A stretch of DNA of 64,000 bases from Halonotius aquaticus (GTDB lineage Archaea > Halobacteriota > Halobacteria > Halobacteriales > Haloferacaceae), in the NCBI RefSeq assembly GCF_003605575.1, contig NZ_QKNY01000018.1:310001-374000 (forward strand), written 5' to 3'. The notes under the pieces were generated by a model. The model ran no database searches. It saw nothing but the letters and a program-made list of their open reading frames with translations, and was not told the DNA's origin. The position numbers and the translations under genes are program-made. Below are positions 1 through 64,000 of the stretch, piece by piece. Position 1 is the first letter of the stretch. Every line of letters starts with the position of its first letter.

Positions 1-1
1 C

Positions 2-634
2 GCTGTCGTCGACAGCGGTGACAACGCTGCCGACGACGACAACGCCAACGACGCTGACAACGATGACGCGGACTACGACCGCTCACCCGAGGAGTGGTTC
101 AACGATCTCACCGATCTCGAACGCGACGCGATGGGTCGAAAGGTCGACACCGAGATGGATGCGATCGTCCTTGCGGAAGCCGGCCTGCGGCGCAGCGACC
201 TGCTCGAGAGCGTCCCAACCCACCGGCTGCCCAGAGAGCAGTTCGTCCCCGCACCCGGCCAGGGCGCGATCGCGGTCACCGCCGTCGACGACGACGTAAT
301 CGACCAGCTTCGGGAGGTCGTCGATCACCCCCGCAGTCGGATCGAAACAACCGCCGAACGGACGGTGCTGGCTGAACTTGGCGGTGGCTGTATCGCGCCG
401 ATCGGCGTGAGCGCGATCGTACAAGGCGAATACGTTCACACACGCGCGCAGGTGCTTGGCCCCGACGGCGAAGAGACCGTGGAGGCGACCCGTGATCTAC
501 CGATCACCGATCACGCCGCAGCCGCCGCAGACTTCGCCGCCGACCTCCGGGAGCGTGGTGCCGCCGAGTTGATCGAGGCCGCCGAAACCGCGGCGACCGC
601 AGACACGACAGGAACCCGGGAGGACAATGGCTGA
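2..634 (+). CDS. hemC: Hydroxymethylbilane synthase, C-terminal part (cut by window edge)
   Basis: This enzyme joins four porphobilinogens into hydroxymethylbilane in haem and cobamide synthesis. The start lies before the window; about 210 codons are visible. The family signature PGQGAIAV is present, and the cysteine that anchors the dipyrromethane cofactor is the C of GGGCIAP (codon at 389-391). An unusual run rich in Asp and Asn fills roughly visible residues 3-27, just before the conserved DAIVLA-AGL segment, and is best read as a halophile-type acidic surface loop. Its last 8 bases overlap cobA, which indicates translational coupling in a hemC-cobA-hemD operon. Confidence 0.93.
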   Translation, partial: AVVDSGDNAADDDNANDADNDDADYDRSPEEWFNDLTDLERDAMGRKVDTEMDAIVLAEAGLRRSDLLESVPTHRLPREQFVPAPGQGAIAVTAVDDDVIDQLREVVDHPRSRIETTAERTVLAELGGGCIAPIGVSAIVQGEYVHTRAQVLGPDGEETVEATRDLPITDHAAAAADFAADLRERGAAELIEAAETAATADTTGTREDNG

Positions 635-1421
635 CGATCCCGCGACGGTCTATCTCGTCGGGAGTGGCCCGGGTGATCCAGAACTCCTGACGGTGAAGGC
701 CAAACGCCTGCTGTCGACAGCGGATGTCGTGCTCCACGACAAACTCCCTGGCCCGGAGATACTCGAAGAGATCCCCGAAGACAAGCGTGAGGATGTGGGC
801 AAACGCGCCGACGGCGAGTGGACACCACAGGAGTACACCAACCGCCGGCTCGTCGAACTTGCGGAGGCCGGTCAGACAGTTGTCCGGCTGAAAGGCGGCG
901 ACCCCTTTGTGTTCGGTCGCGGCGGCGAGGAGATGGAACACCTCGCAGCCAACGACATCCCATTTGAGGTCGTCCCCGGGATCACCTCCGCGACCGCCGC
1001 TCCTGGTGTCGCCGGGATTCCGCTGACCCACCGGGATCACGTCTCCAGTGTCTCCTTTGTCACCGGCCACGAGGATCCAACGAAGGACGAATCAGCCGTC
1101 GACTGGGAGGCACTGGCCGACACCGGCGGGACGCTCGTCGTGTTGATGGGTGTTGGAAAACTCCCGTTGTACACACAGGCACTGCGAGACGCTGGGATGA
1201 CTCCGGAAACACCGGTCGCCCTCGTCGAGCGGGCGACCTGGTCGGAGATGACCGTCGCCACCGGCACGCTCGGTTCGATTGTCGAGGTGCGGGATGCGGC
1301 GGAGATCGAACCCCCGGCGATCACGGTTATCGGCGACGTGGCTGCGACCCGGAAGAACGTTGTCGACTTTCTGTTGAACCGGAGCGACAGCGATCCCCAC
1401 CACGGCGGGAGGAAGCCATGA
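627..1421 (+). CDS. cobA: Uroporphyrinogen-III C-methyltransferase (SUMT)
   Basis: The enzyme transfers two methyl groups from S-adenosylmethionine to uroporphyrinogen III, giving precorrin-2 for cobalamin and sirohaem. The 264-residue length is that of a stand-alone SUMT without the CysG dehydrogenase domain. The N-terminal signature VGSGPGDPEL lies at residues 11-20 and the second SAM-site motif RLKGGDPFVFGRGGEE at 87-102. The start ATG is inside the end of hemC and the stop overlaps the hemD start as ATGA, so the three genes are coupled in the order precursor synthase, methylase, cyclase. Confidence 0.95.
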   Translation: MADDPATVYLVGSGPGDPELLTVKAKRLLSTADVVLHDKLPGPEILEEIPEDKREDVGKRADGEWTPQEYTNRRLVELAEAGQTVVRLKGGDPFVFGRGGEEMEHLAANDIPFEVVPGITSATAAPGVAGIPLTHRDHVSSVSFVTGHEDPTKDESAVDWEALADTGGTLVVLMGVGKLPLYTQALRDAGMTPETPVALVERATWSEMTVATGTLGSIVEVRDAAEIEPPAITVIGDVAATRKNVVDFLLNRSDSDPHHGGRKP

Positions 1422-2164
1422 GCAGCGAGGTGCGCGTGGCCGTCTTCCGGCCTAACGACGATCGGTTGACCGACGCCGTCGAGCTTCTCGATTCGCTGGG
1501 GGCGACACCGATCGCCGATCCGATGCTTGAAATCGAGCCGACCGGTGCGGTGCCACAATCGAACGCTGATTACGTCGTCTTCACGAGCAAAACCGGGATC
1601 GAACTCGCCGCCGAGGCGGGCTGGCAGCCCGGCGAGACAACGCTTGTCAGCATCGGCTCGGGAACGACCGCCGCGGCCACCGACGCTGGCTGGACGGTCG
1701 ACCGCGAACCAGAAACATACAGTTCTGCTGGCCTCGTCGAGTTACTCGCCGAGGAGGTCGCCGGCAGCGATGTCAACGTCGCCCGCAGCGACCACGGCAG
1801 CCACGTGTTGCTGGACGGCCTCGTCGACGCTGGGGCCGACGTGACCGAAACCGTTCTCTACCGTCTCGTTCGGCCGGCCGACGCCGGCGAGAGCACCGAG
1901 TTGGCAGCCGACGGCGAGCTTGAAGCGGTCGCATTTACCTCCTCGCTGACGGTCGAACACTTCCTTGATGCAGCCGCCGACCGTGGCCTCCGGGATGCCG
2001 CCATCGACGGGCTCGATGCGGCTGTTGTCGGCGCGATCGGCGAGCCGACCCGAGCAACCGCCGTCGACCACGGGATCGCTGTCGACATCGTCCCCGAGGA
2101 GGCGACCTTCGAGGCGTTGGCAACCCAGGTTGTTGAAGCAGCAGCACCAAGCTACACGGGGTGA
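1418..2164 (+). CDS. hemD: Uroporphyrinogen-III synthase
   Basis: HemD closes hydroxymethylbilane to uroporphyrinogen III with inversion of ring D. The 248-residue protein is weakly conserved, as usual for the family. It shows the two alternating alpha/beta halves expected, with the early segment DYVVFTSKTGIELA (about residues 49-62) and the later AVAFTSSLTVEHFL (about 168-181), both typical of HemD where the second usually reads as T-S-x-x-x-V. It starts inside the cobA stop and is the last gene of the operon. Assignment leans on context as much as on motifs. Confidence 0.88.
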   Translation: MSSEVRVAVFRPNDDRLTDAVELLDSLGATPIADPMLEIEPTGAVPQSNADYVVFTSKTGIELAAEAGWQPGETTLVSIGSGTTAAATDAGWTVDREPETYSSAGLVELLAEEVAGSDVNVARSDHGSHVLLDGLVDAGADVTETVLYRLVRPADAGESTELAADGELEAVAFTSSLTVEHFLDAAADRGLRDAAIDGLDAAVVGAIGEPTRATAVDHGIAVDIVPEEATFEALATQVVEAAAPSYTG

Positions 2165-2191
2165 TCGAATCCTGACGGTGGGAGAGCCGGA

Positions 2192-2199
2192 GGCTTATA
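2192..2199 (+). promoter_or_regulatory. TATA-like box of the DHH nuclease gene
   Basis: The sequence cttatatc stands 25-30 nt before the start codons at 2222 and 2225. This spacing places the transcription start at or next to the initiation codon, so the mRNA is probably leaderless and separate from the hem operon. Confidence 0.5.
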
Positions 2200-2221
2200 T
2201 CCGATACCGCACAACCCATCG

Positions 2222-3700
2222 GTGATGGCTTCGAGTCCCCCGGTTCCCGAACTTGCCGAGCCGGCCACCGCCTGCGCCGAGCGGTTGCTGGCGGCCGACA
2301 GCGTGGTGCTGGCCTCGCATATCGACGCCGACGGGCTGACAAGTGCCGCCATCGCGGCGACCGCACTCGAACGCGCCGGGATACAGTTCGAGACCGTCTT
2401 TTCGAAGCAGCTCGACAAGGATGAGATCGCTGCGATCGCCGCAACCGACCACGAGACTGTGCTGTTCACCGACTTCGGCAGCGGCCAACTCGGTATCATC
2501 GCCGACCACGAAACCGCCGGCGATTTTACCCCCGTCATCGCCGATCACCACCAGCCGGCTGACGCGACCACTGAGTACCATCTCAATCCGTTGCTGTATG
2601 GGCTCGACGGCGCGACCGAACTCTCGGGGGCGGGCACAACATACGTGTTGGCCCGCGCGCTCGCAGCAATCCAACCAGCCGCTGACGGTGGCACACCCAC
2701 CGGGCAAACACCGACCGAAAATCCAGATGGCGACAACCGCGATCTCGCTGCGCTCGCGGTCGTCGGCGCGGTCGGCGACCGACAGGCCGGCGTCGACGGG
2801 CTGACCGGTGCAAACGAGGCGATCGTCGAGGAGGGGGTTGCTGCCGGCGTCGTCGAGGCCGGCACCGACATCACCCTCTACGGCAAGCAGACCCGGCCGC
2901 TGCCGAAGCTGCTGGAGTATGCGACCGAAGCCCAGATTCCGGGGATCTCAAACGACACTGCGGGCGCGATCGACTTTCTCACCGATCTCGATCTAGAGCT
3001 TGAAACTGACGATGGCTGGCGGTGTTGGGTCGATCTGACCGATGCGGAACGACAGACGCTGCTCAGCGCGTTGATTCAACGCGCGGTCGCCAGCGGCGTG
3101 CCGGCCGGTCGGATCGACGATCTCGTTGGGACGAGCTACCAACTCGCTCACGAGGAGCCCGGCACCGTCCTGCGAGATGCCAGTGAGTTCTCAACGTTGT
3201 TGAACGCGACTGCGCGGTACGAGCGTGCGGATGTCGGGCTGGCGGTCTGTCTCGGCGACCGCGAGGAGGCCTTCGAGCAGGCTCGAACACTGCTCCGAAA
3301 CCACCGCAAAAACCTCTCACAGGGCGTCGATTGGGTCACAAGCGAGGGCGTCACCACCGAGGACAACATCCAGTGGTTCGATGCCGGCGGCGAGATCCGA
3401 GCGACGATACTCGGTATCATCGCCGGCATGGCCATCGGCGAATCAGGAATCCGCCGGGAGCTGCCGATCGTCGGGTTCGCCGAGAAATCCGCCGAGGAGA
3501 TCAAGGTCTCCGCACGCGGAAACCACACACTCACCGGCAAGGGGCTGGATCTCTCAGTGGTGATGCGAGATGCCGCCCGCGCGGTCGACGGCGACGGCGG
3601 CGGTCATGACGTGGCAGCCGGGGCGACGATCCCAGCCGGAGAACAATCAGCGTTCGTCGCTGTTGCTGACGAGATTGTTGGTGAACAACTGTCGTCGTAA
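2222..3700 (+). CDS. DHH-family phosphoesterase, RecJ-like single-strand exonuclease
   Basis: A DHH-superfamily phosphoesterase of 492 residues, of the archaeal RecJ-like type. Motif I reads SHIDADGLTSAA (about residues 32-43), a DHD-like metal-binding segment is seen in LFTDFGSG (about 81-88), and the family motif IADHHQP is at about 104-110. The C-terminal DHHA1 substrate domain ends with GGGHDVAAGATIP. Related archaeal proteins act on single-stranded DNA or RNA with the replication machinery; the exact substrate is inferred. Start may be GTG 2222 or ATG 2225; the TATA spacing fits either. Confidence 0.82.
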   Translation: MMASSPPVPELAEPATACAERLLAADSVVLASHIDADGLTSAAIAATALERAGIQFETVFSKQLDKDEIAAIAATDHETVLFTDFGSGQLGIIADHETAGDFTPVIADHHQPADATTEYHLNPLLYGLDGATELSGAGTTYVLARALAAIQPAADGGTPTGQTPTENPDGDNRDLAALAVVGAVGDRQAGVDGLTGANEAIVEEGVAAGVVEAGTDITLYGKQTRPLPKLLEYATEAQIPGISNDTAGAIDFLTDLDLELETDDGWRCWVDLTDAERQTLLSALIQRAVASGVPAGRIDDLVGTSYQLAHEEPGTVLRDASEFSTLLNATARYERADVGLAVCLGDREEAFEQARTLLRNHRKNLSQGVDWVTSEGVTTEDNIQWFDAGGEIRATILGIIAGMAIGESGIRRELPIVGFAEKSAEEIKVSARGNHTLTGKGLDLSVVMRDAARAVDGDGGGHDVAAGATIPAGEQSAFVAVADEIVGEQLSS

Positions 3701-3705
3701 GGAAC

Positions 3706-4302
3706 TTACTGACCGCCGATATCCCGGAACATCACCCGATAGTCATCGGCTGATAGCGTGTCAGCGAGATCAAGGAGCTCGTCGTCAAGCGCTTCGAGGC
3801 GATCGAGGAGGTCGTCGTACTCGTCGCTGGCGTCAAGTTCGGAATCGGATTTCTGGGATTCGAGCAGCGCGCGTTTCGAGGCCAGCGACGCCGCCTCCTG
3901 GAGCAGGTCGCCGTACTCCGACCGAGTGAACAGCGTGTCGACAGCCTCCATCAGTTCATCCCGCGTGACGGGTTTGAGGATATAGAGATCGAAGCCCATA
4001 TCGATGATGTCGAAGTCAGGCTCAACACCGGTGACCATCGCCACCCGGCACTCCATCTCCTCCGCTTCGATCACGTCAAGCACGACTTCTCCGGGGTCAT
4101 CCGGGAGTCGCCGATCCAAGAGGACGGCATCGATCGAGTCCGGGAGTTCCTCGCCGTCCGGGGCGGCCTCGCCGTGAAGCACATCGATCGCTTCCGCAGC
4201 GGTCGTCGTCGTGACGACGGTGTACTCCGGTTCGAGGAACTTGTTGTAGAGATGGGTAACGGTCGGATCGTCCTCGACGACGAGGATAGTCTCGTCGCTC
4301 AT
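3706..4302 (-). CDS. Response regulator with C-terminal HalX domain
   Basis: The first 120 residues form a CheY-like receiver with the acidic pair at D11-D12, the phospho-acceptor D63 in VLLDRRLP, T91 and K110 before P111. The remaining part is an acidic helical region ending DYRVMFRDIGGQ, which matches the HalX domain found only in haloarchaeal regulators. No histidine kinase is adjacent, so the partner is unknown. It is divergent from the KaiC-like gene and may belong to its control or to that of the archaellin genes downstream; that link is inference from position only. Confidence 0.85.
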   Translation of the reverse strand: MSDETILVVEDDPTVTHLYNKFLEPEYTVVTTTTAAEAIDVLHGEAAPDGEELPDSIDAVLLDRRLPDDPGEVVLDVIEAEEMECRVAMVTGVEPDFDIIDMGFDLYILKPVTRDELMEAVDTLFTRSEYGDLLQEAASLASKRALLESQKSDSELDASDEYDDLLDRLEALDDELLDLADTLSADDYRVMFRDIGGQ

Positions 4303-4443
4303 CGCCGACCCACCCGCGATTGTAACCCGGTGTGTTCGACCGGTCGGACGCTAGCCACCCGCATATGTGTTATTGGAGTCATGACGCAGCATAAATCCGT
4401 GTCAGACGGCCGTCGGACGGCCTTAGATGACAATGTACGTTTG

Positions 4444-4456
4444 AGAGAAATAAAGG
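4444..4456 (+). promoter_or_regulatory. Possible TATA-like element of the KaiC-like gene
   Basis: The A/T-rich stretch gaaataaaggt lies in the 223-nt divergent region between the response regulator and the KaiC-like gene, about 70 nt before the ATG at 4526, which would leave a leader of roughly 45 nt. Confidence 0.3.
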
Positions 4457-4525
4457 TATGCATGCGGGTGGCCACAGCCCGCCGGAGCCGGTGGGCTCAT
4501 TTAGGGGGCGGTCGTACGACCCCGC

Positions 4526-5269
4526 ATGCCAGAGACAGTGCAGACCGGCGTCGACGGCCTCGATTCGATTCTCGGCGGTGGGATCGTCAACAACGCGACC
4601 GTCCTCGTCAGCGGGAACCCCGGGACGGGGAAGAGTCTCTTCGGGATCAACTACCTGTATTCGGGTGTCATCGATCATGGCGAACGCGGGATCTACATCT
4701 CCTTTGAGGAAAACGCGGAGGATATCAAGATGGCCGCCGAGTCGATCGGCTTCGATCGTTTCAGTGAGCTTGTCGACGAGGATGAGATCAAGATCTACGA
4801 CAAACGTGAGATGCTCCAAGACGGCAACTTCACCGAAACGATGGATCGACTGCTGGAGGTGTTTACCGAATCGGAGTACGATCGGCTCGTCTTGGATTCG
4901 CTGACGATGTTTCAGCTGTTTTTCGAGGATGAACGCGAGAAACGCACCTATCTGCTGAAGTTCTCGGATATTCTCAAACAACACGGGCTGACCTCGCTGT
5001 TGATCAACGAACAGGGCGCGGTGTTCCCGGACACCGAGATCGGCCTGGAAAACTTCCTCACCGATGGCAACATCTACTTTATCCAGACGCCGACTGACTC
5101 CGGAGTCAACCGCTACGTCTGGGTGGCGAAGATGCGAAAGCAGGATATCAACACCGACATCTTCCCGATGGAGATCAGCGACGGCGGGATCACCGTCTAC
5201 GAGAAAGCCAGCGGCTTCTCGATGATGGCTGGGGAATCCGGCCCCGGCGGCGATGGGCCGTCGTTCTGA
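4526..5269 (+). CDS. KaiC-like RecA-superfamily ATPase
   Basis: A single KaiC/RadA-type ATPase domain of 247 residues. It opens with the usual TGVDGLDSILGGGI (7-20), followed by Walker A GNPGTGKS (30-37), the FEENAEDI switch segment (60-67) and Walker B LVLDS (121-125). It has one domain where cyanobacterial KaiC has two. ArlH of the archaellum motor, encoded downstream, belongs to the same superfamily but is a different subgroup. The gene converges with a winged-helix regulator, leaving 9 nt between the stops. Role unknown; signalling or gene regulation is the common suggestion for haloarchaeal members. Confidence 0.8.
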   Translation: MPETVQTGVDGLDSILGGGIVNNATVLVSGNPGTGKSLFGINYLYSGVIDHGERGIYISFEENAEDIKMAAESIGFDRFSELVDEDEIKIYDKREMLQDGNFTETMDRLLEVFTESEYDRLVLDSLTMFQLFFEDEREKRTYLLKFSDILKQHGLTSLLINEQGAVFPDTEIGLENFLTDGNIYFIQTPTDSGVNRYVWVAKMRKQDINTDIFPMEISDGGITVYEKASGFSMMAGESGPGGDGPSF

Positions 5270-5278
5270 CAGCCCCTG

Positions 5279-5611
5279 TCAGTTCGACATCGTCCGCCAG
5301 ACATCGTCGAGTTTGTTTTTGACCGCCGAGCGTTCGGCGATATCGACGGAGACGCCGCCCTCAAAGCTGACCTCAACTTTGTCAACATTTCGGCGATAGA
5401 CCTTGATCCGGCGGTGTTCATCCGACAACGGCCGATCGTGCAACGTCAGCAGATCAGCGTCGGTCAGTTCGTCGATCCGCCGGTAACAGGTGGCGATCGG
5501 CACGTCGAGTTCGTCGCTGAGGTCTTGGGCTGACTTCGGCTCTGTCGTCGCCGACAGGATATCCGTGTTGTACTTGTTGCCAAGCACCTCGATAAGCTCC
5601 TCCGATGCCAT
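5279..5611 (-). CDS. Winged-helix transcriptional regulator (ArsR/MarR-like fold)
   Basis: A 110-residue DNA-binding protein. Residues 1-20 form a first helix (VLGNKYNTDILSA), residues 27-51 a helix-turn-helix (SAQDLSDELDVPIATCYRRI), and residues 55-75 the wing. The C-terminal part SFEGGVSVDI looks like a short dimerisation strand region. This is a common haloarchaeal regulator type. It converges with the KaiC-like ATPase, and reads away from the archaellin cluster, with which it shares the 372-nt upstream gap. Confidence 0.78.
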   Translation of the reverse strand: MASEELIEVLGNKYNTDILSATTEPKSAQDLSDELDVPIATCYRRIDELTDADLLTLHDRPLSDEHRRIKVYRRNVDKVEVSFEGGVSVDIAERSAVKNKLDDVWRTMSN

Positions 5612-5918
5612 TCTGTGATAGCTACCAACGACTGGGCAAAAAGCGTATCGGTGGGGAGTTTATTACGTTTTCACAGCCGTGAGTATCAAAACTAATATCC
5701 AAGCATCTGGGAATCGAGGAGAGGGTGGTGAATCGGTTCGTCGACGACGAGGGTGAGGAAAGAGAGCAGCGTGGTGGTGACGTGTCGATCGTAGTAGCAC
5801 GTCACACAGTGACCCAAAGAGGCGACAGAACAGTTAGGAACCCGTTTCGGAGGGGTATCGGCTCTCGGCGTGGCTACCGTCGAATTGCCGTGAAACAACT
5901 CGGCGTTAGATTTAACAC

Positions 5919-5926
5919 AATATACC
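5919..5926 (+). promoter_or_regulatory. Probable TATA box of archaellin 1
   Basis: The stretch aatatacc lies about 22-26 nt before the leader inverted repeat and about 60 nt before the ATG. A second AT-rich stretch, ataatatat at 5928-5936, is an alternative, so the exact box is uncertain. Confidence 0.4.
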
Positions 5927-5944
5927 CATAATATATCGATAACA

Positions 5945-5970
5945 GACTGGAGTGCGGTCGGTATCCAGTC
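5945..5970 (+). promoter_or_regulatory. Leader hairpin of archaellin 1
   Basis: GACTGGA (5945-5951) pairs perfectly with TCCAGTC (5964-5970), and 13 nt separate it from the ATG. Its sequence differs from the CGTCTG/CAGGCG type of the other copies, but its location and size are the same. Confidence 0.5.
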
Positions 5971-5983
5971 GGGGGAACACACC

Positions 5984-6604
5984 ATGTTCAGCACAGCAAG
6001 CCGGGGTCAAGTGGGGATCGGTACCCTCATCGTGTTCATCGCGATGGTTCTAGTGGCAGCTATCGCTGCTGGGGTGCTTATCAACACCGCTGGCCTCCTA
6101 CAGGCGCAAGCACAGTCCACAGGTGAAGAAACGACGGCACAGGTTAGTGATCGGATAGCGATTGGTGAAGCAGTTGGCTATGATACGACTTCTAGCGACT
6201 CTGACGACACAGCGGGGGAAATTGATACACTGAATGTCTCAATGCGGCTGGCGGCCGGTGCTGACCCGATCAACCTAAGTCAAGCATCATACACAATCGA
6301 TACTGGGGGAACTGCAAGGGTGATTAGCGGTGCAAACAGCAGCGGTGGTCCAGTGACGTTCCACCAGATACAAGGACTCAACGAAAAACCGAGGATCCTA
6401 GCAGACCAAAATGATCTGATGGTTGTCGAATTTAATCTTGAAGACGGTACTGCCACCGGTGGAGGAGGTATAGATGGGATCACTTCCATTGAGGATGGAG
6501 ACGATATAACAATCATTGTGCAGGCTCCGGCAGGTGGGAGCACGTACGCCACCCTGAAGGCACCGCGCCGGATCAATCAGGGCGAATCCTACATCGTCTC
6601 CTAA
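5984..6604 (+). CDS. arlA: Archaellin (major archaellum filament protein), copy 1
   Basis: A 206-residue filament subunit. The class III signal is MFSTASRG followed by QVGIGTL, with cleavage by the prepilin-type peptidase expected between G8 and Q9. The hydrophobic assembly helix [18 protein letters not shown] is the same as in the other four copies, and the outer domain is divergent, with N-x-S/T sequons (NVS, NLS, NSS) that could carry N-glycans. The C-terminal block AP-GGSTY..LKAPRRI is shared by the family. It is first of four tandem archaellin genes, and its codons are more AT-rich than those of copy 2. The A1/A2 or B naming cannot be decided here. Confidence 0.95.
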
Positions 6605-6680
6605 AGCCTGTTCTTTCCGCTGGGGCAGTTTTCAACTCCGATTCGTTTCCTGGCTTCACCCTGTTTGCGGCGTCACTGCT

Positions 6681-6692
6681 TGATAGCTATCA
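6681..6692. repeat. Perfect 12-bp palindrome between archaellins 1 and 2
   Basis: TGATAGCTATCA is self-complementary and lies 89 nt after the archaellin 1 stop. A related TGATAGCTAT occurs upstream of cheY at about 10742-10751. It could be a regulator site, but two copies are too few to decide. Confidence 0.35.
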
Positions 6693-6800
6693 GAATCGCC
6701 CCGTGTTATAACGTAGTGAGCTGGTCTATTTTCGCTAGTGTCCTCCTATAAGATCAACAATCAAATAACAATTCTGTTTAGATTACATTATTTTCAACAA

Positions 6801-6826
6801 AGATAATTTGAGGATCATTTTTATAT
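6801..6826 (+). promoter_or_regulatory. Archaellin 2 promoter (upstream element plus TATA)
   Basis: AGATAATTTG (6801-6810) is followed four bases later by TCATTTTTAT (6815-6824). The same two 10-mers at the same spacing occur before archaellin 4 (8531-8554). The TATA part sits about 27 nt before the leader hairpin. Confidence 0.6.
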
Positions 6827-6852
6827 GTATTCTCAATGGGATTTCAGGTAAC

Positions 6853-6875
6853 GCCTGCCCTGTTCCGGGTCAGGC
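6853..6875 (+). promoter_or_regulatory. Leader hairpin of archaellin 2
   Basis: GCCTG-CCC (6853-6860) pairs with GGG-T-CAGGC (6867-6875) around a six-base loop, 11 nt before the ATG. Where most copies have a T-G pair in the third position, this copy has C-G, which keeps the stem. Confidence 0.55.
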
Positions 6876-6886
6876 AAAGTCACACT

Positions 6887-7462
6887 ATGTTCGAGTCACA
6901 CACCCGAGGCCAGGTCGGCATCGGGACGCTCATCGTGTTCATCGCGATGGTGCTCGTCGCGGCAATCGCCGCAGGTGTCCTCATCAACACGGCCGGCCTC
7001 CTCCAAGCACAAGCCCAACAGACCGGTGAAGAAACAACCGCCGAAGTCAGCAACATCGTCCAAATAAACCAAGTCATCGGTGAGGACAACACCAGCGACG
7101 GGCGTATCGATATCCTCAACGCAAGCGTTCGCCTCGCGTCGGGCTCCGACCCAGTCAACCTGAGTGAAGCCTCCTATACCGTTGAAACAAACGGCAGTGC
7201 AACTGTTGTCAACGGAAACAATCGGACGAACGATGCCATCTCGTTGTTCCAAGCTCAAGGGCTTGAGGACGGGACAAGCATCCTCTCAGATCAAGACGAT
7301 CTGATGATTGTCCAGTTCGATCTCGCAAAGACAGCTGCGTTGGATCCACTCGGAGAGTCAGATAAGATCACCCTCGTCACGCAAGCTCCCGCGGGCGGAA
7401 GTACCTACAAACAACTCCAAGCACCTCGTCGAATCAAAGACGGCAATGCGTACATCCTCTAA
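6887..7462 (+). CDS. arlA: Archaellin, copy 2
   Basis: A 191-residue archaellin starting MFESHTRG before the processing site and QVGIGTL. I chose the ATG at 6887 rather than the in-frame one 51 nt upstream because the upstream stretch overlaps the TATA-leader region and would destroy the class III signal. Sequons NAS, NLS, NGS and NRT are present. The gene uses clearly more GC-rich codons than copies 1 and 3. The C terminus [17 protein letters not shown] matches the family end block. Confidence 0.94.
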
Positions 7463-7610
7463 CCACAACCTCGCCGTGTGAATGTGCCACGAAAGTCACC
7501 GTGTTGGCTTGTAACGGAACTCGCCTCGAAGCGTGTCTCCGCTACGCTCCACCCGTTATAGAGGAGAGGGAAGAGACAGGGAGTCTCCGACAGTCGCTAT
7601 CTCACCGCCA

Positions 7611-7618
7611 TATTTATT
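7611..7618 (+). promoter_or_regulatory. TATA box of archaellin 3
   Basis: The stretch tatttatt lies about 30 nt before the leader hairpin, the same spacing as in copies 2 and 4. It lacks the AGATAATTTG upstream element. Confidence 0.5.
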
Positions 7619-7644
7619 ATTCTGGGATAGTAAAATCGTGATAA

Positions 7645-7670
7645 CGTCTGACCTTTCGTGGGTTCAGGCG
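7645..7670 (+). promoter_or_regulatory. Leader hairpin of archaellin 3
   Basis: CGTCTGA (7645-7651) pairs with TCAGGCG (7664-7670), using one T-G wobble; 11 nt remain to the ATG. The 3' part TTCAGGCGGGGTCAA is nearly the same as before the relic at 43103. Confidence 0.6.
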
Positions 7671-7681
7671 GGGTCAAAACC

Positions 7682-8284
7682 ATGTTCAGCACAGAACGCC
7701 GCGGCCAGGTAGGGATAGGTACGCTTATCGTGTTCATCGCGATGGTGCTCGTTGCAGCGATAGCTGCTGGCGTGCTTATCAATACCGCTGGCCTCCTACA
7801 AGCACAGGCACAGCAAACAGGCGAAGAGACGACCGCCGAGGTTAGCAATGTTATTCAGGTCGGCGAAATTGTTGGTACAGCTCCTAGTAGTAGCGAAAAG
7901 ATAAAAACGATCAATCTGACTGTCCGTCTTGCATCAGGATCGGATCCGATCAATATTAGTAAGGCATCGTATACGGTGTCCACAAACGGCAACGCAACCG
8001 TTGTAAGCGGCGATCCAAAGAGCAGTAATGTTGTAACTAAACTTGTTGGAAAACAGGGAACAGTTAAAGGCGATAGTAGAGGTACCAACAACTCCGATGA
8101 TATGATCCTTTCGGAGCAGCAGGATCTAATAATTGTGCAAATGAATCTAGACAGCTCCGGTCTTGAGCCACTTGAGGACAACGGGGAGCTACAGATCGTC
8201 GCACAGGCTCCGGCAGGTGGCAATACGTACAAATCGGTTACAGCACCACGACGGATCAACGAGGGTGAGTCCTACATCCTCTAA
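7682..8284 (+). CDS. arlA: Archaellin, copy 3
   Basis: A 200-residue archaellin beginning MFSTERRG with the processing site before QVGIGTL. The ATG at 7682 is preferred because the earlier in-frame start falls inside the leader hairpin. The outer domain contains NLT, NIS, NAT and NNS sequons and a lysine-rich insert ([15 protein letters not shown]) absent from the other copies. Codon use in the outer domain is AT-rich (many ATA, AAA, AGT), in contrast to copy 2, which suggests recent import or relaxed codon selection. Confidence 0.94.
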
Positions 8285-8300
8285 TCTCGACTGTGGGCAC

Positions 8301-8322
8301 GACCCGCGCTTCTGCGTGGGTC
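8301..8322 (+). terminator. Hairpin after archaellin 3, possible terminator
   Basis: GACCCGCGC (8301-8309) pairs with GCGTGGGTC (8314-8322) with one wobble and a four-base loop, 17 nt after the stop. No T-tract follows, so it may stabilise the 3' end rather than terminate. Confidence 0.4.
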
Positions 8323-8330
8323 AACGTTGA

Positions 8331-8367
8331 CACAGTAACGTCGGCGTCGTTGACGCCGAGTACTGTG
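8331..8367. repeat. Long two-part inverted repeat
   Basis: CACAGTA (8331-8337) matches TACTGTG (8361-8367), and inside it TCGGCGTC (8341-8348) matches GACGCCGA (8352-8359) around a GTT loop. This gives 15 base pairs with a small internal loop, the strongest stem of the spacer. Confidence 0.6.
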
Positions 8368-8432
8368 TATGGGTTTGGTACGCTTGCGCCCGGACGCTCT
8401 CGTTCTGGGCTTTTCTGAGAGAACACAAAAAC

Positions 8433-8452
8433 CGCTACTGCCAAGAGTAGCG
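8433..8452. repeat. Inverted repeat upstream of archaellin 4
   Basis: CGCTACT (8433-8439) pairs with AGTAGCG (8446-8452), loop of six bases. It lies about 80 nt before the archaellin 4 promoter elements. Confidence 0.45.
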
Positions 8453-8530
8453 TCATGCTTGGTCATTGGTGGTTTGTGTCTTACTGTTGGCTACAGGTAC
8501 ATTCTCTTCTAATTGCACTATTATCAGAAC

Positions 8531-8554
8531 AGATAATTTGGTAGTCATTTTTAT
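8531..8554 (+). promoter_or_regulatory. Archaellin 4 promoter (upstream element plus TATA)
   Basis: AGATAATTTG then four variable bases then TCATTTTTAT, the same pair of 10-mers as before archaellin 2. The TATA part ends 28 nt before the leader hairpin. Confidence 0.6.
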
Positions 8555-8581
8555 TACCATCGACTGTCACATCCCAGATAC

Positions 8582-8607
8582 CGTCTGGTCCAATACGGGC
8601 TCAGGCG
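8582..8607 (+). promoter_or_regulatory. Leader hairpin of archaellin 4
   Basis: CGTCTG (8582-8587) pairs with CAGGCG (8602-8607), and the inner CC (8590-8591) can pair with GG of 8597-8599. Nine bases remain to the ATG. Confidence 0.6.
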
Positions 8608-8616
8608 TACCAAACC

Positions 8617-9195
8617 ATGTTCAACACAGACGACCGAGGTCAGGTGGGGATCGGAACCCTCATCGTGTTCATCGCGATGGTGCTGGTCGCAGCAATTGCG
8701 GCTGGTGTTCTGATCAACACCGCAGGCCTCCTACAAGCACAGGCACAGCAAACAGGCGAAGAGACGACTGCCGAAGTCAGCAACGTCGTCCAAATTGGTG
8801 AAGTTGTTGGGATCGAAAACGACACTGACAATCAGATCGAAGAGCTCAATGCGACGATTCGGCTGGCGTCGGGGTCTGACCCGATCAACATGAGTGAAGC
8901 GTCGTACACTCTCTCTAGCCCAACTGGTAATGCGACCGTGGTCAACGGTAACAACAATGTCAACGACGACATTACGCATCACCAGCTCCAAGGTATGGAC
9001 AATGGGGTATCAATTCTTTCCGATCAGGAAGATGTTCTGATTGTCAACTTTGATCTCGCAGGTGAAAGTGGAATTGAGCCACTCAATTCTTCAGAAACGG
9101 TGACCCTAATCACACAGGCTCCAGCAGGCGGACAGACGTACAAGGAGCTGAAGACACCGCGACGGATCTTCGAGGACTCAACGTACATCCTCTGA
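8617..9195 (+). CDS. arlA: Archaellin, copy 4
   Basis: A 192-residue archaellin starting MFNTDDRG before QVGIGTL. It is closest to the detached copy at 27 kb: both share the N terminus DDRGQ, the segment SYT(L/V)SSPTGNATV and the ending [15 protein letters not shown]. Sequons include NAT, NMS and NSS. It closes the tandem set, and a T-rich stretch follows 18-30 nt after the stop. Confidence 0.95.
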
Positions 9196-9212
9196 CGCAG
9201 CGGTTTCCTTCG

Positions 9213-9225
9213 CTTTTTATTTTTC
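9213..9225 (+). terminator. T-rich terminator after archaellin 4
   Basis: The stretch ctttttattttt follows the stop by about 18 nt, and T-runs of this kind end transcripts in archaea. Confidence 0.45.
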
Positions 9226-9336
9226 ACACTCAATCCTAAAGTCGCGACTGAACACATACGGAATAGTTTGCGGTAGATTACTCCTCTGCGGTAACTCAAG
9301 GTAACAATTATTACTATTGTACTAGTTGGATACCGT

Positions 9337-9795
9337 ATGGACAGACGGCGACTGTTGATGGCCGGTAGCACAGCGATGTCAGTTGGACTAGCTGGGTGTA
9401 GTGGCCTGCTCGGTGGTAATGAGGAAGATGACGGCCCGACACAGCCGGTGATCGCTCGCATCGGGATCGAAACAAACGCCGGCGAAGGCCAAGTCACGGG
9501 ACAGATATCAAATCCAACTGACGAGGCCGTTAACCGAACAATATATGCACGGATCTATACGGCTCCACAGGAGCCGAGTACCCTGCTTGAGGAGAATCCC
9601 GAAGAGACGCTCTCGCAATCGATTAACAATATTCCACCACAGAACACCGGCGCGTTTCTGTTGTCGATCCCCGGCGTGTATACAGTCAGTCGTCTTAGCG
9701 ACAACATCGAGGCTGCACTCGTCCCACCAGGAGAGAACCCAACAGAGGGAGACTATCAGTGGTTCGGCCCTGATGCAGAAACGCTCAACGCATAA
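9337..9795 (+). CDS. Small Tat-type lipoprotein, haloarchaeal
   Basis: 152 residues with the N terminus MDRRRLLMAG, a twin-arginine export signal, and the lipobox LAGC with the lipid-attachment cysteine at C21. An acidic linker follows, then a beta-rich domain (VTGQISNPTDEAVNRTIYARIY) like the FxLYD/CARDB-like beta-sandwich domains of archaeal surface proteins; that fold is my inference. Placed between the archaellins and the che genes, it may be a surface accessory of the motility block, but nothing in the sequence proves it. Confidence 0.72.
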   Translation: MDRRRLLMAGSTAMSVGLAGCSGLLGGNEEDDGPTQPVIARIGIETNAGEGQVTGQISNPTDEAVNRTIYARIYTAPQEPSTLLEENPEETLSQSINNIPPQNTGAFLLSIPGVYTVSRLSDNIEAALVPPGENPTEGDYQWFGPDAETLNA

Positions 9796-9917
9796 TCATA
9801 CGTCCACTGGTACCAACAGTTGTGATGTATGTCATCGCAGCCGAGGGATTCTGACCTGCGTGGCATCCAATTGATCCGAGGACAACACTCTTTATCGCAA
9901 CGCCAGAAGCTACCCCT

Positions 9918-10661
9918 ATGAGTTCGGATGATCCTGAGGACGACCCACAAGAAAAGGGAATCCTCGCGCCCGATGAGCTCGATATCACCGATCATCCGAA
10001 AGTCGAATCACTCTCCGAAGGACGGTATGTCGTGTCACCCGACGACACGCCCGTCGATCCAGACCCCGAACAACAAGGAAAATCGGGTTCGACCGAGTCA
10101 CAACTCCCTGCCAGCGACGACACAGCAAACGACACAGACGACAATGCTGAGGAGAGCGCGGAAGGTGACGACGACACCGAGCAAGCGCCACGCGGAAGCG
10201 GTGGTGGAGATGACGATGACGACACAGCAGAAGAGCCACCGGCCGACACAGACGACGACAGCGAGGGCGCAGCCGAGCCGCCAGCCGTCAGGTTGACCCA
10301 ACAGACTGTCAGCCAGTTTCTCGCTGAATCACTCACCTCAACCGAGACAGCCTACGGGTTCGACGCGACAGTCAACATCGAGGGGAGTGTCAAGCGCGGG
10401 CGGATGAGTTCCGACGATGTTGCCGAAACCTTAGAGGGGCTGTTGCGGTGGTACGCCTCCCAGACAACCGACGAGATGGAGCCGGAAGCCGCCCTTGGGA
10501 TCATTCTCGCCGGCAGTACACTCGAGGTTGAGTACCCGGTACAGAGCGTCTACGCCATGCTCAAGCGATATGGGCTTCAGCCGGATGATTCGATCAGCGA
10601 TCTGCTATCAGCGATCCGCGAGGAAGGGTCGTTCACCGTGCCGCCGTCAGAGAATCGGTGA
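9918..10661 (+). CDS. Uncharacterised protein with acidic linker and C-terminal helical domain
   Basis: I do not recognise the family with certainty. Residues 1-30 include a short conserved-looking segment (KGILAPDELDI), about 35-115 are a low-complexity linker of Asp, Glu, Gly and Ala, and residues 118-247 form a mostly helical domain containing SQFLAESL, LEGLLRWYASQ and YAMLKRYGL. No signal peptide or membrane segment is seen, so it is cytoplasmic. It sits directly before cheY in the same direction, with 132 nt between them, which makes a role in chemotaxis or motor control plausible but unproven. Confidence 0.7.
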   Translation: MSSDDPEDDPQEKGILAPDELDITDHPKVESLSEGRYVVSPDDTPVDPDPEQQGKSGSTESQLPASDDTANDTDDNAEESAEGDDDTEQAPRGSGGGDDDDDTAEEPPADTDDDSEGAAEPPAVRLTQQTVSQFLAESLTSTETAYGFDATVNIEGSVKRGRMSSDDVAETLEGLLRWYASQTTDEMEPEAALGIILAGSTLEVEYPVQSVYAMLKRYGLQPDDSISDLLSAIREEGSFTVPPSENR

Positions 10662-10757
10662 GCAACGTCTCACCGACAGCCAAACGGTGAGTGCTCTAGC
10701 ATCGTCAGCCCCCCGTGATGCGCCGGCACTACTCTCAGGGCTGATAGCTATAGGGGA

Positions 10758-10766
10758 GTGTTTATA
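10758..10766 (+). promoter_or_regulatory. TATA-like box before cheY
   Basis: The stretch agtgtttatatt around this position lies about 30-35 nt before the cheY ATG, preceded by a GATAGCTAT sequence. It would give a nearly leaderless start of the che-arl operon. Confidence 0.5.
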
Positions 10767-10793
10767 TTACCTCGGGTGTCCTATGTTCGATAT

Positions 10794-11156
10794 ATGGCAA
10801 AGCGTGTGATGATCGCTGACGACTCGGAGTTCATGCGGAACCTACTCCGAGAGATACTCGAAGACGACTTCGAAATCGTTGGGGAAGCCGAAAACGGTGT
10901 CGAAGCGGTCAACCTCTATGAAGAGGAGGATCCCGACATCGCCATGATGGATATCGTCATGCCGATCCGCAGTGGGATCGAGGCGACAAACGAGATCACG
11001 AACAATGATCCCGACGCGAAGGTGATCATGTGTACCAGTGTCGGCCAAGAGGAGAAGATGAAACAGGCGATTAAGGCCGGCGCGTCGGGATACATTACCA
11101 AACCGTTCCAGAAGCCAAACGTCCTCAACGAGATCAACGACGTCATCCCGGCCTAG
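10794..11156 (+). CDS. cheY: Chemotaxis response regulator CheY
   Basis: A single receiver domain of 120 residues. The acidic pair is D9-D10, the phospho-acceptor D53 in MMDIVMP, the switch residue T81 and the lysine K103 in TKPF. Phosphorylated CheY signals the archaellum motor to reverse, in archaea through the CheF adaptor, which is not in this window. The ATG at 10794 gives the standard N terminus; an earlier in-frame start would add 12 residues overlapping the promoter. The cheC ATG follows the stop after 1 nt. Confidence 0.96.
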   Translation: MAKRVMIADDSEFMRNLLREILEDDFEIVGEAENGVEAVNLYEEEDPDIAMMDIVMPIRSGIEATNEITNNDPDAKVIMCTSVGQEEKMKQAIKAGASGYITKPFQKPNVLNEINDVIPA

Positions 11157-11157
11157 T

Positions 11158-12348
11158 ATGAAAGTCGATATCCGGGAGCTGGGGCAGTTCAACCATCTCG
11201 CCTCCGAAGGGGCCAAACAGGCCGCCAAATCGCTGTCGACACTGGCGGGTATCGAGATGGATGTCGATGTCACCGACGTCAGCCTCGTCACCGAGTCGGT
11301 GCTCGCGGAGACGTTCGCCGACCGCTCGTTTGTCGGCGTCGAACTCGGCTTACAGGGCGGCCTAGAGGGTGAAACGGTGTTGGCCCTCGAACGCGAGCGC
11401 GCGCTCGTACTGCAAGAGTTGCTGTTGGATGCGACCGACACCGACTACTCCTCGAAAGGCAGCACCATCGCGAAAAGCAGCGTCACCGAACTCGGCAACA
11501 TCATGATCGGCGGCTTCATCGACGGCTGGGCCAACCACCTCGATACGGCGATCAACATGACGCCGCCGCGGTACACCGAGGCCAACGGGCCGCGCATCCT
11601 GCCGGATCAGGCCATCGAGGCAGCAAAAAACCACGGCGTGTTCCTCTTTGAGAGCAAGCTGTCGGGAATGGACGTCGACCTCGATTTCTCGCTGTACATG
11701 CTGCCGGAGTACCGCCAATTCGTGCAGCTGCTGTCGGGCAACGACCAGGGCAACCAGATCCCGGTCAACCGACTCAGCACCTTCGAGGAGTTGGCCAAGG
11801 AGGGGGCGGGCAACGCCGCCGGCCAGATCGGCATGATGACCGGCCTCGACACCAACGTCGATGTGAGCCGGCTGCGGTTCGTGCCGCTGTCTGGCGTCCC
11901 AAAGCAGGTCGGCAACGACCAGTTTGTCGGCGTCGTCTTCGAGTTGACAGGGCTGCCGAGCGGGTATCTCGTCGTGTTGTTTGACGAGAAATCCGCCATC
12001 ACGATCGCCAACGCGATGATGCCCGGCGATTCGACGGAGGATGAGATCGGCTCGATGACCGAAGGCGCAATCAAGGAGCTCGGCAACATCATGACCAGCG
12101 GCTTCATCGATGGTTGGGCGAACGTGCTCCAGACGAGCATCGAGCATTCCCCGCCAAACTTCGTCCACGACATGGGCGAGTCGATCATGAGCCCGGTCGT
12201 CGGCAAGCTTGGCCAACAGCAGGATTACGCTTTTGTCATCGATTCAACGATCGAGATCGATGGCAACGAGGGGCAGTGTGATATCTACGCGTTGCCCAAC
12301 GAGCGAGAACTAGCCCGGGCACTGTCGGCACTGCCGGCACAGGACTAA
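11158..12348 (+). CDS. cheC: Chemotaxis protein CheC, double-unit form
   Basis: CheC proteins dephosphorylate CheY-P and bind CheD. The 396-residue length is twice that of a bacterial CheC, and the sequence is a tandem duplication: each half has an EGA-x-x-AA helix (E17 in the first, about 216 in the second) and an ELGNIM-GGFIDGWA-like helix (about residues 107-122 and 305-320). Both halves keep the Glu and Asn of the phosphatase motif. Directly between cheY and cheD, it belongs to the signal-termination unit. Confidence 0.92.
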   Translation: MKVDIRELGQFNHLASEGAKQAAKSLSTLAGIEMDVDVTDVSLVTESVLAETFADRSFVGVELGLQGGLEGETVLALERERALVLQELLLDATDTDYSSKGSTIAKSSVTELGNIMIGGFIDGWANHLDTAINMTPPRYTEANGPRILPDQAIEAAKNHGVFLFESKLSGMDVDLDFSLYMLPEYRQFVQLLSGNDQGNQIPVNRLSTFEELAKEGAGNAAGQIGMMTGLDTNVDVSRLRFVPLSGVPKQVGNDQFVGVVFELTGLPSGYLVVLFDEKSAITIANAMMPGDSTEDEIGSMTEGAIKELGNIMTSGFIDGWANVLQTSIEHSPPNFVHDMGESIMSPVVGKLGQQQDYAFVIDSTIEIDGNEGQCDIYALPNERELARALSALPAQD

Positions 12349-12364
12349 TCGTCGGGAGGCGCTC

Positions 12365-12871
12365 GTGACACGGGATCGGCAGCGCAAACAAAGCGCGCCA
12401 ATAAAACAGGTCGGCATCGCCGAATATGCCGTGGTAACCGATAACACGGTACTGTCGACCAGCGGGGTTGGCTCATGTCTCGGGATTGTCCTTCGGGACT
12501 CATTCAACGATGTCTCGGGGTTGATTCACGTGATGCTGCCAACAGCAGAAGAGAGCCGCGATGGCAACCCCGCGAAATTCGTTGATACCGGGCTCCCGCT
12601 GGTGATCGAGGAGATGATCGAGGCCGGAGCAAGCAAACGGCGGCTGGAGGGCTGGGTTGTCGGTGGCAGCGAGATGCTCTCGTTTTCCTCGGATGGCGAC
12701 AGCATCGGAAGCCGCAACATCGCCGCCGCCAAACAGGCCTTCGAGCACTACGGGATCGACGTTGCCGGCACCGATGTCGGCGGCAGCCACGGCCGGTCGA
12801 TCCGCTTCGATCCAGCAAGCGAGTCGGTGACAATTCAGACGGCCAAGGACAACACGACACAGACGATCTAA
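12365..12871 (+). CDS. cheD: Chemoreceptor glutamine deamidase CheD
   Basis: CheD converts receptor glutamines to glutamates and is held by CheC. The catalytic cysteine is C38 in VGSCLGIV and the histidine H55 in LIHVMLP, at the usual spacing. The start is a GTG, chosen because the following TRDRQRKQSAPIKQVGIAEY is the normal N-terminal length for the family. It is the third gene of the cheY-cheC-cheD set, and 104 nt separate it from arlCE. Confidence 0.93.
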   Translation: MTRDRQRKQSAPIKQVGIAEYAVVTDNTVLSTSGVGSCLGIVLRDSFNDVSGLIHVMLPTAEESRDGNPAKFVDTGLPLVIEEMIEAGASKRRLEGWVVGGSEMLSFSSDGDSIGSRNIAAAKQAFEHYGIDVAGTDVGGSHGRSIRFDPASESVTIQTAKDNTTQTI

Positions 12872-12893
12872 CGTCTGACGGGAACTATCAGCA

Positions 12894-12925
12894 CTGATAT
12901 GTGTCTGACGCTAGATATCAGTTTT
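12894..12925 (+). terminator. Hairpin plus TTTT after cheD
   Basis: CTGATAT (12894-12900) pairs with ATATCAG (12915-12921) around a 14-base loop and is followed by TTTT. It may attenuate transcription between the che genes and arlCE. Confidence 0.4.
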
Positions 12926-12975
12926 GAGAGTTGGATGGGTGGTTTCAAGTGTATCGGTGGTCATAAACCGTTACA

Positions 12976-15018
12976 ATGGGTCTCGGCATCGCACTCCTCG
13001 TCGCAGTACCCACCCTAGAGATCGGTGCCCAACTCGGGGGCAATCTCTCGGCGTGGGTCGTGACGACCGCAACCATCGGCTTGGTCGGGGCGAGTATCAT
13101 CGACCGTATCCTCGAAGGTGAGGAAGACGCCGGCGGCGGCGGTGGTGGCGGCGACGGGGGCATGGACGGCGACCTCGGTGGGGGAATGGACGACGACCTT
13201 GGCGGCGGGATGGACGATGATCTCGGCGGGGGCATGGATGATGACCTCGGCGGGATGGACGATGACTTCGGTGGCGGGGGGATGGATGATGATTTCGGCG
13301 GGATGGACGATGACTTCGGTGGCGGCGGTGGTGGCGACTTCGGCGGTGGCGGTGGCGGCGGCAACACCGACGAACTCGCCCACCAGATCGAGGAGCTAGA
13401 AACCGAGGTGTCTGATCTCTCCTCGACGGTCGGCACCATCCGCGAGGAAAACACCGAGATCAGCGAGCGCGTCGAGGAAGTCGAAGAGGATGTCCGCAAC
13501 CTGCTTGACATCTACGAGATGGTGACCCGCGGCATCAACCCCTTCGTCGACGACGGCGGTGGTGGTGGCGGTGCCGGCGGCGGCTTCGGCGGTGGCGGCG
13601 GCGACGGCGGCGGCCTCGGCCTGTTCGACGATGACGAAGAGGAGGCCGAGGACGTCGACGACTCGGTGATGGACGCCGACGCCGACGGCTTCTTCGACGA
13701 CGAACTGACCGAAGAAGAGATCGAACCCGCAGACGATGGCGGCGACGAGGCCGGCGGCATGGACGACAGCTTAGACGAGATGGGCGACGGTGATTTCGCC
13801 GACGATCTCGATGCCGACGACGATGACTTCGCCGACGACCTCGACGACGGCGACGAGTTCAGCGATGATCTCGATGACGGTGATGCCGAGAGCTTCGAAG
13901 ATGACCTCGATGACGGTGCTGAGGGGTTCGAGGACGACCTTGGCGGCGAAGATGACTTTGGTGACGACCTCGAAGGAGATGCAAGTGATCAAGATATGTC
14001 CGGCGAAAAATCATTCAGCGAACTGAAAAACGAGTACGACTCCGGGGATGCCGAATGGGCCGACGAAGATGACCTCGACGATGGTGGCGAGGAGGATCTC
14101 GATGCCGACATCGACGATGAGTCCTCATCCGATGGGCTCGATGAGGGCTTCGATGACGGCGAGGACGCCTTCGACGAGGGCTTCGACGACGAAGACGACG
14201 GACTAGATGACGGCGAGGATGCCTTTGATGAGGGCGGTGACGCCTTCGATGACGGTGGCGACGCCTTTGACGAGGGCGGCGACGGCTTCGACGAGGGCGG
14301 TGACGCCTTCGATGACGGCGAAGATGCCTTTGATCAGGGTGGCGACGGCTTCGACGAGGGGTTCGAGGAGGAACCCGAACCAGCCGACGCCGCCGGCGGA
14401 ACACCGGAGCCAGAGCCCGAACCCACCGGAGGAGCCCAACAGGAAGCCGGACAACAGCAGGCCGACGGCCAGCCGGCCGGTGGTCGCCAACAAACCCAAC
14501 AGCGAGAGCAACAGCAGCAGGCTGGCGGCCAACAGGGTGGTGGCCAAGCCCAGAGCCAACGCGGCGGCCACGAGGAGGCCGGCGGCTCACGGCCGCTGTC
14601 GCCGATCCGAGAGCGCGGGGCGGGCGACTTCGAGTACGTCACCTCCGATCACCTCTCGACGGCCCGTGAGAAGCCCTACCTCACGACGCTGCCAAGCGAT
14701 TACCTTGGCGATCTCGTGATCATGGAGTGGCTGGAGTTCCTCGTTGATGAGTCAACCGTCACCGACGCCGCGCGCGCGGTCAACTACTACGAGCGCATCG
14801 AGTGGGTCGACCCCGCCGTCGCCGACCACCTCCGATCGTTCCTCTCCGGGTTCGGCAACGTCGATCGCAACAAGATCGACCGCCCAGGCACCGAGTACCT
14901 TACACGTGAGCATCACATACATAGTCTGAAATACATCATGCAGCTCAACGGTACCACCGCCACATCGGTCATTATCGACCGCTGGGACAGCTTTACCCCG
15001 GACAACAATGGGTTTTAG
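12976..15018 (+). CDS. arlCE: Archaellum accessory protein ArlC/E fusion with long acidic repeats
   Basis: The cytosolic collar proteins ArlC, ArlD and ArlE link the motor to chemotaxis signalling. Here residues 1-45 are hydrophobic, 50-130 consist of Gly-rich repeats of the form GGMDDDLGG, and 132-178 form an ArlC-type coiled coil (IEELETEVSDLSSTVG). A very long Asp/Gly tract fills 190-475, with repeats of the form D-A-F-D-E/D-G-G. A Gln-rich stretch follows (about 488-535), then the ArlD/E domain at about 553-650 (YVTSDHLST, PYLTTLPSDYLGDL). At 680 residues it is much longer than the domains require. No separate arlD is seen here. Confidence 0.88.
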   Translation: MGLGIALLVAVPTLEIGAQLGGNLSAWVVTTATIGLVGASIIDRILEGEEDAGGGGGGGDGGMDGDLGGGMDDDLGGGMDDDLGGGMDDDLGGMDDDFGGGGMDDDFGGMDDDFGGGGGGDFGGGGGGGNTDELAHQIEELETEVSDLSSTVGTIREENTEISERVEEVEEDVRNLLDIYEMVTRGINPFVDDGGGGGGAGGGFGGGGGDGGGLGLFDDDEEEAEDVDDSVMDADADGFFDDELTEEEIEPADDGGDEAGGMDDSLDEMGDGDFADDLDADDDDFADDLDDGDEFSDDLDDGDAESFEDDLDDGAEGFEDDLGGEDDFGDDLEGDASDQDMSGEKSFSELKNEYDSGDAEWADEDDLDDGGEEDLDADIDDESSSDGLDEGFDDGEDAFDEGFDDEDDGLDDGEDAFDEGGDAFDDGGDAFDEGGDGFDEGGDAFDDGEDAFDQGGDGFDEGFEEEPEPADAAGGTPEPEPEPTGGAQQEAGQQQADGQPAGGRQQTQQREQQQQAGGQQGGGQAQSQRGGHEEAGGSRPLSPIRERGAGDFEYVTSDHLSTAREKPYLTTLPSDYLGDLVIMEWLEFLVDESTVTDAARAVNYYERIEWVDPAVADHLRSFLSGFGNVDRNKIDRPGTEYLTREHHIHSLKYIMQLNGTTATSVIIDRWDSFTPDNNGF

Positions 15019-15427
15019 CGTCAGTGCCTCAACCGCGCTCATCTTCGCCGCACTGTTTTTAGCCCTCGGCATCTTCTATCCGGCAATGGCGAACAGTTAC
15101 GAGCGCGTGCAAGCGGCTGATGCCGACCAAGCGGATCGCGCCCTTGATCAAGCCGACAGCGACATCCGGATCGATGCGGCAACTGGTGGGACAGTCGATG
15201 TCACCAACAACGGCTCGACAACACTCCCGGTCGACGAGACAGATCTGCTGCTTGACGGCGAGTACCAACCACGAAGCACCGTCACAACTGATGTGGGTGG
15301 CAACACAGCCACCGACCTCTGGCTGCCGGGTGAAACACTAACGCTTGATCCCAATGCGGGCCTCGGCGGTGTCAATCAGGTACGTGTCGTCACCGAACAC
15401 GGCGTCAGTGATTCAGTGGTGATCTAA
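15008..15427 (+). CDS. arlF: Archaellum stator-like protein ArlF
   Basis: 139 residues with one N-terminal membrane helix (TALIFAALFLALGIFYPA, about 9-26), then a beta-sandwich domain outside the membrane. ArlF binds the S-layer and, with ArlG, forms the static part against which the filament turns. The ATG lies 11 nt inside the end of arlCE, in another frame, so translation is probably coupled. The domain lacks cysteines and is rich in Asp and Thr, as expected for a salt-exposed protein. Confidence 0.88.
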   Translation: MGFSVSASTALIFAALFLALGIFYPAMANSYERVQAADADQADRALDQADSDIRIDAATGGTVDVTNNGSTTLPVDETDLLLDGEYQPRSTVTTDVGGNTATDLWLPGETLTLDPNAGLGGVNQVRVVTEHGVSDSVVI

Positions 15428-15428
15428 C

Positions 15429-15887
15429 GTGGCTAGTGTTTCTGTCTCCCATCTGATCATCTTCATCGCCAGCCTCGTTGTTGCCGCCGGCGTCGCAGGG
15501 ACGCTGACGACCGGCGTCGAACGCGTCAGCAACGCCGTTGAGGACGGCAGTCTCGATGTCAGCCAGCAGGTGCGGACGGATATCGATATCGTGAGCGATC
15601 CCGCGAATCCAACCATCGACACAACAACAGGCAATCTGACCGTTCACGTCCGCAATACCGGCTCACAGGCGATTTTCATACGTCCAGACTCCGTTGATAT
15701 GGTGCTGAATGGGCAGTTTGTGACAAATAGTGACTTCACCATCACCGACGCCAACGGTGCAAAGACGGTGGCCCGTACCGGTGACGTGATGGCCATCGAG
15801 ATCGACGACAGTCTTGTCCAAACCGGCGACAACAGATTATACCTAACAATCAATAGCGATGAGGAAGTATATGAGTTCAGGAACTGA
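15429..15887 (+). CDS. arlG: Archaellum stator-like protein ArlG
   Basis: 152 residues with an N-terminal helix (HLIIFIASLVVAAGVAGTL, about 7-25) that resembles the assembly helix of type IV pilins, followed by a beta-sandwich (LTVHVRNTGSQAIFI). ArlG forms a filament capped by ArlF in the pseudoperiplasm. The GTG start follows the arlF stop directly; no ATG gives a complete membrane helix. Identification rests on fold, size and position between arlF and arlH. Confidence 0.87.
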   Translation: MASVSVSHLIIFIASLVVAAGVAGTLTTGVERVSNAVEDGSLDVSQQVRTDIDIVSDPANPTIDTTTGNLTVHVRNTGSQAIFIRPDSVDMVLNGQFVTNSDFTITDANGAKTVARTGDVMAIEIDDSLVQTGDNRLYLTINSDEEVYEFRN

Positions 15888-15890
15888 CCA

Positions 15891-16649
15891 ATGAGCACAG
15901 CACGTCGTGATATCCTGTCGATCGGGCTCGAAGGCCATGACCAGTTGAACGCCGAGCTCGGCGGCGGGTTCCCACCCGGTAGTATCGTTCTCATGGAGGG
16001 CGACTACGGGGCGGGCAAAAGCGCGCTGAGCCAGCGGTTTAGCTACGGCTTTACACAGGAGGACACGACGGTTACCTATCTCTCGACGGAGCTGACTGTC
16101 AGCGGATTTATCAATCAGATGCACTCGCTGTCCTACGATATCACCTCGGAGCTATTGGAGGAACAGCTCCTGTTTTTGAGCGCAGATTTCGACAGCGGTG
16201 GCGCGCTGCGTGGCAATGAAGACAAAGAGCGGAAAGAACTGCTCAAACGCCTGATGGACGCCGAGGCGATGTGGGAACCGGAGGTCGTCATCATCGACAC
16301 CTTCGATGCGATCCTCCGTAACGATCCCAAGTTCGAATCCCTCGTGCGCAACGACGAAGGGCGACAGGCTGCCCTTGAGATTATCTCGTATTTCCGGGAT
16401 ATGATCTCGATGGGGAAACTCATCATCATCACCGTCGACCCCTCGACGGTCGACGACGACACGATCGATCCGTTCCGGTCGATCGCCGACGTCTTCCTTG
16501 AGTTGGAGATGGCAGAGGTCGGCAGCGAGACCCGGCGGTCGATCTCGGTGAAACGGTTCGCCGGGATGGGCGAACAGGTCGGTGACAGCATCGGGTTCTC
16601 GGTGCGCTCCGGCACCGGGATCGTCATCGAAAGCCGGAGTGTGGCCTAA
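15891..16649 (+). CDS. arlH: Archaellum motor regulator ArlH (KaiC-like)
   Basis: ArlH is a KaiC-family protein that binds ATP and pairs with the motor ATPase ArlI. Residues 37-44 are the Walker A motif GDYGAGKS, the Walker B-like strand is VVIIDTFDAI (about 132-141), and the C terminus is typical (GFSVRSGTGIVIESRSVA). It begins 3 nt after arlG and ends 2 nt before arlI, so the genes are one transcript. The KaiC-like ATPase at 4.5 kb is a separate paralogue. Confidence 0.95.
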   Translation: MSTARRDILSIGLEGHDQLNAELGGGFPPGSIVLMEGDYGAGKSALSQRFSYGFTQEDTTVTYLSTELTVSGFINQMHSLSYDITSELLEEQLLFLSADFDSGGALRGNEDKERKELLKRLMDAEAMWEPEVVIIDTFDAILRNDPKFESLVRNDEGRQAALEIISYFRDMISMGKLIIITVDPSTVDDDTIDPFRSIADVFLELEMAEVGSETRRSISVKRFAGMGEQVGDSIGFSVRSGTGIVIESRSVA

Positions 16650-16651
16650 CG

Positions 16652-18328
16652 ATGACCGATCAAGGAACGGCAACACCGTCGGACGAACTCAGACAGGTCG
16701 CCAACCGACGGCCACACCTGCGGGAACACCTCCAGAAGTTCAAACAGATTGCCGGGGAGTTCCCGATGTTGGTCGAGGATCCTGAGGATTACGAGACCCG
16801 GCGGCCGAACGTCATCTATCCGGTCGGTGGTGCGGTCTACTGTCACGTCTACGGTGACCTCGGCCAGAAGACGAAATACTACACCATCGAACCGACGCTC
16901 TCGGAGGATGAGACGGTTACCCTCCAGAAGGTCAAGCGAAAGCTGCTGTCGATGAGCGGCCACAAGGAGTCGCCGGACGACGACGCCGGCTACGACGACC
17001 TCATCGAGGAGTTGCTCGATCAGACCACCTACGTCACCGACGGCGACATGTCGTTTTACGACCGGGTCAAACAGCTCTGGAACTTCGGGAAGGTCAAAGT
17101 CGACCAGAACACCTACGACAGCATTCGCTACCGGCTCAACCGCGATATCGTCGGCTTCGGACCGCTGGAGCCGATCATGCGCGATGACCAAAACGAGGAT
17201 ATTCACGTTATTGGCCCCCATGAGACCCACGTCGACCACGCCACCTTCGGGATGTTGCCGACGACGGTCGACTTCGGCACCCCCAATGAGTTCGACAACT
17301 GGCTGAAAAACATGGGCGAGCGGATGGGCGATCCGATCTCGGACTCAAATCCGATCGTCGACTCGACGATGCCCGATGGCTCCCGTATCAACATCATCTA
17401 CTCTGAGGATGTCTCGTTGAAGGGCCCATCGCTGACGATCCGACAGGGCCAGGAGATCCCACTGTCGATGATGCAGATTACCCACTGGGGAACGCTGTCG
17501 CCGATGATGGCGGCATACCTCTGGATCTGCCTCGAAAACGAGCAGACGGTCTTCGTTGTCGGCGAGACCGCATCCGGGAAAACGACGACGCTCAACGCCT
17601 CCTTCTCGTTTATCCCCCGAGATTCGAAGATTTACACCGCGGAGGACACCGCCGAGGTCATCCCACCCCACGACACCTGGCAGCAACTGCTGACCCGTGA
17701 GGGGATGGGCGACGAGGACGCCGAGGTCGACATGTTCGACCTTGTGGCGGCCGCCCTGCGCTCGCGGCCGGACTACATCATCGTCGGCGAGGTTCGTGGG
17801 GCCGAGGGGCGGATGGCCTTCCAGGCCGCCCAGACCGGCCACCCGGTCATGCTGACGTTCCACGCCTCCGATATCGTCACCATGATCCAGCGGTTTACCT
17901 CCGAGCCGATCAACGTCCCTGAGACGTTCATGGGGATCGCCGACGTCGCGCTGTTCCAAAACCGTGTCAAACAGGGCGATGACGTGCTGCGCCGTGTCAC
18001 AAGTGTCCAAGAGATCGAGGGGTACTCCTCGGAGATGGGCGGCGTCGTGACCCGGCAGGTCTTCGAGTGGGATCCCGTCGAGGACGAACACACGTTCAAG
18101 GGGATGAACAACTCCTACGTCTTGGAGGAACAGATCGCCCCCCTGCTTGGCTACGCCGACACCCGACAGATCTACGAGACACTGAATCACCGCGCGGAGG
18201 TTGTCGAACGGATGATCCAGGAGGGGATTCTCGGCTACCACGAGGTCAACGACGCCATCGAATCCTTCCAGCGAGACGGCGTCGAAGGGCTCCCGTTCAC
18301 GATGAGTACGGCGCCGGACATCAAGTAG
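16652..18328 (+). CDS. arlI: Archaellum motor ATPase ArlI
   Basis: A type II/IV secretion ATPase of 558 residues that powers filament assembly and rotation. The N-terminal domain (about 1-230) mediates the crown and the C-terminal RecA fold holds Walker A GETASGKT (304-311), the Asp box EDTAEV, Walker B YIIVGEVRG (about 373-381) and the His box LTFHASD. Highly conserved in haloarchaea, with arlH directly upstream and arlJ starting 7 nt downstream. Confidence 0.97.
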   Translation: MTDQGTATPSDELRQVANRRPHLREHLQKFKQIAGEFPMLVEDPEDYETRRPNVIYPVGGAVYCHVYGDLGQKTKYYTIEPTLSEDETVTLQKVKRKLLSMSGHKESPDDDAGYDDLIEELLDQTTYVTDGDMSFYDRVKQLWNFGKVKVDQNTYDSIRYRLNRDIVGFGPLEPIMRDDQNEDIHVIGPHETHVDHATFGMLPTTVDFGTPNEFDNWLKNMGERMGDPISDSNPIVDSTMPDGSRINIIYSEDVSLKGPSLTIRQGQEIPLSMMQITHWGTLSPMMAAYLWICLENEQTVFVVGETASGKTTTLNASFSFIPRDSKIYTAEDTAEVIPPHDTWQQLLTREGMGDEDAEVDMFDLVAAALRSRPDYIIVGEVRGAEGRMAFQAAQTGHPVMLTFHASDIVTMIQRFTSEPINVPETFMGIADVALFQNRVKQGDDVLRRVTSVQEIEGYSSEMGGVVTRQVFEWDPVEDEHTFKGMNNSYVLEEQIAPLLGYADTRQIYETLNHRAEVVERMIQEGILGYHEVNDAIESFQRDGVEGLPFTMSTAPDIK

Positions 18329-18335
18329 GTGGCTT

Positions 18336-20081
18336 ATGGCGACACAGGAGGGCTCCGGCGACCGGCTGAACTCGCTGTTGGCGTTTGTCTCCGACGTATT
18401 AGCCTCCTACAGTCGGCTGGATATGTCGCGGCGGCGGTATATGGTGCTCATCTTTCTGCCGACATTCAGCGTGTTTCTGTTGTCGATCGCGGCGGCGATT
18501 GTCCTTGAGATCCCGGTGACCGCGAAGATCCCGATCCCACTGCTCGGGTTGTTGGTGTGGGTGACTGGGCTGTTGTATCCGAAGCTCTACATCACTCAGA
18601 AGCGAACCGAGATCGAGGATAAGTTTCATCTGGCGATGACACATCTGACGGTGCTGTCAACCACAAACATCGACCGTGTCGAGGTGTTTCGTCGGCTGGC
18701 AGCCGAAGACGAGTACGGTGCGCTGGCCGACGAGTTAGGTCAGATTGTCGGGCTTGTCGACACCTGGAATCAGAGTATCGACGACGCCTGTCGCCGGCGA
18801 GCCAAGGAGGTCCCAAGCGAGGTGATGTCGGATCTCTATGAGCGACTGGCGTTTACCCTTGAGGCCGGCGAGGAGCTCAAGGAGTTCATGCTCGACGAGC
18901 AGGATTTCATCATCGAGAACTACGAGACAATCTACGAGGGCCAACTGGCCAACCTCGAAGTGATGGAGGATCTCTACATCTCGATGATCCTCTCGATGAC
19001 CTTCGGGCTCGTCTTCGCCATCGTCCTCCCGATCCTGACGGGCGTCAACCCGACAGTGACCGTCTCGGCAGTCATCGGGTTGTTCTTCCTCGTCCAGGTG
19101 GCGTTCTTCTTCGTCATCCGGAACATCGCGCCCTACGATCCGGTGTGGTACTTTCCGGAGCCGCGATTTATCGAGGACAAAGAGCTGTGGGCAGCGATCT
19201 TTATCGGCAGCCTCGGCTCGTTGTCGATCATCTTCTTCATGGGGCTTGGCTTTCTCGGCATCGGCCCCGGGATCGACGGCGTGCTCTTTTTCCTTGATAC
19301 CGTCCCGCTGCCGCTGTATGTCTCGATCCCGGTGACGCCGCTGTTGATTACCGGGATTGTCATGCGCATGGAAGAAGAGCGGATCAAGGAACGCGACGAG
19401 CAGTATCCGAACTTTATTCGGTCGTTGGGGACAGCCGAAACCGCCCAGCAGGCGACGACCGTCGAGGTGTTGAAAACGCTCCGCGAGAAGGACTTCGGTG
19501 GGCTCACCCCGGTCATCAACCGCCTCTACCGGCGACTCAGCATGCGGCTCAGCCCGGAGAACGCGTGGGGCGATTTCTCACTGGAGGCCAAATCGTATCT
19601 GATCCAGAAGTACAGCGAGATGTATCTCGTGGGGCGTCAGATGGGTGGGACGCCACAGGTGCTGGGCGAGCTCATCAGCCAGAACATGAACACGATCAAT
19701 CAACTCCGCGAGCAGCGTCGCCAAGAGACGGTGACACTGATCGGGCTACTGTACGGGATCTCGGCGGCGGCCGTCTTCGCCTTCTTCATCGGCCTTGAGG
19801 TCGCCAACATCCTCGGGGAGTTCTCCGGGGCGTTGACGCTGGATCAAGCGGAGTTCGGCCAACTCATCTACACCCAGGCGTACAACGTCCCCGTCATCGA
19901 GTATCTGCTGTTGTTGGTCGTGCTGTTCAACGCTGCGCTGTCGTCGCTAATGATCCGGACGATCGACGGCGGCAACAAGGCAACCGCCTACGTTCACTTC
20001 GTGTTGTTGACGTGGCTCGGCGCGGGCGTGGCGATCTTCACCCGGCAGGTCGTCAGCAGCCTCCTGCAGATCCAACTCTGA
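18336..20081 (+). CDS. arlJ: Archaellum membrane platform protein ArlJ
   Basis: The only multi-span membrane protein of the motor, with 581 residues. Two T2SS-F-like cytoplasmic domains (about 85-215 and 345-455) lie between membrane groups: an early pair (FLPTFSVFLLSIAAAIVL and IPLLGLLVWVTGLL), a central group of several segments, and a C-terminal trio. ArlJ anchors ArlI and conducts archaellins out of the membrane. It is the last gene of the arl operon; hisA has its own promoter 50 nt downstream. Confidence 0.95.
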   Translation: MATQEGSGDRLNSLLAFVSDVLASYSRLDMSRRRYMVLIFLPTFSVFLLSIAAAIVLEIPVTAKIPIPLLGLLVWVTGLLYPKLYITQKRTEIEDKFHLAMTHLTVLSTTNIDRVEVFRRLAAEDEYGALADELGQIVGLVDTWNQSIDDACRRRAKEVPSEVMSDLYERLAFTLEAGEELKEFMLDEQDFIIENYETIYEGQLANLEVMEDLYISMILSMTFGLVFAIVLPILTGVNPTVTVSAVIGLFFLVQVAFFFVIRNIAPYDPVWYFPEPRFIEDKELWAAIFIGSLGSLSIIFFMGLGFLGIGPGIDGVLFFLDTVPLPLYVSIPVTPLLITGIVMRMEEERIKERDEQYPNFIRSLGTAETAQQATTVEVLKTLREKDFGGLTPVINRLYRRLSMRLSPENAWGDFSLEAKSYLIQKYSEMYLVGRQMGGTPQVLGELISQNMNTINQLREQRRQETVTLIGLLYGISAAAVFAFFIGLEVANILGEFSGALTLDQAEFGQLIYTQAYNVPVIEYLLLLVVLFNAALSSLMIRTIDGGNKATAYVHFVLLTWLGAGVAIFTRQVVSSLLQIQL

Positions 20082-20101
20082 GCCGACGCGCCGACCGACG
20101 C

Positions 20102-20108
20102 GTTTTAT
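20102..20108 (+). promoter_or_regulatory. TATA-like box of hisA
   Basis: The stretch gttttatc lies 25-30 nt before the hisA ATG, which predicts a leaderless mRNA separate from the arl operon. Confidence 0.5.
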
Positions 20109-20132
20109 CAGTCAGCCGTCGAAGCCGAGGGT

Positions 20133-20870
20133 ATGTCCGAGCCGTTTCCCGACTTTGAGGTGATCCCGGCGGTCGATGTACAGGACGGCGAGGTTGTCCA
20201 ACTCGTCGCCGGCGAGCGTGGTACCGAAACGCGGTACGGCGATCCCGTCGACGCCGCCGAGGGATGGGTCGAGCGCGGCGCATCAACGCTGCATCTCGTC
20301 GATCTCGATGGTGCCTTCGAGGGCGAACGCGTCAACGCCGACGCCTTCGAATCGATTATCGAGACCGCCTCGGTCGATCTCCAGATCGGTGGTGGGATTC
20401 GCACCGTCGACGATGCCGTTGAGCTGCTCGATCTTGGCGTCGACCGCGTCATTCTGGGCACCGCCGCGGTCGAAACCCCCGAGATCGTCGCCGACATTTC
20501 GGATCACGAGCCAGGCTCGGTGATGGTCAGTCTCGACGCCAAAGGCGGCGAGGTTGTCGTCTCGGGGTGGACGGAGAGCACCGGCCTCGATCCGGCCGCG
20601 GCGGCCGGTCGGTACGAAGAGTTGGGCGCGGGCGCGATCTTGCTCACGGATGTCGACGTTGAGGGGCAACTCGCCGGCGTCAACACCGATCTCGTCGAGG
20701 GAGTCTGTGATGCTGTCGAGATCCCCGTCGTCGCCAGCGGTGGGGTGGCGACCATCGAGGATATCCGCGCACTCCGCGAGGCGGGTGCAGCCGCGGTCGT
20801 CGTCGGCACCGCACTCTACGAGGGCGAGTTCACACTCCAAGATGCGATGGCGGCAGTCGACCCTGACTGA
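20133..20870 (+). CDS. hisA: Phosphoribosyl-formimino-AICAR ribotide isomerase
   Basis: HisA is a TIM-barrel isomerase converting ProFAR to PRFAR in histidine synthesis. Its 245 residues have the usual N terminus FEVIPAVDVQDGEVVQLV with the catalytic aspartate in AVDVQDG, the phosphate-binding IGGGIRTVDD (about 87-96) and the second half with ASGGVATIEDI. The gene is followed by hisB in the same direction, so the two probably share a transcript. Confidence 0.95.
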   Translation: MSEPFPDFEVIPAVDVQDGEVVQLVAGERGTETRYGDPVDAAEGWVERGASTLHLVDLDGAFEGERVNADAFESIIETASVDLQIGGGIRTVDDAVELLDLGVDRVILGTAAVETPEIVADISDHEPGSVMVSLDAKGGEVVVSGWTESTGLDPAAAAGRYEELGAGAILLTDVDVEGQLAGVNTDLVEGVCDAVEIPVVASGGVATIEDIRALREAGAAAVVVGTALYEGEFTLQDAMAAVDPD

Positions 20871-20921
20871 CGGGCGTCGCCGAGGGAAACCACCATAGGC
20901 CCCCACGCTCTGAACACACCT

Positions 20922-21533
20922 ATGAGCGATTCCTCAGCGAGCGACGCGGGCTCCCGCGCGGCGGCCGTCAGCCGCGAAACCGGCGAGACAACGATCGATC
21001 TCACCCTCGATCTCGACGGCGACGGCGACAGCGAAGTCGACACCGGGATCGGGTTTTTCGATCACATGCTGACCGCGCTGGCGACTCACGGCCTCATCGA
21101 TCTCACGGTGCAGTGTGACGGCGACCTCGCGGTCGACGACCACCACACCGTCGAAGACGTGGCGATCACCCTCGGAGAGGCGCTCGACGAAGCCCTCGGC
21201 GACAAACGCGGGATCGTTCGGTACGCCGACCGTCGGGTGCCGCTCGACGAAGCCCTCGCCTCGGTCGTTGTCGACATCAGCGGGCGGCCGTACTTCGTCT
21301 TCGACGGCGAGTTCTCCCAGACCGATATCGGCGACTTTACCAGCGACATGGCGCGGCACTTCGTCGAGTCGGTGGCGATGAACGCCGGGCTGACCGTCCA
21401 CGCGAGCGTCGACGGCGACAACGCCCACCACGAGGTCGAAGCCCTGTTCAAAGCCTTCGCGCGCGCACTCGACGACGCGACCCGGATCGACGACCGCCGG
21501 ACGGACACGCCGAGTACGAAGGGCCAACTATAG
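20922..21533 (+). CDS. hisB: Imidazoleglycerol-phosphate dehydratase
   Basis: The dehydratase makes imidazole acetol phosphate in histidine synthesis, using manganese ions held by histidine clusters. The signatures GFFDHMLT (about 44-51), DDHHTVED (about 69-76) and AHHEVEAL (about 167-174) are intact. At 203 residues it is a stand-alone enzyme, not the bifunctional enterobacterial HisB. It follows hisA and is 9 nt ahead of a small ACT-domain regulator. Confidence 0.96.
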
Positions 21534-21542
21534 GGGTAAGCC

Positions 21543-22043
21543 ATGTTCGATGAGATAATGGAAAAGTTCGAGGGCAGCCCGAGCCAGCAGGCGGTGATCC
21601 GGCTGCTCCTCGAACGTGGGTTTTCGGTCAACGAGGAGGGTCGGGTCGTCTCCGGCGGTATCGAGATCCCCTTTACCGGGATCGCCCGCGAGATCGATGT
21701 CGACCGCCGGGTCGTCGATTCGACGACCGACGCGATCCGCGACGATCCCGAACTCCAGCGCATCTTCGCAAACATCGGCGCGATCCCAAGCTTGCGGGAT
21801 CTCGCGCCCGTCTTGGATCTGACCGTGTTGACGGTCGAAGTCGCCGCCGCCGACGAGTCCGGCATCGTCGCCGCGGTCACCGACCGGATCGCCGCGGCCG
21901 ACATCTCGATCCGGCAGGTCATCAGCGAGGATCCGGAGTTCACCGACGAGCCAAAGCTCTACATCATCACCGACGAGTCGATTCCCGGCGACGTGCTGGT
22001 GACGATCCGCGACCTCCCGTTCGTCCGGCGGGTCGAGTTCTGA
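21543..22043 (+). CDS. HTH and ACT-domain regulator of amino-acid metabolism
   Basis: A 166-residue protein with an N-terminal helix-turn-helix-like part (AVIRLLLERGFSV, IPFTGIAREIDVDRRVV, about 20-66) and a C-terminal ACT domain (about 97-166, LTVLTVEVAAADESGIVAAV), which usually binds an amino acid. It is coupled with hisB (9 nt) and precedes a membrane protein by 1 nt. A control function over histidine or other amino-acid genes is inferred from the domains and neighbours. Confidence 0.82.
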   Translation: MFDEIMEKFEGSPSQQAVIRLLLERGFSVNEEGRVVSGGIEIPFTGIAREIDVDRRVVDSTTDAIRDDPELQRIFANIGAIPSLRDLAPVLDLTVLTVEVAAADESGIVAAVTDRIAAADISIRQVISEDPEFTDEPKLYIITDESIPGDVLVTIRDLPFVRRVEF

Positions 22044-22044
22044 G

Positions 22045-22521
22045 ATGGAACGCGTCGAGCGAGCCGTCCGGATCGTCGCGGTACAGGCCGCGTTGCTGAC
22101 GGCCGCGCTGCATCTGCTGTGGGCGATCCCGCGGCTGTCGCCTGCGATGCTCGCCGAGTCGGTCACCGACAGCCGACCGTTTCTTTTTGTGCCCGCTGCC
22201 GTCCTCCTGATCACGGTTGCAGTCGCCGTCTTTCGCGGCTATCGCTACCGGCGACTCAGCTCACTCGGTGGCGGTACCCTCGCCGCGCTGCTCATCGGCT
22301 ATCCAATGTACCACGGCGGGGACGCAGCCGACGCGTTGGCGACCGAGCCGCTGGCGGTGGTGGCGGTTGCGGTCGAAGCCATCGGCGTCGTTGCCTTCGC
22401 CGGGCTCTACTACGTCCACCATCCTGATCGACTGGGATTGGCGGCGGCTGACGCCGCTGACACCAATGGCGACAGCGAGGGCGACGACGCTGTCGATACC
22501 GACGCCGGCAACGACAACTGA
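22045..22521 (+). CDS. Small membrane protein, unknown function
   Basis: 158 residues with about four hydrophobic segments: AVQAALLTAALHLLWAIP, FVPAAVLLITVAVAVF, GGTLAALLIGYPMY and AVEAIGVVAFAGLYYVH. The last 25 residues are an acidic cytoplasmic or outer tail. It begins one base after the ACT regulator stop, so it is cotranscribed. I recognise no family and assign no function. Confidence 0.72.
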   Translation: MERVERAVRIVAVQAALLTAALHLLWAIPRLSPAMLAESVTDSRPFLFVPAAVLLITVAVAVFRGYRYRRLSSLGGGTLAALLIGYPMYHGGDAADALATEPLAVVAVAVEAIGVVAFAGLYYVHHPDRLGLAAADAADTNGDSEGDDAVDTDAGNDN

Positions 22522-22560
22522 CCAGTATCGCTTAAGCCGTCCGCCGGCCAACCAGTTCGT

Positions 22561-23193
22561 GTGTCTGAGTCCTTTCGGACAGTCGCCGAGCGCGCGGAGG
22601 CCAGCTTCGAGGTCAACGGCTCGGAGTTCATCGGCTACGTCGCGCCTGTCGAGACCGTTGAGGCTGCCGAGTCGGTCATCGAGGAGGTCGAAGCCGACCA
22701 CCCGGAGGCGACACACGTCGTGCCCGCCTATCGTGTGCCGGCTGGGACTGCTTCGGCCGGCCAGCCGGGATCGGTGATGCTGCGGGAGTGGGCCAGCGAC
22801 GACGGCGAGCCCAGCGGCTCTGCTGGCGACCCCGCACTCAACGTCCTCGTCCAACAAGAGATCCGCAATGTCGTCGCCGCGGTCGTCCGATACTACGGTG
22901 GGACGAACCTCGGCGTCGGCGGGTTGGCGCGAGCGTATTCGCGGGGGGTCAAGGAAGCCGTTGCGGCGGCTGGGATCGTCGAAGATGTTCCACACGAGCG
23001 GTTCGAAGCGACCGTTGAGTACGACGATTCGGGAACAGTGCGCGGGATTCTGGAATCCGAGAGCGTCGAGTTCGATGCCAGCTACGAAGAAGCGGCCGCG
23101 TTCGCCGTTCGGGTGCCGGTCGCAGAGGCCAGCGACCTGCGGGAACGACTGCGAGACGCGACGAGTGGACGAGTCAGTATCGACGACTCCTGA
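22561..23193 (+). CDS. YigZ/IMPACT-family protein
   Basis: 210 residues of the IMPACT family (UPF0029 N-terminal domain): the region FRTVAERAEASFEVNGSEFI at the start, and the core motifs ASDDGEPSGSAGDP (about 78-91) and VVRYYGGTNLGVGGLARAY (about 104-122) are near-diagnostic. Bacterial and eukaryotic members affect translation control, and the biochemical role in archaea is unknown. The start is GTG, agreeing with a TATA-like region (gcttaag) about 25 nt upstream. Confidence 0.9.
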   Translation: MSESFRTVAERAEASFEVNGSEFIGYVAPVETVEAAESVIEEVEADHPEATHVVPAYRVPAGTASAGQPGSVMLREWASDDGEPSGSAGDPALNVLVQQEIRNVVAAVVRYYGGTNLGVGGLARAYSRGVKEAVAAAGIVEDVPHERFEATVEYDDSGTVRGILESESVEFDASYEEAAAFAVRVPVAEASDLRERLRDATSGRVSIDDS

Positions 23194-23202
23194 GCAAGCG
23201 GC

Positions 23203-23880
23203 TTACACTGTCCCGAAGGCCCGATCACCGGCGTCGCCCAACCCCGGCACGATGAAGCCGTCGTCGTCGAGTTCGTCGTCGATGGCGACGGTCAACACGT
23301 CGGCTTCGGGGACACTTTCGCTGACCCGCAGGACGCCCTCCGGAGCCGACACCGCTGATAGGGCAATCAGCTCCTCGAACCCATCAGCGGCGTCGATCAC
23401 GTGATCAAGAACAGCACACATCGTCGATCCCGTCGCCAGCATCGGGTCGGCGACGATGACCGTGTCGTCGGCTGTAATCTCGGGGAGTTTGACGTAGTCG
23501 ACCGTAATCGGGAACTCCCCGTCGTCGTTCATCCCCGCCGCCTCATCGCGGCTGGCAGAGATCACGCCCTGTCTAGCCTGCGGGAACGCCTTCATCAGCC
23601 CCTCGACAAACGGTGTGGCTGCCCGGAGGACGGTGACGATGACAACATCGTCGAGCCCGGTGACACGTTCGCCGGTGGTGTCAGCCAGCGGTGTCTGGAT
23701 CGGAACAAACTCCGTGTCCATCGCGCCATCGATGATCTCATAGCCACAGACCCGCCCAAGTTCGATCAACCCCTCCCGGAAGGCGACCTGCGCGGTGTCG
23801 GCCGACCGCAGCGTCGACAGCGTATCCTTCGCCAAGGCGTGGGTAACCAGATATGCGTCCTCGCGCTGTTCGATTGGCAT
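23203..23880 (-). CDS. upp: Uracil phosphoribosyltransferase
   Basis: This enzyme salvages uracil by coupling it to PRPP. The 225-residue form starting [19 protein letters not shown] is chosen: it is the normal N terminus and a TATA-like TTTTTAC lies 24-30 nt upstream on the minus strand, predicting a leaderless mRNA. The PRPP loop [11 protein letters not shown] occupies 144-154 and the uracil-binding end is [16 protein letters not shown]. It converges with the IMPACT-family gene and diverges from the next gene. Confidence 0.95.
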
Positions 23881-23977
23881 ATGTGAGCAGGAGACAGCGA
23901 TGGTAAAAACAGCCCCGATGGCGCGGCGGGCGGTAGCGACGTTTATGTACCGGGACGGCGTTAGTATGGCGTAGCAG

Positions 23978-24685
23978 ATGGAAGAGAGCATCTCGGGGTT
24001 CAAGATCAACGGCGCGTGGGACGATGTGGTCGAACACGGCGAGCGCATCACCCAAGCCCTCCGACAGGAAGATATCGAGGACGCCGCCGATGAGATTCGA
24101 GCAGCCTTCGAGGAGTGGGACGAGTGGCGACCCAAAGCCCACGAACAGCTCAACACAGATGTCAACGAGAAGACAGCCGATCAGGCCAGCGTCGCCGAAG
24201 GAAAGGGCGAAAAAGCCGGGAAGGCCGCCAGCGACGACGTGAAAAAGGCCGGCGAGAAGCTCTCGGAGTCCTACAAACGGATGGAAAACGGCGACGACGA
24301 GGGAGCTGTCGAAAACTGGCAAGACTCCATCGGTTACGTCACCAGAGCAGCCGACTCGGTCGGCCGGAAAGCGATTCGCACCGTCGAAAACACGGTCTAC
24401 CAGAACGTGATGACACAGCTGTCGCCGTACTACTTCGACAACGAACTCGTCAGCGCGAACATCAAACAACAGGGTCGCGGTGACGACGACGAGCAGTTCG
24501 TCTTCGAGGTCAACATCAACGACGACGAGTTGAAAACGGCAGTCTCCGAACGCCTCGGCGAGTACGAGGATACGATCGATCGCTGGCACGTCACAACCGA
24601 GAAAGAAACCGATATCGCCGAGGCCGCTGAAGGGGTCGAAGCCCCGGAGCCCCCGAGCGACGATACCCAATCGACGACAAACTGA
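23978..24685 (+). CDS. Conserved haloarchaeal protein (DUF5828-like), unknown function
   Basis: 235 residues, highly charged and mainly helical. The N terminus [21 protein letters not shown] leads into repeated short helices rich in Asp, Glu, Lys and Ala (about 45-110), a central helical part ([21 protein letters not shown]) and a beta region VFEVNIND. No signal peptide or membrane span is seen. The DUF label is from memory of similar haloarchaeal proteins, and no function can be given. Confidence 0.65.
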
Positions 24686-24716
24686 GCGACGCTCAAGCCA
24701 CTGACCCCACAAACGC

Positions 24717-24968
24717 ATGGACGCGACACGCACCATCGACTCCGGCGAGCTATCGGCCGACGAGATCATCGACGCCCTTCATGACGGCCATCGACTCCAG
24801 GTGAGTGTCGAGCTACTCAACCAACAACACCAGATCACCCTCCGGTATGACGGGGAGACCTACTACTGTGAGACCCCGACCCGGCTGCACAAACACAGCG
24901 ATGAGGCCGCAATGCGAGCGTGCATCGAGGAGCGCGGCTACGCCGCAGCCCCCGAGGAGTCGGCGTAG
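24717..24968 (+). CDS. Small conserved protein, unknown function
   Basis: 83 residues, with a short mixed alpha/beta pattern: SADEIIDALHDGHRLQVSVEL, then ITLRYDGETYYCETPTRL and a final helix AAMRACIEERGY. It is an isolated small gene between a DUF5828-like protein and a regulator, all in the same direction. Compositional bias (acidic, no rare amino acids) supports real coding. Confidence 0.6.
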   Translation: MDATRTIDSGELSADEIIDALHDGHRLQVSVELLNQQHQITLRYDGETYYCETPTRLHKHSDEAAMRACIEERGYAAAPEESA

Positions 24969-24998
24969 TTTTAGGGCCCGGCTGCCGACATCAGTTAT

Positions 24999-25379
24999 AT
25001 GAGCTCCACGCCGACACCCGACGATCTCGCCGAGGACAGCGATCTTGATTTCACCCACCTGTTGTCCTGTGTGTTTGGCATTCGGGATCACGAACGCCGG
25101 ACGTATCTCGCCTTGCATGACCACCCCGGCAGCACCGTCGAGGAGTTGGCGGCTGTCCTCGATCGGGATCGGAGCAATGTCAACCGGTCGCTGTCGACTC
25201 TCCAAGGAAAGGGACTGCTCGAACGGGAGCGACGCCTGCTTGATTCGGGCGGCTACGTTTATCAGTACACCGCCGTCGAGCTTGAGGAGGCCAGAGCGAT
25301 GCTGCATGCGGCCCTCGATGAATGGGTAGAGTCTGTTCACGACGAGATCGACCAGTTTGGAGCCCGCGCCGAGCCATAA
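24999..25379 (+). CDS. Winged-helix regulator, TrmB/MarR-like
   Basis: 126 residues. The core HTH is HPGSTVEELAAVLDRDRSNVNRSLSTLQGKGLLERE (about 43-78, named here by its ends HPGST and LLERE), followed by a wing and a C-terminal dimer helix (EEARAMLHAALDEWVESVHDEI). Similar haloarchaeal regulators act as metabolic repressors or activators. It lies just before thrC in the same direction and may regulate it. A TATA-like tttta is 25-30 nt before the ATG. Confidence 0.8.
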   Translation: MSSTPTPDDLAEDSDLDFTHLLSCVFGIRDHERRTYLALHDHPGSTVEELAAVLDRDRSNVNRSLSTLQGKGLLERERRLLDSGGYVYQYTAVELEEARAMLHAALDEWVESVHDEIDQFGARAEP

Positions 25380-25386
25380 CCGACCG

Positions 25387-25393
25387 GCTTTTT
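25387..25393 (+). promoter_or_regulatory. TATA-like box of thrC
   Basis: The stretch gctttttac stands 26-30 nt before the thrC ATG, predicting leaderless transcription. Confidence 0.5.
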
Positions 25394-25418
25394 ACCGCGC
25401 CGCGACCATACGCACGTA

Positions 25419-26813
25419 ATGAGTCTTGAGCTGTCCGCGCCGCCACAGTCGGAGCCGGCGTGTGCCGACGATGGCGTCTGGTTGGAATGTATCGACTGCG
25501 GCGAGCAGTTTGCACCCTTCGAGGAGATCCACTACACCTGTGCGGACTGCGATAGCCTCCTTGAGGTTCGCTACGCCGACGCGCCGACCTTCGAGGATTT
25601 CGAGGGCAGCGGCGTCTGGCGGTACAACGCGGCACTTCCCTTTGAGGAAGGTGTGACGCTCCCAGAAGGCGATACGCCGCTACACGAGGTGCCACGGCTC
25701 CGCGAGGAGATCGGCGTCGACAGTCTCCGGATCAAACACGAGGGAATGAACCCAACCGGTGCGTTCAAGGATCGCGGAATGACCGTCGGCGTCGCCGTCG
25801 CCAAGGAACTCGGTGTCGGGCGGCTGGCCTGTGCCTCAACCGGCAACACGAGCGCGGCGCTGGCGGCCTACGGGGCCCGTGGCGACATGGAAACGCTTGT
25901 GTTGCTCCCGAAAGGGAAGGTCGCTGCCGGCAAGATCGCTCAAGCCAGCCTCCATGGCGCGCGGATTCTTGAAGTCGACGGCAACTTCGACAGCTGCCTC
26001 GATATCGTCCAAGAACTCGCTGGCCTCGGTGAGGTCTACCTGCTCAACTCGCTGAACCCCTTCCGGCTTGAAGGCCAGAAAACCATCGGCTTCGAGATCC
26101 TCGAAGAACATTACCAGGACTACGGCGAGTACCCCGATCGGATTGTCCTCCCGGTTGGCAACGCCGGCAACACCGCCGCCCTCTACAAGGCGTTCCGCGA
26201 ACTCGTTGCGAGTGGCGCGCTTGACGAAAGCGAGGTGCCGACACTCACCGGCGTCCAAGCCGAGGGCGCGGCCCCGATGGTCGACGCTGTCCAAAACGGC
26301 CGCGACGAGGTCGAACGATGGGATGACGTCGAAACCCGGGCGACCGCGATCCGCATCGGCAACCCGGTTAACGCGCCGAAAGCCCTGCCGGGGATCTACA
26401 ACACCGGCGGCACCGCTGTCGCCGTCAGCGACGACGAGATCACCGACGCCCAACGACAACTCGCCGGTGCAGGGATCGGCGTCGAACCCGCCTCCGCGGC
26501 CTCTCTCGCCGGGCTCCGCAAGCTCCGGGCGAGCGGCGAGATCGGGGCCGACGAATCGGTTGTCTGTCTCACGACCGGTCACCTGCTGAAAGACCCTGAC
26601 GCCGCCTTCGAGGCTGGCGGCGACCCTGAACCGGTGCCAAACGACACCGATGCGGTGTTGGAGCATATCAACGACGGTAATGATACTATGGCCGGACGCC
26701 TGGCACAGCAACTCTCGAAGGTAGCCGACTCGTCGGCGCTGCCGGCCATCGTGGGTGGAGGGCTTGGACTCGCCTATCTTGGCTATCGAGCTCTGCGATC
26801 GGATGACAACTAG
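25419..26813 (+). CDS. thrC: Threonine synthase with an extra C-terminal hydrophobic tail
   Basis: The enzyme makes threonine from O-phosphohomoserine with pyridoxal phosphate. The N terminus carries a zinc-ribbon pair of CxxC motifs (C24/C27, C41/C44), typical of archaeal ThrC. The PLP lysine is K117 in GAFKDRG, and the glycine loop is LPVGNAGNT. The catalytic fold appears to end near residue 415, after CLTTGHLLKDPD. A further 40 residues follow, beginning with an in-frame ATG (codon 424) and containing a hydrophobic run (LPAIVGGGLGLAYLGYRAL, about 438-456). This extension is not part of the usual enzyme. Confidence 0.93.
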   Translation: MSLELSAPPQSEPACADDGVWLECIDCGEQFAPFEEIHYTCADCDSLLEVRYADAPTFEDFEGSGVWRYNAALPFEEGVTLPEGDTPLHEVPRLREEIGVDSLRIKHEGMNPTGAFKDRGMTVGVAVAKELGVGRLACASTGNTSAALAAYGARGDMETLVLLPKGKVAAGKIAQASLHGARILEVDGNFDSCLDIVQELAGLGEVYLLNSLNPFRLEGQKTIGFEILEEHYQDYGEYPDRIVLPVGNAGNTAALYKAFRELVASGALDESEVPTLTGVQAEGAAPMVDAVQNGRDEVERWDDVETRATAIRIGNPVNAPKALPGIYNTGGTAVAVSDDEITDAQRQLAGAGIGVEPASAASLAGLRKLRASGEIGADESVVCLTTGHLLKDPDAAFEAGGDPEPVPNDTDAVLEHINDGNDTMAGRLAQQLSKVADSSALPAIVGGGLGLAYLGYRALRSDDN

Positions 26814-27053
26814 TATCGGCTAACAGCGGCCTGCTGGCGGCGTCTTATTTTCCGCTATCGTCTTCGATGCATACCTTCACTCGCAATATCATTTTTGAGT
26901 TCGTATCGGCAAAACGGCGTTTGTGGGCGACTTAGGTGTCAATATATCAGAGCTCCAGTTATTAGAATTGAAAACTCGTGAGTCAGCTATATACCCATCC
27001 TCGTTTTTATTTCGCATGTCGTCTGACCCGTTCCGGGCAGGCGTACTAATACC
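26814..27053. other. Promoter region of the detached archaellin
   Basis: 240 nt, AT-rich, without a gene. A TATA-like ctatatac is at about 26988-26995, 25 nt before the leader hairpin, and a second one (gtttttat, 27003-27010) is closer. The 20-base upstream block shared by archaellins 2 and 4 is not present in the same form. Confidence 0.55.
27020..27043 (+). promoter_or_regulatory. Leader hairpin of archaellin 5
   Basis: CGTCTG-A-CCCG pairs with CGGG-CAGGCG around a TTC loop: ten base pairs with one bulged A, the most complete copy, 10 nt before the ATG. Confidence 0.65.
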
Positions 27054-27635
27054 ATGTTCGACACAGACGATCGAGGTCAGGTGGGGATCGGGACGCTCAT
27101 CGTGTTCATCGCGATGGTTCTGGTCGCAGCGATTGCGGCTGGTGTCCTGATCAACACTGCAGGCCTCCTGCAGGCACAAGCACAGCAAACCGGCGAAGAG
27201 ACGACATCCGAAGTGAGTGATGTCATCCAAGTCGGAGAAGTACTTGGTTACGCTGATTCAAATGGCGAGATTACTCTGCTGAATGCGTCGCTTCGGCTGG
27301 CATCCGGGTCGGATGCGATTAACGTGAGCCAAGCGTCGTACACGGTCTCCAGTCCGACAGGCAATGCGACTGTGATCAACGGAGACAATACGAGTAACAG
27401 CGGAGTCATTTCCCACTTCCAGAAGCAGGGAATGGAACCCAAGGACGGATCAGTCCTCAAAGATCAGGAAGACCTCCTGATCTCACAGATCAATCTGACA
27501 GCCGCAAGCAACATTGAGCCGCTTGCGGAGTCAGAGACCGTGAAGCTCATCGTCCAAGCTCCGGCTGGCGGACAGACCTACAAGGAGCTGAAGACGCCGC
27601 GAAACGTCGAATCTAACGAAAGCTACATCCTCTAA
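27054..27635 (+). CDS. arlA: Archaellin, detached copy 5
   Basis: A 193-residue archaellin with the N terminus MFDTDDRG before QVGIGTL and the shared helix [20 protein letters not shown]. Its outer domain is nearest to archaellin 4 (segments [14 protein letters not shown] and [15 protein letters not shown]), with sequons NAS, NVS, NAT, NTS and NLT. It lies 18 kb from the tandem set between thrC and serA, but keeps the same leader hairpin, so it is probably expressed with the others. A T-run follows about 28 nt after its stop. Confidence 0.95.
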
Positions 27636-27662
27636 GCTGGCTGTCGCTTTCTCTCTTCGACT

Positions 27663-27668
27663 GTTTTT
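27663..27668 (+). terminator. T-run after archaellin 5
   Basis: TTTTTAT follows the stop by about 28 nt and probably ends the transcript. Confidence 0.35.
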
Positions 27669-27769
27669 ATTGGCTGACGTACACTATCACAGCCAGTGAC
27701 AACACTACAGACGTAGTGGTGTTCAACAATACCAAAATCAGGAGCAACGAGTACCGCTGTTAGGAGCAA

Positions 27770-29356
27770 CTATTCTTGATCGAGCGTGATCGCCGTGATA
27801 TCAGTAATCCGCTCGTCGGCAAGCAGTTGGTCGACGACAGCATCCGGCACGTCGACATCCAGATTGTAGACGGTGAGTGCTTCGCCGCCGATCGTCTCAC
27901 GAGCGTTGAACATGCCGGCGATGTTGATATCGTTGTCGCCGAGGACGCCGCCGATAAAGCCGATGACACCGGGGGCGTCCTTGTTGCGTGCAACGACCAT
28001 GTGGCCCGACGGGATGGCGTCGACGCGGTAGCCGTCGATACGGACAATCCGTGGGTCATCGCCCGCAAACAGCGTCCCCGAGACGGTCAGTTCCTCCTCG
28101 CCGTCCTCGACGGTGACGCTGACGAGGCTCTGGAAATCGTCGGTCTGCCGGGTTTTCGATTCGGTGACATCGATCCCACGATCCTCCGCGAGTTGTGGCG
28201 CGTTGACTGAGTTGACCTGCCATTCCAGCGGCGTGAAGACGCCTTTCAGCGCGCTGGCGGTAACGAGGTCAACGTCTTCCTCGGCGATGTCGCCCTCGTA
28301 GCTGACTTCAACCGATTCGATGCGCTCGCCAAGGAGGTTGGCAGCGATCTTGCCGGCGGTTTCGGTGAGCCCAAGATATGGTTCGATCCGCGGGAAGGCG
28401 GTTTCGTCAACCGACGGCGCGTTCAGGGCGTTGAGGACAGGCTCTTCGTTGAACGCGGCGATCACCTGGTCGGCGGTATCGACGGCGACGTTCTCTTGCG
28501 CAGCCTCGGTCGACGCACCGAGATGCGGGGTGACGACGATCTCATCGACATCAAGCAGCGGCGAGTCCTCGCTGACGGGCTCCTCAGCGAACACGTCGAG
28601 GGCCGCGCCGGCCATCGAGCCATTGTCGACAGCCTCGGCGAGGGCGGCCTCGTCGACGATCCCACCGCGGGCACAGTTGATGAGGAACCCGTCCTCGAGG
28701 AGTTCGAGTTCGTCGCTGCTGATCATGTTTTCCGTCTCCGGAAGCAGCGGCGTGTGGATCGTCACGAAGTCGGCGAGTTCGAGACACTCATCGAGGTCGT
28801 CGATGAGCTCCGCGCCGAACTGGTCGGCGCGCTCCTGAGAGATGTAGGGATCGAAAACGACGAGATCCATCCCGAGGCTGTCGAGGCGTTTGGCGACCTC
28901 CTGGCCGACCCGACCAAGGCCGACGATGCCCAGCGTCTTGTTGTTGACCTCGTAGCCCAGATAATCTGATTTTGCCCACTCGCCGTCTTTCAGGCGGGTG
29001 TGGGCCTGCGGGATCCAGCGGGCGGCGGCAAAGGCCATCGCCACCGTGTGTTCGGCGGCGGCGCGGACGTTGCCCTGTGGCGCGTTGGCGACGATGACGC
29101 CGTGGTCGGTGGCGGCTTCGATGTCGATGTTGTCGACGCCGATCCCGGCGCGGCCGACGATAACGAGCTCGTCGGCTGCCTCGAAGACCGCCTCGCTCAC
29201 GTCGGTGCCAGAGCGGACGATCAGGGCGTTGGCATCGGCGACCGCATCCAGTAGTGCGTCGCCGTCGATTTCATACTCGGTCTGCACCTCATGGCCGGCT
29301 TCACGCAGCCGATCGAGCCCCGCGTCGTCGATCGGATCCGTGACGAGTACCTTCAT
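27770..29356 (-). CDS. serA: D-3-phosphoglycerate dehydrogenase
   Basis: This enzyme oxidises 3-phosphoglycerate, the first step of serine synthesis. The 528-residue form starting MKVLVTDPIDDAGL is chosen over an earlier in-frame start because it is the normal N terminus of the long type. It has a Rossmann NAD domain (GIVGLGRVGQEVAKRL, about 146-161), a substrate domain with the active-site His-Glu region (TPHLGASTEAAQ), an intervening domain and a C-terminal ACT domain (VIGFIGGVLGDNDINIAGM) that binds serine. Confidence 0.96.
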   Translation of the reverse strand: MKVLVTDPIDDAGLDRLREAGHEVQTEYEIDGDALLDAVADANALIVRSGTDVSEAVFEAADELVIVGRAGIGVDNIDIEAATDHGVIVANAPQGNVRAAAEHTVAMAFAAARWIPQAHTRLKDGEWAKSDYLGYEVNNKTLGIVGLGRVGQEVAKRLDSLGMDLVVFDPYISQERADQFGAELIDDLDECLELADFVTIHTPLLPETENMISSDELELLEDGFLINCARGGIVDEAALAEAVDNGSMAGAALDVFAEEPVSEDSPLLDVDEIVVTPHLGASTEAAQENVAVDTADQVIAAFNEEPVLNALNAPSVDETAFPRIEPYLGLTETAGKIAANLLGERIESVEVSYEGDIAEEDVDLVTASALKGVFTPLEWQVNSVNAPQLAEDRGIDVTESKTRQTDDFQSLVSVTVEDGEEELTVSGTLFAGDDPRIVRIDGYRVDAIPSGHMVVARNKDAPGVIGFIGGVLGDNDINIAGMFNARETIGGEALTVYNLDVDVPDAVVDQLLADERITDITAITLDQE

Positions 29357-29445
29357 ACCGAATCGATCCCGTGGCGCGGGGTAAAGCGTTTCCACTTCGG
29401 CGCGCAGCCCGCGAGAGCTGTTAGCACACCGCCGAAGCCGACCGA

Positions 29446-29751
29446 TTACTTATCGCCGGCATCGATACCGTCGTCCGGCCACGGTGCCTCGTCGGTGTCG
29501 GCGATGAGTTGTTCCTTTTGGCTTCGGCGGAGCTGTTTGATCTCGTACTCACGGCTCATCGCGGTGGATTTCGAGTCGAACGCAGCGAGATAGACACACC
29601 TGACCGGTGTTCGACCACGGGTGTATTTTGCGCCGTCGCCGGCGTTGTGCTCGGCAAGTCGGCGTTCAGGATCGGTTGTGTAGCCAGTATAGTAGCTGTC
29701 GTCGGCACACCGGAGGATGTAGACGTAGTGATCGGCGTCGAGCGTGGTCAT
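29446..29751 (-). CDS. GIY-YIG nuclease domain protein
   Basis: 101 residues with the domain core YVYILRCADDSYYTGYTTD (about 9-27), the catalytic arginine in RRLAEHN (about 30-36), and a later segment AMSREYEIKQLRR. This is the UvrC-like single-domain family (UPF0213 type) spread widely in bacteria and archaea. It lies upstream of serA on the same strand. Substrate and role are unknown. Confidence 0.85.
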   Translation of the reverse strand: MTTLDADHYVYILRCADDSYYTGYTTDPERRLAEHNAGDGAKYTRGRTPVRCVYLAAFDSKSTAMSREYEIKQLRRSQKEQLIADTDEAPWPDDGIDAGDK

Positions 29752-29950
29752 TGTTGTGGTAGTTGCTCCGGTGGTGGCCGTAGGTGTCGAGAGGGAGCCT
29801 GTGGGTGGCTAGTTCCAGTCGGCGGCCGTCAGTACAGTCCTACTCGCACCGTATATAAACCCACCGTCTCCGGAGATAGATGGGGTGGCGATTCGGTGCA
29901 CACAGCACTCAAGCCGACCGGATCGGCGGGCAAGCGTGTCGGGACATGGT

Positions 29951-29958
29951 AATCCTTA
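29951..29958 (+). promoter_or_regulatory. TATA-like box of the histone-like gene
   Basis: The stretch ccttatta lies about 30 nt before the ATG at 29987. Another AT-rich site, tatataaac at about 29850, is too far for a leaderless start. Confidence 0.45.
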
Positions 29959-29986
29959 TTATGGAGGCTGGGGTACGAGGCACTGC

Positions 29987-30154
29987 ATGGCAGATCTTAT
30001 CGTCAAAGCAGCGGTCAAAGAGGCCCTGAGCGACAAGAACGTAGCTTCTGATTTCTACGACGCACTCGATGCGGAAGTCGAGGAGCTACTCGAAGATGCA
30101 GCCCGACGTGCCGAGGATAACGATCGGAAGACGGTGCAGCCGCGCGACCTCTAA
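29987..30154 (+). CDS. Very small histone-fold-like protein (55 residues)
   Basis: The protein runs MADLIVKAAVKEALSDKN to DRKTVQPRDL. The pattern of helix 2 and the following loop, with ARRAEDNDRKTVQPRDL, resembles the end of helix 2 and the RKT-x-x-x-DI loop of archaeal histones, and such proteins are annotated as DUF1931. It stops where histone helix 3 would begin. The ATG at 29987 is preferred over an earlier one because it matches the family start and TATA spacing. DNA binding is inferred, not shown. A T-run ends the gene. Confidence 0.78.
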   Translation: MADLIVKAAVKEALSDKNVASDFYDALDAEVEELLEDAARRAEDNDRKTVQPRDL

Positions 30155-30173
30155 GTCGGCACTCGTTGTTCCT

Positions 30174-30181
30174 GTTTTTTT
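30174..30181 (+). terminator. T-run after the histone-like gene
   Basis: A run of seven T begins about 20 nt after the stop and fits an archaeal terminator. Confidence 0.5.
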
Positions 30182-30213
30182 ACTACCGAGGAGTGACATC
30201 GCTCTCCGAGAGT

Positions 30214-30906
30214 TCAGTACGTCGTCGTCGAGACGCCGTCAGCCTGTCCGACCGAGACGGTTGTCGCACACTCGACGAACAACCCGTGTTCGACGACGCC
30301 CGTCACCGCCGAGAGGTGTGTCGCTATCGACGCGGGATCGGAAATCGTTCCAAAGTCGACATCGCAGACGAGATTCCCGTTGTCGGTGACGACCGGACCG
30401 TCCTTGTTGGCCGCATCGCGGAGCGTCGGCTCCCCGCCAAGTGAGCGGACGGCATCGGCGACGACCGTGTGGGCATCCGGCAGCACTTCGAGTGGCACCG
30501 GGTGATCGAGGGCGTCGGTGAGCTTTGTCTCATCGACGACGAGGTGGACGGTTTCGGCCGCGCTGGCGACGAGTTTCTCCCGGCTGTGGGCTGCGCCGCC
30601 GCCTTTGATACAGCTGCCAGTATCGCGGACGAACTGATCGGCCCCGTCGATAACGATATCGATCCCGTCGATCTCATCAAGGCTACAGAGGGGAATTCCA
30701 CAGTCGATGGCGCGTTGGCGAGCCCCGAAGGAGGTCGGGACGCCGACGATGTCGAGACCGTCGTCGACAGCATCACCCAGTGCCTCGATGGCATAGGCAG
30801 CGGTACTCCCGGTGCCGAGGCCGACGACCATCCCCGGCTCAACGGTGTCGGCTGCGGCCTCGCCGGCACGGCGTTTTGCGGCGTCGCTGCCGCCAGTCGA
30901 TTTCAT
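30214..30906 (-). CDS. rpiA: Ribose-5-phosphate isomerase A
   Basis: The isomerase interconverts ribose 5-phosphate and ribulose 5-phosphate for nucleotide and pentose metabolism. The substrate loop GLGTGSTAAY and the conserved KGGGAAHSREKLVA are present. I prefer the start MKSTGGSDAAKRRAGEAAAD, giving about 230 residues; an in-frame ATG nine codons upstream (30933) is possible. It follows the Orc gene on the same strand, with only about 90 nt between. Confidence 0.92.
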   Translation of the reverse strand: MKSTGGSDAAKRRAGEAAADTVEPGMVVGLGTGSTAAYAIEALGDAVDDGLDIVGVPTSFGARQRAIDCGIPLCSLDEIDGIDIVIDGADQFVRDTGSCIKGGGAAHSREKLVASAAETVHLVVDETKLTDALDHPVPLEVLPDAHTVVADAVRSLGGEPTLRDAANKDGPVVTDNGNLVCDVDFGTISDPASIATHLSAVTGVVEHGLFVECATTVSVGQADGVSTTTY

Positions 30907-30998
30907 GCCCGAGGGTGTCTCACGGAGGGACATACAGCTATCGGAGGCAATCGACGTCGCTGTACGGCCGCGGCCAGATCAGCGATCCCGATGAAACC

Positions 30999-32123
30999 TT
31001 ACTCAAGGCGGTCGACGATGGCCGATTGCTCGTACTCAAGGCTGAGTTCCCGGGAGCGACCCCGCCCGTCGACATCGGCGTACGTGGCGGTGATCAGCCC
31101 AAGCTGGTCGAGTTTGTTGACCAGCTCGGAGTAGCGGGTGTACCCCAGCCCGGTCTCCTCGCTGAAGACCTCATAGACCTCACCGGCCTGTTTGCCATCA
31201 TGGTCAAGCAGCACCTCGATCAGGGCGCGTTCGGACTCCGAGAGCCCGTCCAGACACCGCGAGAGGTGGACGTGTTTCGATTTCTCGTAGGCGGCTTCGA
31301 TATCCTCGTCGGTGATAGTACGGGAGGCCCGCATCTCGGCGTGAAGCCCAGCCCGACGCAGTAGGTCGATGCCGACCCGAAGGTCGCCGCTGTCGGCGGT
31401 GTACTCCGTGACCGTATCGAGCTCCGGGCTCCCGACGACGCCCTCGTGGAAGCCACGTTTGACGCGCTCTCGGAGGATCGAAGCGATCTCGTCGGTCGAG
31501 TAGCGGGGAAAGTAGATCTCCTCGGGCCGGAAGACGCTCTGTACCCGGCCGTCGAGGTCGTCGATGACATCAAGCGAGAGATCCGAGGAGACGACGATGA
31601 CGCCGATCTTCGCGCCCGAATGCACCTCGTGGGCCCGCAGCAGCGAGTACAGCGTGTCGCCGGCCTCGTTTTCGTAAAACAGGTAGTTGATATCGTCTAA
31701 GGCGACGACGAGGACGGTCTCCTCTTCGACAAGGCGGTCGGTCAGTTGGCCGAAGAGCTTTTTAAACGAGATCCCGGAGGCCGGCGGCTCGTACTCGAAG
31801 ACGCCCTCAAAGAGGCGTGAAAAGACGGCGTATCGCGTCGAATCGACCTGGCAGTTGACCCGGACAACCTCGATATCGCTTTTCCCGCCGAGTTCCCCGA
31901 AGAGCTTCTGGACGGCGGTGGTCTTTCCGGTGCCGGGCGGCCCACGGATAATCGTGTTGAGCGGCCGCGACCCTCTGACCGCGGGGCGGAGGGCATATTT
32001 CAGGCTCTCCAGTTGGCTCTCCCGGTGGTGGAAGGTCTCGGGGAGGTAGTCGATCTCGAAGACGTGTTCGTTGCGGAACACGGATTCGTCCCACGACAAC
32101 ATCCCCTCCGAATCGTCAGCCAT
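30999..32123 (-). CDS. orc: Orc1/Cdc6-type replication initiator
   Basis: The 374-residue protein is an AAA+ ATPase of the archaeal Orc1/Cdc6 family, with Walker A GPPGTGKT (61-68), Walker B VVALDDIN (about 146-153), sensor and lid regions, and a C-terminal winged helix (LIEVLLDHDGKQAGEVYEV, RYSELVNKLDQLGLI). Haloarchaea carry many such paralogues, only some of which sit at active origins. The start MADDSEGMLSWDES is preferred over an earlier in-frame start. I see no set of origin-recognition boxes nearby. Confidence 0.92.
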   Translation of the reverse strand: MADDSEGMLSWDESVFRNEHVFEIDYLPETFHHRESQLESLKYALRPAVRGSRPLNTIIRGPPGTGKTTAVQKLFGELGGKSDIEVVRVNCQVDSTRYAVFSRLFEGVFEYEPPASGISFKKLFGQLTDRLVEEETVLVVALDDINYLFYENEAGDTLYSLLRAHEVHSGAKIGVIVVSSDLSLDVIDDLDGRVQSVFRPEEIYFPRYSTDEIASILRERVKRGFHEGVVGSPELDTVTEYTADSGDLRVGIDLLRRAGLHAEMRASRTITDEDIEAAYEKSKHVHLSRCLDGLSESERALIEVLLDHDGKQAGEVYEVFSEETGLGYTRYSELVNKLDQLGLITATYADVDGRGRSRELSLEYEQSAIVDRLE

Positions 32124-32256
32124 CTGAATACCACCACCGCGGCTGTCCACTTAATCATTCCCCGGCAGGCCTCTCGAAGCCGGTCTGTGGCCGGATGAAC
32201 ACGCTTTTGCCCGGCGGTGGCGTTCGCCCGGGCATGACTCACCACGACGGCGAGAC

Positions 32257-32262
32257 GGAGGT
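32257..32262 (+). promoter_or_regulatory. Shine-Dalgarno site deciding the purU start
   Basis: GGAGGT lies 6 nt before the ATG at 32269, favouring that start over the GTG two codons upstream. A clear ribosome-binding site is unusual among the mostly leaderless genes here. Confidence 0.5.
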
Positions 32263-32268
32263 GTGGCG

Positions 32269-33237
32269 ATGACAACCGAACTCACCGAGATCACCGTGAT
32301 CGGGGGCGATAAGACCGGCCTGATCGCCCGGGTCACCACCCTCCTGTTCGAGCGCGACATCAACATCGAGGATCTCGATCAGGCCGTTCGTGACGGCCTG
32401 TTCCGGATGTCGATGCGGGTCGACACCGGCGAGATGAGCTGTGAGCGCGACGAGCTCCGCGAGGCCCTCTCAGAGCTGGGCCGCGAACTCGGCGTTGAGA
32501 TCCAGGTGCGGTTCCCCAGCGACCGGGAGACCCGGCGGATCGCCGTCTGTGTCACCAAGGAATCCCACTGCCTCGAAGCCCTCATGGAAGCCGCCGAGAG
32601 CGGCGAGCTCGACGTGGAAATCTCGGCGGTCATCAGCAACCGCGGGACGCTCCGCGACGTGGTCGAGCCGACCGATATCCCCTTCTACGATATCGGGGAC
32701 GGCAAGGGGTCGCCCGACGAGGATCGGATGCTCGATATCTTGGCCGAACACGACGTGGATCTGATCGTCCTCGCGCGATACATGCGCATCCTCGGCCCGA
32801 AGATCGTCTTCCGGTATGAGGATCGGATTATCAACATCCACCCGAGTCTGCTGCCGTCTTTCCCCGGTGCGGCCGCCTACCGGCAAGCCAAAGAGGAGGG
32901 CGTTCGCATCGCCGGCGTCACCGCCCACTACGTGACGACCGACCTCGATCAGGGGCCGATCATCACCCAGCGGGCCTTCGACGTGCCGGACGACGCGCTC
33001 ATCGATGAGATCAAAGCCCGCGGCCAACCGCTTGAGGCCGAGGCACTACTGGAAGCCGTTGAACTCCATCTCGACGACGCGGTCGCCGTCCACCGCGGTC
33101 GGACGAGTCTGCGTGATGGGGCCGATCCCGACGACTACCAACTCGGGCTGTCGTCGACAGCACAGGACGCCAATCCGACCGAGCCGGTCGACGACGATCT
33201 TGATCTCAGCGAGGCGCCGGGTATCGCCGACGACTAA
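32269..33237 (+). CDS. purU: Formyltetrahydrofolate deformylase
   Basis: PurU hydrolyses 10-formyl-tetrahydrofolate to formate and tetrahydrofolate. Residues 1-80 form an ACT domain (TVIGGDKTGLIARVTTLL), and residues 90-290 the formyltransferase-type hydrolase with the catalytic series N (IINIHPSLLPSFPG), H (GVTAHYVTTDLDQG) and D. The acidic 40-residue tail has no known function and is typical of halophiles. The gene is divergent from the Orc gene. Confidence 0.93.
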   Translation: MTTELTEITVIGGDKTGLIARVTTLLFERDINIEDLDQAVRDGLFRMSMRVDTGEMSCERDELREALSELGRELGVEIQVRFPSDRETRRIAVCVTKESHCLEALMEAAESGELDVEISAVISNRGTLRDVVEPTDIPFYDIGDGKGSPDEDRMLDILAEHDVDLIVLARYMRILGPKIVFRYEDRIINIHPSLLPSFPGAAAYRQAKEEGVRIAGVTAHYVTTDLDQGPIITQRAFDVPDDALIDEIKARGQPLEAEALLEAVELHLDDAVAVHRGRTSLRDGADPDDYQLGLSSTAQDANPTEPVDDDLDLSEAPGIADD

Positions 33238-33247
33238 GATAACGAAA

Positions 33248-34312
33248 CTATAGATCGGAGACGACGTCGACCGCGTCGTCCAGCGACGGCGCGTCAAACC
33301 ACTCGGTGCCGGTGTAGGCGTTGGCACCCGCGGTGTACATATCGGCGACGGCAGTCAGCACCGTATCAGGCAGCGTAATTGGCTCAATCTCACACAGTGG
33401 TCGCCAGTCCGCACCGTCGGCGTCGGTGACGTTTTCCTTCGCCGCGGCAACAGCCTCGACCCACGCCGGCTGTTCGCGCTTGTAGTACTGCCGGATCACT
33501 TCCTTCGAAAGTTGGTGGCCCTCGACCGAAAACCGATTTTCGTCGAAGGTGCCGACCACGTCGGCGACGCGAACCTCACCATCATAGAAGAGACACTCGA
33601 TCTTGCCGTCCTCGTGGGTGAATCCTGCGGCTGCGGCCTGTTCGTTCAATAGCTCGTTGACCGACAGCGCGACAGATTCGAGCTCGTCGAGGGCAGCCGC
33701 GCCGGCGATTGTATCGGCCTCGTCGCGGGTAAGATACCGATCTTGTTCCTCGTACTTCGTGGAGAACTCGACGACCGGTTCGGGGAGTGCGACTTTCTCA
33801 TCGGGCCACTCGTCGACATCGAGCCCGTAGTCGGCGGGGTCGCCGCGCTTCCGGAGGCTGGAGCCGACCGGCACCGTGTTCCGGAAGACGATTTCGAGCG
33901 GGATCAGAAAGTTCTCGCCGGCTGCGTCGTGGTAGGCGTCATAATCGTAGGCGTCGGTGTCGGCAGCGTCACCGTCGGAATCAGCGTTGGCGTCGTCGCC
34001 GCGATACGGTAGGTCGGGTACCTGCGTCAACTGGATCGCCATCTCCGTCGGCGGCTGCTCGCAGTCAGCGAGTTCAACGACCTCGCCGTCGTCGGTGACA
34101 ACGCCCTCGTAGTGAGTTGGGATACCGGCAGCCGCAAGCCGTTCGAAGTTGAACGCGCCCATCGTACAAAGGCTGGCTCCCTTCTCTGGAATCGCATCGG
34201 GCATCTGTCCCCAGTCGAAGACGGAGTAGGCGTCGGTAAACACAAACCGGCCCGCGCCGAGGTCGCTGTCGGTGGGCTCGCGGTCGACCCGAAACTCCTT
34301 GACGCTGGTCAT
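33248..34312 (-). CDS. purC: Phosphoribosylaminoimidazole-succinocarboxamide synthase
   Basis: PurC joins aspartate to CAIR in purine synthesis. The start [17 protein letters not shown] gives 354 residues, longer than the bacterial enzyme as in other haloarchaea. The core [19 protein letters not shown] (about 21-39), the segment [17 protein letters not shown] (about 129-145) and a nucleotide-binding end are intact. An acidic insert (about 107-125, [15 protein letters not shown]) is a halophile loop. purU and purC converge, leaving 10 nt between their stops. Confidence 0.94.
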
Positions 34313-34442
34313 GCTCCAACCGGCGGCGGCCACGCCTATCAAGCTTTCAGTTCTCCGTCTCGCCGCCAGCCGCGAAGTTCCGGTGCCGGTGGGCCCCGCC
34401 GCGACCGACCGCTTTTTAGTCGGGACAGCCAACCCTCCTAGC

Positions 34443-35840
34443 ATGACTGGCCGGTCGGCCGCCGACCTCGATGCCGACGCCATCAGCTTTCAGCACACCG
34501 TTGAGAGCGACCAGGCCTTCGAGAACGCCCTCGCCAAAGCCCGCGATGGCGACCGGCTGACCGTTGACGACGCTGTCGAACTCCTGACGACCGGCACCGA
34601 CCGCGACGGCATCGACCACGAGCGCAAGGAAGCCGTCCTCGAACTCGCCGACCGCCGCCGCGCCGAGGAGGTCGGCGACGACGTGACCTTCGTTGCCAAC
34701 CTCAACAACAACGTCACCACCGCCTGCAATGTCGGCTGTCTGTTCTGTAATTTCAAGGATACCGCCCACCAGTTCGAAGCCGACCACGACGCCGAGCACG
34801 CGGGGTTCACCAAGACGCCCGCAGACTCCCGCCAGATCGTCGAGGATGGTCTCGATATGGGCATTTCGGAGGTCTGTTCGGTCTCGGGGCTCCACCCAGC
34901 CTTCGCGCTCACCGACGAACACCACGAGATCCTCGCCAACTACGACGAACCCGCCCGCGAGGTCAACTACAAACCACCCGCAGTCTACGAGACCGACCCC
35001 GGCACCTACGTCGAGCAGATCGACGCGATGTCGGTCGACGGGATCCACGTCCACTCAATCACCCCGGAGGAGGCCTATCACGCCCGCCGCGGCACCGACT
35101 GGGGCTACGAGTCAGTCTACCGCCGACTCCGGGAGGCCGGCCTCAACTCCGCACCCGGCACGGCCGCCGAGATCCTCGTCGAGGAAGTCCGGGATGTCGT
35201 TTGTCCCGGTAAGATCGGTTCCGACGAGTGGATCGAGGCGATGGAGGGCGCGATGGCTGCCGGCCTTGACACAACGGCGACGATCATGTACGGCCACGTC
35301 GAAAACGAACGGCACCGCGCGATGCATCTCAAGCGCGTCCGCGACCTCCAGGATCGCACCGGCGGGATCCGCGAGTTTGTTCCCCTCTCTTTCGTCCACC
35401 AGAACACGCCACTCTACGACCACGGCGTTGTCGACGGCGGTGCCAGCGATGCCGAAGACGAGTTGATGATCGCCGTCTCGCGGCTCTTCTTCGACAACAT
35501 CGACAACATCCAGAGTTCGTGGGTCAAATACGGCGACGCAAAGGGACTCAAACTCCTGAACTGCGGGGCGAACGATTTCATGGGGACGATCCTGTCGGAA
35601 GAAATTACCAAACGCGCCGGCGGGAGCTACGGCGAGTTCCGGGGGGTCGGCGACTACGTCGAGATGATTTCCGCCATCGGTCGCCGGCCCGTCGAGCGCT
35701 CGACCGATTACCGGACGAAACGCCCGATCAGCGTCACGGGCGACAGTAGCGACGATACCTACGGGCCGACACTCGGCCCACGAGCCGATGGAACACCAAT
35801 GCTCGAACCAGCCGAGGAGACACTGGCTGCCGACGACTAA
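34443..35840 (+). CDS. cofH: FO synthase subunit CofH (radical SAM)
   Basis: CofH joins the tyrosine-derived side group to the pyrimidine in making the deazaflavin core of coenzyme F420. The radical-SAM cluster cysteines are C95, C99 and C102 in [12 protein letters not shown] choose ATG 34443 because it yields the normal N terminus; an earlier in-frame frame would run through the purC promoter. The 465-residue length is standard for haloarchaeal CofH. cofG and cofC converge on it from the other side. Confidence 0.94.
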
Positions 35841-35871
35841 GGTTGGTTGTGCTGGCGAGGTGGGATCAACC

Positions 35872-37032
35872 CTATGGCTGTGAGACCGGCTGTCGCTTGC
35901 GACCGGCGACAGCGCGATAGCGACCTCCAGCATCAGTGTCGGCGGTAATCGCATCTCGAATCCGCGTCGACAGCCACGCGTCGGTGTCGACCGGGTCGGG
36001 TGCAGGTGAAACGTCGCCACACCGAACCGACGCCGGTAGATAGCGGTCATAGACCGGGAGCCGTTCGTACAGCGGCAGTCCTGCGGCGTCGGCGATCGAG
36101 TTGAGTTCGTCGAGTGCAGGCCAAGCGTAGTCGGGATTGATGTAGTCGTCGGTGATCGGCGAGACGCCGCCGAGATCGTCGACACCGCAATCGATCAACT
36201 CGCCGGTCGGCGAGAGGTTTGGCGGGACTTGCACCGAAATAGCCTCGGGGAGCGCGGATCGGGCCATCGCCACCGCCCGGCGCATCGTGTCGACCGAGGG
36301 CTGGTCGAAATCCGATCGCTCGTTGGGGACGACATTCTGGATGATGACCTCCTGGATGTGGCCGTACCGCTCGTGGAGTTCGCGGATCGCCAGCAGGCTC
36401 TCGGCGCGGTCGCGCCACGTTTCGCCGATGCCGACGAGCAGGCCCGTGGTGAACGGCACGCCCTCGCGGCCGGCCGCCCGGATCGTGTTGAGTCGCTGGC
36501 CGGGCGTTTTCCGCCGGCCACCGCTGTGTGCGTCGACGTCGGCGGTCGTCTCCAACATCACGCCCATCGAACTGTTGACCTCGCGTAAGCGACGGAACTC
36601 CGATTGCGTGATGTCGCCCGGATTCGAGTGTGGGAGCAGGCCCTCCGCAAGGGCAATCTCGCAGGCCGCATAGAGATAATCGATAATCGAGTCGTACCCC
36701 CACTCATCGAGTTGGGTGTGGATTTCAGTATAGCGATCGTCGGGTTTGTCGCCAAAGGTGAACAGGGCCTCGGTACAGCCGGCGTCGACACCGGTTTCGA
36801 CGACATCGCGGATCGCCTCGGGCGACAGCAGCGTCGCTTCGCCGGGCACATCGTAGTACGTACAGTAGCTACAGGTGTATCGGCAGGCGGTCGTCAACGG
36901 GACAAAGACATTTCGCGAGAAGGTGAGTTCGGTCGGAGCCGCGACATCGCTCGGGGTAACGTCGAGCAGCGAGTCGACAGCCGACTCCTCGATGTCGATA
37001 TCGATGTCGTAGTCGTCGGCCGCCGGGAACAT
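35872..37032 (-). CDS. cofG: FO synthase subunit CofG (radical SAM)
   Basis: CofG completes the deazaflavin ring made with CofH. The cluster cysteines are C50, C54 and C57 in ACRYTCSYCTYYDV. The start MFPAADDYDIDIDIEESAV gives 386 residues; the longer in-frame reading overlaps the cofC gene and lacks a start signal. It converges with cofH with a 31-nt gap and lies 55 nt downstream of cofC on the same strand, so these three genes supply the F420 head group. Confidence 0.94.
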   Translation of the reverse strand: MFPAADDYDIDIDIEESAVDSLLDVTPSDVAAPTELTFSRNVFVPLTTACRYTCSYCTYYDVPGEATLLSPEAIRDVVETGVDAGCTEALFTFGDKPDDRYTEIHTQLDEWGYDSIIDYLYAACEIALAEGLLPHSNPGDITQSEFRRLREVNSSMGVMLETTADVDAHSGGRRKTPGQRLNTIRAAGREGVPFTTGLLVGIGETWRDRAESLLAIRELHERYGHIQEVIIQNVVPNERSDFDQPSVDTMRRAVAMARSALPEAISVQVPPNLSPTGELIDCGVDDLGGVSPITDDYINPDYAWPALDELNSIADAAGLPLYERLPVYDRYLPASVRCGDVSPAPDPVDTDAWLSTRIRDAITADTDAGGRYRAVAGRKRQPVSQP

Positions 37033-37087
37033 ACCAAACCGCGTCCCCGAAGGCGCAAAAACTGCTCGGCTCCGGGCCTGATCGCCC

Positions 37088-37729
37088 CTATCGTCGCCGA
37101 ACTCCGACCCGGCCGTCGCTCCGGTCGAGTTCGAAGCCAGCGTCGACAAGCCACGCACGGACTGGGCCGTCGCCGTGGATCAGCACCTCAGCGAGATCGC
37201 TCGGCTCGTCGATGTCGGTTGCAAGCTGGCGGGAGTCGACAGTCTCAACGGTCGCGCTGAGATCAGCGGCGATCTCACGGTGATCGAGATACGACGCGCC
37301 GTGGTAGTCGACCCGAAACGCCGACTCTCGGACGACAAGTGCATTGGTGCCGCCACCAAGTCCCGGGGCGATCGCGATGTCGACATCGTTGCCGGCGGCG
37401 TCGCTGGCGGCGGTGAGTCGGCGGATCGAATCCGGCGTTGCCAGCGGGAGATCAGCCATCACGATCAGCGTCGGCGTGTCGGTGGTCAGTTGATCGTTGA
37501 CCGCGGTTGTCAGCGGGCGGTCGTCGACGACGACCGAGGCACCCGCTGGCAGCGTGGTCGCCTCAAGTGCGGCCGTCGAGAGAACTATCGGCTCAGAGCC
37601 AGCCGCCTGCAGTGTCTGACACACAGATCGCAGCATCACCCGCGCAAATTCAGCGCGCTCGTCGGCGGTGAGCACGCTGTCGAGGCGGGTTTTCGGCTCG
37701 ACAGCCGCGAATGGGACGAGGGTACGCAT
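37088..37729 (-). CDS. cofC: 2-phospho-L-lactate guanylyltransferase CofC
   Basis: CofC activates phospholactate (or phosphoenolpyruvate) with GTP for attachment to the deazaflavin. The 213 residues have the family core MRTLVPFAAVEPKTRLD-SVL at the N terminus, an ADLPLATPDSI segment that binds the substrate phosphate (about 92-102), a glycine run GLGGGTNALVV, and DIDEPSDLAEV near the end. It is upstream of cofG on the same strand. Confidence 0.92.
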   Translation of the reverse strand: MRTLVPFAAVEPKTRLDSVLTADERAEFARVMLRSVCQTLQAAGSEPIVLSTAALEATTLPAGASVVVDDRPLTTAVNDQLTTDTPTLIVMADLPLATPDSIRRLTAASDAAGNDVDIAIAPGLGGGTNALVVRESAFRVDYHGASYLDHREIAADLSATVETVDSRQLATDIDEPSDLAEVLIHGDGPVRAWLVDAGFELDRSDGRVGVRRR

Positions 37730-37768
37730 AGCTGAGAGGGATGGGAAAAACGAAACCGCAAGGACGAC

Positions 37769-38947
37769 TCAGAACAGCGATTCGAGTTCGTCGCTGTCGT
37801 CGTTGACGAGGTCTTCGAGGTTGTCGTCGCTTTCCTGTTGGATCTCGTCGATGTTGTCCTGGGCTTCGATTGCGACCTGCTGGAGTTCCTTGATCCGGGG
37901 GACGTTTGTCACGCCGGACAGCAGGACGACACTGGAAACCCGGCCGGTGGCTTTCGTCGGGTAGTCGCCACCGCGAACCTCCATACTGCCGGTCTGCTCT
38001 TCGAGCCACTTCCGGCCGCGCTCGATCCCTTTTCGGTTGAGATAGTTCGGCGGCCCTGCGAGGACGACGAGGGCGCGTTCGGCCCCATCGATCTCACACG
38101 GGAGCGTCAGCCGCCCAAGGGCGGCTTTCCGCACCAGACTCGTGATCCGATTGGTCGTGTTGGCGGTATCGAGGTCGTCGGTGCTGTCGTCGCCGGTGAA
38201 CCGCGAGAGCAACCCGCCGGAGGACGCGGTTTCGACCTCCTCTTCGGCGAAGCCGATCGTCGAAACGCCGCCCCCGGAGAGCGTGTTGATGATCTCCGAG
38301 GAGTCGACGACGCTTTCGGCGACCTCTTCGCCTTCGCCGATCTCGCCGGCCCCAAAGAGGATGCCAAACCGTCGGACGATCTCGCTGTTGATCTCGTCGT
38401 AGCCACCTTGGACGGATTCGCCGGTTTTCCGCCAGGCGTCGTTGTCGAAGACCAGCAGGTTGTCGACCTCCCGGACGAACGTTTGGAACGACCGAGCCGC
38501 GTTGAGCGTGTAGATCCCACCCTCGTCGCTGCCCGGCAGCACACCAAGGCCGTAGACCGGCTCGGTGTAGATCCGTTTGAGGTGTTTGGCGATGACCGGC
38601 GCGCCACCGGAGCCGGTGCCGCCACCGAGGCCGGCGACGACGAGGAAGGCGTCAACCTCGTGTACCGGGATGCTATCGATGGCCGACTGGATCTCGTCGA
38701 TATCCTCCTCGGCGATCTCCGCGCCGAGTTCGTTGTCCGCGCCGACACCGTGGCCCTTGACCCGCGACTGACCGATCAAGATGCGTTGATCCTCGGGGAT
38801 CCGTTCCAGTCCCATCAGATCCGCTTTCGCGGAGTTGACCGCGACCGCCGCGCGGACGATGTTGGAGCCGGTCTCCTTGTCGTACTGGAGGAACCTGTCA
38901 ACGATCTTGCCACCGGCCTGTCCGAAGCCGATCATCGCGAGTTTCAT
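37769..38947 (-). CDS. cetZ: CetZ tubulin-superfamily cell-shape protein
   Basis: A 392-residue tubulin/FtsZ-family GTPase of the CetZ group, which shapes haloarchaeal cells and, in the CetZ1 case, is needed for rod formation and normal swimming. The GTP loop GLGGGTGSGGAP lies at 106-117 with the N-terminal FGQAGGKIVDRFL typical of CetZ (FtsZ would read GVGGAG...). The C-terminal tail is acidic, ending DDSDELESLF. The start MKLAMIGFG is clear. I cannot tell from sequence alone whether it is CetZ1 or CetZ2, though a rod-shape and motility role would suit its host. Confidence 0.9.
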   Translation of the reverse strand: MKLAMIGFGQAGGKIVDRFLQYDKETGSNIVRAAVAVNSAKADLMGLERIPEDQRILIGQSRVKGHGVGADNELGAEIAEEDIDEIQSAIDSIPVHEVDAFLVVAGLGGGTGSGGAPVIAKHLKRIYTEPVYGLGVLPGSDEGGIYTLNAARSFQTFVREVDNLLVFDNDAWRKTGESVQGGYDEINSEIVRRFGILFGAGEIGEGEEVAESVVDSSEIINTLSGGGVSTIGFAEEEVETASSGGLLSRFTGDDSTDDLDTANTTNRITSLVRKAALGRLTLPCEIDGAERALVVLAGPPNYLNRKGIERGRKWLEEQTGSMEVRGGDYPTKATGRVSSVVLLSGVTNVPRIKELQQVAIEAQDNIDEIQQESDDNLEDLVNDDSDELESLF

Positions 38948-39255
38948 GTGGTACCTTCCCTCTCCATTGGCAGAAAAACAGTGCCATGAGCGCAATAAAG
39001 GTTGTGTCTTTCGGAACTGTCATGATTCGGTCGGCTTCGATGCGGACATTTGCCATGTGAGCCCGTAACACTGGCAGATTCGACGGGAAACTCACAGTAA
39101 ACCACGAAATCGGCGATTCGAACCAATAGCCGTTACACCCACAGTGCTGTCAGGATCATTTCAGTATCCAGAGATGTGAGAACGCAACCAGAAACATTAT
39201 AATTTAAGATATCCGGCGCTTCCGGCTACCGAGCATCAACCGAACCCGCAGGTCG
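38948..39255. other. Promoter region of cetZ and gap before the epimerase
   Basis: 308 nt without a credible ORF. On the minus strand a TATA-like stretch cctttattg at about 38988-38997 is 40-50 nt before the cetZ start. The rest is moderately AT-rich with no repeats that I can support. Confidence 0.5.
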
Positions 39256-40155
39256 TCAGCCGGCGAGATACGAGCCGAGTGTTGTCAGCGATCCCGGCTC
39301 AACCCCGAAGGCGTCGATATCGTTGTCGGCGGTCGTATTATCAAACTGTAGCGACCGGTACTGATCGGCCCCCATCGGGAACCCAGGGATCTTTCCACCG
39401 ACCGAGAGACCGACCCCAGCAAGCGCCATCGGCACCGAGACGATCGTGATGGATTTGCCCTCGGCATCGTAGACCATATTCGTGATTTCTCGGAGTGTGA
39501 GATTCTCGGGGCCGCCGAGTTCATAGGTTTCACCGACGTGAGCGTCGTCGATAAGCGTCTCGGCCAGCATGCCGACAAGGTCGTCGACATGGATCGGCTG
39601 GAATCGGGTTTTGCCGCCGCCGGGCAACGGGTAGATCGGCACACCGGGCGCAAACATCCCCTTGAGCTTCTTTGTGAAGGAGACGAACTCGCCGCCCTCA
39701 CCGAAGACGACCGACGGGCGGATGATTGTCCAGTCGAGATCGGAGTCGGTGACATGCGCCTCGGCCTGTCCTTTCGCGCGAATGTAGGCGGTCGCGCCGT
39801 CGGGATCGGCCCCAAGCGCGCTCAACTGGAGGAAGCGATCGACACCGCCGGCTTCAGCGGCCCGCACGAGGTTTTCGGTGCCGTGGCGATGGACTTCGTC
39901 GTGCATCTCATCGCCACCCTTCGGTTTGAACAGCGGCGACAGCGCGACGAGATTGACGACGGCGTCGTGGCCGGCGACGGCTGACTCGATGGAGTCGTAG
40001 GCGGTGATGTCGCCGCTGACGGCCTCCACACCATCCGGCACTGCGTCGGTGTCGGGATTGCGTGCCAGTACGGTTACCTCGTGGTCATCAGCAAGCAGTT
40101 CGGGGACGAGGTGGCTGCCAATGAACCCGTTCCCGCCGGCGACTAAGACGTGCAT
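39256..40155 (-). CDS. NAD(P)-dependent epimerase, NDUFA9-like short-chain family
   Basis: 299 residues with a Rossmann fold: the dinucleotide motif [10 protein letters not shown] (7-16) at the N terminus and a later [14 protein letters not shown] segment. The catalytic Tyr-Lys of classical epimerases is only loosely kept, as in the NDUFA9-like subgroup associated with respiratory complex I in other organisms. The start [11 protein letters not shown] is taken because it begins directly with the fold. Substrate unknown; a link with quinone or lipid metabolism is possible. Confidence 0.84.
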
Positions 40156-40275
40156 ACCATCTCTTATCACCGAACCGACCTAAAAGTAGCGTGTGGCCAG
40201 GGTGGGCAAGGCAGCAAGCACCCCAACCGCGCCACGGAGCGAACGCTTGATAGGCCGTCGGGCGGAGTGGCCTGT

Positions 40276-40857
40276 ATGCTCGTAAGCTTAGAGGGCCTCG
40301 ACGGCAGCGGCAAGACGACCGTCTGGGAGTCCCTCCAAGAGACCTACCCTGAGGCCGTCTTTACCCGTGAGCCGACCGAATCGTGGTACGGCGACGCGGT
40401 CTCCCGATCGATCAGCGCCGATGACGCCGATCCGCTGGCGGAGCTGTTTCTGTATACCGCCGACCATGCCGACCATCTCTCGCGGGTCGTCCGACCGGCC
40501 CTCGCCGACGGCAACCTCGTCATCTCGGATCGCTACAGCGACTCCCGATACGCCTATCAGGGGGCAACGCTGGCTGACAGCGAGATCGACGACCCCGTCG
40601 CCTACGTCCAGTCGATCCACGAACCGTTTACGCACACCCCGGCGCTGACGATCTATCTTGATATCGATCCTGAAACCGCCGCCGAGCGCAGCGGGAAGAC
40701 CAACAAATTCGAACAGTCGGAGTATCTGAAGCGGGTGCAGCAAAACTACGAGCGGTTGATCGACGCCACCCCCGAGCGATTTGTGCGGGTCGACGCCAGC
40801 CAATCACCGGACAAGGTTCTCGCAGACGTACGCGCGCAACTCGACGCAGTCCTGTAG
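40276..40857 (+). CDS. tmk: Thymidylate kinase
   Basis: The kinase phosphorylates dTMP to dTDP. The P-loop GLDGSGKT spans 7-14, the substrate-binding segment is [11 protein letters not shown], the [12 protein letters not shown] lid loop is intact, and the length (193 residues) fits. The ATG at 40276 gives [15 protein letters not shown] as N terminus. An earlier in-frame stretch lies within the promoter of the divergent epimerase and is not used. Confidence 0.94.
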
Positions 40858-40885
40858 CCGTAGCGTAGCCACGTAGTCCAGCATC

Positions 40886-41200
40886 CTATCGCTGTGGGAG
40901 TTCAACATCCTCCGGTTGGGCGACGTAGAGCAGATCGATCGTCATCCCGAGGGCGACCGGCAGCCCGATCAGAACGGCGAAAACCACCAGCGGCGAGCCA
41001 AGATTCGGGCCGAGACCAAGCCCACCGGTCACCACCAGCGTCGAGATGAACAGTAGGATCGGCGACAGGCCAAGCGAGTAGCCGATCCAGCCAGCCTGCG
41101 TGTCCAATCGAAGCCGGAAAAACCGCGTCATGACCGCCGCAAGGATCGTATGGACACACACCAGCCCCAGAAACACGCCGTAGTTGATGACTGCGAGCAT
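40886..41200 (-). CDS. Small membrane protein, three helices
   Basis: 104 residues starting MLAVINYGVFLGLVCVHTILA, then a central span (GYSLGLSPILLFISTLVV) and a last one (GSPLVVFAVLIGLPVALGM), so three membrane helices. The final cytoplasmic tail is charged. It is conserved in type with other small haloarchaeal membrane proteins of unknown function. The longer reading with 29 more residues is rejected for lack of a membrane-protein-like start. Confidence 0.7.
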   Translation of the reverse strand: MLAVINYGVFLGLVCVHTILAAVMTRFFRLRLDTQAGWIGYSLGLSPILLFISTLVVTGGLGLGPNLGSPLVVFAVLIGLPVALGMTIDLLYVAQPEDVELPQR

Positions 41201-41334
41201 ACGCTGACTACGTGATGACGACTCTTTGCGGTGTCGACTGTCCTTGGCTGGCCGTGTCGTTGCCGCGCCATCACCCGGGGAAAGCATCGCAATCAGGGAT
41301 ACAGTTATGCGGGCCGAGCGTGTTAGGCTGCCAC

Positions 41335-42024
41335 ATGCAATTCGTTATCATCGGGGCCGGACGTGTCGGCCTCCGAACCGCCCGCGTGCTTCGGGAGGAA
41401 GGCCATGATGTGACCGTCATCGAGGCTGATCCAACGATCGCCGAACGCGGCCGCGAGGCTGGCTTCGACGTGATCGAGGGCGACGGCTCCCGCGAGTCGG
41501 TTCTTGAATCGGCTACCGTCGACGACGCCGACGCGGTCGGCGCGCTGACCGGTGATCTCAACGTCAACTTTGCGGCCTGTTTGATCGGCAAACATCACGG
41601 CTGCCGAACGGTCATGCGGATCGACGAGGACTACCGCGAGGGCATCTACCAGCAGTACGCCGACGAGGTCGACGAGGTCGTCTACCCCGAGCGACTCGGT
41701 GCGATCGGCGCGAAAAACGCCCTCCTCGGAGGGTCGCTGACCGCCATCGCCGATGTCGCCCAAAATCTCCAGATCCTCCGGATCACAATCACCGAGGAAT
41801 CACCGATCCGCGGCTACACGCTCAGTGAGGTCGCCCTTCCCTCGGAATCTCGGATACTCGCCTTTGGCAAAGGCGAGGAGCCGATGGGGATTCCGCTGCC
41901 CGACAACTCGATCGAGACGGGCGACTCGCTGGCCGTATTGGCTGATTTCTCGGAGTTGGCGGCGGTACGGCAGCTCCTCGTCGGCGAGAAACCCTCCACC
42001 ACGGTCGCGGCGGGAGGTGCCTAA
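41335..42024 (+). CDS. trkA: TrkA-type potassium channel regulator
   Basis: 229 residues with an N-terminal RCK domain: a Rossmann motif GAGRVG (7-12), the acidic NAD end VIEAD, and a C-terminal TrkA-C domain (GYTLSEVALPSESRILAF). Such proteins gate Trk-type potassium uptake, vital for salt-in halophiles. No TrkH channel is adjacent, so the partner is elsewhere. Two bases after its stop begins a small RAM-domain protein, giving a tight pair. Confidence 0.9.
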   Translation: MQFVIIGAGRVGLRTARVLREEGHDVTVIEADPTIAERGREAGFDVIEGDGSRESVLESATVDDADAVGALTGDLNVNFAACLIGKHHGCRTVMRIDEDYREGIYQQYADEVDEVVYPERLGAIGAKNALLGGSLTAIADVAQNLQILRITITEESPIRGYTLSEVALPSESRILAFGKGEEPMGIPLPDNSIETGDSLAVLADFSELAAVRQLLVGEKPSTTVAAGGA

Positions 42025-42026
42025 CG

Positions 42027-42257
42027 ATGGTCACCGCCTACGTGCTCATCAAGGCACATACCAGCGAGGTCGACCGCGTCAAGTCGGCCATCGAGGGCTT
42101 CGATGGCATCGAGCGCGCCGATGTCGTCGCCGGCGACGTAGATTTCATCGCCACGCTATCGGTCGACTCGCCGGCGGCCGTGAAGGATATCGTCGCCACC
42201 GGGATCGGCTCGATCGACGGGATCGAAGACACCCAGACTTACATCGCGATGACCTAA
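42027..42257 (+). CDS. Stand-alone RAM (Lrp/AsnC ligand-binding) domain protein
   Basis: 76 residues consisting only of the Lrp-type effector domain (VTAYVLIKAHTSEVDRVKSAI, GDVDFIATLSVDS), with no DNA-binding part. Such single domains often bind amino acids or form dimers with larger regulators. It is coupled to the TrkA-type gene, which suggests an accessory role in potassium regulation; that is inference from context. Confidence 0.8.
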   Translation: MVTAYVLIKAHTSEVDRVKSAIEGFDGIERADVVAGDVDFIATLSVDSPAAVKDIVATGIGSIDGIEDTQTYIAMT

Positions 42258-42273
42258 TCCGGCTCCCGGGTAT

Positions 42274-42768
42274 TCAGCTGCTGCCACCAGCCGCCCGGGC
42301 CTGTTCGAGCAGCCCCGCAACCGGATCGGTGTAGGTGTAGCCTGGGATGATCCCTTGCACGTAGGTTCCTTCGACAAAGTCGATGAGTGCGGCCGCATCG
42401 TCGACGCCGCGCTCGACGTTTGTGTCGGTGAGCGTCACGGTCACGACAGCCTCGCGGTCGTCATGGGTGACCTGTGGGGTGAGCGCTCGTTCGGTGCGAA
42501 AGATCGCACCAACGTCGGTGACACGCCGCTCAAACGTTTCATACCAGCCGTCTTCGACGATCGGCGCGAGCTCGTCGTCGGTCACCGTGCTGAGCATCGG
42601 GACGGTCACTGTCACCGAAAATGAGACGCCGTCGTCGGTTGTTTCGGCGTCGACAACGCCATCGAAGGCGGTGGTCGTCGAGACGAAGGTCGTTTCCGCG
42701 TCCGAGTCCGGTTCAAACGCGCGGTGGGCGTCGACGGCGCGGGCAAGGCCAGCAGGCGGAGATGACAT
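42274..42768 (-). CDS. Conserved haloarchaeal protein (DUF5813-like), unknown function
   Basis: 164 residues, acidic, starting MSSPPAGLARAVDAHRAFEPDSD. Two beta-rich stretches (TTFVSTTTAFDGVVDAET, FSVTVTVPMLSTVTDDEL) and a final helical part (DDAAALIDFVEGTYVQG) are seen. It has no signal peptide. I recall a DUF5813-like family of this size in haloarchaea; the function is unknown. Confidence 0.65.
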   Translation of the reverse strand: MSSPPAGLARAVDAHRAFEPDSDAETTFVSTTTAFDGVVDAETTDDGVSFSVTVTVPMLSTVTDDELAPIVEDGWYETFERRVTDVGAIFRTERALTPQVTHDDREAVVTVTLTDTNVERGVDDAAALIDFVEGTYVQGIIPGYTYTDPVAGLLEQARAAGGSS

Positions 42769-42846
42769 AGCATATCGAAGGAGCCACATCGAAAAAAGGC
42801 CTCTCTTCGGCCGTGACAAACGGCGTCACTCGCCGAACCCGGAATC

Positions 42847-42856
42847 ATTAAGTATT
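42847..42856 (+). promoter_or_regulatory. TATA-like box of the candidate small RNA
   Basis: The stretch attaagtatt stands about 25 nt before the first hairpin, a normal archaeal promoter distance. Nothing downstream of it within 100 nt is a coding start. Confidence 0.4.
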
Positions 42857-42873
42857 GCCCACGATTACTCACA

Positions 42874-42980
42874 GGTGACGCTTCGCTTTGGAGGGCCGAA
42901 GCGTCAGCGGGGACCAATCTGAGGCACTTCGCCTACGCGGGACTTTTCTTGCCGCGTGGGCGGTATTGCCTTTTCAGACC
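42874..42980 (+). ncRNA. Candidate small RNA with two strong stems
   Basis: The first stem TGACGCTTCG (42876-42885) pairs perfectly with CGAAGCGTCA (42897-42906) around an 11-base loop. The second, GCCTACGCGG (42931-42940) with CCGCGTGGGC (42952-42961), has one wobble. A T-rich tract (cctttt, about 42969-42974) follows. With the TATA box upstream, the predicted transcript is about 100 nt. No known family was recognised; loop bases ctttggaggg contain a GGAGG sequence. Evidence is structural only. Confidence 0.35.
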
Positions 42981-43036
42981 ACAATCGAGAGTGACCGCAC
43001 CGCATAGCGCGTGCTGAAGTGTCTCGGACAGTGTCA

Positions 43037-43044
43037 ATTTAAGT
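43037..43044 (+). promoter_or_regulatory. TATA-like box of the archaellin relic
   Basis: The stretch atttaagt is about 28 nt before the leader repeat, the same spacing as in the functional archaellins. Confidence 0.45.
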
Positions 43045-43068
43045 AGCTGGAATCTAGAGTTCCGATAA

Positions 43069-43093
43069 CGTCTGATACCGCAGGGTTCAGGCG
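43069..43093 (+). promoter_or_regulatory. Leader hairpin of the archaellin relic
   Basis: CGTCTG (43069-43074) pairs with CAGGCG (43088-43093), 9 nt before the ATG. The sequence TTCAGGCGGGGTCAA equals that in archaellin 3, showing direct descent. Confidence 0.6.
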
Positions 43094-43102
43094 GGGTCAA
43101 CC

Positions 43103-43231
43103 ATGTTCAGCACGCCTACACACCGTCGGAAACGGATAGAGACGTTCGTAGTGTACATCACGATGGCGTTCGTCGCCGCCATCGTTGCAGGATACCTATC
43201 ACAGCAACTGTTCCAGCTGCTGGGGCTCTGA
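43103..43231 (+). CDS. 42-residue archaellin-derived ORF (relic or new small protein)
   Basis: It reads MFSTPTHRRKRIETFVVYITMAFVAAIVAGYL, then ends SQQLFQLLGL. The first four residues equal archaellin 3 and the helix TMAFVAAIVAGYL matches the archaellin assembly helix ([13 protein letters not shown]). The processing site RG-QVGIGTL has been replaced by RRKRIETF, so signal cleavage should fail, and the outer domain is lost. The frame, TATA box and leader hairpin are nonetheless intact. It is either a decaying fragment or a small membrane protein kept for a new job. Codon data are too short to decide. Confidence 0.5.
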   Translation: MFSTPTHRRKRIETFVVYITMAFVAAIVAGYLSQQLFQLLGL

Positions 43232-43297
43232 ATCGACTAAGCTCACAGCACCGCTGGGCCTCATTTTTAGCGCGTCTATACCGAGAGATAGCCGCTG

Positions 43298-43337
43298 CTG
43301 TCGCTTGGATATGTGATTCGAGGAACGGGATTCGAAC
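43298..43337. repeat. Decayed copy 1 of the tRNA-Leu 3' end
   Basis: The 40-nt stretch ends in ggattcgaac and matches, with substitutions, the stretch over the tRNA 3' end. Its GGATTCGAA (43328-43336) pairs with TTCGAATCC (43365-43373), so a T-arm-like sequence appears in both orientations. Confidence 0.55.
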
Positions 43338-43397
43338 CACGATCGCAGCGAAGCTGCCCCCTGTTTCGAATCCGTCCAGAACGATACGTGATCCTCA

Positions 43398-43471
43398 CTG
43401 TCGTTCGGATACACGATGCGAGGGAAGGGATTCGAACTACGGTCGCTCGCTTCGCTCTCTAGTTCGAATCC
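43398..43471. repeat. Copy 2 of the tRNA-Leu 3' end with a 12-bp palindrome
   Basis: The run gcgagggaagggattcgaac (43419-43438) is identical to the tRNA 3' end. GGATTCGAACTA (43428-43439) pairs perfectly with TAGTTCGAATCC (43460-43471) around a 20-base loop. It sits about 93-100 nt from the other copies. Confidence 0.6.
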
Positions 43472-43510
43472 AGACCGATTTCAGCCCTCGCTGTCGCTCG
43501 GGCATGAAAT

Positions 43511-43594
43511 GCGAGGGAAGGGATTCGAACCCTCGGACCCCTACGGGAGCGGGTCTTAAGCCCGCCGCTTTTGGCCTAGCTCAGCCACCCTCGC
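43511..43594 (-). tRNA. tRNA-Leu (TAA)
   Basis: Read on the minus strand: acceptor GCGAGGG with CCCTCGC, D arm TGGCTGAGCTAGGCC, anticodon loop CTTAAGA giving anticodon TAA, a long variable arm (class II, CTCCCGTAGGGGT) as in tRNA-Leu, and T arm GAGGGTTCGAATCCC. The 84-nt size and both class II marks agree. CCA is not encoded. Two degraded copies of its 3' part lie downstream. Confidence 0.92.
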
Positions 43595-43642
43595 GCGTCT
43601 ATCCGTTCTCCGATCGGACAAAAGTCGGTTTCGGTTGGTGCC

Positions 43643-43981
43643 CTACCAATCGACGCTGAGCGTGCCATCGCCGTGAGGATCAGGTGCGATCTCGATATCC
43701 TGCTCGCGGTCGATGATGTGAATCACACCGCGATCCTTCTTTGCCGGACAGAGTTCGGCGGCCCGAATATTCTCCTCGAGGTCGGATTCATCGAGAAAGT
43801 ACGCTCGCGGGGAGGCAACACCGGTTTCGAGATCGAGTTCCCAGTTGTCGGAGGCCTCCGCACACCGACCCGCGCCAAAGCATTTGTTGGCCTCGAAGAT
43901 GATCTTGTATGGCTTTTCCTCGATCGGCGGGGCATCCTCAACGGTACCCACCTCACTTGGGTTGGGGCGATCGTCACTCAT
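43643..43981 (-). CDS. Ferredoxin, probably 3Fe-4S type
   Basis: 112 residues. The cysteines are C34, C40 (CFGAGRC) and C78 (LCPAK), three ligands in the arrangement of small 3Fe-4S ferredoxins (an alternative is a 4Fe-4S cluster with a missing ligand). The protein is acidic, and its final part DIEIAPDPHGDGTLSVDW is divergent. It may serve a monooxygenase or P450, but no such gene is in the window. Confidence 0.75.
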   Translation of the reverse strand: MSDDRPNPSEVGTVEDAPPIEEKPYKIIFEANKCFGAGRCAEASDNWELDLETGVASPRAYFLDESDLEENIRAAELCPAKKDRGVIHIIDREQDIEIAPDPHGDGTLSVDW

Positions 43982-44064
43982 AGCCCGGCATTACAACTGC
44001 GGGATCTTTCGTGTGTTGGTTTACTGGGCCACAGCGGGATGTTTTTGTCTTCGACGGCTGAACC

Positions 44065-45150
44065 ATGTCTATGTCCCAACAGATGACGACGTTCGGCGAG
44101 TGGCCCCTGAAACGGCTGATGACGGAGGTCTGTGGCTCCGGGCATAAATCCGCCGACGATCTCACCCGCGAGCAAGCCCTCGAAGCCTTCGAGCGGATCA
44201 TCGCCGGCGAACCCGATCCGACGACGCTGGGGGCGTTCTGGCTGGCCAACCGCTGGAAGCGCAACACCCCGACCGAGTTGGCGGCCTACACCGACCTGAT
44301 GTGTGAACACGTCGACACCGCCGCGCCGGACTGCGACCCCGTCGACTGCGGGGCCAACTACGACGGCAAGGGCCGGTCGGCGATCCTCGGTGTCGGCGCG
44401 GGTGTCGTCGCCGCCGCCGCCGGCACCCCGGTCGTCGTCCACTCCGGCGACCGCGTCCCGACACAGAAACAGGACGCCTACAAACACGTTCTCGACGAAC
44501 TCGGCGTCCCGACCGAGTTGAGTCCCCAAACGTCCGCCAAGATGGTCGATGCGACCGGGTTTGGATTCTACTACCAGCCCGCGTTCAATCCCACCATCGA
44601 CGAGCTATTCGACCGCCGCGATCAGATGGGCGTCCGCACCTTCGTCAACACCATCGAGACGCTGGCCAACCCAGCCGACGCCGACGTGCATCTGGGCTCA
44701 TTTTACCATCTCGCGTTTGCGAAAAAGGTCGTCGAGACGTTTCAGGAAAGCGAGCACCACACCCTCGACCGCGTGCTCATGTTCCAGGGGATGGAAGGCT
44801 ACGACGATATCCGCCCCGGGCTGACAAAGGTCGCCGAATGGACTGCAGGCGATGATGATGACGCGGAGCGCTTCGATGATTTCGGGATCGAAACCGCCGA
44901 CTACGGGATGAACTTCGACAGCGAGGATCTCCACGTCGACGACGTCGCCGCCGACTCCGCGGCGATCACCGAGGCGGTGGTGGCCGGCGAGCGCGACGAT
45001 CAGTTCGCGGATGCGATCGCACTCAACGCAGCTCTCCGGATCTATGCGCGCGAGGATGTCGACTCCCTCGATGCAGGACTGACCGCCGCCCGCGAGGCCA
45101 TCGCCGACGGGAGTGCAGCCGCCGTTCTCGACGACCTCCGCGAGTTCTAA
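44065..45150 (+). CDS. TrpD-like anthranilate phosphoribosyltransferase family (TrpD2)
   Basis: 361 residues with the fold of the phosphoribosyltransferase, but the PRPP loop reads differently: in place of KHGNRSVSSKSGSADVLEALG the sequence has HSGDRVPTQKQDAYKHVLDELG. Such members (TrpD2/YbiB) do not make tryptophan, and bind nucleic acid in the case of YbiB. No trp gene is adjacent. The start MSMSQQM gives several in-frame ATGs (44065, 44071), and the first is taken. Confidence 0.8.
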   Translation: MSMSQQMTTFGEWPLKRLMTEVCGSGHKSADDLTREQALEAFERIIAGEPDPTTLGAFWLANRWKRNTPTELAAYTDLMCEHVDTAAPDCDPVDCGANYDGKGRSAILGVGAGVVAAAAGTPVVVHSGDRVPTQKQDAYKHVLDELGVPTELSPQTSAKMVDATGFGFYYQPAFNPTIDELFDRRDQMGVRTFVNTIETLANPADADVHLGSFYHLAFAKKVVETFQESEHHTLDRVLMFQGMEGYDDIRPGLTKVAEWTAGDDDDAERFDDFGIETADYGMNFDSEDLHVDDVAADSAAITEAVVAGERDDQFADAIALNAALRIYAREDVDSLDAGLTAAREAIADGSAAAVLDDLREF

Positions 45151-45168
45151 GCGCCGATCGGCCGCCGG

Positions 45169-46791
45169 TTAGCTATCCTGCCGCAACAACACGACCATCG
45201 AAAGCCCCGACACCACCAGCAGCAACAGCGACGGGACGACGGCGTACTGATAGAAAGCGTTCTCCTGGGCCCGCCAGATCACGGTCACCAGCGTCTCAAA
45301 TCCCGTCGGCCGCAAGATTAGCGTTGCCGGGAGCTCCTTCATCGTCGTCAGGAACACGAGCGCGCCGCCGGCGACAATGCCAGGCGTGACCAGCGGCAGC
45401 GTGACCGTCCGAAACGCCCGCAGCGGCGTCTCCCCGAGCGTTCGGGCAGCCTCGACAAGCTTGGGGTCGACCTGTAGCGTCGAGGTGCGGATCGAGCCGA
45501 CGGCCTGCGGCATAAATCGGACAACGTAGGCAAAGATCAACAGCGGCACGGTCTGGTAGATCGCCGGGAGGAGGGGCAGATCGAGGCCGTCAAACCCAGT
45601 CGCAAAGAAGACCAACGCCAAGCCGAGGACGATCCCCGGGACAGCAAAGCCGACGTAGGTCGCCCGTTCGAAGACCCGCGCCGCGAGTGAATCATGTCTG
45701 GCCGCGAGGTAAGCGACCGGGACGGAGGCGGCGACGGCGACGAGGGCGGCGGCGGCGGCGACACCGATGGAGTTTGTGACTGTCGACAACTGGAGGGCTA
45801 ACGACGGCCGGGCAGTCAGATCCGCGGTCACAAACCACAGCCCAAGGATCCACAGCGGGACAAGCAGTGCCAACCCTGCGACCGCCGCCGGCAACAGGGT
45901 CGCCGGCCACCGCCAGACGCCAAGCGATATCAGCGGCTCCTCGCCGGCCGTCCCGACGCCGTCGCCGTGGCCGCCGCCATCAGCCCGAAGCCGGGATTCG
46001 ATGGCGAGAATCACGAGCACAATCCCCAGCAGTTGTAACGAAAGCAGCGACGCATAGTCCTGGCCGAAAGAATCCAACTCCACGAAGATCTGCCGGGTAA
46101 ACACCGGCAGTCGCATGATGACCGGCGTACCGAAATCCGAGACAGCATACAGCGCGGCCAGCAGCGCGCCGGCGGCGATCGACGGACGGACGTGCGGCAG
46201 CGTCACCCGACGAAACGCCTGCCAGCGACCGTGATTCAGCGTCCGGGCAGCCTCAAGCAGCGTCGAATCAAACGACAACAACCCGGCGCGAGCGGTGAGA
46301 TAGACGTACGGATAGGTATACAGCGTGATCACCAGTATCGAGCCCGGAAGCCCATAGATCTCCGGGAGGCGGTCGATCCCAAGCGGTTGGAGGATCGCCT
46401 GGAACTCCCCGCGGGGGCCAAACGCCGAGACAAACGTGAACGCGCCGATGTAGCTCGGCACCACAAGCGGGAGGGCGACGACAACCGACCAAAACCGCCG
46501 GAAGGGAAGATCAGTTTGGACGGTCAGCCACGCCAGCGGCACGCCGATCAAAATCGACAGCCCGGTCACCCCGCCCATCAGCAACAGCGTGTTGAGCAAC
46601 ACGTCGGCGGTCGCCGGACGCGCAAGGAGATCCCACGCTCGGTCGGGCGCAACGCGGATCGCCTCAAGTACCAGCCACGTCAGCGGCACCAACAGCGTCG
46701 CCGCGATCGCGCCGGCCAACAGCGTGAGCCCGACTGATCGGTCACCACTGCCGTCGGCGATGGCACGAAGTCGGTCGATGGGTGAGGTCAT
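45169..46791 (-). CDS. Ferric iron ABC transporter permease (two fused domains)
   Basis: 540 residues with about 12 membrane helices. Two permease units each carry the EAA loop that meets the ATPase: EAARTLNHGRWQAF (about 216-229) and EAARTLGETPLRAF (about 463-476). This double design fits FbpB/SfuB-type iron permeases. The start MTSPIDRLRAIADGS lies 95 nt from an iron-box operator, in a divergent promoter with the oxidoreductase pair. The matching binding protein is at 54 kb and no ATPase gene is in the window. Confidence 0.87.
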   Translation of the reverse strand: MTSPIDRLRAIADGSGDRSVGLTLLAGAIAATLLVPLTWLVLEAIRVAPDRAWDLLARPATADVLLNTLLLMGGVTGLSILIGVPLAWLTVQTDLPFRRFWSVVVALPLVVPSYIGAFTFVSAFGPRGEFQAILQPLGIDRLPEIYGLPGSILVITLYTYPYVYLTARAGLLSFDSTLLEAARTLNHGRWQAFRRVTLPHVRPSIAAGALLAALYAVSDFGTPVIMRLPVFTRQIFVELDSFGQDYASLLSLQLLGIVLVILAIESRLRADGGGHGDGVGTAGEEPLISLGVWRWPATLLPAAVAGLALLVPLWILGLWFVTADLTARPSLALQLSTVTNSIGVAAAAALVAVAASVPVAYLAARHDSLAARVFERATYVGFAVPGIVLGLALVFFATGFDGLDLPLLPAIYQTVPLLIFAYVVRFMPQAVGSIRTSTLQVDPKLVEAARTLGETPLRAFRTVTLPLVTPGIVAGGALVFLTTMKELPATLILRPTGFETLVTVIWRAQENAFYQYAVVPSLLLLVVSGLSMVVLLRQDS

Positions 46792-46885
46792 CGGTAGAGG
46801 AGACGGTAGGTGAGCGAAACAGTTCCGAGGGGACAACGGTATCGGTTCCGTTCTGTCGGCGGTCGGATTCCAACGGATATAAGGT

Positions 46886-46899
46886 TTAGGTTTACCTAA
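46886..46899. promoter_or_regulatory. Iron-box operator A
   Basis: TTAGGT-TT-ACCTAA lies between the TATA-like ggatataagg and the ATG of the oxidoreductase gene, so a repressor here would block the start. It could also serve the divergent permease 95 nt away. Confidence 0.6.
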
Positions 46900-46906
46900 T
46901 CCGCCC

Positions 46907-47443
46907 ATGGAACTGACCCGACGCGATGCTGCTGCCGCGCTCGCTGCCCTCGGGGCCGGCGGCGTCGCAGCCGTCGCTGTCGGTCGCACCGACGACAACG
47001 CTGGCCAGCAGGCCGACGATATCGACGAGGCGGCGATCCGGACGACGATGGTCGCCGCCGCCGAGGTCGTCTATCCGAATGCCGTCTCCGGGGTCGACGA
47101 GTTTGTCAACGCCTTCCTCGACAGTCGACTGGCCGGCGATCGCCACGCCGCCGCCGTCAACAATGCGGTCGCCGCCCTCAACGACCGCGCCAACTCGTGG
47201 TACGACGACCGGTTTGCCGATCTCGATGCCGACACGCGTGATGCAGTGCTCCGGGAGATGGCGGTCGACACGGCTGAACCGCGCCGGGAGGGAGCGACCC
47301 GGGAGACGGTGCGATACTACGTCGTCAACGAACTCCTGTTGGCGCTTTACAGCTCGCCGACCGGCGGCGAGTTGGTCGGCATCGAAAACCCACAGGGGTA
47401 CGCCGGCGGGATCGGCAGCTACCAACGGGGGCCGACACCGTGA
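46907..47443 (+). CDS. Gluconate 2-dehydrogenase subunit 3-like protein (Tat)
   Basis: 178 residues. MELTRRDAAAALAALGAGGVAAVAVG is a Tat-type signal with a short hydrophobic run, and no lipobox follows. The rest (about 40-178, TTMVAAAEVVYPNAVSGVDEF) is the small subunit fold found in bacterial gluconate 2-dehydrogenase complexes. It overlaps the next gene by 4 nt, so the two are coupled. The acceptor sugar is unknown. Confidence 0.8.
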   Translation: MELTRRDAAAALAALGAGGVAAVAVGRTDDNAGQQADDIDEAAIRTTMVAAAEVVYPNAVSGVDEFVNAFLDSRLAGDRHAAAVNNAVAALNDRANSWYDDRFADLDADTRDAVLREMAVDTAEPRREGATRETVRYYVVNELLLALYSSPTGGELVGIENPQGYAGGIGSYQRGPTP

Positions 47444-49065
47444 GCGGGCGACCACCAGCCGAAGACATCGAAAACAGCGCGGGCGCGACTGACCGCACGC
47501 CCGTCGACAACGCCGACGTGTGTGTCGTCGGCGCGGGGCCGGCGGGCGCGCTCGTCGCCGACCGCTTAGCTGATGCCGGCCACGAGGTGGTCGTTCTCGA
47601 AGCCGGGCCGCGGTTCGATTTTGACGACCGACTCGCCCGCCAGGAGAAGGCGATCCGGCCCACCTACGACCGCCCCGACGTGTGGGACAGCGATCCCGAA
47701 CGCGACGCCCACTCGAATTCGGGTGAATGGATCTACCCACTCAACCACGCCCGGGCGAAGGGCGTCGGCGGCTCGACGCTGCACTGGCAGGGGATGGTGA
47801 TGCGGCTCCACGAGGCTGATTTCAACTCGAAGAGCGAACGGGGTGTCGGTGCTGATTGGCCAATCGACTACAGCGACCTCCGATCGTACTATCTCGCCGC
47901 CGAGCGTGCGATCGGCGTCGCCGGCGGCGACAACCCCTTCGCGCCGCCACGCGAGGAGCCCCGCCCCATGCCGGCGTTTGAGCCCTCCTACAGCGACAGC
48001 CTGTTCGCGGAGGCTTGCGACGAACTCGAAATCGCCATGCATCCGGTGCCGAACGCGCGAAACTCCGAGCCCTATGACGGCCGGAGCAGCTGTGTCGGCT
48101 ACGGTACCTGCCAGCCGGTCTGTCCATCGGGGGCGAAATACGACGGCACCGTGCATATCGAGTCAGCCGAAGACAAAGGGGCGACTGTCATCGACCGTGC
48201 CGCCGTCCAGCGGCTCGATCACGACGCCGACCGAATCACCGCCGCAACCTACGCGACGCCGGACGGCGAGCATCGACAGGAGGCTGATGCCTTCGTCCTC
48301 GCGGCTGGTGGGGTCGAGATCCCGCGGCTGCTCCTGCTCTCGGAATCCGACCAATACCCCGATGGCCTCGCCAACTCCAGCGGTGCGGTCGGCCGGTTTT
48401 TCATGGATCACCTCTTTGCGGGGATGGGTGGCACGCTCGATGAGCCGACCCGACAGAACCACATCGGCTTTCTCACCAGCGAGAGCCACCAGTTCTACCA
48501 CGAGGCCGACGACAAGTTTGCACCATTTAAACTCGAATTTTTCAATTATGCTGGCCCCTCACCGGTCGAGATGGCGCTCACAGGCGACGACTGGGGTGAC
48601 GACCTACTGGAGCGGCTGCAGGACGGCTACGGCACCCACATTGCCATGGGCGGGTTGGTCGAGCAATTGCCGCGTGAGGACAGCTACATCGGCCTCGACG
48701 AGTCGACGACCGATAATCACGGTAATCCGGTGCCGGATGTCCACTGGAACGTCGGCGACCGGGCCTTACGAACCATCGAGCGCGCAAACGAGATCCAGCG
48801 GTCGATTCTCGACGAACTGGGCGTCGAGATCGAATGGACAGCCGGCCCCGACAGCACCGGGCCAGCCTACCACCACATGGGGACGACCCGAATGAGCGAC
48901 GATCCGGCCGACGGCGTCGTCGACGCCGACTGTCGCACCCACGATCTCGATAACTGCTGGATCGCTTCTAGCTCCGTGTTTCCGACCGGCGGCGCGATGA
49001 ACCCCACGCTGACGATCGCCGCTCTCGCGCTCCGCGTTGCCGATGCGGTCGATACGGCGGTGTGA
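47440..49065 (+). CDS. GMC-family oxidoreductase (gluconate dehydrogenase large subunit-like)
   Basis: 541 residues of a flavoprotein that oxidises alcohols or sugars. The FAD motif VVGAGPAGALVADRL is at 29-43, a GGSTLHWQGM segment follows (about 110), and a cysteine-rich insert (SSCVGYGTCQPVCPSGAKYD) replaces the usual region. The C-terminal GMC domain has the active-site His in HHMGTTRM and Asn in GAMNPTLTI. It has no own signal peptide and probably hitchhikes with the small Tat partner encoded upstream. Its GTG start overlaps that gene. Confidence 0.88.
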   Translation: MSGRPPAEDIENSAGATDRTPVDNADVCVVGAGPAGALVADRLADAGHEVVVLEAGPRFDFDDRLARQEKAIRPTYDRPDVWDSDPERDAHSNSGEWIYPLNHARAKGVGGSTLHWQGMVMRLHEADFNSKSERGVGADWPIDYSDLRSYYLAAERAIGVAGGDNPFAPPREEPRPMPAFEPSYSDSLFAEACDELEIAMHPVPNARNSEPYDGRSSCVGYGTCQPVCPSGAKYDGTVHIESAEDKGATVIDRAAVQRLDHDADRITAATYATPDGEHRQEADAFVLAAGGVEIPRLLLLSESDQYPDGLANSSGAVGRFFMDHLFAGMGGTLDEPTRQNHIGFLTSESHQFYHEADDKFAPFKLEFFNYAGPSPVEMALTGDDWGDDLLERLQDGYGTHIAMGGLVEQLPREDSYIGLDESTTDNHGNPVPDVHWNVGDRALRTIERANEIQRSILDELGVEIEWTAGPDSTGPAYHHMGTTRMSDDPADGVVDADCRTHDLDNCWIASSSVFPTGGAMNPTLTIAALALRVADAVDTAV

Positions 49066-49081
49066 CAGCCGAACTATCCTA

Positions 49082-49099
49082 TTTTAGGTAAACCTAAAA
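49082..49099. promoter_or_regulatory. Iron-box operator B
   Basis: TTTTAGGT-AA-ACCTAAAA, a perfect 8-bp inverted repeat, sits directly before the TATA-like agtataaac (49100-49108), 32 nt before the glycosyltransferase ATG. Binding would hide the promoter. Confidence 0.75.
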
Positions 49100-49130
49100 G
49101 TATAAACCGGAGCGGCCAAAACGGCAGGTA

Positions 49131-49907
49131 ATGAGTCACGGACTGCAGCACGAGGCCGACACGGAACCGCGGACAAACGGGGCTGAACACGCCGACGCGA
49201 GCGTCGAGGGTGACAACACGGAGACAGACCGGTTCACATTCGACGACCTAAGCGTCGTGATGGGCACCTACAACGAGGAGGCCGCCATCAGCACTGTTCT
49301 CGACGACATCGAGCGCGTCACCGACGGCAAGGCCGAGGTCGTCTGCGTTGACGGCTCCTCGGATCGCACGCCCGAGATCGCCCGCGAGCACGGCGCACGC
49401 GTCATCGAACAGGAGCCACAGGGGTACGGCGTCGCCGTCAGCGCGGCGATCCACGCCGCCGACCGGCCGGTTGTCGTCACCACCGACTGCGACGACACCT
49501 ATCCGATGGAACAGCTTCCCGAGTTCCTCGACGAGATCAACGACGGCGCGGATGTTGTCAGCGGCGACCGACTCTACCACGGTGCGGAAGCGATGCCGGG
49601 TTTCAACCGGTTTGGCAATCAGGCCTTCGCCGCGATTGCGAGCGTCCTGATGGGCGAGCGCGTCCACGACACGACGACCGGAATGCGCGCCTACCGGAAG
49701 GAGGTCATCGACTCCATCGAGTGGACCGAGAACACGGGGCTCTCAGCAGAACTCCTCATTCGCCCGCTCATGCGGGGCTACGAGGTTCGCGAGGCACCGA
49801 TCAGCTACGCCGAGCGCGCCGGCGAAACAAAGCTTGATCCGATTCAGGGCGGCGCGGAGATCGCAAAGTCGATCCTGAAGGTTGGTCTCGAAGAGCGGTT
49901 CCGATAG
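49131..49907 (+). CDS. Glycosyltransferase family 2 (dolichyl-phosphate sugar transferase-like)
   Basis: 258 residues. A 35-residue acidic N terminus is followed by a GT-A fold: VVMGTYNEEAAISTVLDDI (about 42-60), DXD-like DCDDTYPMEQ (about 122-131), and a QGYGVAVSAAI segment (about 102-112). This pattern fits enzymes that load a sugar on dolichyl phosphate for protein N-glycosylation. There is no membrane anchor. Its promoter carries the best iron box of the window. Confidence 0.85.
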   Translation: MSHGLQHEADTEPRTNGAEHADASVEGDNTETDRFTFDDLSVVMGTYNEEAAISTVLDDIERVTDGKAEVVCVDGSSDRTPEIAREHGARVIEQEPQGYGVAVSAAIHAADRPVVVTTDCDDTYPMEQLPEFLDEINDGADVVSGDRLYHGAEAMPGFNRFGNQAFAAIASVLMGERVHDTTTGMRAYRKEVIDSIEWTENTGLSAELLIRPLMRGYEVREAPISYAERAGETKLDPIQGGAEIAKSILKVGLEERFR

Positions 49908-49927
49908 TTCACGCCTGCTGTGACAAC

Positions 49928-51415
49928 TTAGCCGCGATGGACGATGGCGATATCGCAGTCGAGTTCTTTGAGCTGTTCGAACGTCGGCGCATCAATGATC
50001 CGGGAGACGACGGTACGGTCGGTGCTTGAGCCGAGGATCGTGAGATCGTAGTTGTCGGCGTGTACTGAGAGAAACGACTCCAGTGGGCTAGTTGTGACGC
50101 GTGTTTCGATGGCTCGTTCGAAGGGTTCGACCAGATCGGCGACCATCGCCTCGGCGGTACGGCGGTCACCCTCGCTGTCGATGCTGTGACAGACCGAGAC
50201 GTAGCTCATCTCACCGGCGAGTCGTTCGGCGAAATCCAACATCGCGTGGGCCACCTCGCCGTAGTGTTTGATCGGGACGAGGAGCCGCCGCCAGCTCGTC
50301 CGCTCGCCGTTGCTCCGAAGCACCACCACATCAAGGGTCGAATCAAACAGACCCCTGATGAACCGCGTCAACTCGCCGTCGGCGGTCTGGTAGGGCGTGA
50401 CCACGAGATCGCAGTTCGTCTCGGTGGCGGCTTCGACGGCGATCCGAGCATCGTCGGGCTCGCCGGCAACGACAACGACCTCACAGGGGATATCGAAGCG
50501 GTCGCGGAGGGACTCGGCGTGGGATTCGAGCGATTCGGCTGTCTCGCGGGCTGCTGCCGGAAGATCGGCGGCGGCAGTCGAGACCCGTCCGTCGGCAGCC
50601 GAACCGGTCGCCGCACCCCCGGTCGGTGTCACTCGCCGGAGTTCCGCCCCGCCGTCGGTATCAACGGCGTCGTCGGTCGCGTGTTCTCCATCGTTGACGA
50701 CGCCAAAGAGGACGAGCTTCCCGGTTTCGTGGGCGGCGGCGAGCTGTGCGCCGAAGGTGGCGACGGTGTCGGCTGTCTCGCCGCGCATCGGGACGAGCAC
50801 CTGATCGTCGGCGTGGGTGGTCTGGTAGAGGTAGTCGGCGCGCTGTTCGTAGATCTCCCGCCGCCAGACGACAAAGACGCCGACGACGATCAGCGAGGAG
50901 GCGAAGACGCTCACGACGTAGACGAACTGGGTGACCCCTGAGACGAGCACCAGCAACGCCGTCGAAAACGCCTGTGACTCCTCTAAGTCAAGCGCCCAGG
51001 TCACGATCCCGGTCAACAACACGCCGAAGGCGGCCGCCCCCGGGTTGATCTGGAACGTCTCAGGCGGTACCCGATACCAGTACCGCGCGCTGACGGCGAG
51101 GGCGACCCAGCCACAGACCGCACCCATCGTCATCCCGCCGACAAACCGCCGCGGCGAGGCGTACTGCGATTCGGGCTCACGAAACAGCGTGAACGCGCCT
51201 GAAACCAACGGGGGAAACAGCAGGAACGGAAGTAGGTCGATCGTGTTGGCGAGCCACGTCACCAGCCCGATCAACAGCGGCACGACCAACAGCAGCGAAA
51301 AATGGATGAAGTTCCGGGTATCCTCAAGCCAACTGCGGAAATCACGTCGCTTTCGGCGAACGAGTCGCAGAAGCCGGCGAAAAGCCGTTCGGAGCCGGAG
51401 CCCAAGCGACGACAT
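49928..51415 (-). CDS. HPP membrane protein with UspA-like domains
   Basis: 495 residues. Residues 1-45 are basic and cytoplasmic, about 40-190 form the four HPP-type membrane helices (FIHFSLLLVVPLLIGLVTWL, FLLFPPLVSGAF), followed by a long cytoplasmic part with two adenine-nucleotide-alpha-hydrolase-like (UspA) folds: the first around 205-360 and the second around 365-495, ending TILGSSTDRTVVSRI. It is the last gene of a leftward set that begins with the iron-binding protein. The transported or sensed molecule is unknown. Confidence 0.8.
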   Translation of the reverse strand: MSSLGLRLRTAFRRLLRLVRRKRRDFRSWLEDTRNFIHFSLLLVVPLLIGLVTWLANTIDLLPFLLFPPLVSGAFTLFREPESQYASPRRFVGGMTMGAVCGWVALAVSARYWYRVPPETFQINPGAAAFGVLLTGIVTWALDLEESQAFSTALLVLVSGVTQFVYVVSVFASSLIVVGVFVVWRREIYEQRADYLYQTTHADDQVLVPMRGETADTVATFGAQLAAAHETGKLVLFGVVNDGEHATDDAVDTDGGAELRRVTPTGGAATGSAADGRVSTAAADLPAAARETAESLESHAESLRDRFDIPCEVVVVAGEPDDARIAVEAATETNCDLVVTPYQTADGELTRFIRGLFDSTLDVVVLRSNGERTSWRRLLVPIKHYGEVAHAMLDFAERLAGEMSYVSVCHSIDSEGDRRTAEAMVADLVEPFERAIETRVTTSPLESFLSVHADNYDLTILGSSTDRTVVSRIIDAPTFEQLKELDCDIAIVHRG

Positions 51416-51472
51416 AGCCACGGAGAGGGACGGTATCGACAAAAAGCCACGCCTCAGTGGCGGCGACACCGC

Positions 51473-53725
51473 TCAGCCAGTCGTCGTCACCGTGGTCTCG
51501 AAGTCGACCCACTCAGGGTGAGCCGTCGGATCGTCGGGGAGATAGGCGTCTTCCGGATCACAGTCCGTTGTGAGCCGACAGACACGCCGCTCCGCTGGGG
51601 TGACCGCCTGCACGCCCGCCGGCGTCGACTGCACCGCCGTCCACTGCTGGTAGGTGTAGGTGTTGCCACCGGTGTCGACCAGGGTGACCCGGAGACCGAC
51701 GTTCTCAGTCGGATCAATCGGGACTGACGTGTTGCCCGCGACGGGCGTCCCGTCGACACCGACCAGTCGGGCCGAGCCGTTGTCGAGCGTCCAGTTCGCG
51801 GTGATCGTCTCGCCGGGCGCGTCGATATCGCGGATCACTGTCTCATCGTCAACTTCGAGCGCGACGATCGCTCGCGTTACCTGCTCGGCGACACCGACCT
51901 GCGTGTCGGCCTGTAGTGATTCGCCGGTCGGCGTCGACAGCGACTCCAGTTTCGGGGCGACATGTTGGTCGGGATTCGGCGTCCACACCCCACGGTAGGC
52001 AAACCGGTAGACCGACCGGTTCGGATAGGCCGCCAGCACCTCGAAGTTCCCCGCCGCGTCGCGGTCGCGGGCGTAGACCACCTCGCCGTCGAAGCCGGGG
52101 TCGTTCCGTAACGACTGGAAGGGGTGGTTCTGCCAGGGGCCGTAGGGATCGGGAATAAACACGAGAGCGTTCTCGAAGTCGGCCGACTCGATTGGCTCGT
52201 AGGCAGTCTCGTACTTCTCGGTGTAGGCCATGTTGCGGTCAAGCGGTTCGGCAACCGCGCCCGCAGTCGCGCCGCCAACCGCGAGGGCGGCGACAAGCGC
52301 GACAGCGACGGCGATACCCCGGGCAGCCGCGGGCGACGTGACAGTAGCGAGACGGTCGAAAGCGGCCTCCTCTCGGAGCCACCGCCAGCTAGCGACGAGG
52401 CCGAGCGCCGCAAAGATCGACAGCGGCACCAAGAGATCGAAGTAGTAGAACGGGCCAAAATGCGAAACCAGGCCGTTGGCCGGATTGTCCAACTCGGCGA
52501 GCATGTTGTGGGTGCCCCAAAACGGGATGTTGCCGAGCGGCACCGACACGAAGAGTCCCGCGAGCAGCAGGCCCGCCGTTGAGCCCCACTCGCGGTCGCG
52601 CTTTCGCCACCACCGCGCGGCGACGAGCAGGCCGCCAGCCGCCGCCAGTGTCCCGATGACACCGCCGACGAACCACCGGGTGCCGAGAAACTGCAGCGCG
52701 TAGCGGTTGGACTCGATGGCGAGTGCAAGCGTGTAATCAACGGAGTAGCCGAGGATTTCACGGAACCCGAACCCCGGCCCGTCCAACGGCGCGAACGCCT
52801 GATACGGGAAAGTCAGCGGCGCGCCGGTGAGGACGGCGTTGTACGCGAGTGTGAGCCCAACAAAGGCGCTCCCGCCGATGCCGGTAAGCGTGTTGCGCTG
52901 GATCGGGGTCGGCAGCGACCGGAACCCGGCTCGACTCCCAGCCAGCCGCACCTGCCGCGTTAGCGAGCGGTCGTCGACCCACAGTTCGCGGGTAACTGAC
53001 CACAGCGCGTGGATAATGAACGGCGCGGCGAACAAAATCGCCGTATAGGGCCGGGCGAACGCGGCGAGCCCGATAGCGACCCCGGCGGCCGCGGCCGCCC
53101 GCAGCGACCCGGTTCGGACACCGTGGAGATAGGCAACCGCAAACGAGAGATTCAGCAGCGTCGTCGGCGCGTAGGGCAGAAACACCGACGACGTGAACAG
53201 CGTCATCGGCGACGCCGCGAACAGCACGCCCGCCAGCAGCCCGACGCGGCGGTCGGCAACCATCGAGCCGAGGATCGCCACGAGCACTGCGTTGCCGGCG
53301 GCGACGACCGCCAGCGTCACCCGTGGTTCGTTGAAGAGGGCCATCGAGACCGCAACCATCGCCGCTGGTACGGGGTTGTACTTCGGGTAGAGCTCGCCGC
53401 CGTCCGCGATAAAGAACCAGGGCCGAAACACGTCAGCGAGATCGCCGCCGGCCAGCGTGAGTTGGCCCTCAAGCAGCATCGACGCCTGCATGAGGTAGAC
53501 CCCCTCGTCGTGATTGACCGAGTGATACGGAAAGACGAAGACAGCGATGAGAAAGACGGCGATCCCCGCACTCACACCGAGGGTGAGGTAGCTGGCAGTG
53601 CCCGAACCGATCCGGCGTCGAAGCCGGCTGACGCGGGTGGCTGCGTCAGTACTAGTGAGGCGACGAAACTGCTGTCGGAGCGGCCGAGCGACAATCGCCA
53701 GCAGGGAACGCAGGTCGAACGACAC
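51473..53725 (-). CDS. Membrane glycosyltransferase (ArnT/PMT-like)
   Basis: 750 residues with about 12 membrane helices and a C-terminal outer beta domain (about 520-750). An acidic loop VNHDEGVYLMQASMLLEG (about 71-88) near the first helix holds the catalytic Asp-Glu pair of the GT39/ArnT type, which take sugar from a lipid-phosphate donor. It is 3 nt from the iron-binding protein gene, on one transcript. Substrate unknown; a glycan transfer at the cell surface is inferred. Confidence 0.82.
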   Translation of the reverse strand: MSFDLRSLLAIVARPLRQQFRRLTSTDAATRVSRLRRRIGSGTASYLTLGVSAGIAVFLIAVFVFPYHSVNHDEGVYLMQASMLLEGQLTLAGGDLADVFRPWFFIADGGELYPKYNPVPAAMVAVSMALFNEPRVTLAVVAAGNAVLVAILGSMVADRRVGLLAGVLFAASPMTLFTSSVFLPYAPTTLLNLSFAVAYLHGVRTGSLRAAAAAGVAIGLAAFARPYTAILFAAPFIIHALWSVTRELWVDDRSLTRQVRLAGSRAGFRSLPTPIQRNTLTGIGGSAFVGLTLAYNAVLTGAPLTFPYQAFAPLDGPGFGFREILGYSVDYTLALAIESNRYALQFLGTRWFVGGVIGTLAAAGGLLVAARWWRKRDREWGSTAGLLLAGLFVSVPLGNIPFWGTHNMLAELDNPANGLVSHFGPFYYFDLLVPLSIFAALGLVASWRWLREEAAFDRLATVTSPAAARGIAVAVALVAALAVGGATAGAVAEPLDRNMAYTEKYETAYEPIESADFENALVFIPDPYGPWQNHPFQSLRNDPGFDGEVVYARDRDAAGNFEVLAAYPNRSVYRFAYRGVWTPNPDQHVAPKLESLSTPTGESLQADTQVGVAEQVTRAIVALEVDDETVIRDIDAPGETITANWTLDNGSARLVGVDGTPVAGNTSVPIDPTENVGLRVTLVDTGGNTYTYQQWTAVQSTPAGVQAVTPAERRVCRLTTDCDPEDAYLPDDPTAHPEWVDFETTVTTTG

Positions 53726-53728
53726 GGC

Positions 53729-54865
53729 CTACGTGCTGATACCCACGTCGCGCATCAGGTCGATCGTTGCCCGGACGTTGGAGAGCTCGGCGATATCGAA
53801 CTCCGGCACATCCAACTCGTCGACGGTCGGGAGATCACCGACCGGTTCGACCTCGGGGATGAGCGGGTATTCGAACGTTTCGACCGCAAAATACTCCTGG
53901 GCTTCCGCCGAGAGGAGATGTCGAACGAAGTTTTGGGCGAGTTCGGGGTTCGGGGCCGTGTCGACGACGGCCGCGCCGGCGACGTTGAAGATCGCGCCGG
54001 CGTCGCCGCTGGTGAAGGCGGTGTCGATCGGCGCGCTCGGGGAGCCATCGAGGACGCGCTGGATGTAGTAGTGGTTGGTGAAGCCAGCGTCGAGTTCGCC
54101 GTTGGCGATCGCCTGGGCGACCTGGAACTCGTCGGCGTAGGGAGTGATCCCGGCGTCGACGACGCCCTCCAGCCACTCGCGGGTCGCCTCCTCACCCTCG
54201 AAAATGCGCATCGCAGTGACGAATGCCTGACAGGAGCCGTAGGTCGGGGCCCATCCGAGGTCGCCGTCGAACTCGGGGAAGGCCATGATGTCGTCGGGGA
54301 TGTCACCCTCGCTGTAGGCGTTAGTGTTGAACGGGACGGTGCGGGCGCGGCCGGAGGTGCCGACCCACTGGTCGGTGCGGAACTCCTCGCTGACCGTCTC
54401 CTGGATCTCCGTCGAGAGGGTCTGGGTGCGGCCGGCGTCGGCGAGCGCGCCGAGGTTGCCGGCATTGACCGTGTAGAACACGTCAGCCGGCGAACCGTCG
54501 CCTTCGGTGTCGATCGTGTTGACGAGATCGCTGCCACCGCCGTAGCGAACGCTCGGCGTGAAATCCGGATAGGTCTCGTCGAGGAACGAGATCAGCTCGC
54601 CGACGAGGAACTCGTTGCGGCCGGAGTACAGCTCCAACTCGCCTTCGAGATCCGGGAGTTCAGCGATCGGTGTCCCACCGGGGGCTGGCCGACCGGCGCG
54701 ACCGGAGCCGATCTGCCCGATCGAGGAATCGGTTGGCTCCTCGGTTGCCTCGCCGTCATTGCCGGTACAGCCGGCGATCGCAACCGCGCTGACGCCGGCT
54801 GCGCCTGCGAGAAACCGCCGTCGACTACTGTGTGTCAGTCCATTGCCGTCCGCGTTCTGTGTCAT
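53729..54865 (-). CDS. Ferric iron-binding lipoprotein of an ABC transporter
   Basis: 378 residues. The N terminus has a Tat motif SSRRRFLAG (13-21) and lipobox AIAGC with C33 as lipid anchor. The mature part is an FbpA-type ferric-binding fold (LYSGRNEFLVGELI, FYTVNAGNLGALADAG), with tyrosines that would hold Fe(III) in the YIQR and YGSC regions. Its permease is 7 kb away, at the other end of the cluster. The mRNA seems leaderless: TATA at about 54888-54894, with an iron box between it and the start. Confidence 0.9.
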   Translation of the reverse strand: MTQNADGNGLTHSSRRRFLAGAAGVSAVAIAGCTGNDGEATEEPTDSSIGQIGSGRAGRPAPGGTPIAELPDLEGELELYSGRNEFLVGELISFLDETYPDFTPSVRYGGGSDLVNTIDTEGDGSPADVFYTVNAGNLGALADAGRTQTLSTEIQETVSEEFRTDQWVGTSGRARTVPFNTNAYSEGDIPDDIMAFPEFDGDLGWAPTYGSCQAFVTAMRIFEGEEATREWLEGVVDAGITPYADEFQVAQAIANGELDAGFTNHYYIQRVLDGSPSAPIDTAFTSGDAGAIFNVAGAAVVDTAPNPELAQNFVRHLLSAEAQEYFAVETFEYPLIPEVEPVGDLPTVDELDVPEFDIAELSNVRATIDLMRDVGIST

Positions 54866-54867
54866 AT

Positions 54868-54885
54868 TTTTAGGTCTACCTAAAA
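54868..54885. promoter_or_regulatory. Iron-box operator C
   Basis: TTTTAGGT-CT-ACCTAAAA, arms perfect, lies 3 nt upstream of the iron-binding protein start and overlaps the transcription start expected from the TATA box. It is the strongest argument for iron control of this gene. Confidence 0.75.
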
Positions 54886-54895
54886 CAACTTATAC

Positions 54896-56092
54896 TCACT
54901 GGTTCGCTGTCGGGGTTGTCTCGGCGAGCGCGTCGAGGCAGTCGAGCCAATCGCCCATGAACTCGCCGACGTAGTTGAAGAACTCGCCGTTGTTGTACTC
55001 GTCCCAGTCGCCGCCTTCGAGTTCGTCAGCCATCGCCTCGAAGATCGCGGCGTAGGCTTTCGGATCAGCACCGAAGGCGTCACCTGACTGGTCGACGGCC
55101 GCGGCAGCTTCCTCGCCCACGTCGTCGATAATCTCCCAGAGGTGTTCGTTGAGTTCCAGCCCCGGCACCTCGTTGTTGAGGTCGTCGAAGGTGCTCCGGG
55201 GGGCCTTGTTGTGCTCACAGAGCGGTTCGCCGTTGTAGATCTGCGTGCCGAGGATGTCGCAGGCGCGTTTGAGGAAGACGCCCGACCAGATATCGTCGAA
55301 GCGGCCCACGTCCCACTCGTTTTCGTCCATCGGCAGCTGGTAGAACGCCGGAATTACCTCCCGGCGGAAGGCGAGATTCATCGAGCAGACGGTGAGATAG
55401 TTGCCCTCTTTTGCGACGAAATCGCCGTCGTAGTCGTCCTTCGAGGTTCGGGTTTGGGCTTGGCCCTGTAGGTCGCCGTCCATCAAAATTCGGACCGCGT
55501 CGAGGTCGGGCACGTTCGTCCAGAGGCCTTGGGAGGCGACGATCTGCTCGGCGTGGGCCTGCTCGGTTTCGACGCTCTCGTGCATCGCCGAGTAGGGGTA
55601 GCCGCGCGGATAGAGGTCGTGTTCGTCGGCGTTCTGATAGAGGACGTTCACCCACTGCTCGTCGGAGGAGACGGTCTCGATCTCGCCCTCGAAGGCGAGA
55701 TTGTCGAGGTGGGTGCCGAAGAAGTCCCACTCGTCGTGCGGGAGGGTGTCGTCGTCGATGAAGAAGCCGTAGTCGTAGTCACCGGCCCACATATACAGGA
55801 GCCCAAAGCTGGTCTCGGCGTGGCTGGCGGCGGGGACGATGTGGCTGTACTCGCTCACACCGTGGGCCTCGTACCACTCCTCGCGGCGCGTCCCATCAAA
55901 GACTTCGCCGGCAACGTCGTCTTCCTCTTCGAGCATCGCTTCCATCTCGTCGGTCTCACAGAAGTCCTCGGTGACGAGGATCACATCCAGCCGCGAGAGA
56001 TCGAAGCCGTGTTTGCGGGCGTTCTCGAAGTACGACCGCATACACTCGTACTCGCGGATCGTCGGCACGATAACGCAGATGTCTCGGCTCAT
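54896..56092 (-). CDS. RGP-like protein (alpha-1,4-glucan-protein synthase family)
   Basis: About 398 residues of the reversibly glycosylated polypeptide (GT75) family, whose plant members are UDP-arabinopyranose mutases. The N terminus MSRDICVIVPTIREYECMRS and the DDD-type segment GFFIDDDTLPHDEW (about 115-128) are clear. An alternative start 15 nt upstream (56107) abuts the iron box; starting at 56092 leaves about 25 nt to a TATA-like region, so I prefer it. The 54896 stop is 31 nt before the iron-binding protein gene. Confidence 0.78.
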   Translation of the reverse strand: MSRDICVIVPTIREYECMRSYFENARKHGFDLSRLDVILVTEDFCETDEMEAMLEEEDDVAGEVFDGTRREEWYEAHGVSEYSHIVPAASHAETSFGLLYMWAGDYDYGFFIDDDTLPHDEWDFFGTHLDNLAFEGEIETVSSDEQWVNVLYQNADEHDLYPRGYPYSAMHESVETEQAHAEQIVASQGLWTNVPDLDAVRILMDGDLQGQAQTRTSKDDYDGDFVAKEGNYLTVCSMNLAFRREVIPAFYQLPMDENEWDVGRFDDIWSGVFLKRACDILGTQIYNGEPLCEHNKAPRSTFDDLNNEVPGLELNEHLWEIIDDVGEEAAAAVDQSGDAFGADPKAYAAIFEAMADELEGGDWDEYNNGEFFNYVGEFMGDWLDCLDALAETTPTANQ

Positions 56093-56108
56093 TTGGGTAC
56101 TCACCATT

Positions 56109-56126
56109 CTTTAGGTGATCCTAAAA
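56109..56126. promoter_or_regulatory. Iron-box operator D
   Basis: CTTTAGGT-GA-TCCTAAAA: two mismatches from the consensus. It stands 17 nt before the preferred RGP start and contains a TATA-like core. Confidence 0.55.
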
Positions 56127-56138
56127 GGTGTGTCGGAT

Positions 56139-57338
56139 TCAGTCGTCGGGGCTGCTCGTCGCCTTGCCGCTGCCGTCGGCTCGGGCCTCGCCGGTGACGG
56201 GCGGCTCCGTCGCGGTCGCCGCTGTCGCGTCAGCATCACCGCCAGCATCAACGTCGCTACCGCGCCGGGCGGCCGTCGAGGGGTCGATCCCGAGGACGGC
56301 GACGGCGACACCGCCACCGACCAGCGTCACCGCGTTTTTCAGGGCGTGGTCGACGACCGCCGCGGCCAAGGCGAGACTCGCCCCAAGCGGTGTCAACGCG
56401 ACGACCAACCCGGTGAAGGCAGCCTCGTAAAGGCCGACACCTCCCTGCGACAGCGGTAGTACCTTGGCGAGGTTGCCGACGCTGACCGCCAGCGTGCCGA
56501 CCGCGAGCAACGGGCCGACCGCCAGCCCGCTGTCGAGTGCGGCGAGGACGAGCACCGCGGTGGCGACATCCAGCGACCAGATCAGCAGGCTGCCGCCGCC
56601 GATAACGGCGACCGCCCGCGAATCGCGGGCGACGACGGCGATTTCGGCCGCAAAATCGAGTGCGGCGTCAACCACAGTCTGCAATCGTGGCCGCCCGGCG
56701 ACAGTGTCGCGGAGTCGACGACCGAACCGACGGCTGCGCGAGCGGTTCGCGTTGGCGACGCCGAGCGTGAGCACGCCAGCGATGAGCGTCACCGCTGCAA
56801 CGGCGACGGCCCCCAGCAGCGCGGTTTGGGTGTCGCCGGTGGTCAGCGCCGCCAGTGCGGTCGACTCGCCGGCGACAAGCCACGCGGTCGCGGCGGATCC
56901 CAACACGGCAATCGCAGCAAGGTCGAAGCCGCGTTCGACCGCCAGCGACGCGAAGCCCGCGGGGTAGTCCACGTCACGGCGCGCTTGGAGGACGTAGGCC
57001 CGCACCGCGTCGCCCGCCCGCGCCGGCACGACGAGGTTCGCCGTCTGGCTGAGGAAGACAGCCAGCGTGAGAAAGCCGGTTCCGAGCGGGTGGCCGGTCG
57101 TCGCCAGCACGTCGCCGTACCGTCGCCCCCTGAGGGGCCAGGAGACCGTGTAAACGGCGACCGCTGCCGCCAGCAGCCACGGATCGGCAGCCGCCATCTC
57201 GCCGGCGACGCGGTCGAACTCGACGTCCCGGAACGCAAACAGCAGGCCGGCGACGACGAGGACGGTGCCGCCGAGCATCAGGCGACGCTGCGTGAGGAAC
57301 CCGCGATTGGTTGTCCCCGCGTCGTCGCCGTTGGTCAT
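56139..57338 (-). CDS. Flippase-like membrane protein (LPG synthase transmembrane family)
   Basis: 399 residues with about eight helices of the UPF0104/lysylphosphatidylglycerol-synthase transmembrane type, for example LLAAAVAVYTVSWPLRG and GFLTLAVFLSQTANLVVPARAGD. The N and C termini are polar and cytoplasmic. The pattern NLVVPARAGDAVRAYVL is typical of this family, members of which move lipids or glycolipids across membranes. It faces the RGP gene and is linked to the cluster by a weak iron box. Confidence 0.8.
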   Translation of the reverse strand: MTNGDDAGTTNRGFLTQRRLMLGGTVLVVAGLLFAFRDVEFDRVAGEMAAADPWLLAAAVAVYTVSWPLRGRRYGDVLATTGHPLGTGFLTLAVFLSQTANLVVPARAGDAVRAYVLQARRDVDYPAGFASLAVERGFDLAAIAVLGSAATAWLVAGESTALAALTTGDTQTALLGAVAVAAVTLIAGVLTLGVANANRSRSRRFGRRLRDTVAGRPRLQTVVDAALDFAAEIAVVARDSRAVAVIGGGSLLIWSLDVATAVLVLAALDSGLAVGPLLAVGTLAVSVGNLAKVLPLSQGGVGLYEAAFTGLVVALTPLGASLALAAAVVDHALKNAVTLVGGGVAVAVLGIDPSTAARRGSDVDAGGDADATAATATEPPVTGEARADGSGKATSSPDD

Positions 57339-57360
57339 ACACAGCCGTTCGTAGCGAGAT

Positions 57361-57378
57361 ATTTAAGCCCACCTAAAA
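57361..57378. promoter_or_regulatory. Weak iron-box half-site E
   Basis: One good arm (ACCTAAAA at 57371-57378) faces a poor one (ATTTAAGC, three mismatches) that doubles as the TATA-like element of the flippase-like gene, about 25 nt from its start. Regulation here is uncertain. Confidence 0.35.
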
Positions 57379-57437
57379 ATTGAGAGCGGCCGCGTCTTGT
57401 TGCTCATTTCGGCGGAATGAGCGACCAACAGCCGTAA

Positions 57438-58367
57438 TCAGCAGAGTTCGTCGATCAGTTCTTGTGTCGATTTCCGGACAGCGTCGTCGCTGCTCAGGCT
57501 CGGCTCCCAGCCGAGGGCAGCGAGTTTCTCGATCGAGAGCCGCATCTTCGGCACGTCGCCCGTCCAGCCGCGGTCGCCGCCGGTGTACTCGTAGTCGGGA
57601 TCGAGACCCATCTCGTCGGCGACGATGGCGGCGATCCGGTCGACAGAGGTGGTCGTCCGTGTCCCGAGGTTGTATGTGTTCATCGCATCGTCAGCGGTGG
57701 CGACGATGTGTAGCATAGCGTCAACGCAATCCTCGATGTGGAGATAGGATTTCTCTTGGCGGCCGTTGCCGAGGATGGTGAGCGTCTCGGGGTCGTCAGT
57801 GAGCTTTTCGATGAAATCCGGAATCACGGCACCGCGGAGCCCCGGGCCGACGACATTGGCGAAGCGGAAGTTCCAGACCGTGAGGTCGTGGCTGTGAGCG
57901 CGCGCCGAGAGCAGGCCTTCGTCGGCGAGTTTGCTCGCGCCGTAGGCGCTGATCGGCTCCAGCGGGGCGAAATCCTCGGGCGTTGGCCGTGGGGCCTCGC
58001 CGTAGACCGTCGATGAGGAGGTGTAGGCGATCTTCGTCACGTCGGCGTCAGCCATCGCCTCCAAGAGATTCAGCGTCATCTGCGTGTTGTCCTCGAACTG
58101 GCCGTGTGGACGGTCGGTGTCGACGAGTTTTGAGGCTGCGAGGTGGAAGACGAGGTCGACCCCGTCGAGAACACCGTCAAGCGCATCGGGGTCGGTCAGA
58201 TCGGCTTCGACGAGTTCGGCGTCGTCAGCGACGCGGTCGCGGGAGCCAGACGAAAGGTTGTCGACGACGGTGACGGTCGCGCCGTCGGCGAGCAGGCGGT
58301 CGACGAGGTGTGAGCCGACGAAGCCGGCGCCACCCGTGACGAGGACATGCTGAGTCGAGAGATCCAT
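57438..58367 (-). CDS. NAD-dependent sugar epimerase/dehydratase
   Basis: 309 residues of the extended short-chain family. The NAD motif GGAGFVGSH lies at about 12-20, the Ser-x-x-x in YTSSSTVYGE (about 114-123) and the Tyr-Lys pair in YGASK (about 140-144) are intact, so it should be active, most like UDP-glucose 4-epimerase. It would feed the glycosyltransferases of the neighbouring block. There is no iron box upstream of it. Confidence 0.88.
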   Translation of the reverse strand: MDLSTQHVLVTGGAGFVGSHLVDRLLADGATVTVVDNLSSGSRDRVADDAELVEADLTDPDALDGVLDGVDLVFHLAASKLVDTDRPHGQFEDNTQMTLNLLEAMADADVTKIAYTSSSTVYGEAPRPTPEDFAPLEPISAYGASKLADEGLLSARAHSHDLTVWNFRFANVVGPGLRGAVIPDFIEKLTDDPETLTILGNGRQEKSYLHIEDCVDAMLHIVATADDAMNTYNLGTRTTTSVDRIAAIVADEMGLDPDYEYTGGDRGWTGDVPKMRLSIEKLAALGWEPSLSSDDAVRKSTQELIDELC

Positions 58368-58415
58368 ACGCCCATGAGTTGCCAGTCGGTAGGAAAGCGT
58401 TCTGTTGTCGACCGG

Positions 58416-59396
58416 CTATCCGTCCAGTCGCTCGGCGATGCCGACGAGCGTCTGGCCCGCTGTCACCGTTGCCTCGCGGGCGATCGAGTAGACGACGCCG
58501 GCGCGGTCGGCGGTGACTGTCTGTAGGGACTCGTAGGTCGCCGGATCGTAGACGGTGCCGAACGTCTCGCCGGCATCGACATCGGCTCCGAGTTCGGCAG
58601 CAGCGTCAGGGACGAACAGTCCCGAGTCCGCCGCTCGAACGCGACCGAGGTGGTTGCGCGCGCGAACGCCGTCCCACGGATCGGGGTCGTCGGCGAGCAG
58701 ACCGAGGTGGCGAAACACGCCGAAGAGGCCATCGAGACCAGCCTGGATCGCCTCGTCGTCGAGCTGTTTGTTTGAGCCGAGTTCCGGCGTGATCGAGGGG
58801 ATGCCCGCACGGGTCGCTGCGACGCGGAGCTTGCCGCCGAAGTTGCGCTCGTCCCACTCGGTGTCGGCCTCGTCACCAGCGGCTTCCGCCAGCAGAAGGT
58901 CGGTGCCGAAGGCTTCGGCCAGTTGGCGGGAGGCGTCGTCACCGCGGAGATAGACCGTGTGGGTCTGCATCTCGGGACTGCCGGTGTGGAGGTCGATGAT
59001 GGCGTCGGCGTCGCTCGCTTCGGCCCACAGGCGGGCGGCCATCCGCTCGTGGATCGTCCCCGCACTGTTGCCGGGCCAACAGCGATTCATGTTCGGGGCC
59101 GCCGAGTCGATGGGTTCCGGCGTCGTGTAGGCGACGCGATCAAACGTCAGTGGGTCGGCGACGGGAACGACGATCAGCGTGCCGTCGAGATCGCTGGCGA
59201 CAGGGCCGACAGTAGCGGAATCGGTCAGTCGCTCGTGGAGGCGACGCAGGACATCGGTGCCGTTGATCTCCCGACCGTGTTGGGCCGCCTGCACGTAGCA
59301 CGTCGGGCCATCGCCGTCGCCGTAACGGTGGATCGTCGTCTCGACGGGGACGCCGGAGGGGAGTCGCGCGAGCGTCACCCGATCGGCGGTATGCAT
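58416..59396 (-). CDS. Succinylglutamate desuccinylase/aspartoacylase-family hydrolase
   Basis: 326 residues starting MHTADRVTLARLPSG. Zinc ligands are H40 and E43 (QHGREING) and a later histidine in DLHTGS (about 135). A C-terminal beta domain (DAGETFGTVYDPATYES) closes the fold. Such enzymes cut acyl groups from amino acids, but the substrate is unknown. The longer reading is rejected because it passes through the cyclophilin promoter. Confidence 0.85.
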   Translation of the reverse strand: MHTADRVTLARLPSGVPVETTIHRYGDGDGPTCYVQAAQHGREINGTDVLRRLHERLTDSATVGPVASDLDGTLIVVPVADPLTFDRVAYTTPEPIDSAAPNMNRCWPGNSAGTIHERMAARLWAEASDADAIIDLHTGSPEMQTHTVYLRGDDASRQLAEAFGTDLLLAEAAGDEADTEWDERNFGGKLRVAATRAGIPSITPELGSNKQLDDEAIQAGLDGLFGVFRHLGLLADDPDPWDGVRARNHLGRVRAADSGLFVPDAAAELGADVDAGETFGTVYDPATYESLQTVTADRAGVVYSIAREATVTAGQTLVGIAERLDG

Positions 59397-59477
59397 TATC
59401 GGTGCCAATGGGCTCGGGGTTTGTAAGCTATCGGCGCAAGCCAGCACTGTTTTCCGCCTACCGGCCAACCACCAGCT

Positions 59478-59996
59478 ATGGCAAACCCAACAGCAACTCT
59501 GCATACGAACCACGGCGACATCACCGTCGAACTCTTTGAGGAACGCGTCCCCAACACCGTCGGCAACTTCATCGGGCTGGCGACCGGCTCAAAGGAGTGG
59601 ACCGACCCTGAGACCGGCGACACCGTCCAGAATCAACCGCTGTACGACGACGTGCTCTTCCACCGCGTCATTGAGGGCTTCATGATTCAAGGCGGCGACC
59701 CGACCGGCACCGGCCGCGGCGGCCCCGGCTACGAGTTCGACGACGAGTTCCACGACGACCTCACCCACGACAGCGCGGGCATCCTGAGTATGGCAAACTC
59801 CGGGCCGAACACCAACGGCTCGCAGTTCTTCATTACCCTCGACGCCACCCCGCATCTCGACGGGAAACACTCCGTGTTCGGCGAGGTCACCGACGGGATG
59901 GATGTCGTCGAAGAGATCGGCTCGGTGCCGACCGACCGCAACGACAAACCGCGTGAGGATGTCGTCCTCGAATCGGTCGACGTCGAGTGGCACTGA
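59478..59996 (+). CDS. Cyclophilin-type peptidyl-prolyl isomerase
   Basis: 172 residues of the PpiB type, which catalyse proline isomerisation in protein folding. The core [27 protein letters not shown] (named here by its ends FHRVIEG and GPGYEF, about 70-96), the segment [16 protein letters not shown] and the end [12 protein letters not shown] are conserved. No signal peptide, so it is cytoplasmic. Confidence 0.94.
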
Positions 59997-60139
59997 TCCG
60001 GAAAGCAACCCCACAACGCGACTAAAACAGCTGTTTTTCATACGACAGCCAGATTTTGTATTGGAACCGCCAACTTCCAAGAGAATAGCTGTCGATCCAG
60101 CGATCTGATTGCGGTTGGATATAAAAGCTTGCGGCAAGG

Positions 60140-60147
60140 CTTATATC
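60140..60147 (+). promoter_or_regulatory. TATA-like box of the next gene
   Basis: The stretch gcttatatc stands about 30 nt before the ATG at 60177; another, ataaaagc (60121-60128), is farther away. Confidence 0.45.
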
Positions 60148-60176
60148 ATAGTACGGCATACCATAGCGTGAATCGA

Positions 60177-60521
60177 ATGTTTGAACCATTTTCCGACGGC
60201 TACTACCTCGGCGAACTATACGTCGAACCGCACGACGGCGACCGCGCAGTCATCCAACAGGCCGACCACGAGGCCGTCAACAAGCAGTTGTATGCCGACA
60301 ACGAGGGGCTCGAACGGCTGGACGCGCCGCTGGTGATGAAACTCGACACCGCCCACTTCCCGGTTGGCGGCGACGAGGGCGTGCCGTCGGGCACGCTGGC
60401 GGTGCCATCGGAACTGCTTGCGGAGCAAACCGCAAGCGCTCGGGAGGTTTTCCTTGCCGACCGCGAGCGCGCGATGGAGCTGTTGCGGTATGCAGGCTGG
60501 GAGCCCACAGCCGGCACCTAA
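60177..60521 (+). CDS. Conserved haloarchaeal protein (DUF5802-like), unknown function
   Basis: 114 residues starting MFEPFSDGYYLGELYVEPHDGD. It is beta-rich at the start and helical at the end (REVFLADRERAMELLRYAGW). The start is the ATG at 60177, 30 nt after the TATA box. Conserved size and acidity suggest a real small protein. No function known. Confidence 0.68.
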   Translation: MFEPFSDGYYLGELYVEPHDGDRAVIQQADHEAVNKQLYADNEGLERLDAPLVMKLDTAHFPVGGDEGVPSGTLAVPSELLAEQTASAREVFLADRERAMELLRYAGWEPTAGT

Positions 60522-60569
60522 CCGGTCGCCGACCCAACGTTTCAAGTCCGCTGGCCGCGGTCATCCGGC

Positions 60570-61481
60570 ATGCTCGATAAGCTGCTCGGACGCGCCGAAC
60601 TCAAGGCCCGTATCGAGGAGTTAGAAGACGAAAAGCACCACTTGGAGCGACAGCTAGAGGCCGAATCCGATCGTCGGGCCGACGCCGTCAGCGACAAGCA
60701 GGCCGCCGAGGAGCGGATCAACCGGCTGGAAGACCGGATCGCCGAACTCGAAGACCGCGTCGAACGCAGTCAACAACGGGGGGAGCGCGACCGCGAGCCG
60801 CGGCGCACCGAATCACTCCGTGGCGACCGCCTCGACAGTGTGCTCGGTCGGCTCGAATCAGTCGAAACAGGCCGAGAGGGCGCACTCAGCGCGGCGATCG
60901 CCGACGACAACACGCTCCCCGACACTGTCACAACCGCGGTCGACGACGACTGTGCCGGCGTCATTCGGGGAGCCGCGCCGACGCTCTACTACACCGACGA
61001 TGCCGGCCTCCTCTCGGTGGCGCTCCGGCCGCCGATCATGCCCGACGGCTTCACCGCGTGGGATGATCGCTTCGACATCGACCGCGAGTGGTTCCAGCCT
61101 GTCGACCGACTGGTGTTTGCGGTCGTCCGTGCCGACGTATGTGCCGTCGGCGTCTACGAGGACGGCGAGCGTGTCGACTTTGAGGGGTTCGAAAGCTCGG
61201 TCAAATCTGAGCACTCGAAGGGCGGGTTCTCCCAGAGCCGCTTCGAGCGCATCCGCGACGAACAGATCGACGAACATCTCGATGACTCAGCCGACCTGAT
61301 CGAGACACTGATCGAGGACAGCGATCCCGACCGGGTCGTGCTCACCGGTGAGGAAGTGATCGTTGGCGAACTTGCGGAGCTAGCCGACCACACCGCCAGT
61401 ACCGACGCCGGTGGGAAGCCAGCCGACGCGATCGAACACGCGTTTGCTGATTTCTGGACGACGCGGCTGGTCGCAGTCTGA
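60570..61481 (+). CDS. Vms1/Ankzf1-type peptidyl-tRNA hydrolase
   Basis: 303 residues. Residues 1-75 form a coiled coil (MLDKLLGRAELKARIEELED onward), and 125-285 an eRF1-like fold with the catalytic motif SKGGFSQSRFERIRDEQ (about 216-232), where Q222 is the residue expected to cleave peptidyl-tRNA. In eukaryotes Vms1 frees stalled chains from ribosomes. The coiled coil would recruit it to the ribosome. It follows the DUF5802-like gene on the same strand. Confidence 0.82.
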   Translation: MLDKLLGRAELKARIEELEDEKHHLERQLEAESDRRADAVSDKQAAEERINRLEDRIAELEDRVERSQQRGERDREPRRTESLRGDRLDSVLGRLESVETGREGALSAAIADDNTLPDTVTTAVDDDCAGVIRGAAPTLYYTDDAGLLSVALRPPIMPDGFTAWDDRFDIDREWFQPVDRLVFAVVRADVCAVGVYEDGERVDFEGFESSVKSEHSKGGFSQSRFERIRDEQIDEHLDDSADLIETLIEDSDPDRVVLTGEEVIVGELAELADHTASTDAGGKPADAIEHAFADFWTTRLVAV

Positions 61482-61520
61482 GTTGATACGGCGACCGAAC
61501 GCGCGCTACCGGGCGACCGT

Positions 61521-61943
61521 TTACCGGACGACCGTCACCGGAACCGGCGACCGTCGCACGACCGTCTCGGAGACGCTCCCGAGCAGCAGACGCGCGGCCC
61601 CATCGCGGCCGTGACTACCCATGACAATCTGGTCGATGTCGTACTCCTCAACACAGCCGACGATCTCGGTGGCTGGGCGGCCAGCCAGCAGTTCGCGTTC
61701 GATCTCGTGGTCGTCGCCAGCGGTCGCCGCAGCCTCATCAAAGAGTTCCTCGGCGCGGTTCCGCTGGTCATCGACGACGCCGGCCGGATCGCCGAGCAGG
61801 CCATCCGGGCCAACGTTGCCGTCAACCGGTGTCAGGACGTGGACAAGGACGATCGTCGCGTCTGGAAAGGTATCCAGCGCGTAGCGCAGTGCTTCCTGTG
61901 ACGGCGGCGAACCATCAAGCGGCACAAGGAGTCGGCGAGCCAT
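61521..61943 (-). CDS. Universal stress protein (UspA family)
   Basis: 140 residues starting MARRLLVPLDGSPPSQEALR. The ATP-binding G-x-x-G motif is in MGSHGRDGAARLLLGSVSE (about 108-126), so the protein can bind nucleotide. Single UspA domains of this type are common in haloarchaea. The gene converges with the Vms1-type gene, leaving about 40 nt. Confidence 0.9.
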   Translation of the reverse strand: MARRLLVPLDGSPPSQEALRYALDTFPDATIVLVHVLTPVDGNVGPDGLLGDPAGVVDDQRNRAEELFDEAAATAGDDHEIERELLAGRPATEIVGCVEEYDIDQIVMGSHGRDGAARLLLGSVSETVVRRSPVPVTVVR

Positions 61944-62054
61944 ACTCGGTCTTTCACCGGCAGGGATACAATAACATGGCGACAGCGGCGCGCTGTCGAG
62001 CGGGCAAACAACCACTCACCCAAATCGGGGATGTACCGACAACGCACGACGGGC

Positions 62055-62063
62055 GGTAGTATA
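62055..62063 (+). promoter_or_regulatory. TATA-like box of the DsrE gene
   Basis: The stretch ggtagtatataca lies about 25-32 nt before the GTG start, giving a leaderless transcript. Confidence 0.45.
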
Positions 62064-62088
62064 TACACACCGGGAGCCGCCATCCTAT

Positions 62089-62445
62089 GTGGCACACGCA
62101 GCAATCATCGTTCTGGCAGGCACCGAATCGCACGCCGATTATGGGCGGCTCGCAAACGCGCTTGAAGCCGCCAAGGAGTTCGCCGAAACCGACGGCGACG
62201 ATGTGAAACTGATCTTCGACGGCGCGGGCGTCCAGTGGGTTCCCGAACTCGAAGCCCCCGACAGCGACTATCATGATCTCTTCGAAGCGGTTCGAGAACA
62301 CGCCGCCGTCTGTGACTACTGTGCGAGCGCGTTCGATGTCACCGACGCCGTCGACGCCTCCGGGCTGACAACTCTCGCTGAGTACGACGGCCATCCGAGT
62401 ATCCGCGACCTCGTTGCCGATGACTACGAGATCATCACGTTCTAA
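62089..62445 (+). CDS. DsrE-family protein
   Basis: 118 residues starting at GTG (ATG at 62087 is in another frame). The fold is DsrE/DsrF-like: AIIVLAGTESHADYGRLANAL, VKLIFDGAGVQWVPEL, and a late Cys pair in VCDYCASAF (about 80-88). DsrE proteins take part in sulfur relay or its regulation, but no other sulfur gene is near, so its role is open. Confidence 0.78.
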   Translation: MAHAAIIVLAGTESHADYGRLANALEAAKEFAETDGDDVKLIFDGAGVQWVPELEAPDSDYHDLFEAVREHAAVCDYCASAFDVTDAVDASGLTTLAEYDGHPSIRDLVADDYEIITF

Positions 62446-62491
62446 CGCGGCCGAACGCCCGATTTTTACAGACAGCGATAAATCTGGTCGT

Positions 62492-63622
62492 TCACCCAAC
62501 ATAATCGAACTGAACCGCGATATGGCCGTCCGGAACACCCCAGTAGGCAAACCGGCAGCGACCCGGCTGGAGGTCGGGACAGATCGTCAGGTCGTCTTCG
62601 TGGGCGTGGCCCGCAAGCAGCCCATCTTCGGTGAGTTCGAACGACCACGTGAACCCCTCGCCGGGGGGTTGGCCGATCCCAATATCAGTGTAGGGGAGGC
62701 GGTCGGCATCGCCAGTCGTGCCGCGAACCTCCTCCCAGCCGTTCTCTGTTTGTAGGTGCAGATTGTACTTGTGTTCGTTCCCAGTCGTTAGATACGTACT
62801 CGACACGTTGACAAGCCGGAATTCGATCTCATCGCCGCGCTCGAATGTGAGGTCGTCGACAGCGTCGCCAGGGGTGCGAGCGCGAAGCGCGAACGTCGAC
62901 GCACCGTCATCATTGGTGAGCGTCCCGTACTCGATGGAGTCGTTGTCGACATACGTGGGGTGACGTTCGAAGCCGTCGGTCGCACAGTCGAGGGCGGTCG
63001 GCACCGCCGGTGGGTTGCCGTCTGGCTGGACACCGCCAGCAAGCGTGTCAGGATCGATCAGCGGCGCGTCGGCGTCAATCTCGGCTGTGACTCCCGAGCC
63101 GTTGGTGAGTGTGACGCGTGTCGCCGCTGGGAGGTCATCGCCGGTAACACGGATGAACGCCGAGGGGTAAGTGAGCGCCTGCGTGCAGAATGTTCCTTCT
63201 TCACTGGTGTCGACCGCGCTGGCGGTGGCAGTGATCGCGTTGTCGTCGATAACGACTTCGTCGACAACGATCTCGCGGTAGCAGCCGGTGGGGCCGACCG
63301 ACTGCAGATAGAGGAGTGTCGCCGACGAAAAATCGGTTTCGTCGACGAACGCCGTGACTGCCTCGGGCGTCGTCTCGCGGTCGTCGACGAGCCAGCGCAG
63401 TTCATCGCGGCTCTCGAAGCGGGCGACAACGCCGGCCGACTCGGTCGGCTGCCCGGCGGTGGCCCACTGCGGTTCGGTGAAGGAATCGCCGAGCTGGTGA
63501 ACAGTATACTCCGTGGCTGATCGGTCAGCAGTCTCGTCGTCGGGGTCGGTCGGCGCGCCGGCACAGCCAGCCAGCAGGAGGGTGCCGAGACTCAGCCCGG
63601 CAAGAGAGGAGCGACGGTGCAT
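62492..63622 (-). CDS. Secreted lipoprotein, unknown function
   Basis: 376 residues. MHRRSSLAGLSLGTLLLAGC is a Tat-type lipobox signal with C20 as anchor. The rest is a large acidic, beta-rich domain (for example LRARTPGDAVDDLTFERGDEIEF and WEEVRGTTGDAD, FTWSFELTEDGLLA), with several cysteines (GCYREI, FCTQA, CATDG, ICPDLQPGRC) that may form disulfides. I recognise no family. Confidence 0.78.
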   Translation of the reverse strand: MHRRSSLAGLSLGTLLLAGCAGAPTDPDDETADRSATEYTVHQLGDSFTEPQWATAGQPTESAGVVARFESRDELRWLVDDRETTPEAVTAFVDETDFSSATLLYLQSVGPTGCYREIVVDEVVIDDNAITATASAVDTSEEGTFCTQALTYPSAFIRVTGDDLPAATRVTLTNGSGVTAEIDADAPLIDPDTLAGGVQPDGNPPAVPTALDCATDGFERHPTYVDNDSIEYGTLTNDDGASTFALRARTPGDAVDDLTFERGDEIEFRLVNVSSTYLTTGNEHKYNLHLQTENGWEEVRGTTGDADRLPYTDIGIGQPPGEGFTWSFELTEDGLLAGHAHEDDLTICPDLQPGRCRFAYWGVPDGHIAVQFDYVG

Positions 63623-63710
63623 ATCCGACAGTCAGCCGAGCGGAGTAAGTGTCTTCGGGCCGGTACAATCGGCGTTGTAGTGGTGAAAAAGGCGGTGTCA
63701 GAGATCCCGG

Positions 63711-64000
63711 TTAGGCGTCATCGTCCCGAAGCTCGTCAAGTTCGGCTTCGACCTCGGCGTCGTCGACGTCAGCCTCAAGATCCGACAGTTCGGCATCCAC
63801 GTCCGCGTCGGTCGTGCTGGCCTCGACATCGGCGTTTTCGTCGCTGTCGGCTGTGTCGGCATCAGTTGTCTCTCCGTCACCGTCGCCCATCTCGGCTTTC
63901 AGCGTATCGAGTTCGGAGTCGACGGCCTTGCCGCTTGACAGTGATTCGAGTTCGCGGTCGATCTCATCGCCATCAGAGAGCGCGTCGTCGAACGTGCCGG
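63711..64000 (-). CDS. PspA/IM30-like protein, C-terminal part (cut by window edge)
   Basis: Only the last 95 codons are visible, ending ELDELRDDDA. They form acidic helical segments separated by short linkers, TFDDALSDGDEIDREL, then KAVDSELDTLKAEMG and DAELSDLEADVDDAEVEAEL, as in the extended acidic tail of haloarchaeal PspA homologues. PspA protects membranes under stress. The assignment is tentative because the coiled-coil core lies beyond the window. Confidence 0.55.
   Translation of the reverse strand, partial: GTFDDALSDGDEIDRELESLSSGKAVDSELDTLKAEMGDGDGETTDADTADSDENADVEASTTDADVDAELSDLEADVDDAEVEAELDELRDDDA

Follow-up and report, generated by a model that had tools for sequence, protein, structure and literature searches.

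A probable iron box connects ferric transport genes with a co-inherited, predicted surface-sugar module in Halonotius aquaticus and other haloarchaea

Haloarchaeal iron regulons of the DtxR family (Idr, SirR, TroR) are characterised by a palindromic box near the TATA box, placed before genes for ferric or siderophore uptake. One such signal, FerR, was predicted by Leyn and Rodionov 2015 (as cited in PMC11349517), and the fhu operons of Hfx. volcanii have been reported with this regulon signal (PMC11349517). The targets named in the descriptions consulted are uptake and metabolism genes, whereas the locus described here also includes sugar genes. Its components have relatives in the bacterial FbpABC ferric transporters, the GT75 mutases (MtdL, plant RGP/UAM), the ArnC-ArnT (L-Ara4N) and mycobacterial decaprenyl-phosphate arabinose/AftA-Emb pathways, and the FAD-dependent glucose and fructose dehydrogenases.

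Within the window, the whole 64,000 nt stretch of the H. aquaticus genome that was analysed, five palindromic sites matching TTTTAGGTNNACCTAAAA were found (Table 1), versus 0.02 expected from shuffled sequences, and an earlier sequence-only reading was thus right in placing an inverted repeat at these five positions. The match is perfect at the GT2 and SBP sites, while there are two mismatches at the RGP site and three each at the FLIP site and at the divergent PERM/G2DH3 site (46884–46901); the palindrome core, TTAGGN4CCTAA, is exact at four of the five sites and has one mismatch at the FLIP site. The same reading had put all sites between or across the TATA box and the start, which holds for SBP and G2DH3 (between) and for FLIP (overlapping the TATA box), but not for GT2, with the box upstream of the TATA box, nor for RGP, where no clear TATA was seen beside the box. 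The site before the flippase-like gene is real but is not the mere half site it was taken for; it is a conserved, TATA-fused variant, and the same or a near-identical sequence was also detected in Halonotius, Natrinema and Halobiforma loci.

Table 1. Probable iron boxes and genes of the cluster, in window coordinates
Feature	Start	End	Strand	Remarks
PERM, two-domain ferric-type ABC permease	45169	46791	-	BPD_transp_1; ATG 46791 likely start
Iron box, exact core TTAGGTTTACCTAA	46886	46899	.	amid divergent PERM/G2DH3; from the G2DH3 side, TATAAGG 5′ and ATG 3′
G2DH3, gluconate 2-dehydrogenase subunit 3 family	46907	47443	+	PF13618; N-terminal twin-arginine motif
GMC, FAD sugar dehydrogenase	47440	49065	+	like large subunits of FAD-glucose/fructose dehydrogenases
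Iron box of GT2	49082	49099	.	immediately 5′ of GT2 TATA box
GT2, dolichyl-phosphate hexose transferase family	49131	49907	+	NF041391, 411.6 bits vs cut-off 375
GTC, GT-C membrane glycosyltransferase, outside DUF7846 domain	51473	53725	-	PMT_2, PF25230
SBP, Fe(III)-binding lipoprotein, FbpA type	53729	54865	-	Tat signal and lipobox
Iron box of SBP	54868	54885	.	TATAAG on one side, ATG on the other; leaderless-type promoter
RGP, GT75 NDP-pyranose mutase family	54896	56107	-	PF03214
Iron box of RGP	56109	56126	.	exact core, abuts RGP 5′ end
FLIP, UPF0104/LPG_synthase_TM flippase-like protein	56139	57338	-	PF03706, TIGR00374
FLIP iron-box variant	57361	57378	.	TTTTAGGTGGGCTTAAAT on minus strand; right half = TATA
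EPIM, NDP-sugar epimerase/dehydratase (SDR)	57438	58367	-	PF01370, GalE-like

The genome-wide search proposed with that reading gave eight copies of the exact core in the source genome (2.47 Mb), half of which (four) are in this cluster. With one mismatch allowed, the motif was found 12 times versus 44 times for a reversed-letter control pattern, so that weak matches alone mean little, and the case rests on the position and conservation of the boxes rather than on such matches. Among 80 homologous loci (1.55 Mb in total), 281 of the 286 exact cores are located in the promoters of RGP, SBP, GT2, G2DH3/PERM and FLIP, and of 29 other palindromes composed of the same letters, 28 had no copies and one had three. 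The box is exact upstream of RGP in 76/80 loci (with one mismatch in the remaining four), of SBP in 72/80, of GT2 in 50/61 and of G2DH3 in 46/49, and the FLIP promoters contain an exact core in 32/49 loci and a one-mismatch core in 16/49. EPIM has a box in 1/33 loci and is likely to be an accessory gene without its own iron box, and GTC was without its own box in all 79 loci. We rejected PERM as a separate box-bearing promoter, as its count of 3/65 reflects the assignment of the divergent site to G2DH3, with the PERM start being more distant.

The palindrome is very probably an iron box, because elsewhere it precedes genes for ferric ABC subunits, FhuD/FecCD-type uptake and SufC. It was found with the FbpC ATPase gene in the source genome and in others (L093, L097, L102, L121), and before a FhuD-type gene (L104, PF01497), a FecCD gene (L115) and a SufC-like gene (L131), with a one-mismatch box before SufS (L094). 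A conserved palindrome in the promoters of iron-uptake genes is as expected for a DtxR-family iron-box regulon, and the source genome shares with the described haloarchaeal regulons the presence of clear DtxR-family genes, of which it contains two. These are candidate regulators, and we infer that a DtxR-family protein acts on the palindrome.

The gene families named in the sequence-only reading (Fe(III)-binding protein, oxidoreductase pair with divergent permease, glycosyltransferase, RGP-like and flippase-like proteins) were borne out. SBP combines homology to FbpA-type ferric-binding proteins (E 3.8e-52) with the tandem-tyrosine iron site (NxYY motif), with N264, H265, Y266 and Y267 conserved in 81 sequences. 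Together with an FbpB-type two-domain permease and an FbpC-type ATPase, this corresponds to bacterial FbpABC, but here RGP and GTC are interspersed among the transporter genes; the gene for the ATPase is unlinked in the source genome, and sits between PERM and GTC in the three Haloferax-type loci examined. Eleven genomes have SBP and PERM without the sugar module, nearly always with boxes nearby, hence ferric transport itself does not require the module.

In a sample of 116 haloarchaeal genomes, with GT2 counted over its cut-off and GMC at E ≤ 1e-200, the genes RGP, GT2, GTC and GMC were present in exactly the same 92 genomes, and in five genera including both states they were missing together. 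Haloferax volcanii is among the carriers, with RGP and DUF7846 both detected. They constitute a set inherited together and predicted, from their sequences, to make, attach and oxidise a cell-surface sugar. Both box conservation and co-inheritance thus support, across haloarchaea, the earlier proposal of one iron-type box common to ferric ABC transporter genes and glycan genes, and the glycan link is stronger than first thought. The oxidoreductase pair, rightly placed behind a box, does not serve iron uptake only but is itself part of the glycan module.

RGP matches MtdL (E 1.7e-22) and UDP-arabinopyranose mutase (E 6e-5), a remote match to GT75 which nevertheless spans the catalytic region. 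Residues D118-D120, R168, S242, R269, D272 and H299 are conserved in at least 98% of 81 sequences and align to MtdL and UAM (PMC9937993), and include the DDD motif, glycosylated Arg, Mn-binding His and catalytic Asp of GT75. RGP is thus a predicted NDP-pyranose mutase, which shares the invariant DDD and the catalytic Arg, Ser, Arg, Asp and His with these mutases (PMC9937993), but is remote in sequence and tied to iron uptake instead of antibiotic or cell-wall arabinan synthesis. GT2 scores above the curated NF041391 cut-off for dolichyl-phosphate sugar synthases, with structure matches to Dol-P-Man synthase and ArnC-type proteins. The GTC model (pLDDT 85.7) shows a GT-C membrane fold whose first outside loop carries acidic residues (D73 and E74, both invariant), and matches AglB, and also ArnT and AftA, the transferases of the ArnC-ArnT and AftA-Emb pathways. 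Those pathways have the same proposed order of NDP-sugar, polyprenyl-phosphate sugar, flipping and GT-C transfer outside, but differ in lacking the iron-box control, DUF7846 domain and added dehydrogenase seen here. GMC has conserved HHMGTTRM and GAxNPT motifs and cysteines (C218/C224/C228), and a twin arginine is present within the first 20 residues in 47/50 G2DH3 homologues. The pair thus resembles FAD-dependent glucose and fructose dehydrogenases in its GMC-family large subunit with His/Asn active site and conserved cysteines and its small, Tat-type gamma subunit, the latter assigned by Pfam only, with no solved-structure match found; unlike those enzymes, there is no adjacent cytochrome subunit gene, and it is always co-inherited with a glycosylation pathway. 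The substrate of GMC may be a free sugar instead of a glycan. FLIP is located near the cluster in only about 50/80 loci, and another flippase must therefore serve elsewhere. HVO_1859 (UPF0104), increased 11.6-fold in the proteome of iron-starved Hfx. volcanii (PMC11349517), was set aside as FLIP orthologue. In three Haloferax genomes, the sequences that match FLIP best lie within open frames of 650–855 aa with an AglD-type two-domain look, and no exact or one-mismatch box was found near them, so the iron-starvation result cannot be counted in favour of FLIP. The HPP-Usp gene (49928–51469) was also rejected as part of the module, being present in few loci and without a box.

The sequences show the boxes and how well these are conserved, which enzyme families are present with which key residues, and the exact co-inheritance; on this basis we propose a model, which we consider reasonably likely as a whole, for the dependence on iron, direction of control, pathway order, sugar, acceptor and purpose. 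The TTAGGN4CCTAA palindromes, which overlap or flank the TATA boxes, would be bound by a repressor that responds to iron, most likely a DtxR-family protein that carries Fe(II) as long as iron is abundant. When iron falls, de-repression would allow joint expression of the surface-sugar module and an FbpABC-type ferric transporter, consisting of SBP, PERM and the ATPase, whose gene lies at another locus behind a separate box. RGP would convert an NDP-pyranose to the NDP-furanose, and GT2 would transfer the sugar to dolichyl phosphate. The lipid-linked sugar would then be flipped to the outside by FLIP or a comparable protein, and GTC would move it onto an acceptor beyond the membrane, where the G2DH3/GMC dehydrogenase, probably Tat-exported, would oxidise a sugar. 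The polyprenyl-linked sugar would probably be furanosyl.

That the box serves iron transport only, with the glycan genes as passengers sharing it by proximity, would fit the adjacency of SBP and GTC and the lack of a GTC box, but is scarcely credible, as separate boxes precede RGP, GT2, FLIP and the GMC pair, the four module genes are inherited as a set, and boxes are retained after separation, at GT2 in 16/16 genomes where it lies apart from RGP (exact in 6, one mismatch in 10) and, always exact, at G2DH3 in 43/43 where the GMC pair is unlinked. Sensing of another metal or signal (manganese, zinc or redox) by the palindrome is highly improbable given the ferric ABC, FhuD, FecCD and Suf targets, even with Mn sensors existing among DtxR-family proteins and the regulator here being a candidate. 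General surface remodelling, in which the S-layer, lipids or exopolysaccharide are decorated in iron stress without relation to iron capture, is possible but somewhat doubtful: GT-C, Dol-P sugar synthase and UPF0104 proteins all belong to the classical surface-glycan machinery (PMC5898192), but RGP lies immediately before the ferric-binding protein gene in 91/92 genomes (the remaining one being at a contig end), a closer association than a general stress response needs.

Glycosylation of the SBP linker by the module, which could protect, anchor or tune SBP, is suggested by the commonest gene order, with SBP flanked by RGP and GTC, by a GQIGSGRxGRxxPGGT stretch conserved C-terminal to the lipobox in SBPs of module genomes (GSG in 78/80), and by Tat lipoproteins of Hfx. 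volcanii, one an ABC binding protein, being O-glycoprotein candidates (PMC8241124). Residues 61–70 of this stretch are however modelled as ordered (mean pLDDT 93) and may simply be part of the fold, GSG also occurs in two SBPs of module-free genomes, and the two SBP groups represent different clades; the conserved stretch, modelled as ordered in part, is a weak candidate acceptor motif, and we regard this possibility as unlikely. Bolder, and quite unlikely, is a sugar-built surface iron ligand, in which a furanosyl attached outside, possibly on SBP, is oxidised by GMC/G2DH3 to an iron-chelating group feeding FbpABC.

Our search of openly accessible literature found no earlier description of the module, although sugar genes may already be listed among DtxR-family targets by Leyn and Rodionov (2015) or by Martinez-Pastor (2017, 2024). 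The module supplies four marker genes: RGP, GT2, GTC and GMC. We know of no prior case of an NDP-sugar mutase travelling with a ferric-binding protein, and the module would be the first. If the surface ligand were real, it would be equivalent to a siderophore made of glycan and fixed in place, and its synthesis would be an archaeal O-glycosylation route under iron control. Under the proposed model, one particular surface-sugar pathway, defined by its genes, would be coupled to iron status in most members of an archaeal class.

All five palindromes proposed as iron boxes (core TTAGGN4CCTAA) in the sequence-only reading were recovered at their positions in the window. Of the eight exact cores in the H. 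aquaticus genome, four belong to the window cluster. Two others precede an FbpC-type ATPase and a 54-aa protein whose neighbour is a Dps-like gene, respectively, and the last two form a pair close to a tRNA and to a thioredoxin-like gene. Eight other haloarchaeal genomes contained 79 exact cores versus 10 for a reversed control. A one-mismatch search of the H. aquaticus genome gave 44 matches for the reversed control versus 12 for the iron-box core; since such matches alone are uninformative, the argument for the iron box relies on where the sites lie and how well they are conserved.

A set of 80 homologous loci, spanning many genera and 93 to 49 percent identity in the FbpA-type Fe(III)-binding lipoprotein (SBP), had 281 of its 286 exact cores in promoters of the same few genes. 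The core was exact upstream of SBP in 72/80 loci, the GT75-family NDP-pyranose mutase (RGP) in 76/80 (one mismatch in 4 more), the glycosyltransferase GT2 in 50/61 (one mismatch in 5 more), the gluconate 2-dehydrogenase subunit 3 protein (G2DH3) in 46/49 (one mismatch in 3 more) and the UPF0104 flippase-like protein (FLIP) in 32/49 (one mismatch in 16 more). As a control, 28 of 29 other same-letter palindromes were without any occurrence in these loci, and one was found 3 times. The FLIP site, earlier described as a half site, is present but represents a conserved variant, TTTTAGGTGGGCTTAAAT, also seen in loci of Halonotius, Natrinema and Halobiforma; the right half of this variant doubles as TATA box.

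An invariant NxYY motif and a match to a solved ferric-binding protein (E 3.8e-52) identify SBP as FbpA-type. The box is also found in other genomes, in front of FhuD-type and FecCD proteins, FbpC ATPases and a SufC-like ATPase, and SufS in H. aquaticus is preceded by a one-mismatch box. In Hfx. volcanii, a FerR signal was stated for all fhu operons (PMC11349517). The H. aquaticus genome has two clear DtxR-family genes, and we infer that the regulator belongs to this family.

Exact boxes were also observed at the start codon of small proteins (loci L005, L099, L108, L111, L116, L127 and L133), forming a family of about 55 residues found in many genera, with a C-terminal pattern like GRTVFTExGNxDGWIATDxxV; the one member searched had no Pfam match, and these are possibly small iron-stress proteins. 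The box pair near the tRNA, spaced by 34 bases, is conserved in a second genome, has no obvious protein start beside it, and may promote transcription of a small RNA or of a very short gene. Boxes at L101, L114, L122 and L124 precede large lipoproteins (a full DUF5059 protein at L101, the others looking similar), which are good candidates for a haloarchaeal iron-uptake component. In two genera (L128, L134), boxes are flanked by a short coiled-coil-like protein on one side and a metallo-beta-lactamase-fold protein on the other.

Coordinates of probable iron boxes and associated features
Feature	Location	Detail
Iron box	window 46886	exact core
Iron box	window 49084	exact core
Iron box	window 54870	exact core
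Iron box	window 56111	exact core
Iron box	window 57363	one mismatch
HPP transmembrane/universal-stress-domain fusion	window 49928-51469	end of SBP-GTC operon
Small-protein box (L005)	H. aquaticus C12:39565	exact
Box pair (L007, L092)	H. aquaticus C12:114725 + 114759	exact
Box pair (L098)	G001 C27:10441 + 10475	exact
Box (L119)	about 2052	upstream of apparent DUF542/RIC-type iron-sulfur repair protein start
Second RGP	G020 C2:1525556-1526527	353 aa

RGP, GT2, the DUF7846 GT-C membrane glycosyltransferase (GTC) and the FAD sugar dehydrogenase (GMC, partner of G2DH3) form a four-gene module. RGP (PF03214), GT2 (NF041391 over cut-off) and GTC (PF25230) were present in exactly the same 92 of 116 Halobacteria genomes, as was GMC at E <= 1e-200, with one further genome having only a GMC paralogue (8e-173); no probability is claimed for this co-inheritance, because the genomes are related. 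In at least five genera, some members have all four genes and others have none of them. In 91/92 genomes RGP is the gene immediately upstream of SBP, in the same orientation, the remaining case lying at a contig end, and the order RGP-SBP-PERM-ATPase-GTC (PERM, ferric-type ABC permease) was seen in three Haloferax-type loci examined. Eleven genomes with SBP lack the module; SBP and PERM are both retained there, and 10/11 have boxes with no more than one mismatch close by; RGP, GT2 and GTC were not found at their SBP locus. The box follows the module genes when dispersed, being kept in 16/16 cases with GT2 >16 kb from RGP (6 exact, 10 one mismatch) and exact in 43/43 GMC pairs located elsewhere. 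The HPP fusion in the window is an insertion shared by only a few close relatives.

RGP has matches to MtdL (E 1.7e-22) and to the plant UDP-arabinopyranose mutase (E 6e-5). Its features give mixed signals on nucleotide preference: S95 resembles the GDP-using MtdL, and the N-terminal VPTI resembles the plant enzymes. The residues required in MtdL (DDD, R159, S228, R257, D260 and H287; PMC9937993) correspond to RGP D118-D120, R168, S242, R269, D272 and H299, conserved in 81 sequences. A second RGP in the haloarchaeal genome G020, with a near full-length Pfam model match (E 1e-135), resembles the classical family much more closely than the iron-linked RGP does, possibly through horizontal transfer. 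GT2 is a member of the dolichyl-phosphate hexose transferase family, and the GTC model (pLDDT 85.7, good confidence) matches the GT-C enzymes AglB, ArnT and AftA; residues D73 and E74 of GTC are invariant. GMC is nearest to the large subunits of FAD-glucose and fructose dehydrogenases (E about 1e-87), with conserved HHMGTTRM, NPT and three cysteines, the equivalents of which in FAD-GDH hold an iron-sulfur cluster. A twin-arginine motif in 47/50 G2DH3 homologues makes joint export of GMC and G2DH3 via Tat likely.

Iron-box regulons are of a kind already known; a co-inherited four-gene surface-sugar module within one had no description in the open literature searched, with single genes possibly listed before. 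The SBP and G2DH3 promoters have a TATA about 27–29 bases before the ATG with the palindrome between, and in the FLIP promoter the palindrome sits on the TATA, layouts which fit repression by a box-bound protein that would block the pre-initiation complex. The pathway would proceed from NDP-pyranose via NDP-furanose and dolichyl-phosphate sugar to an acceptor outside, which may be the SBP linker, S-layer, lipids or polysaccharide. A conserved stretch of the linker (GQIGSGRxGRxxPGGT) hints at the first of these, but is partly ordered in the predicted structure, which counts against it. The surface dehydrogenase would act on a sugar, and iron shortage would lead to the ferric transporter and the sugar pathway being expressed together.
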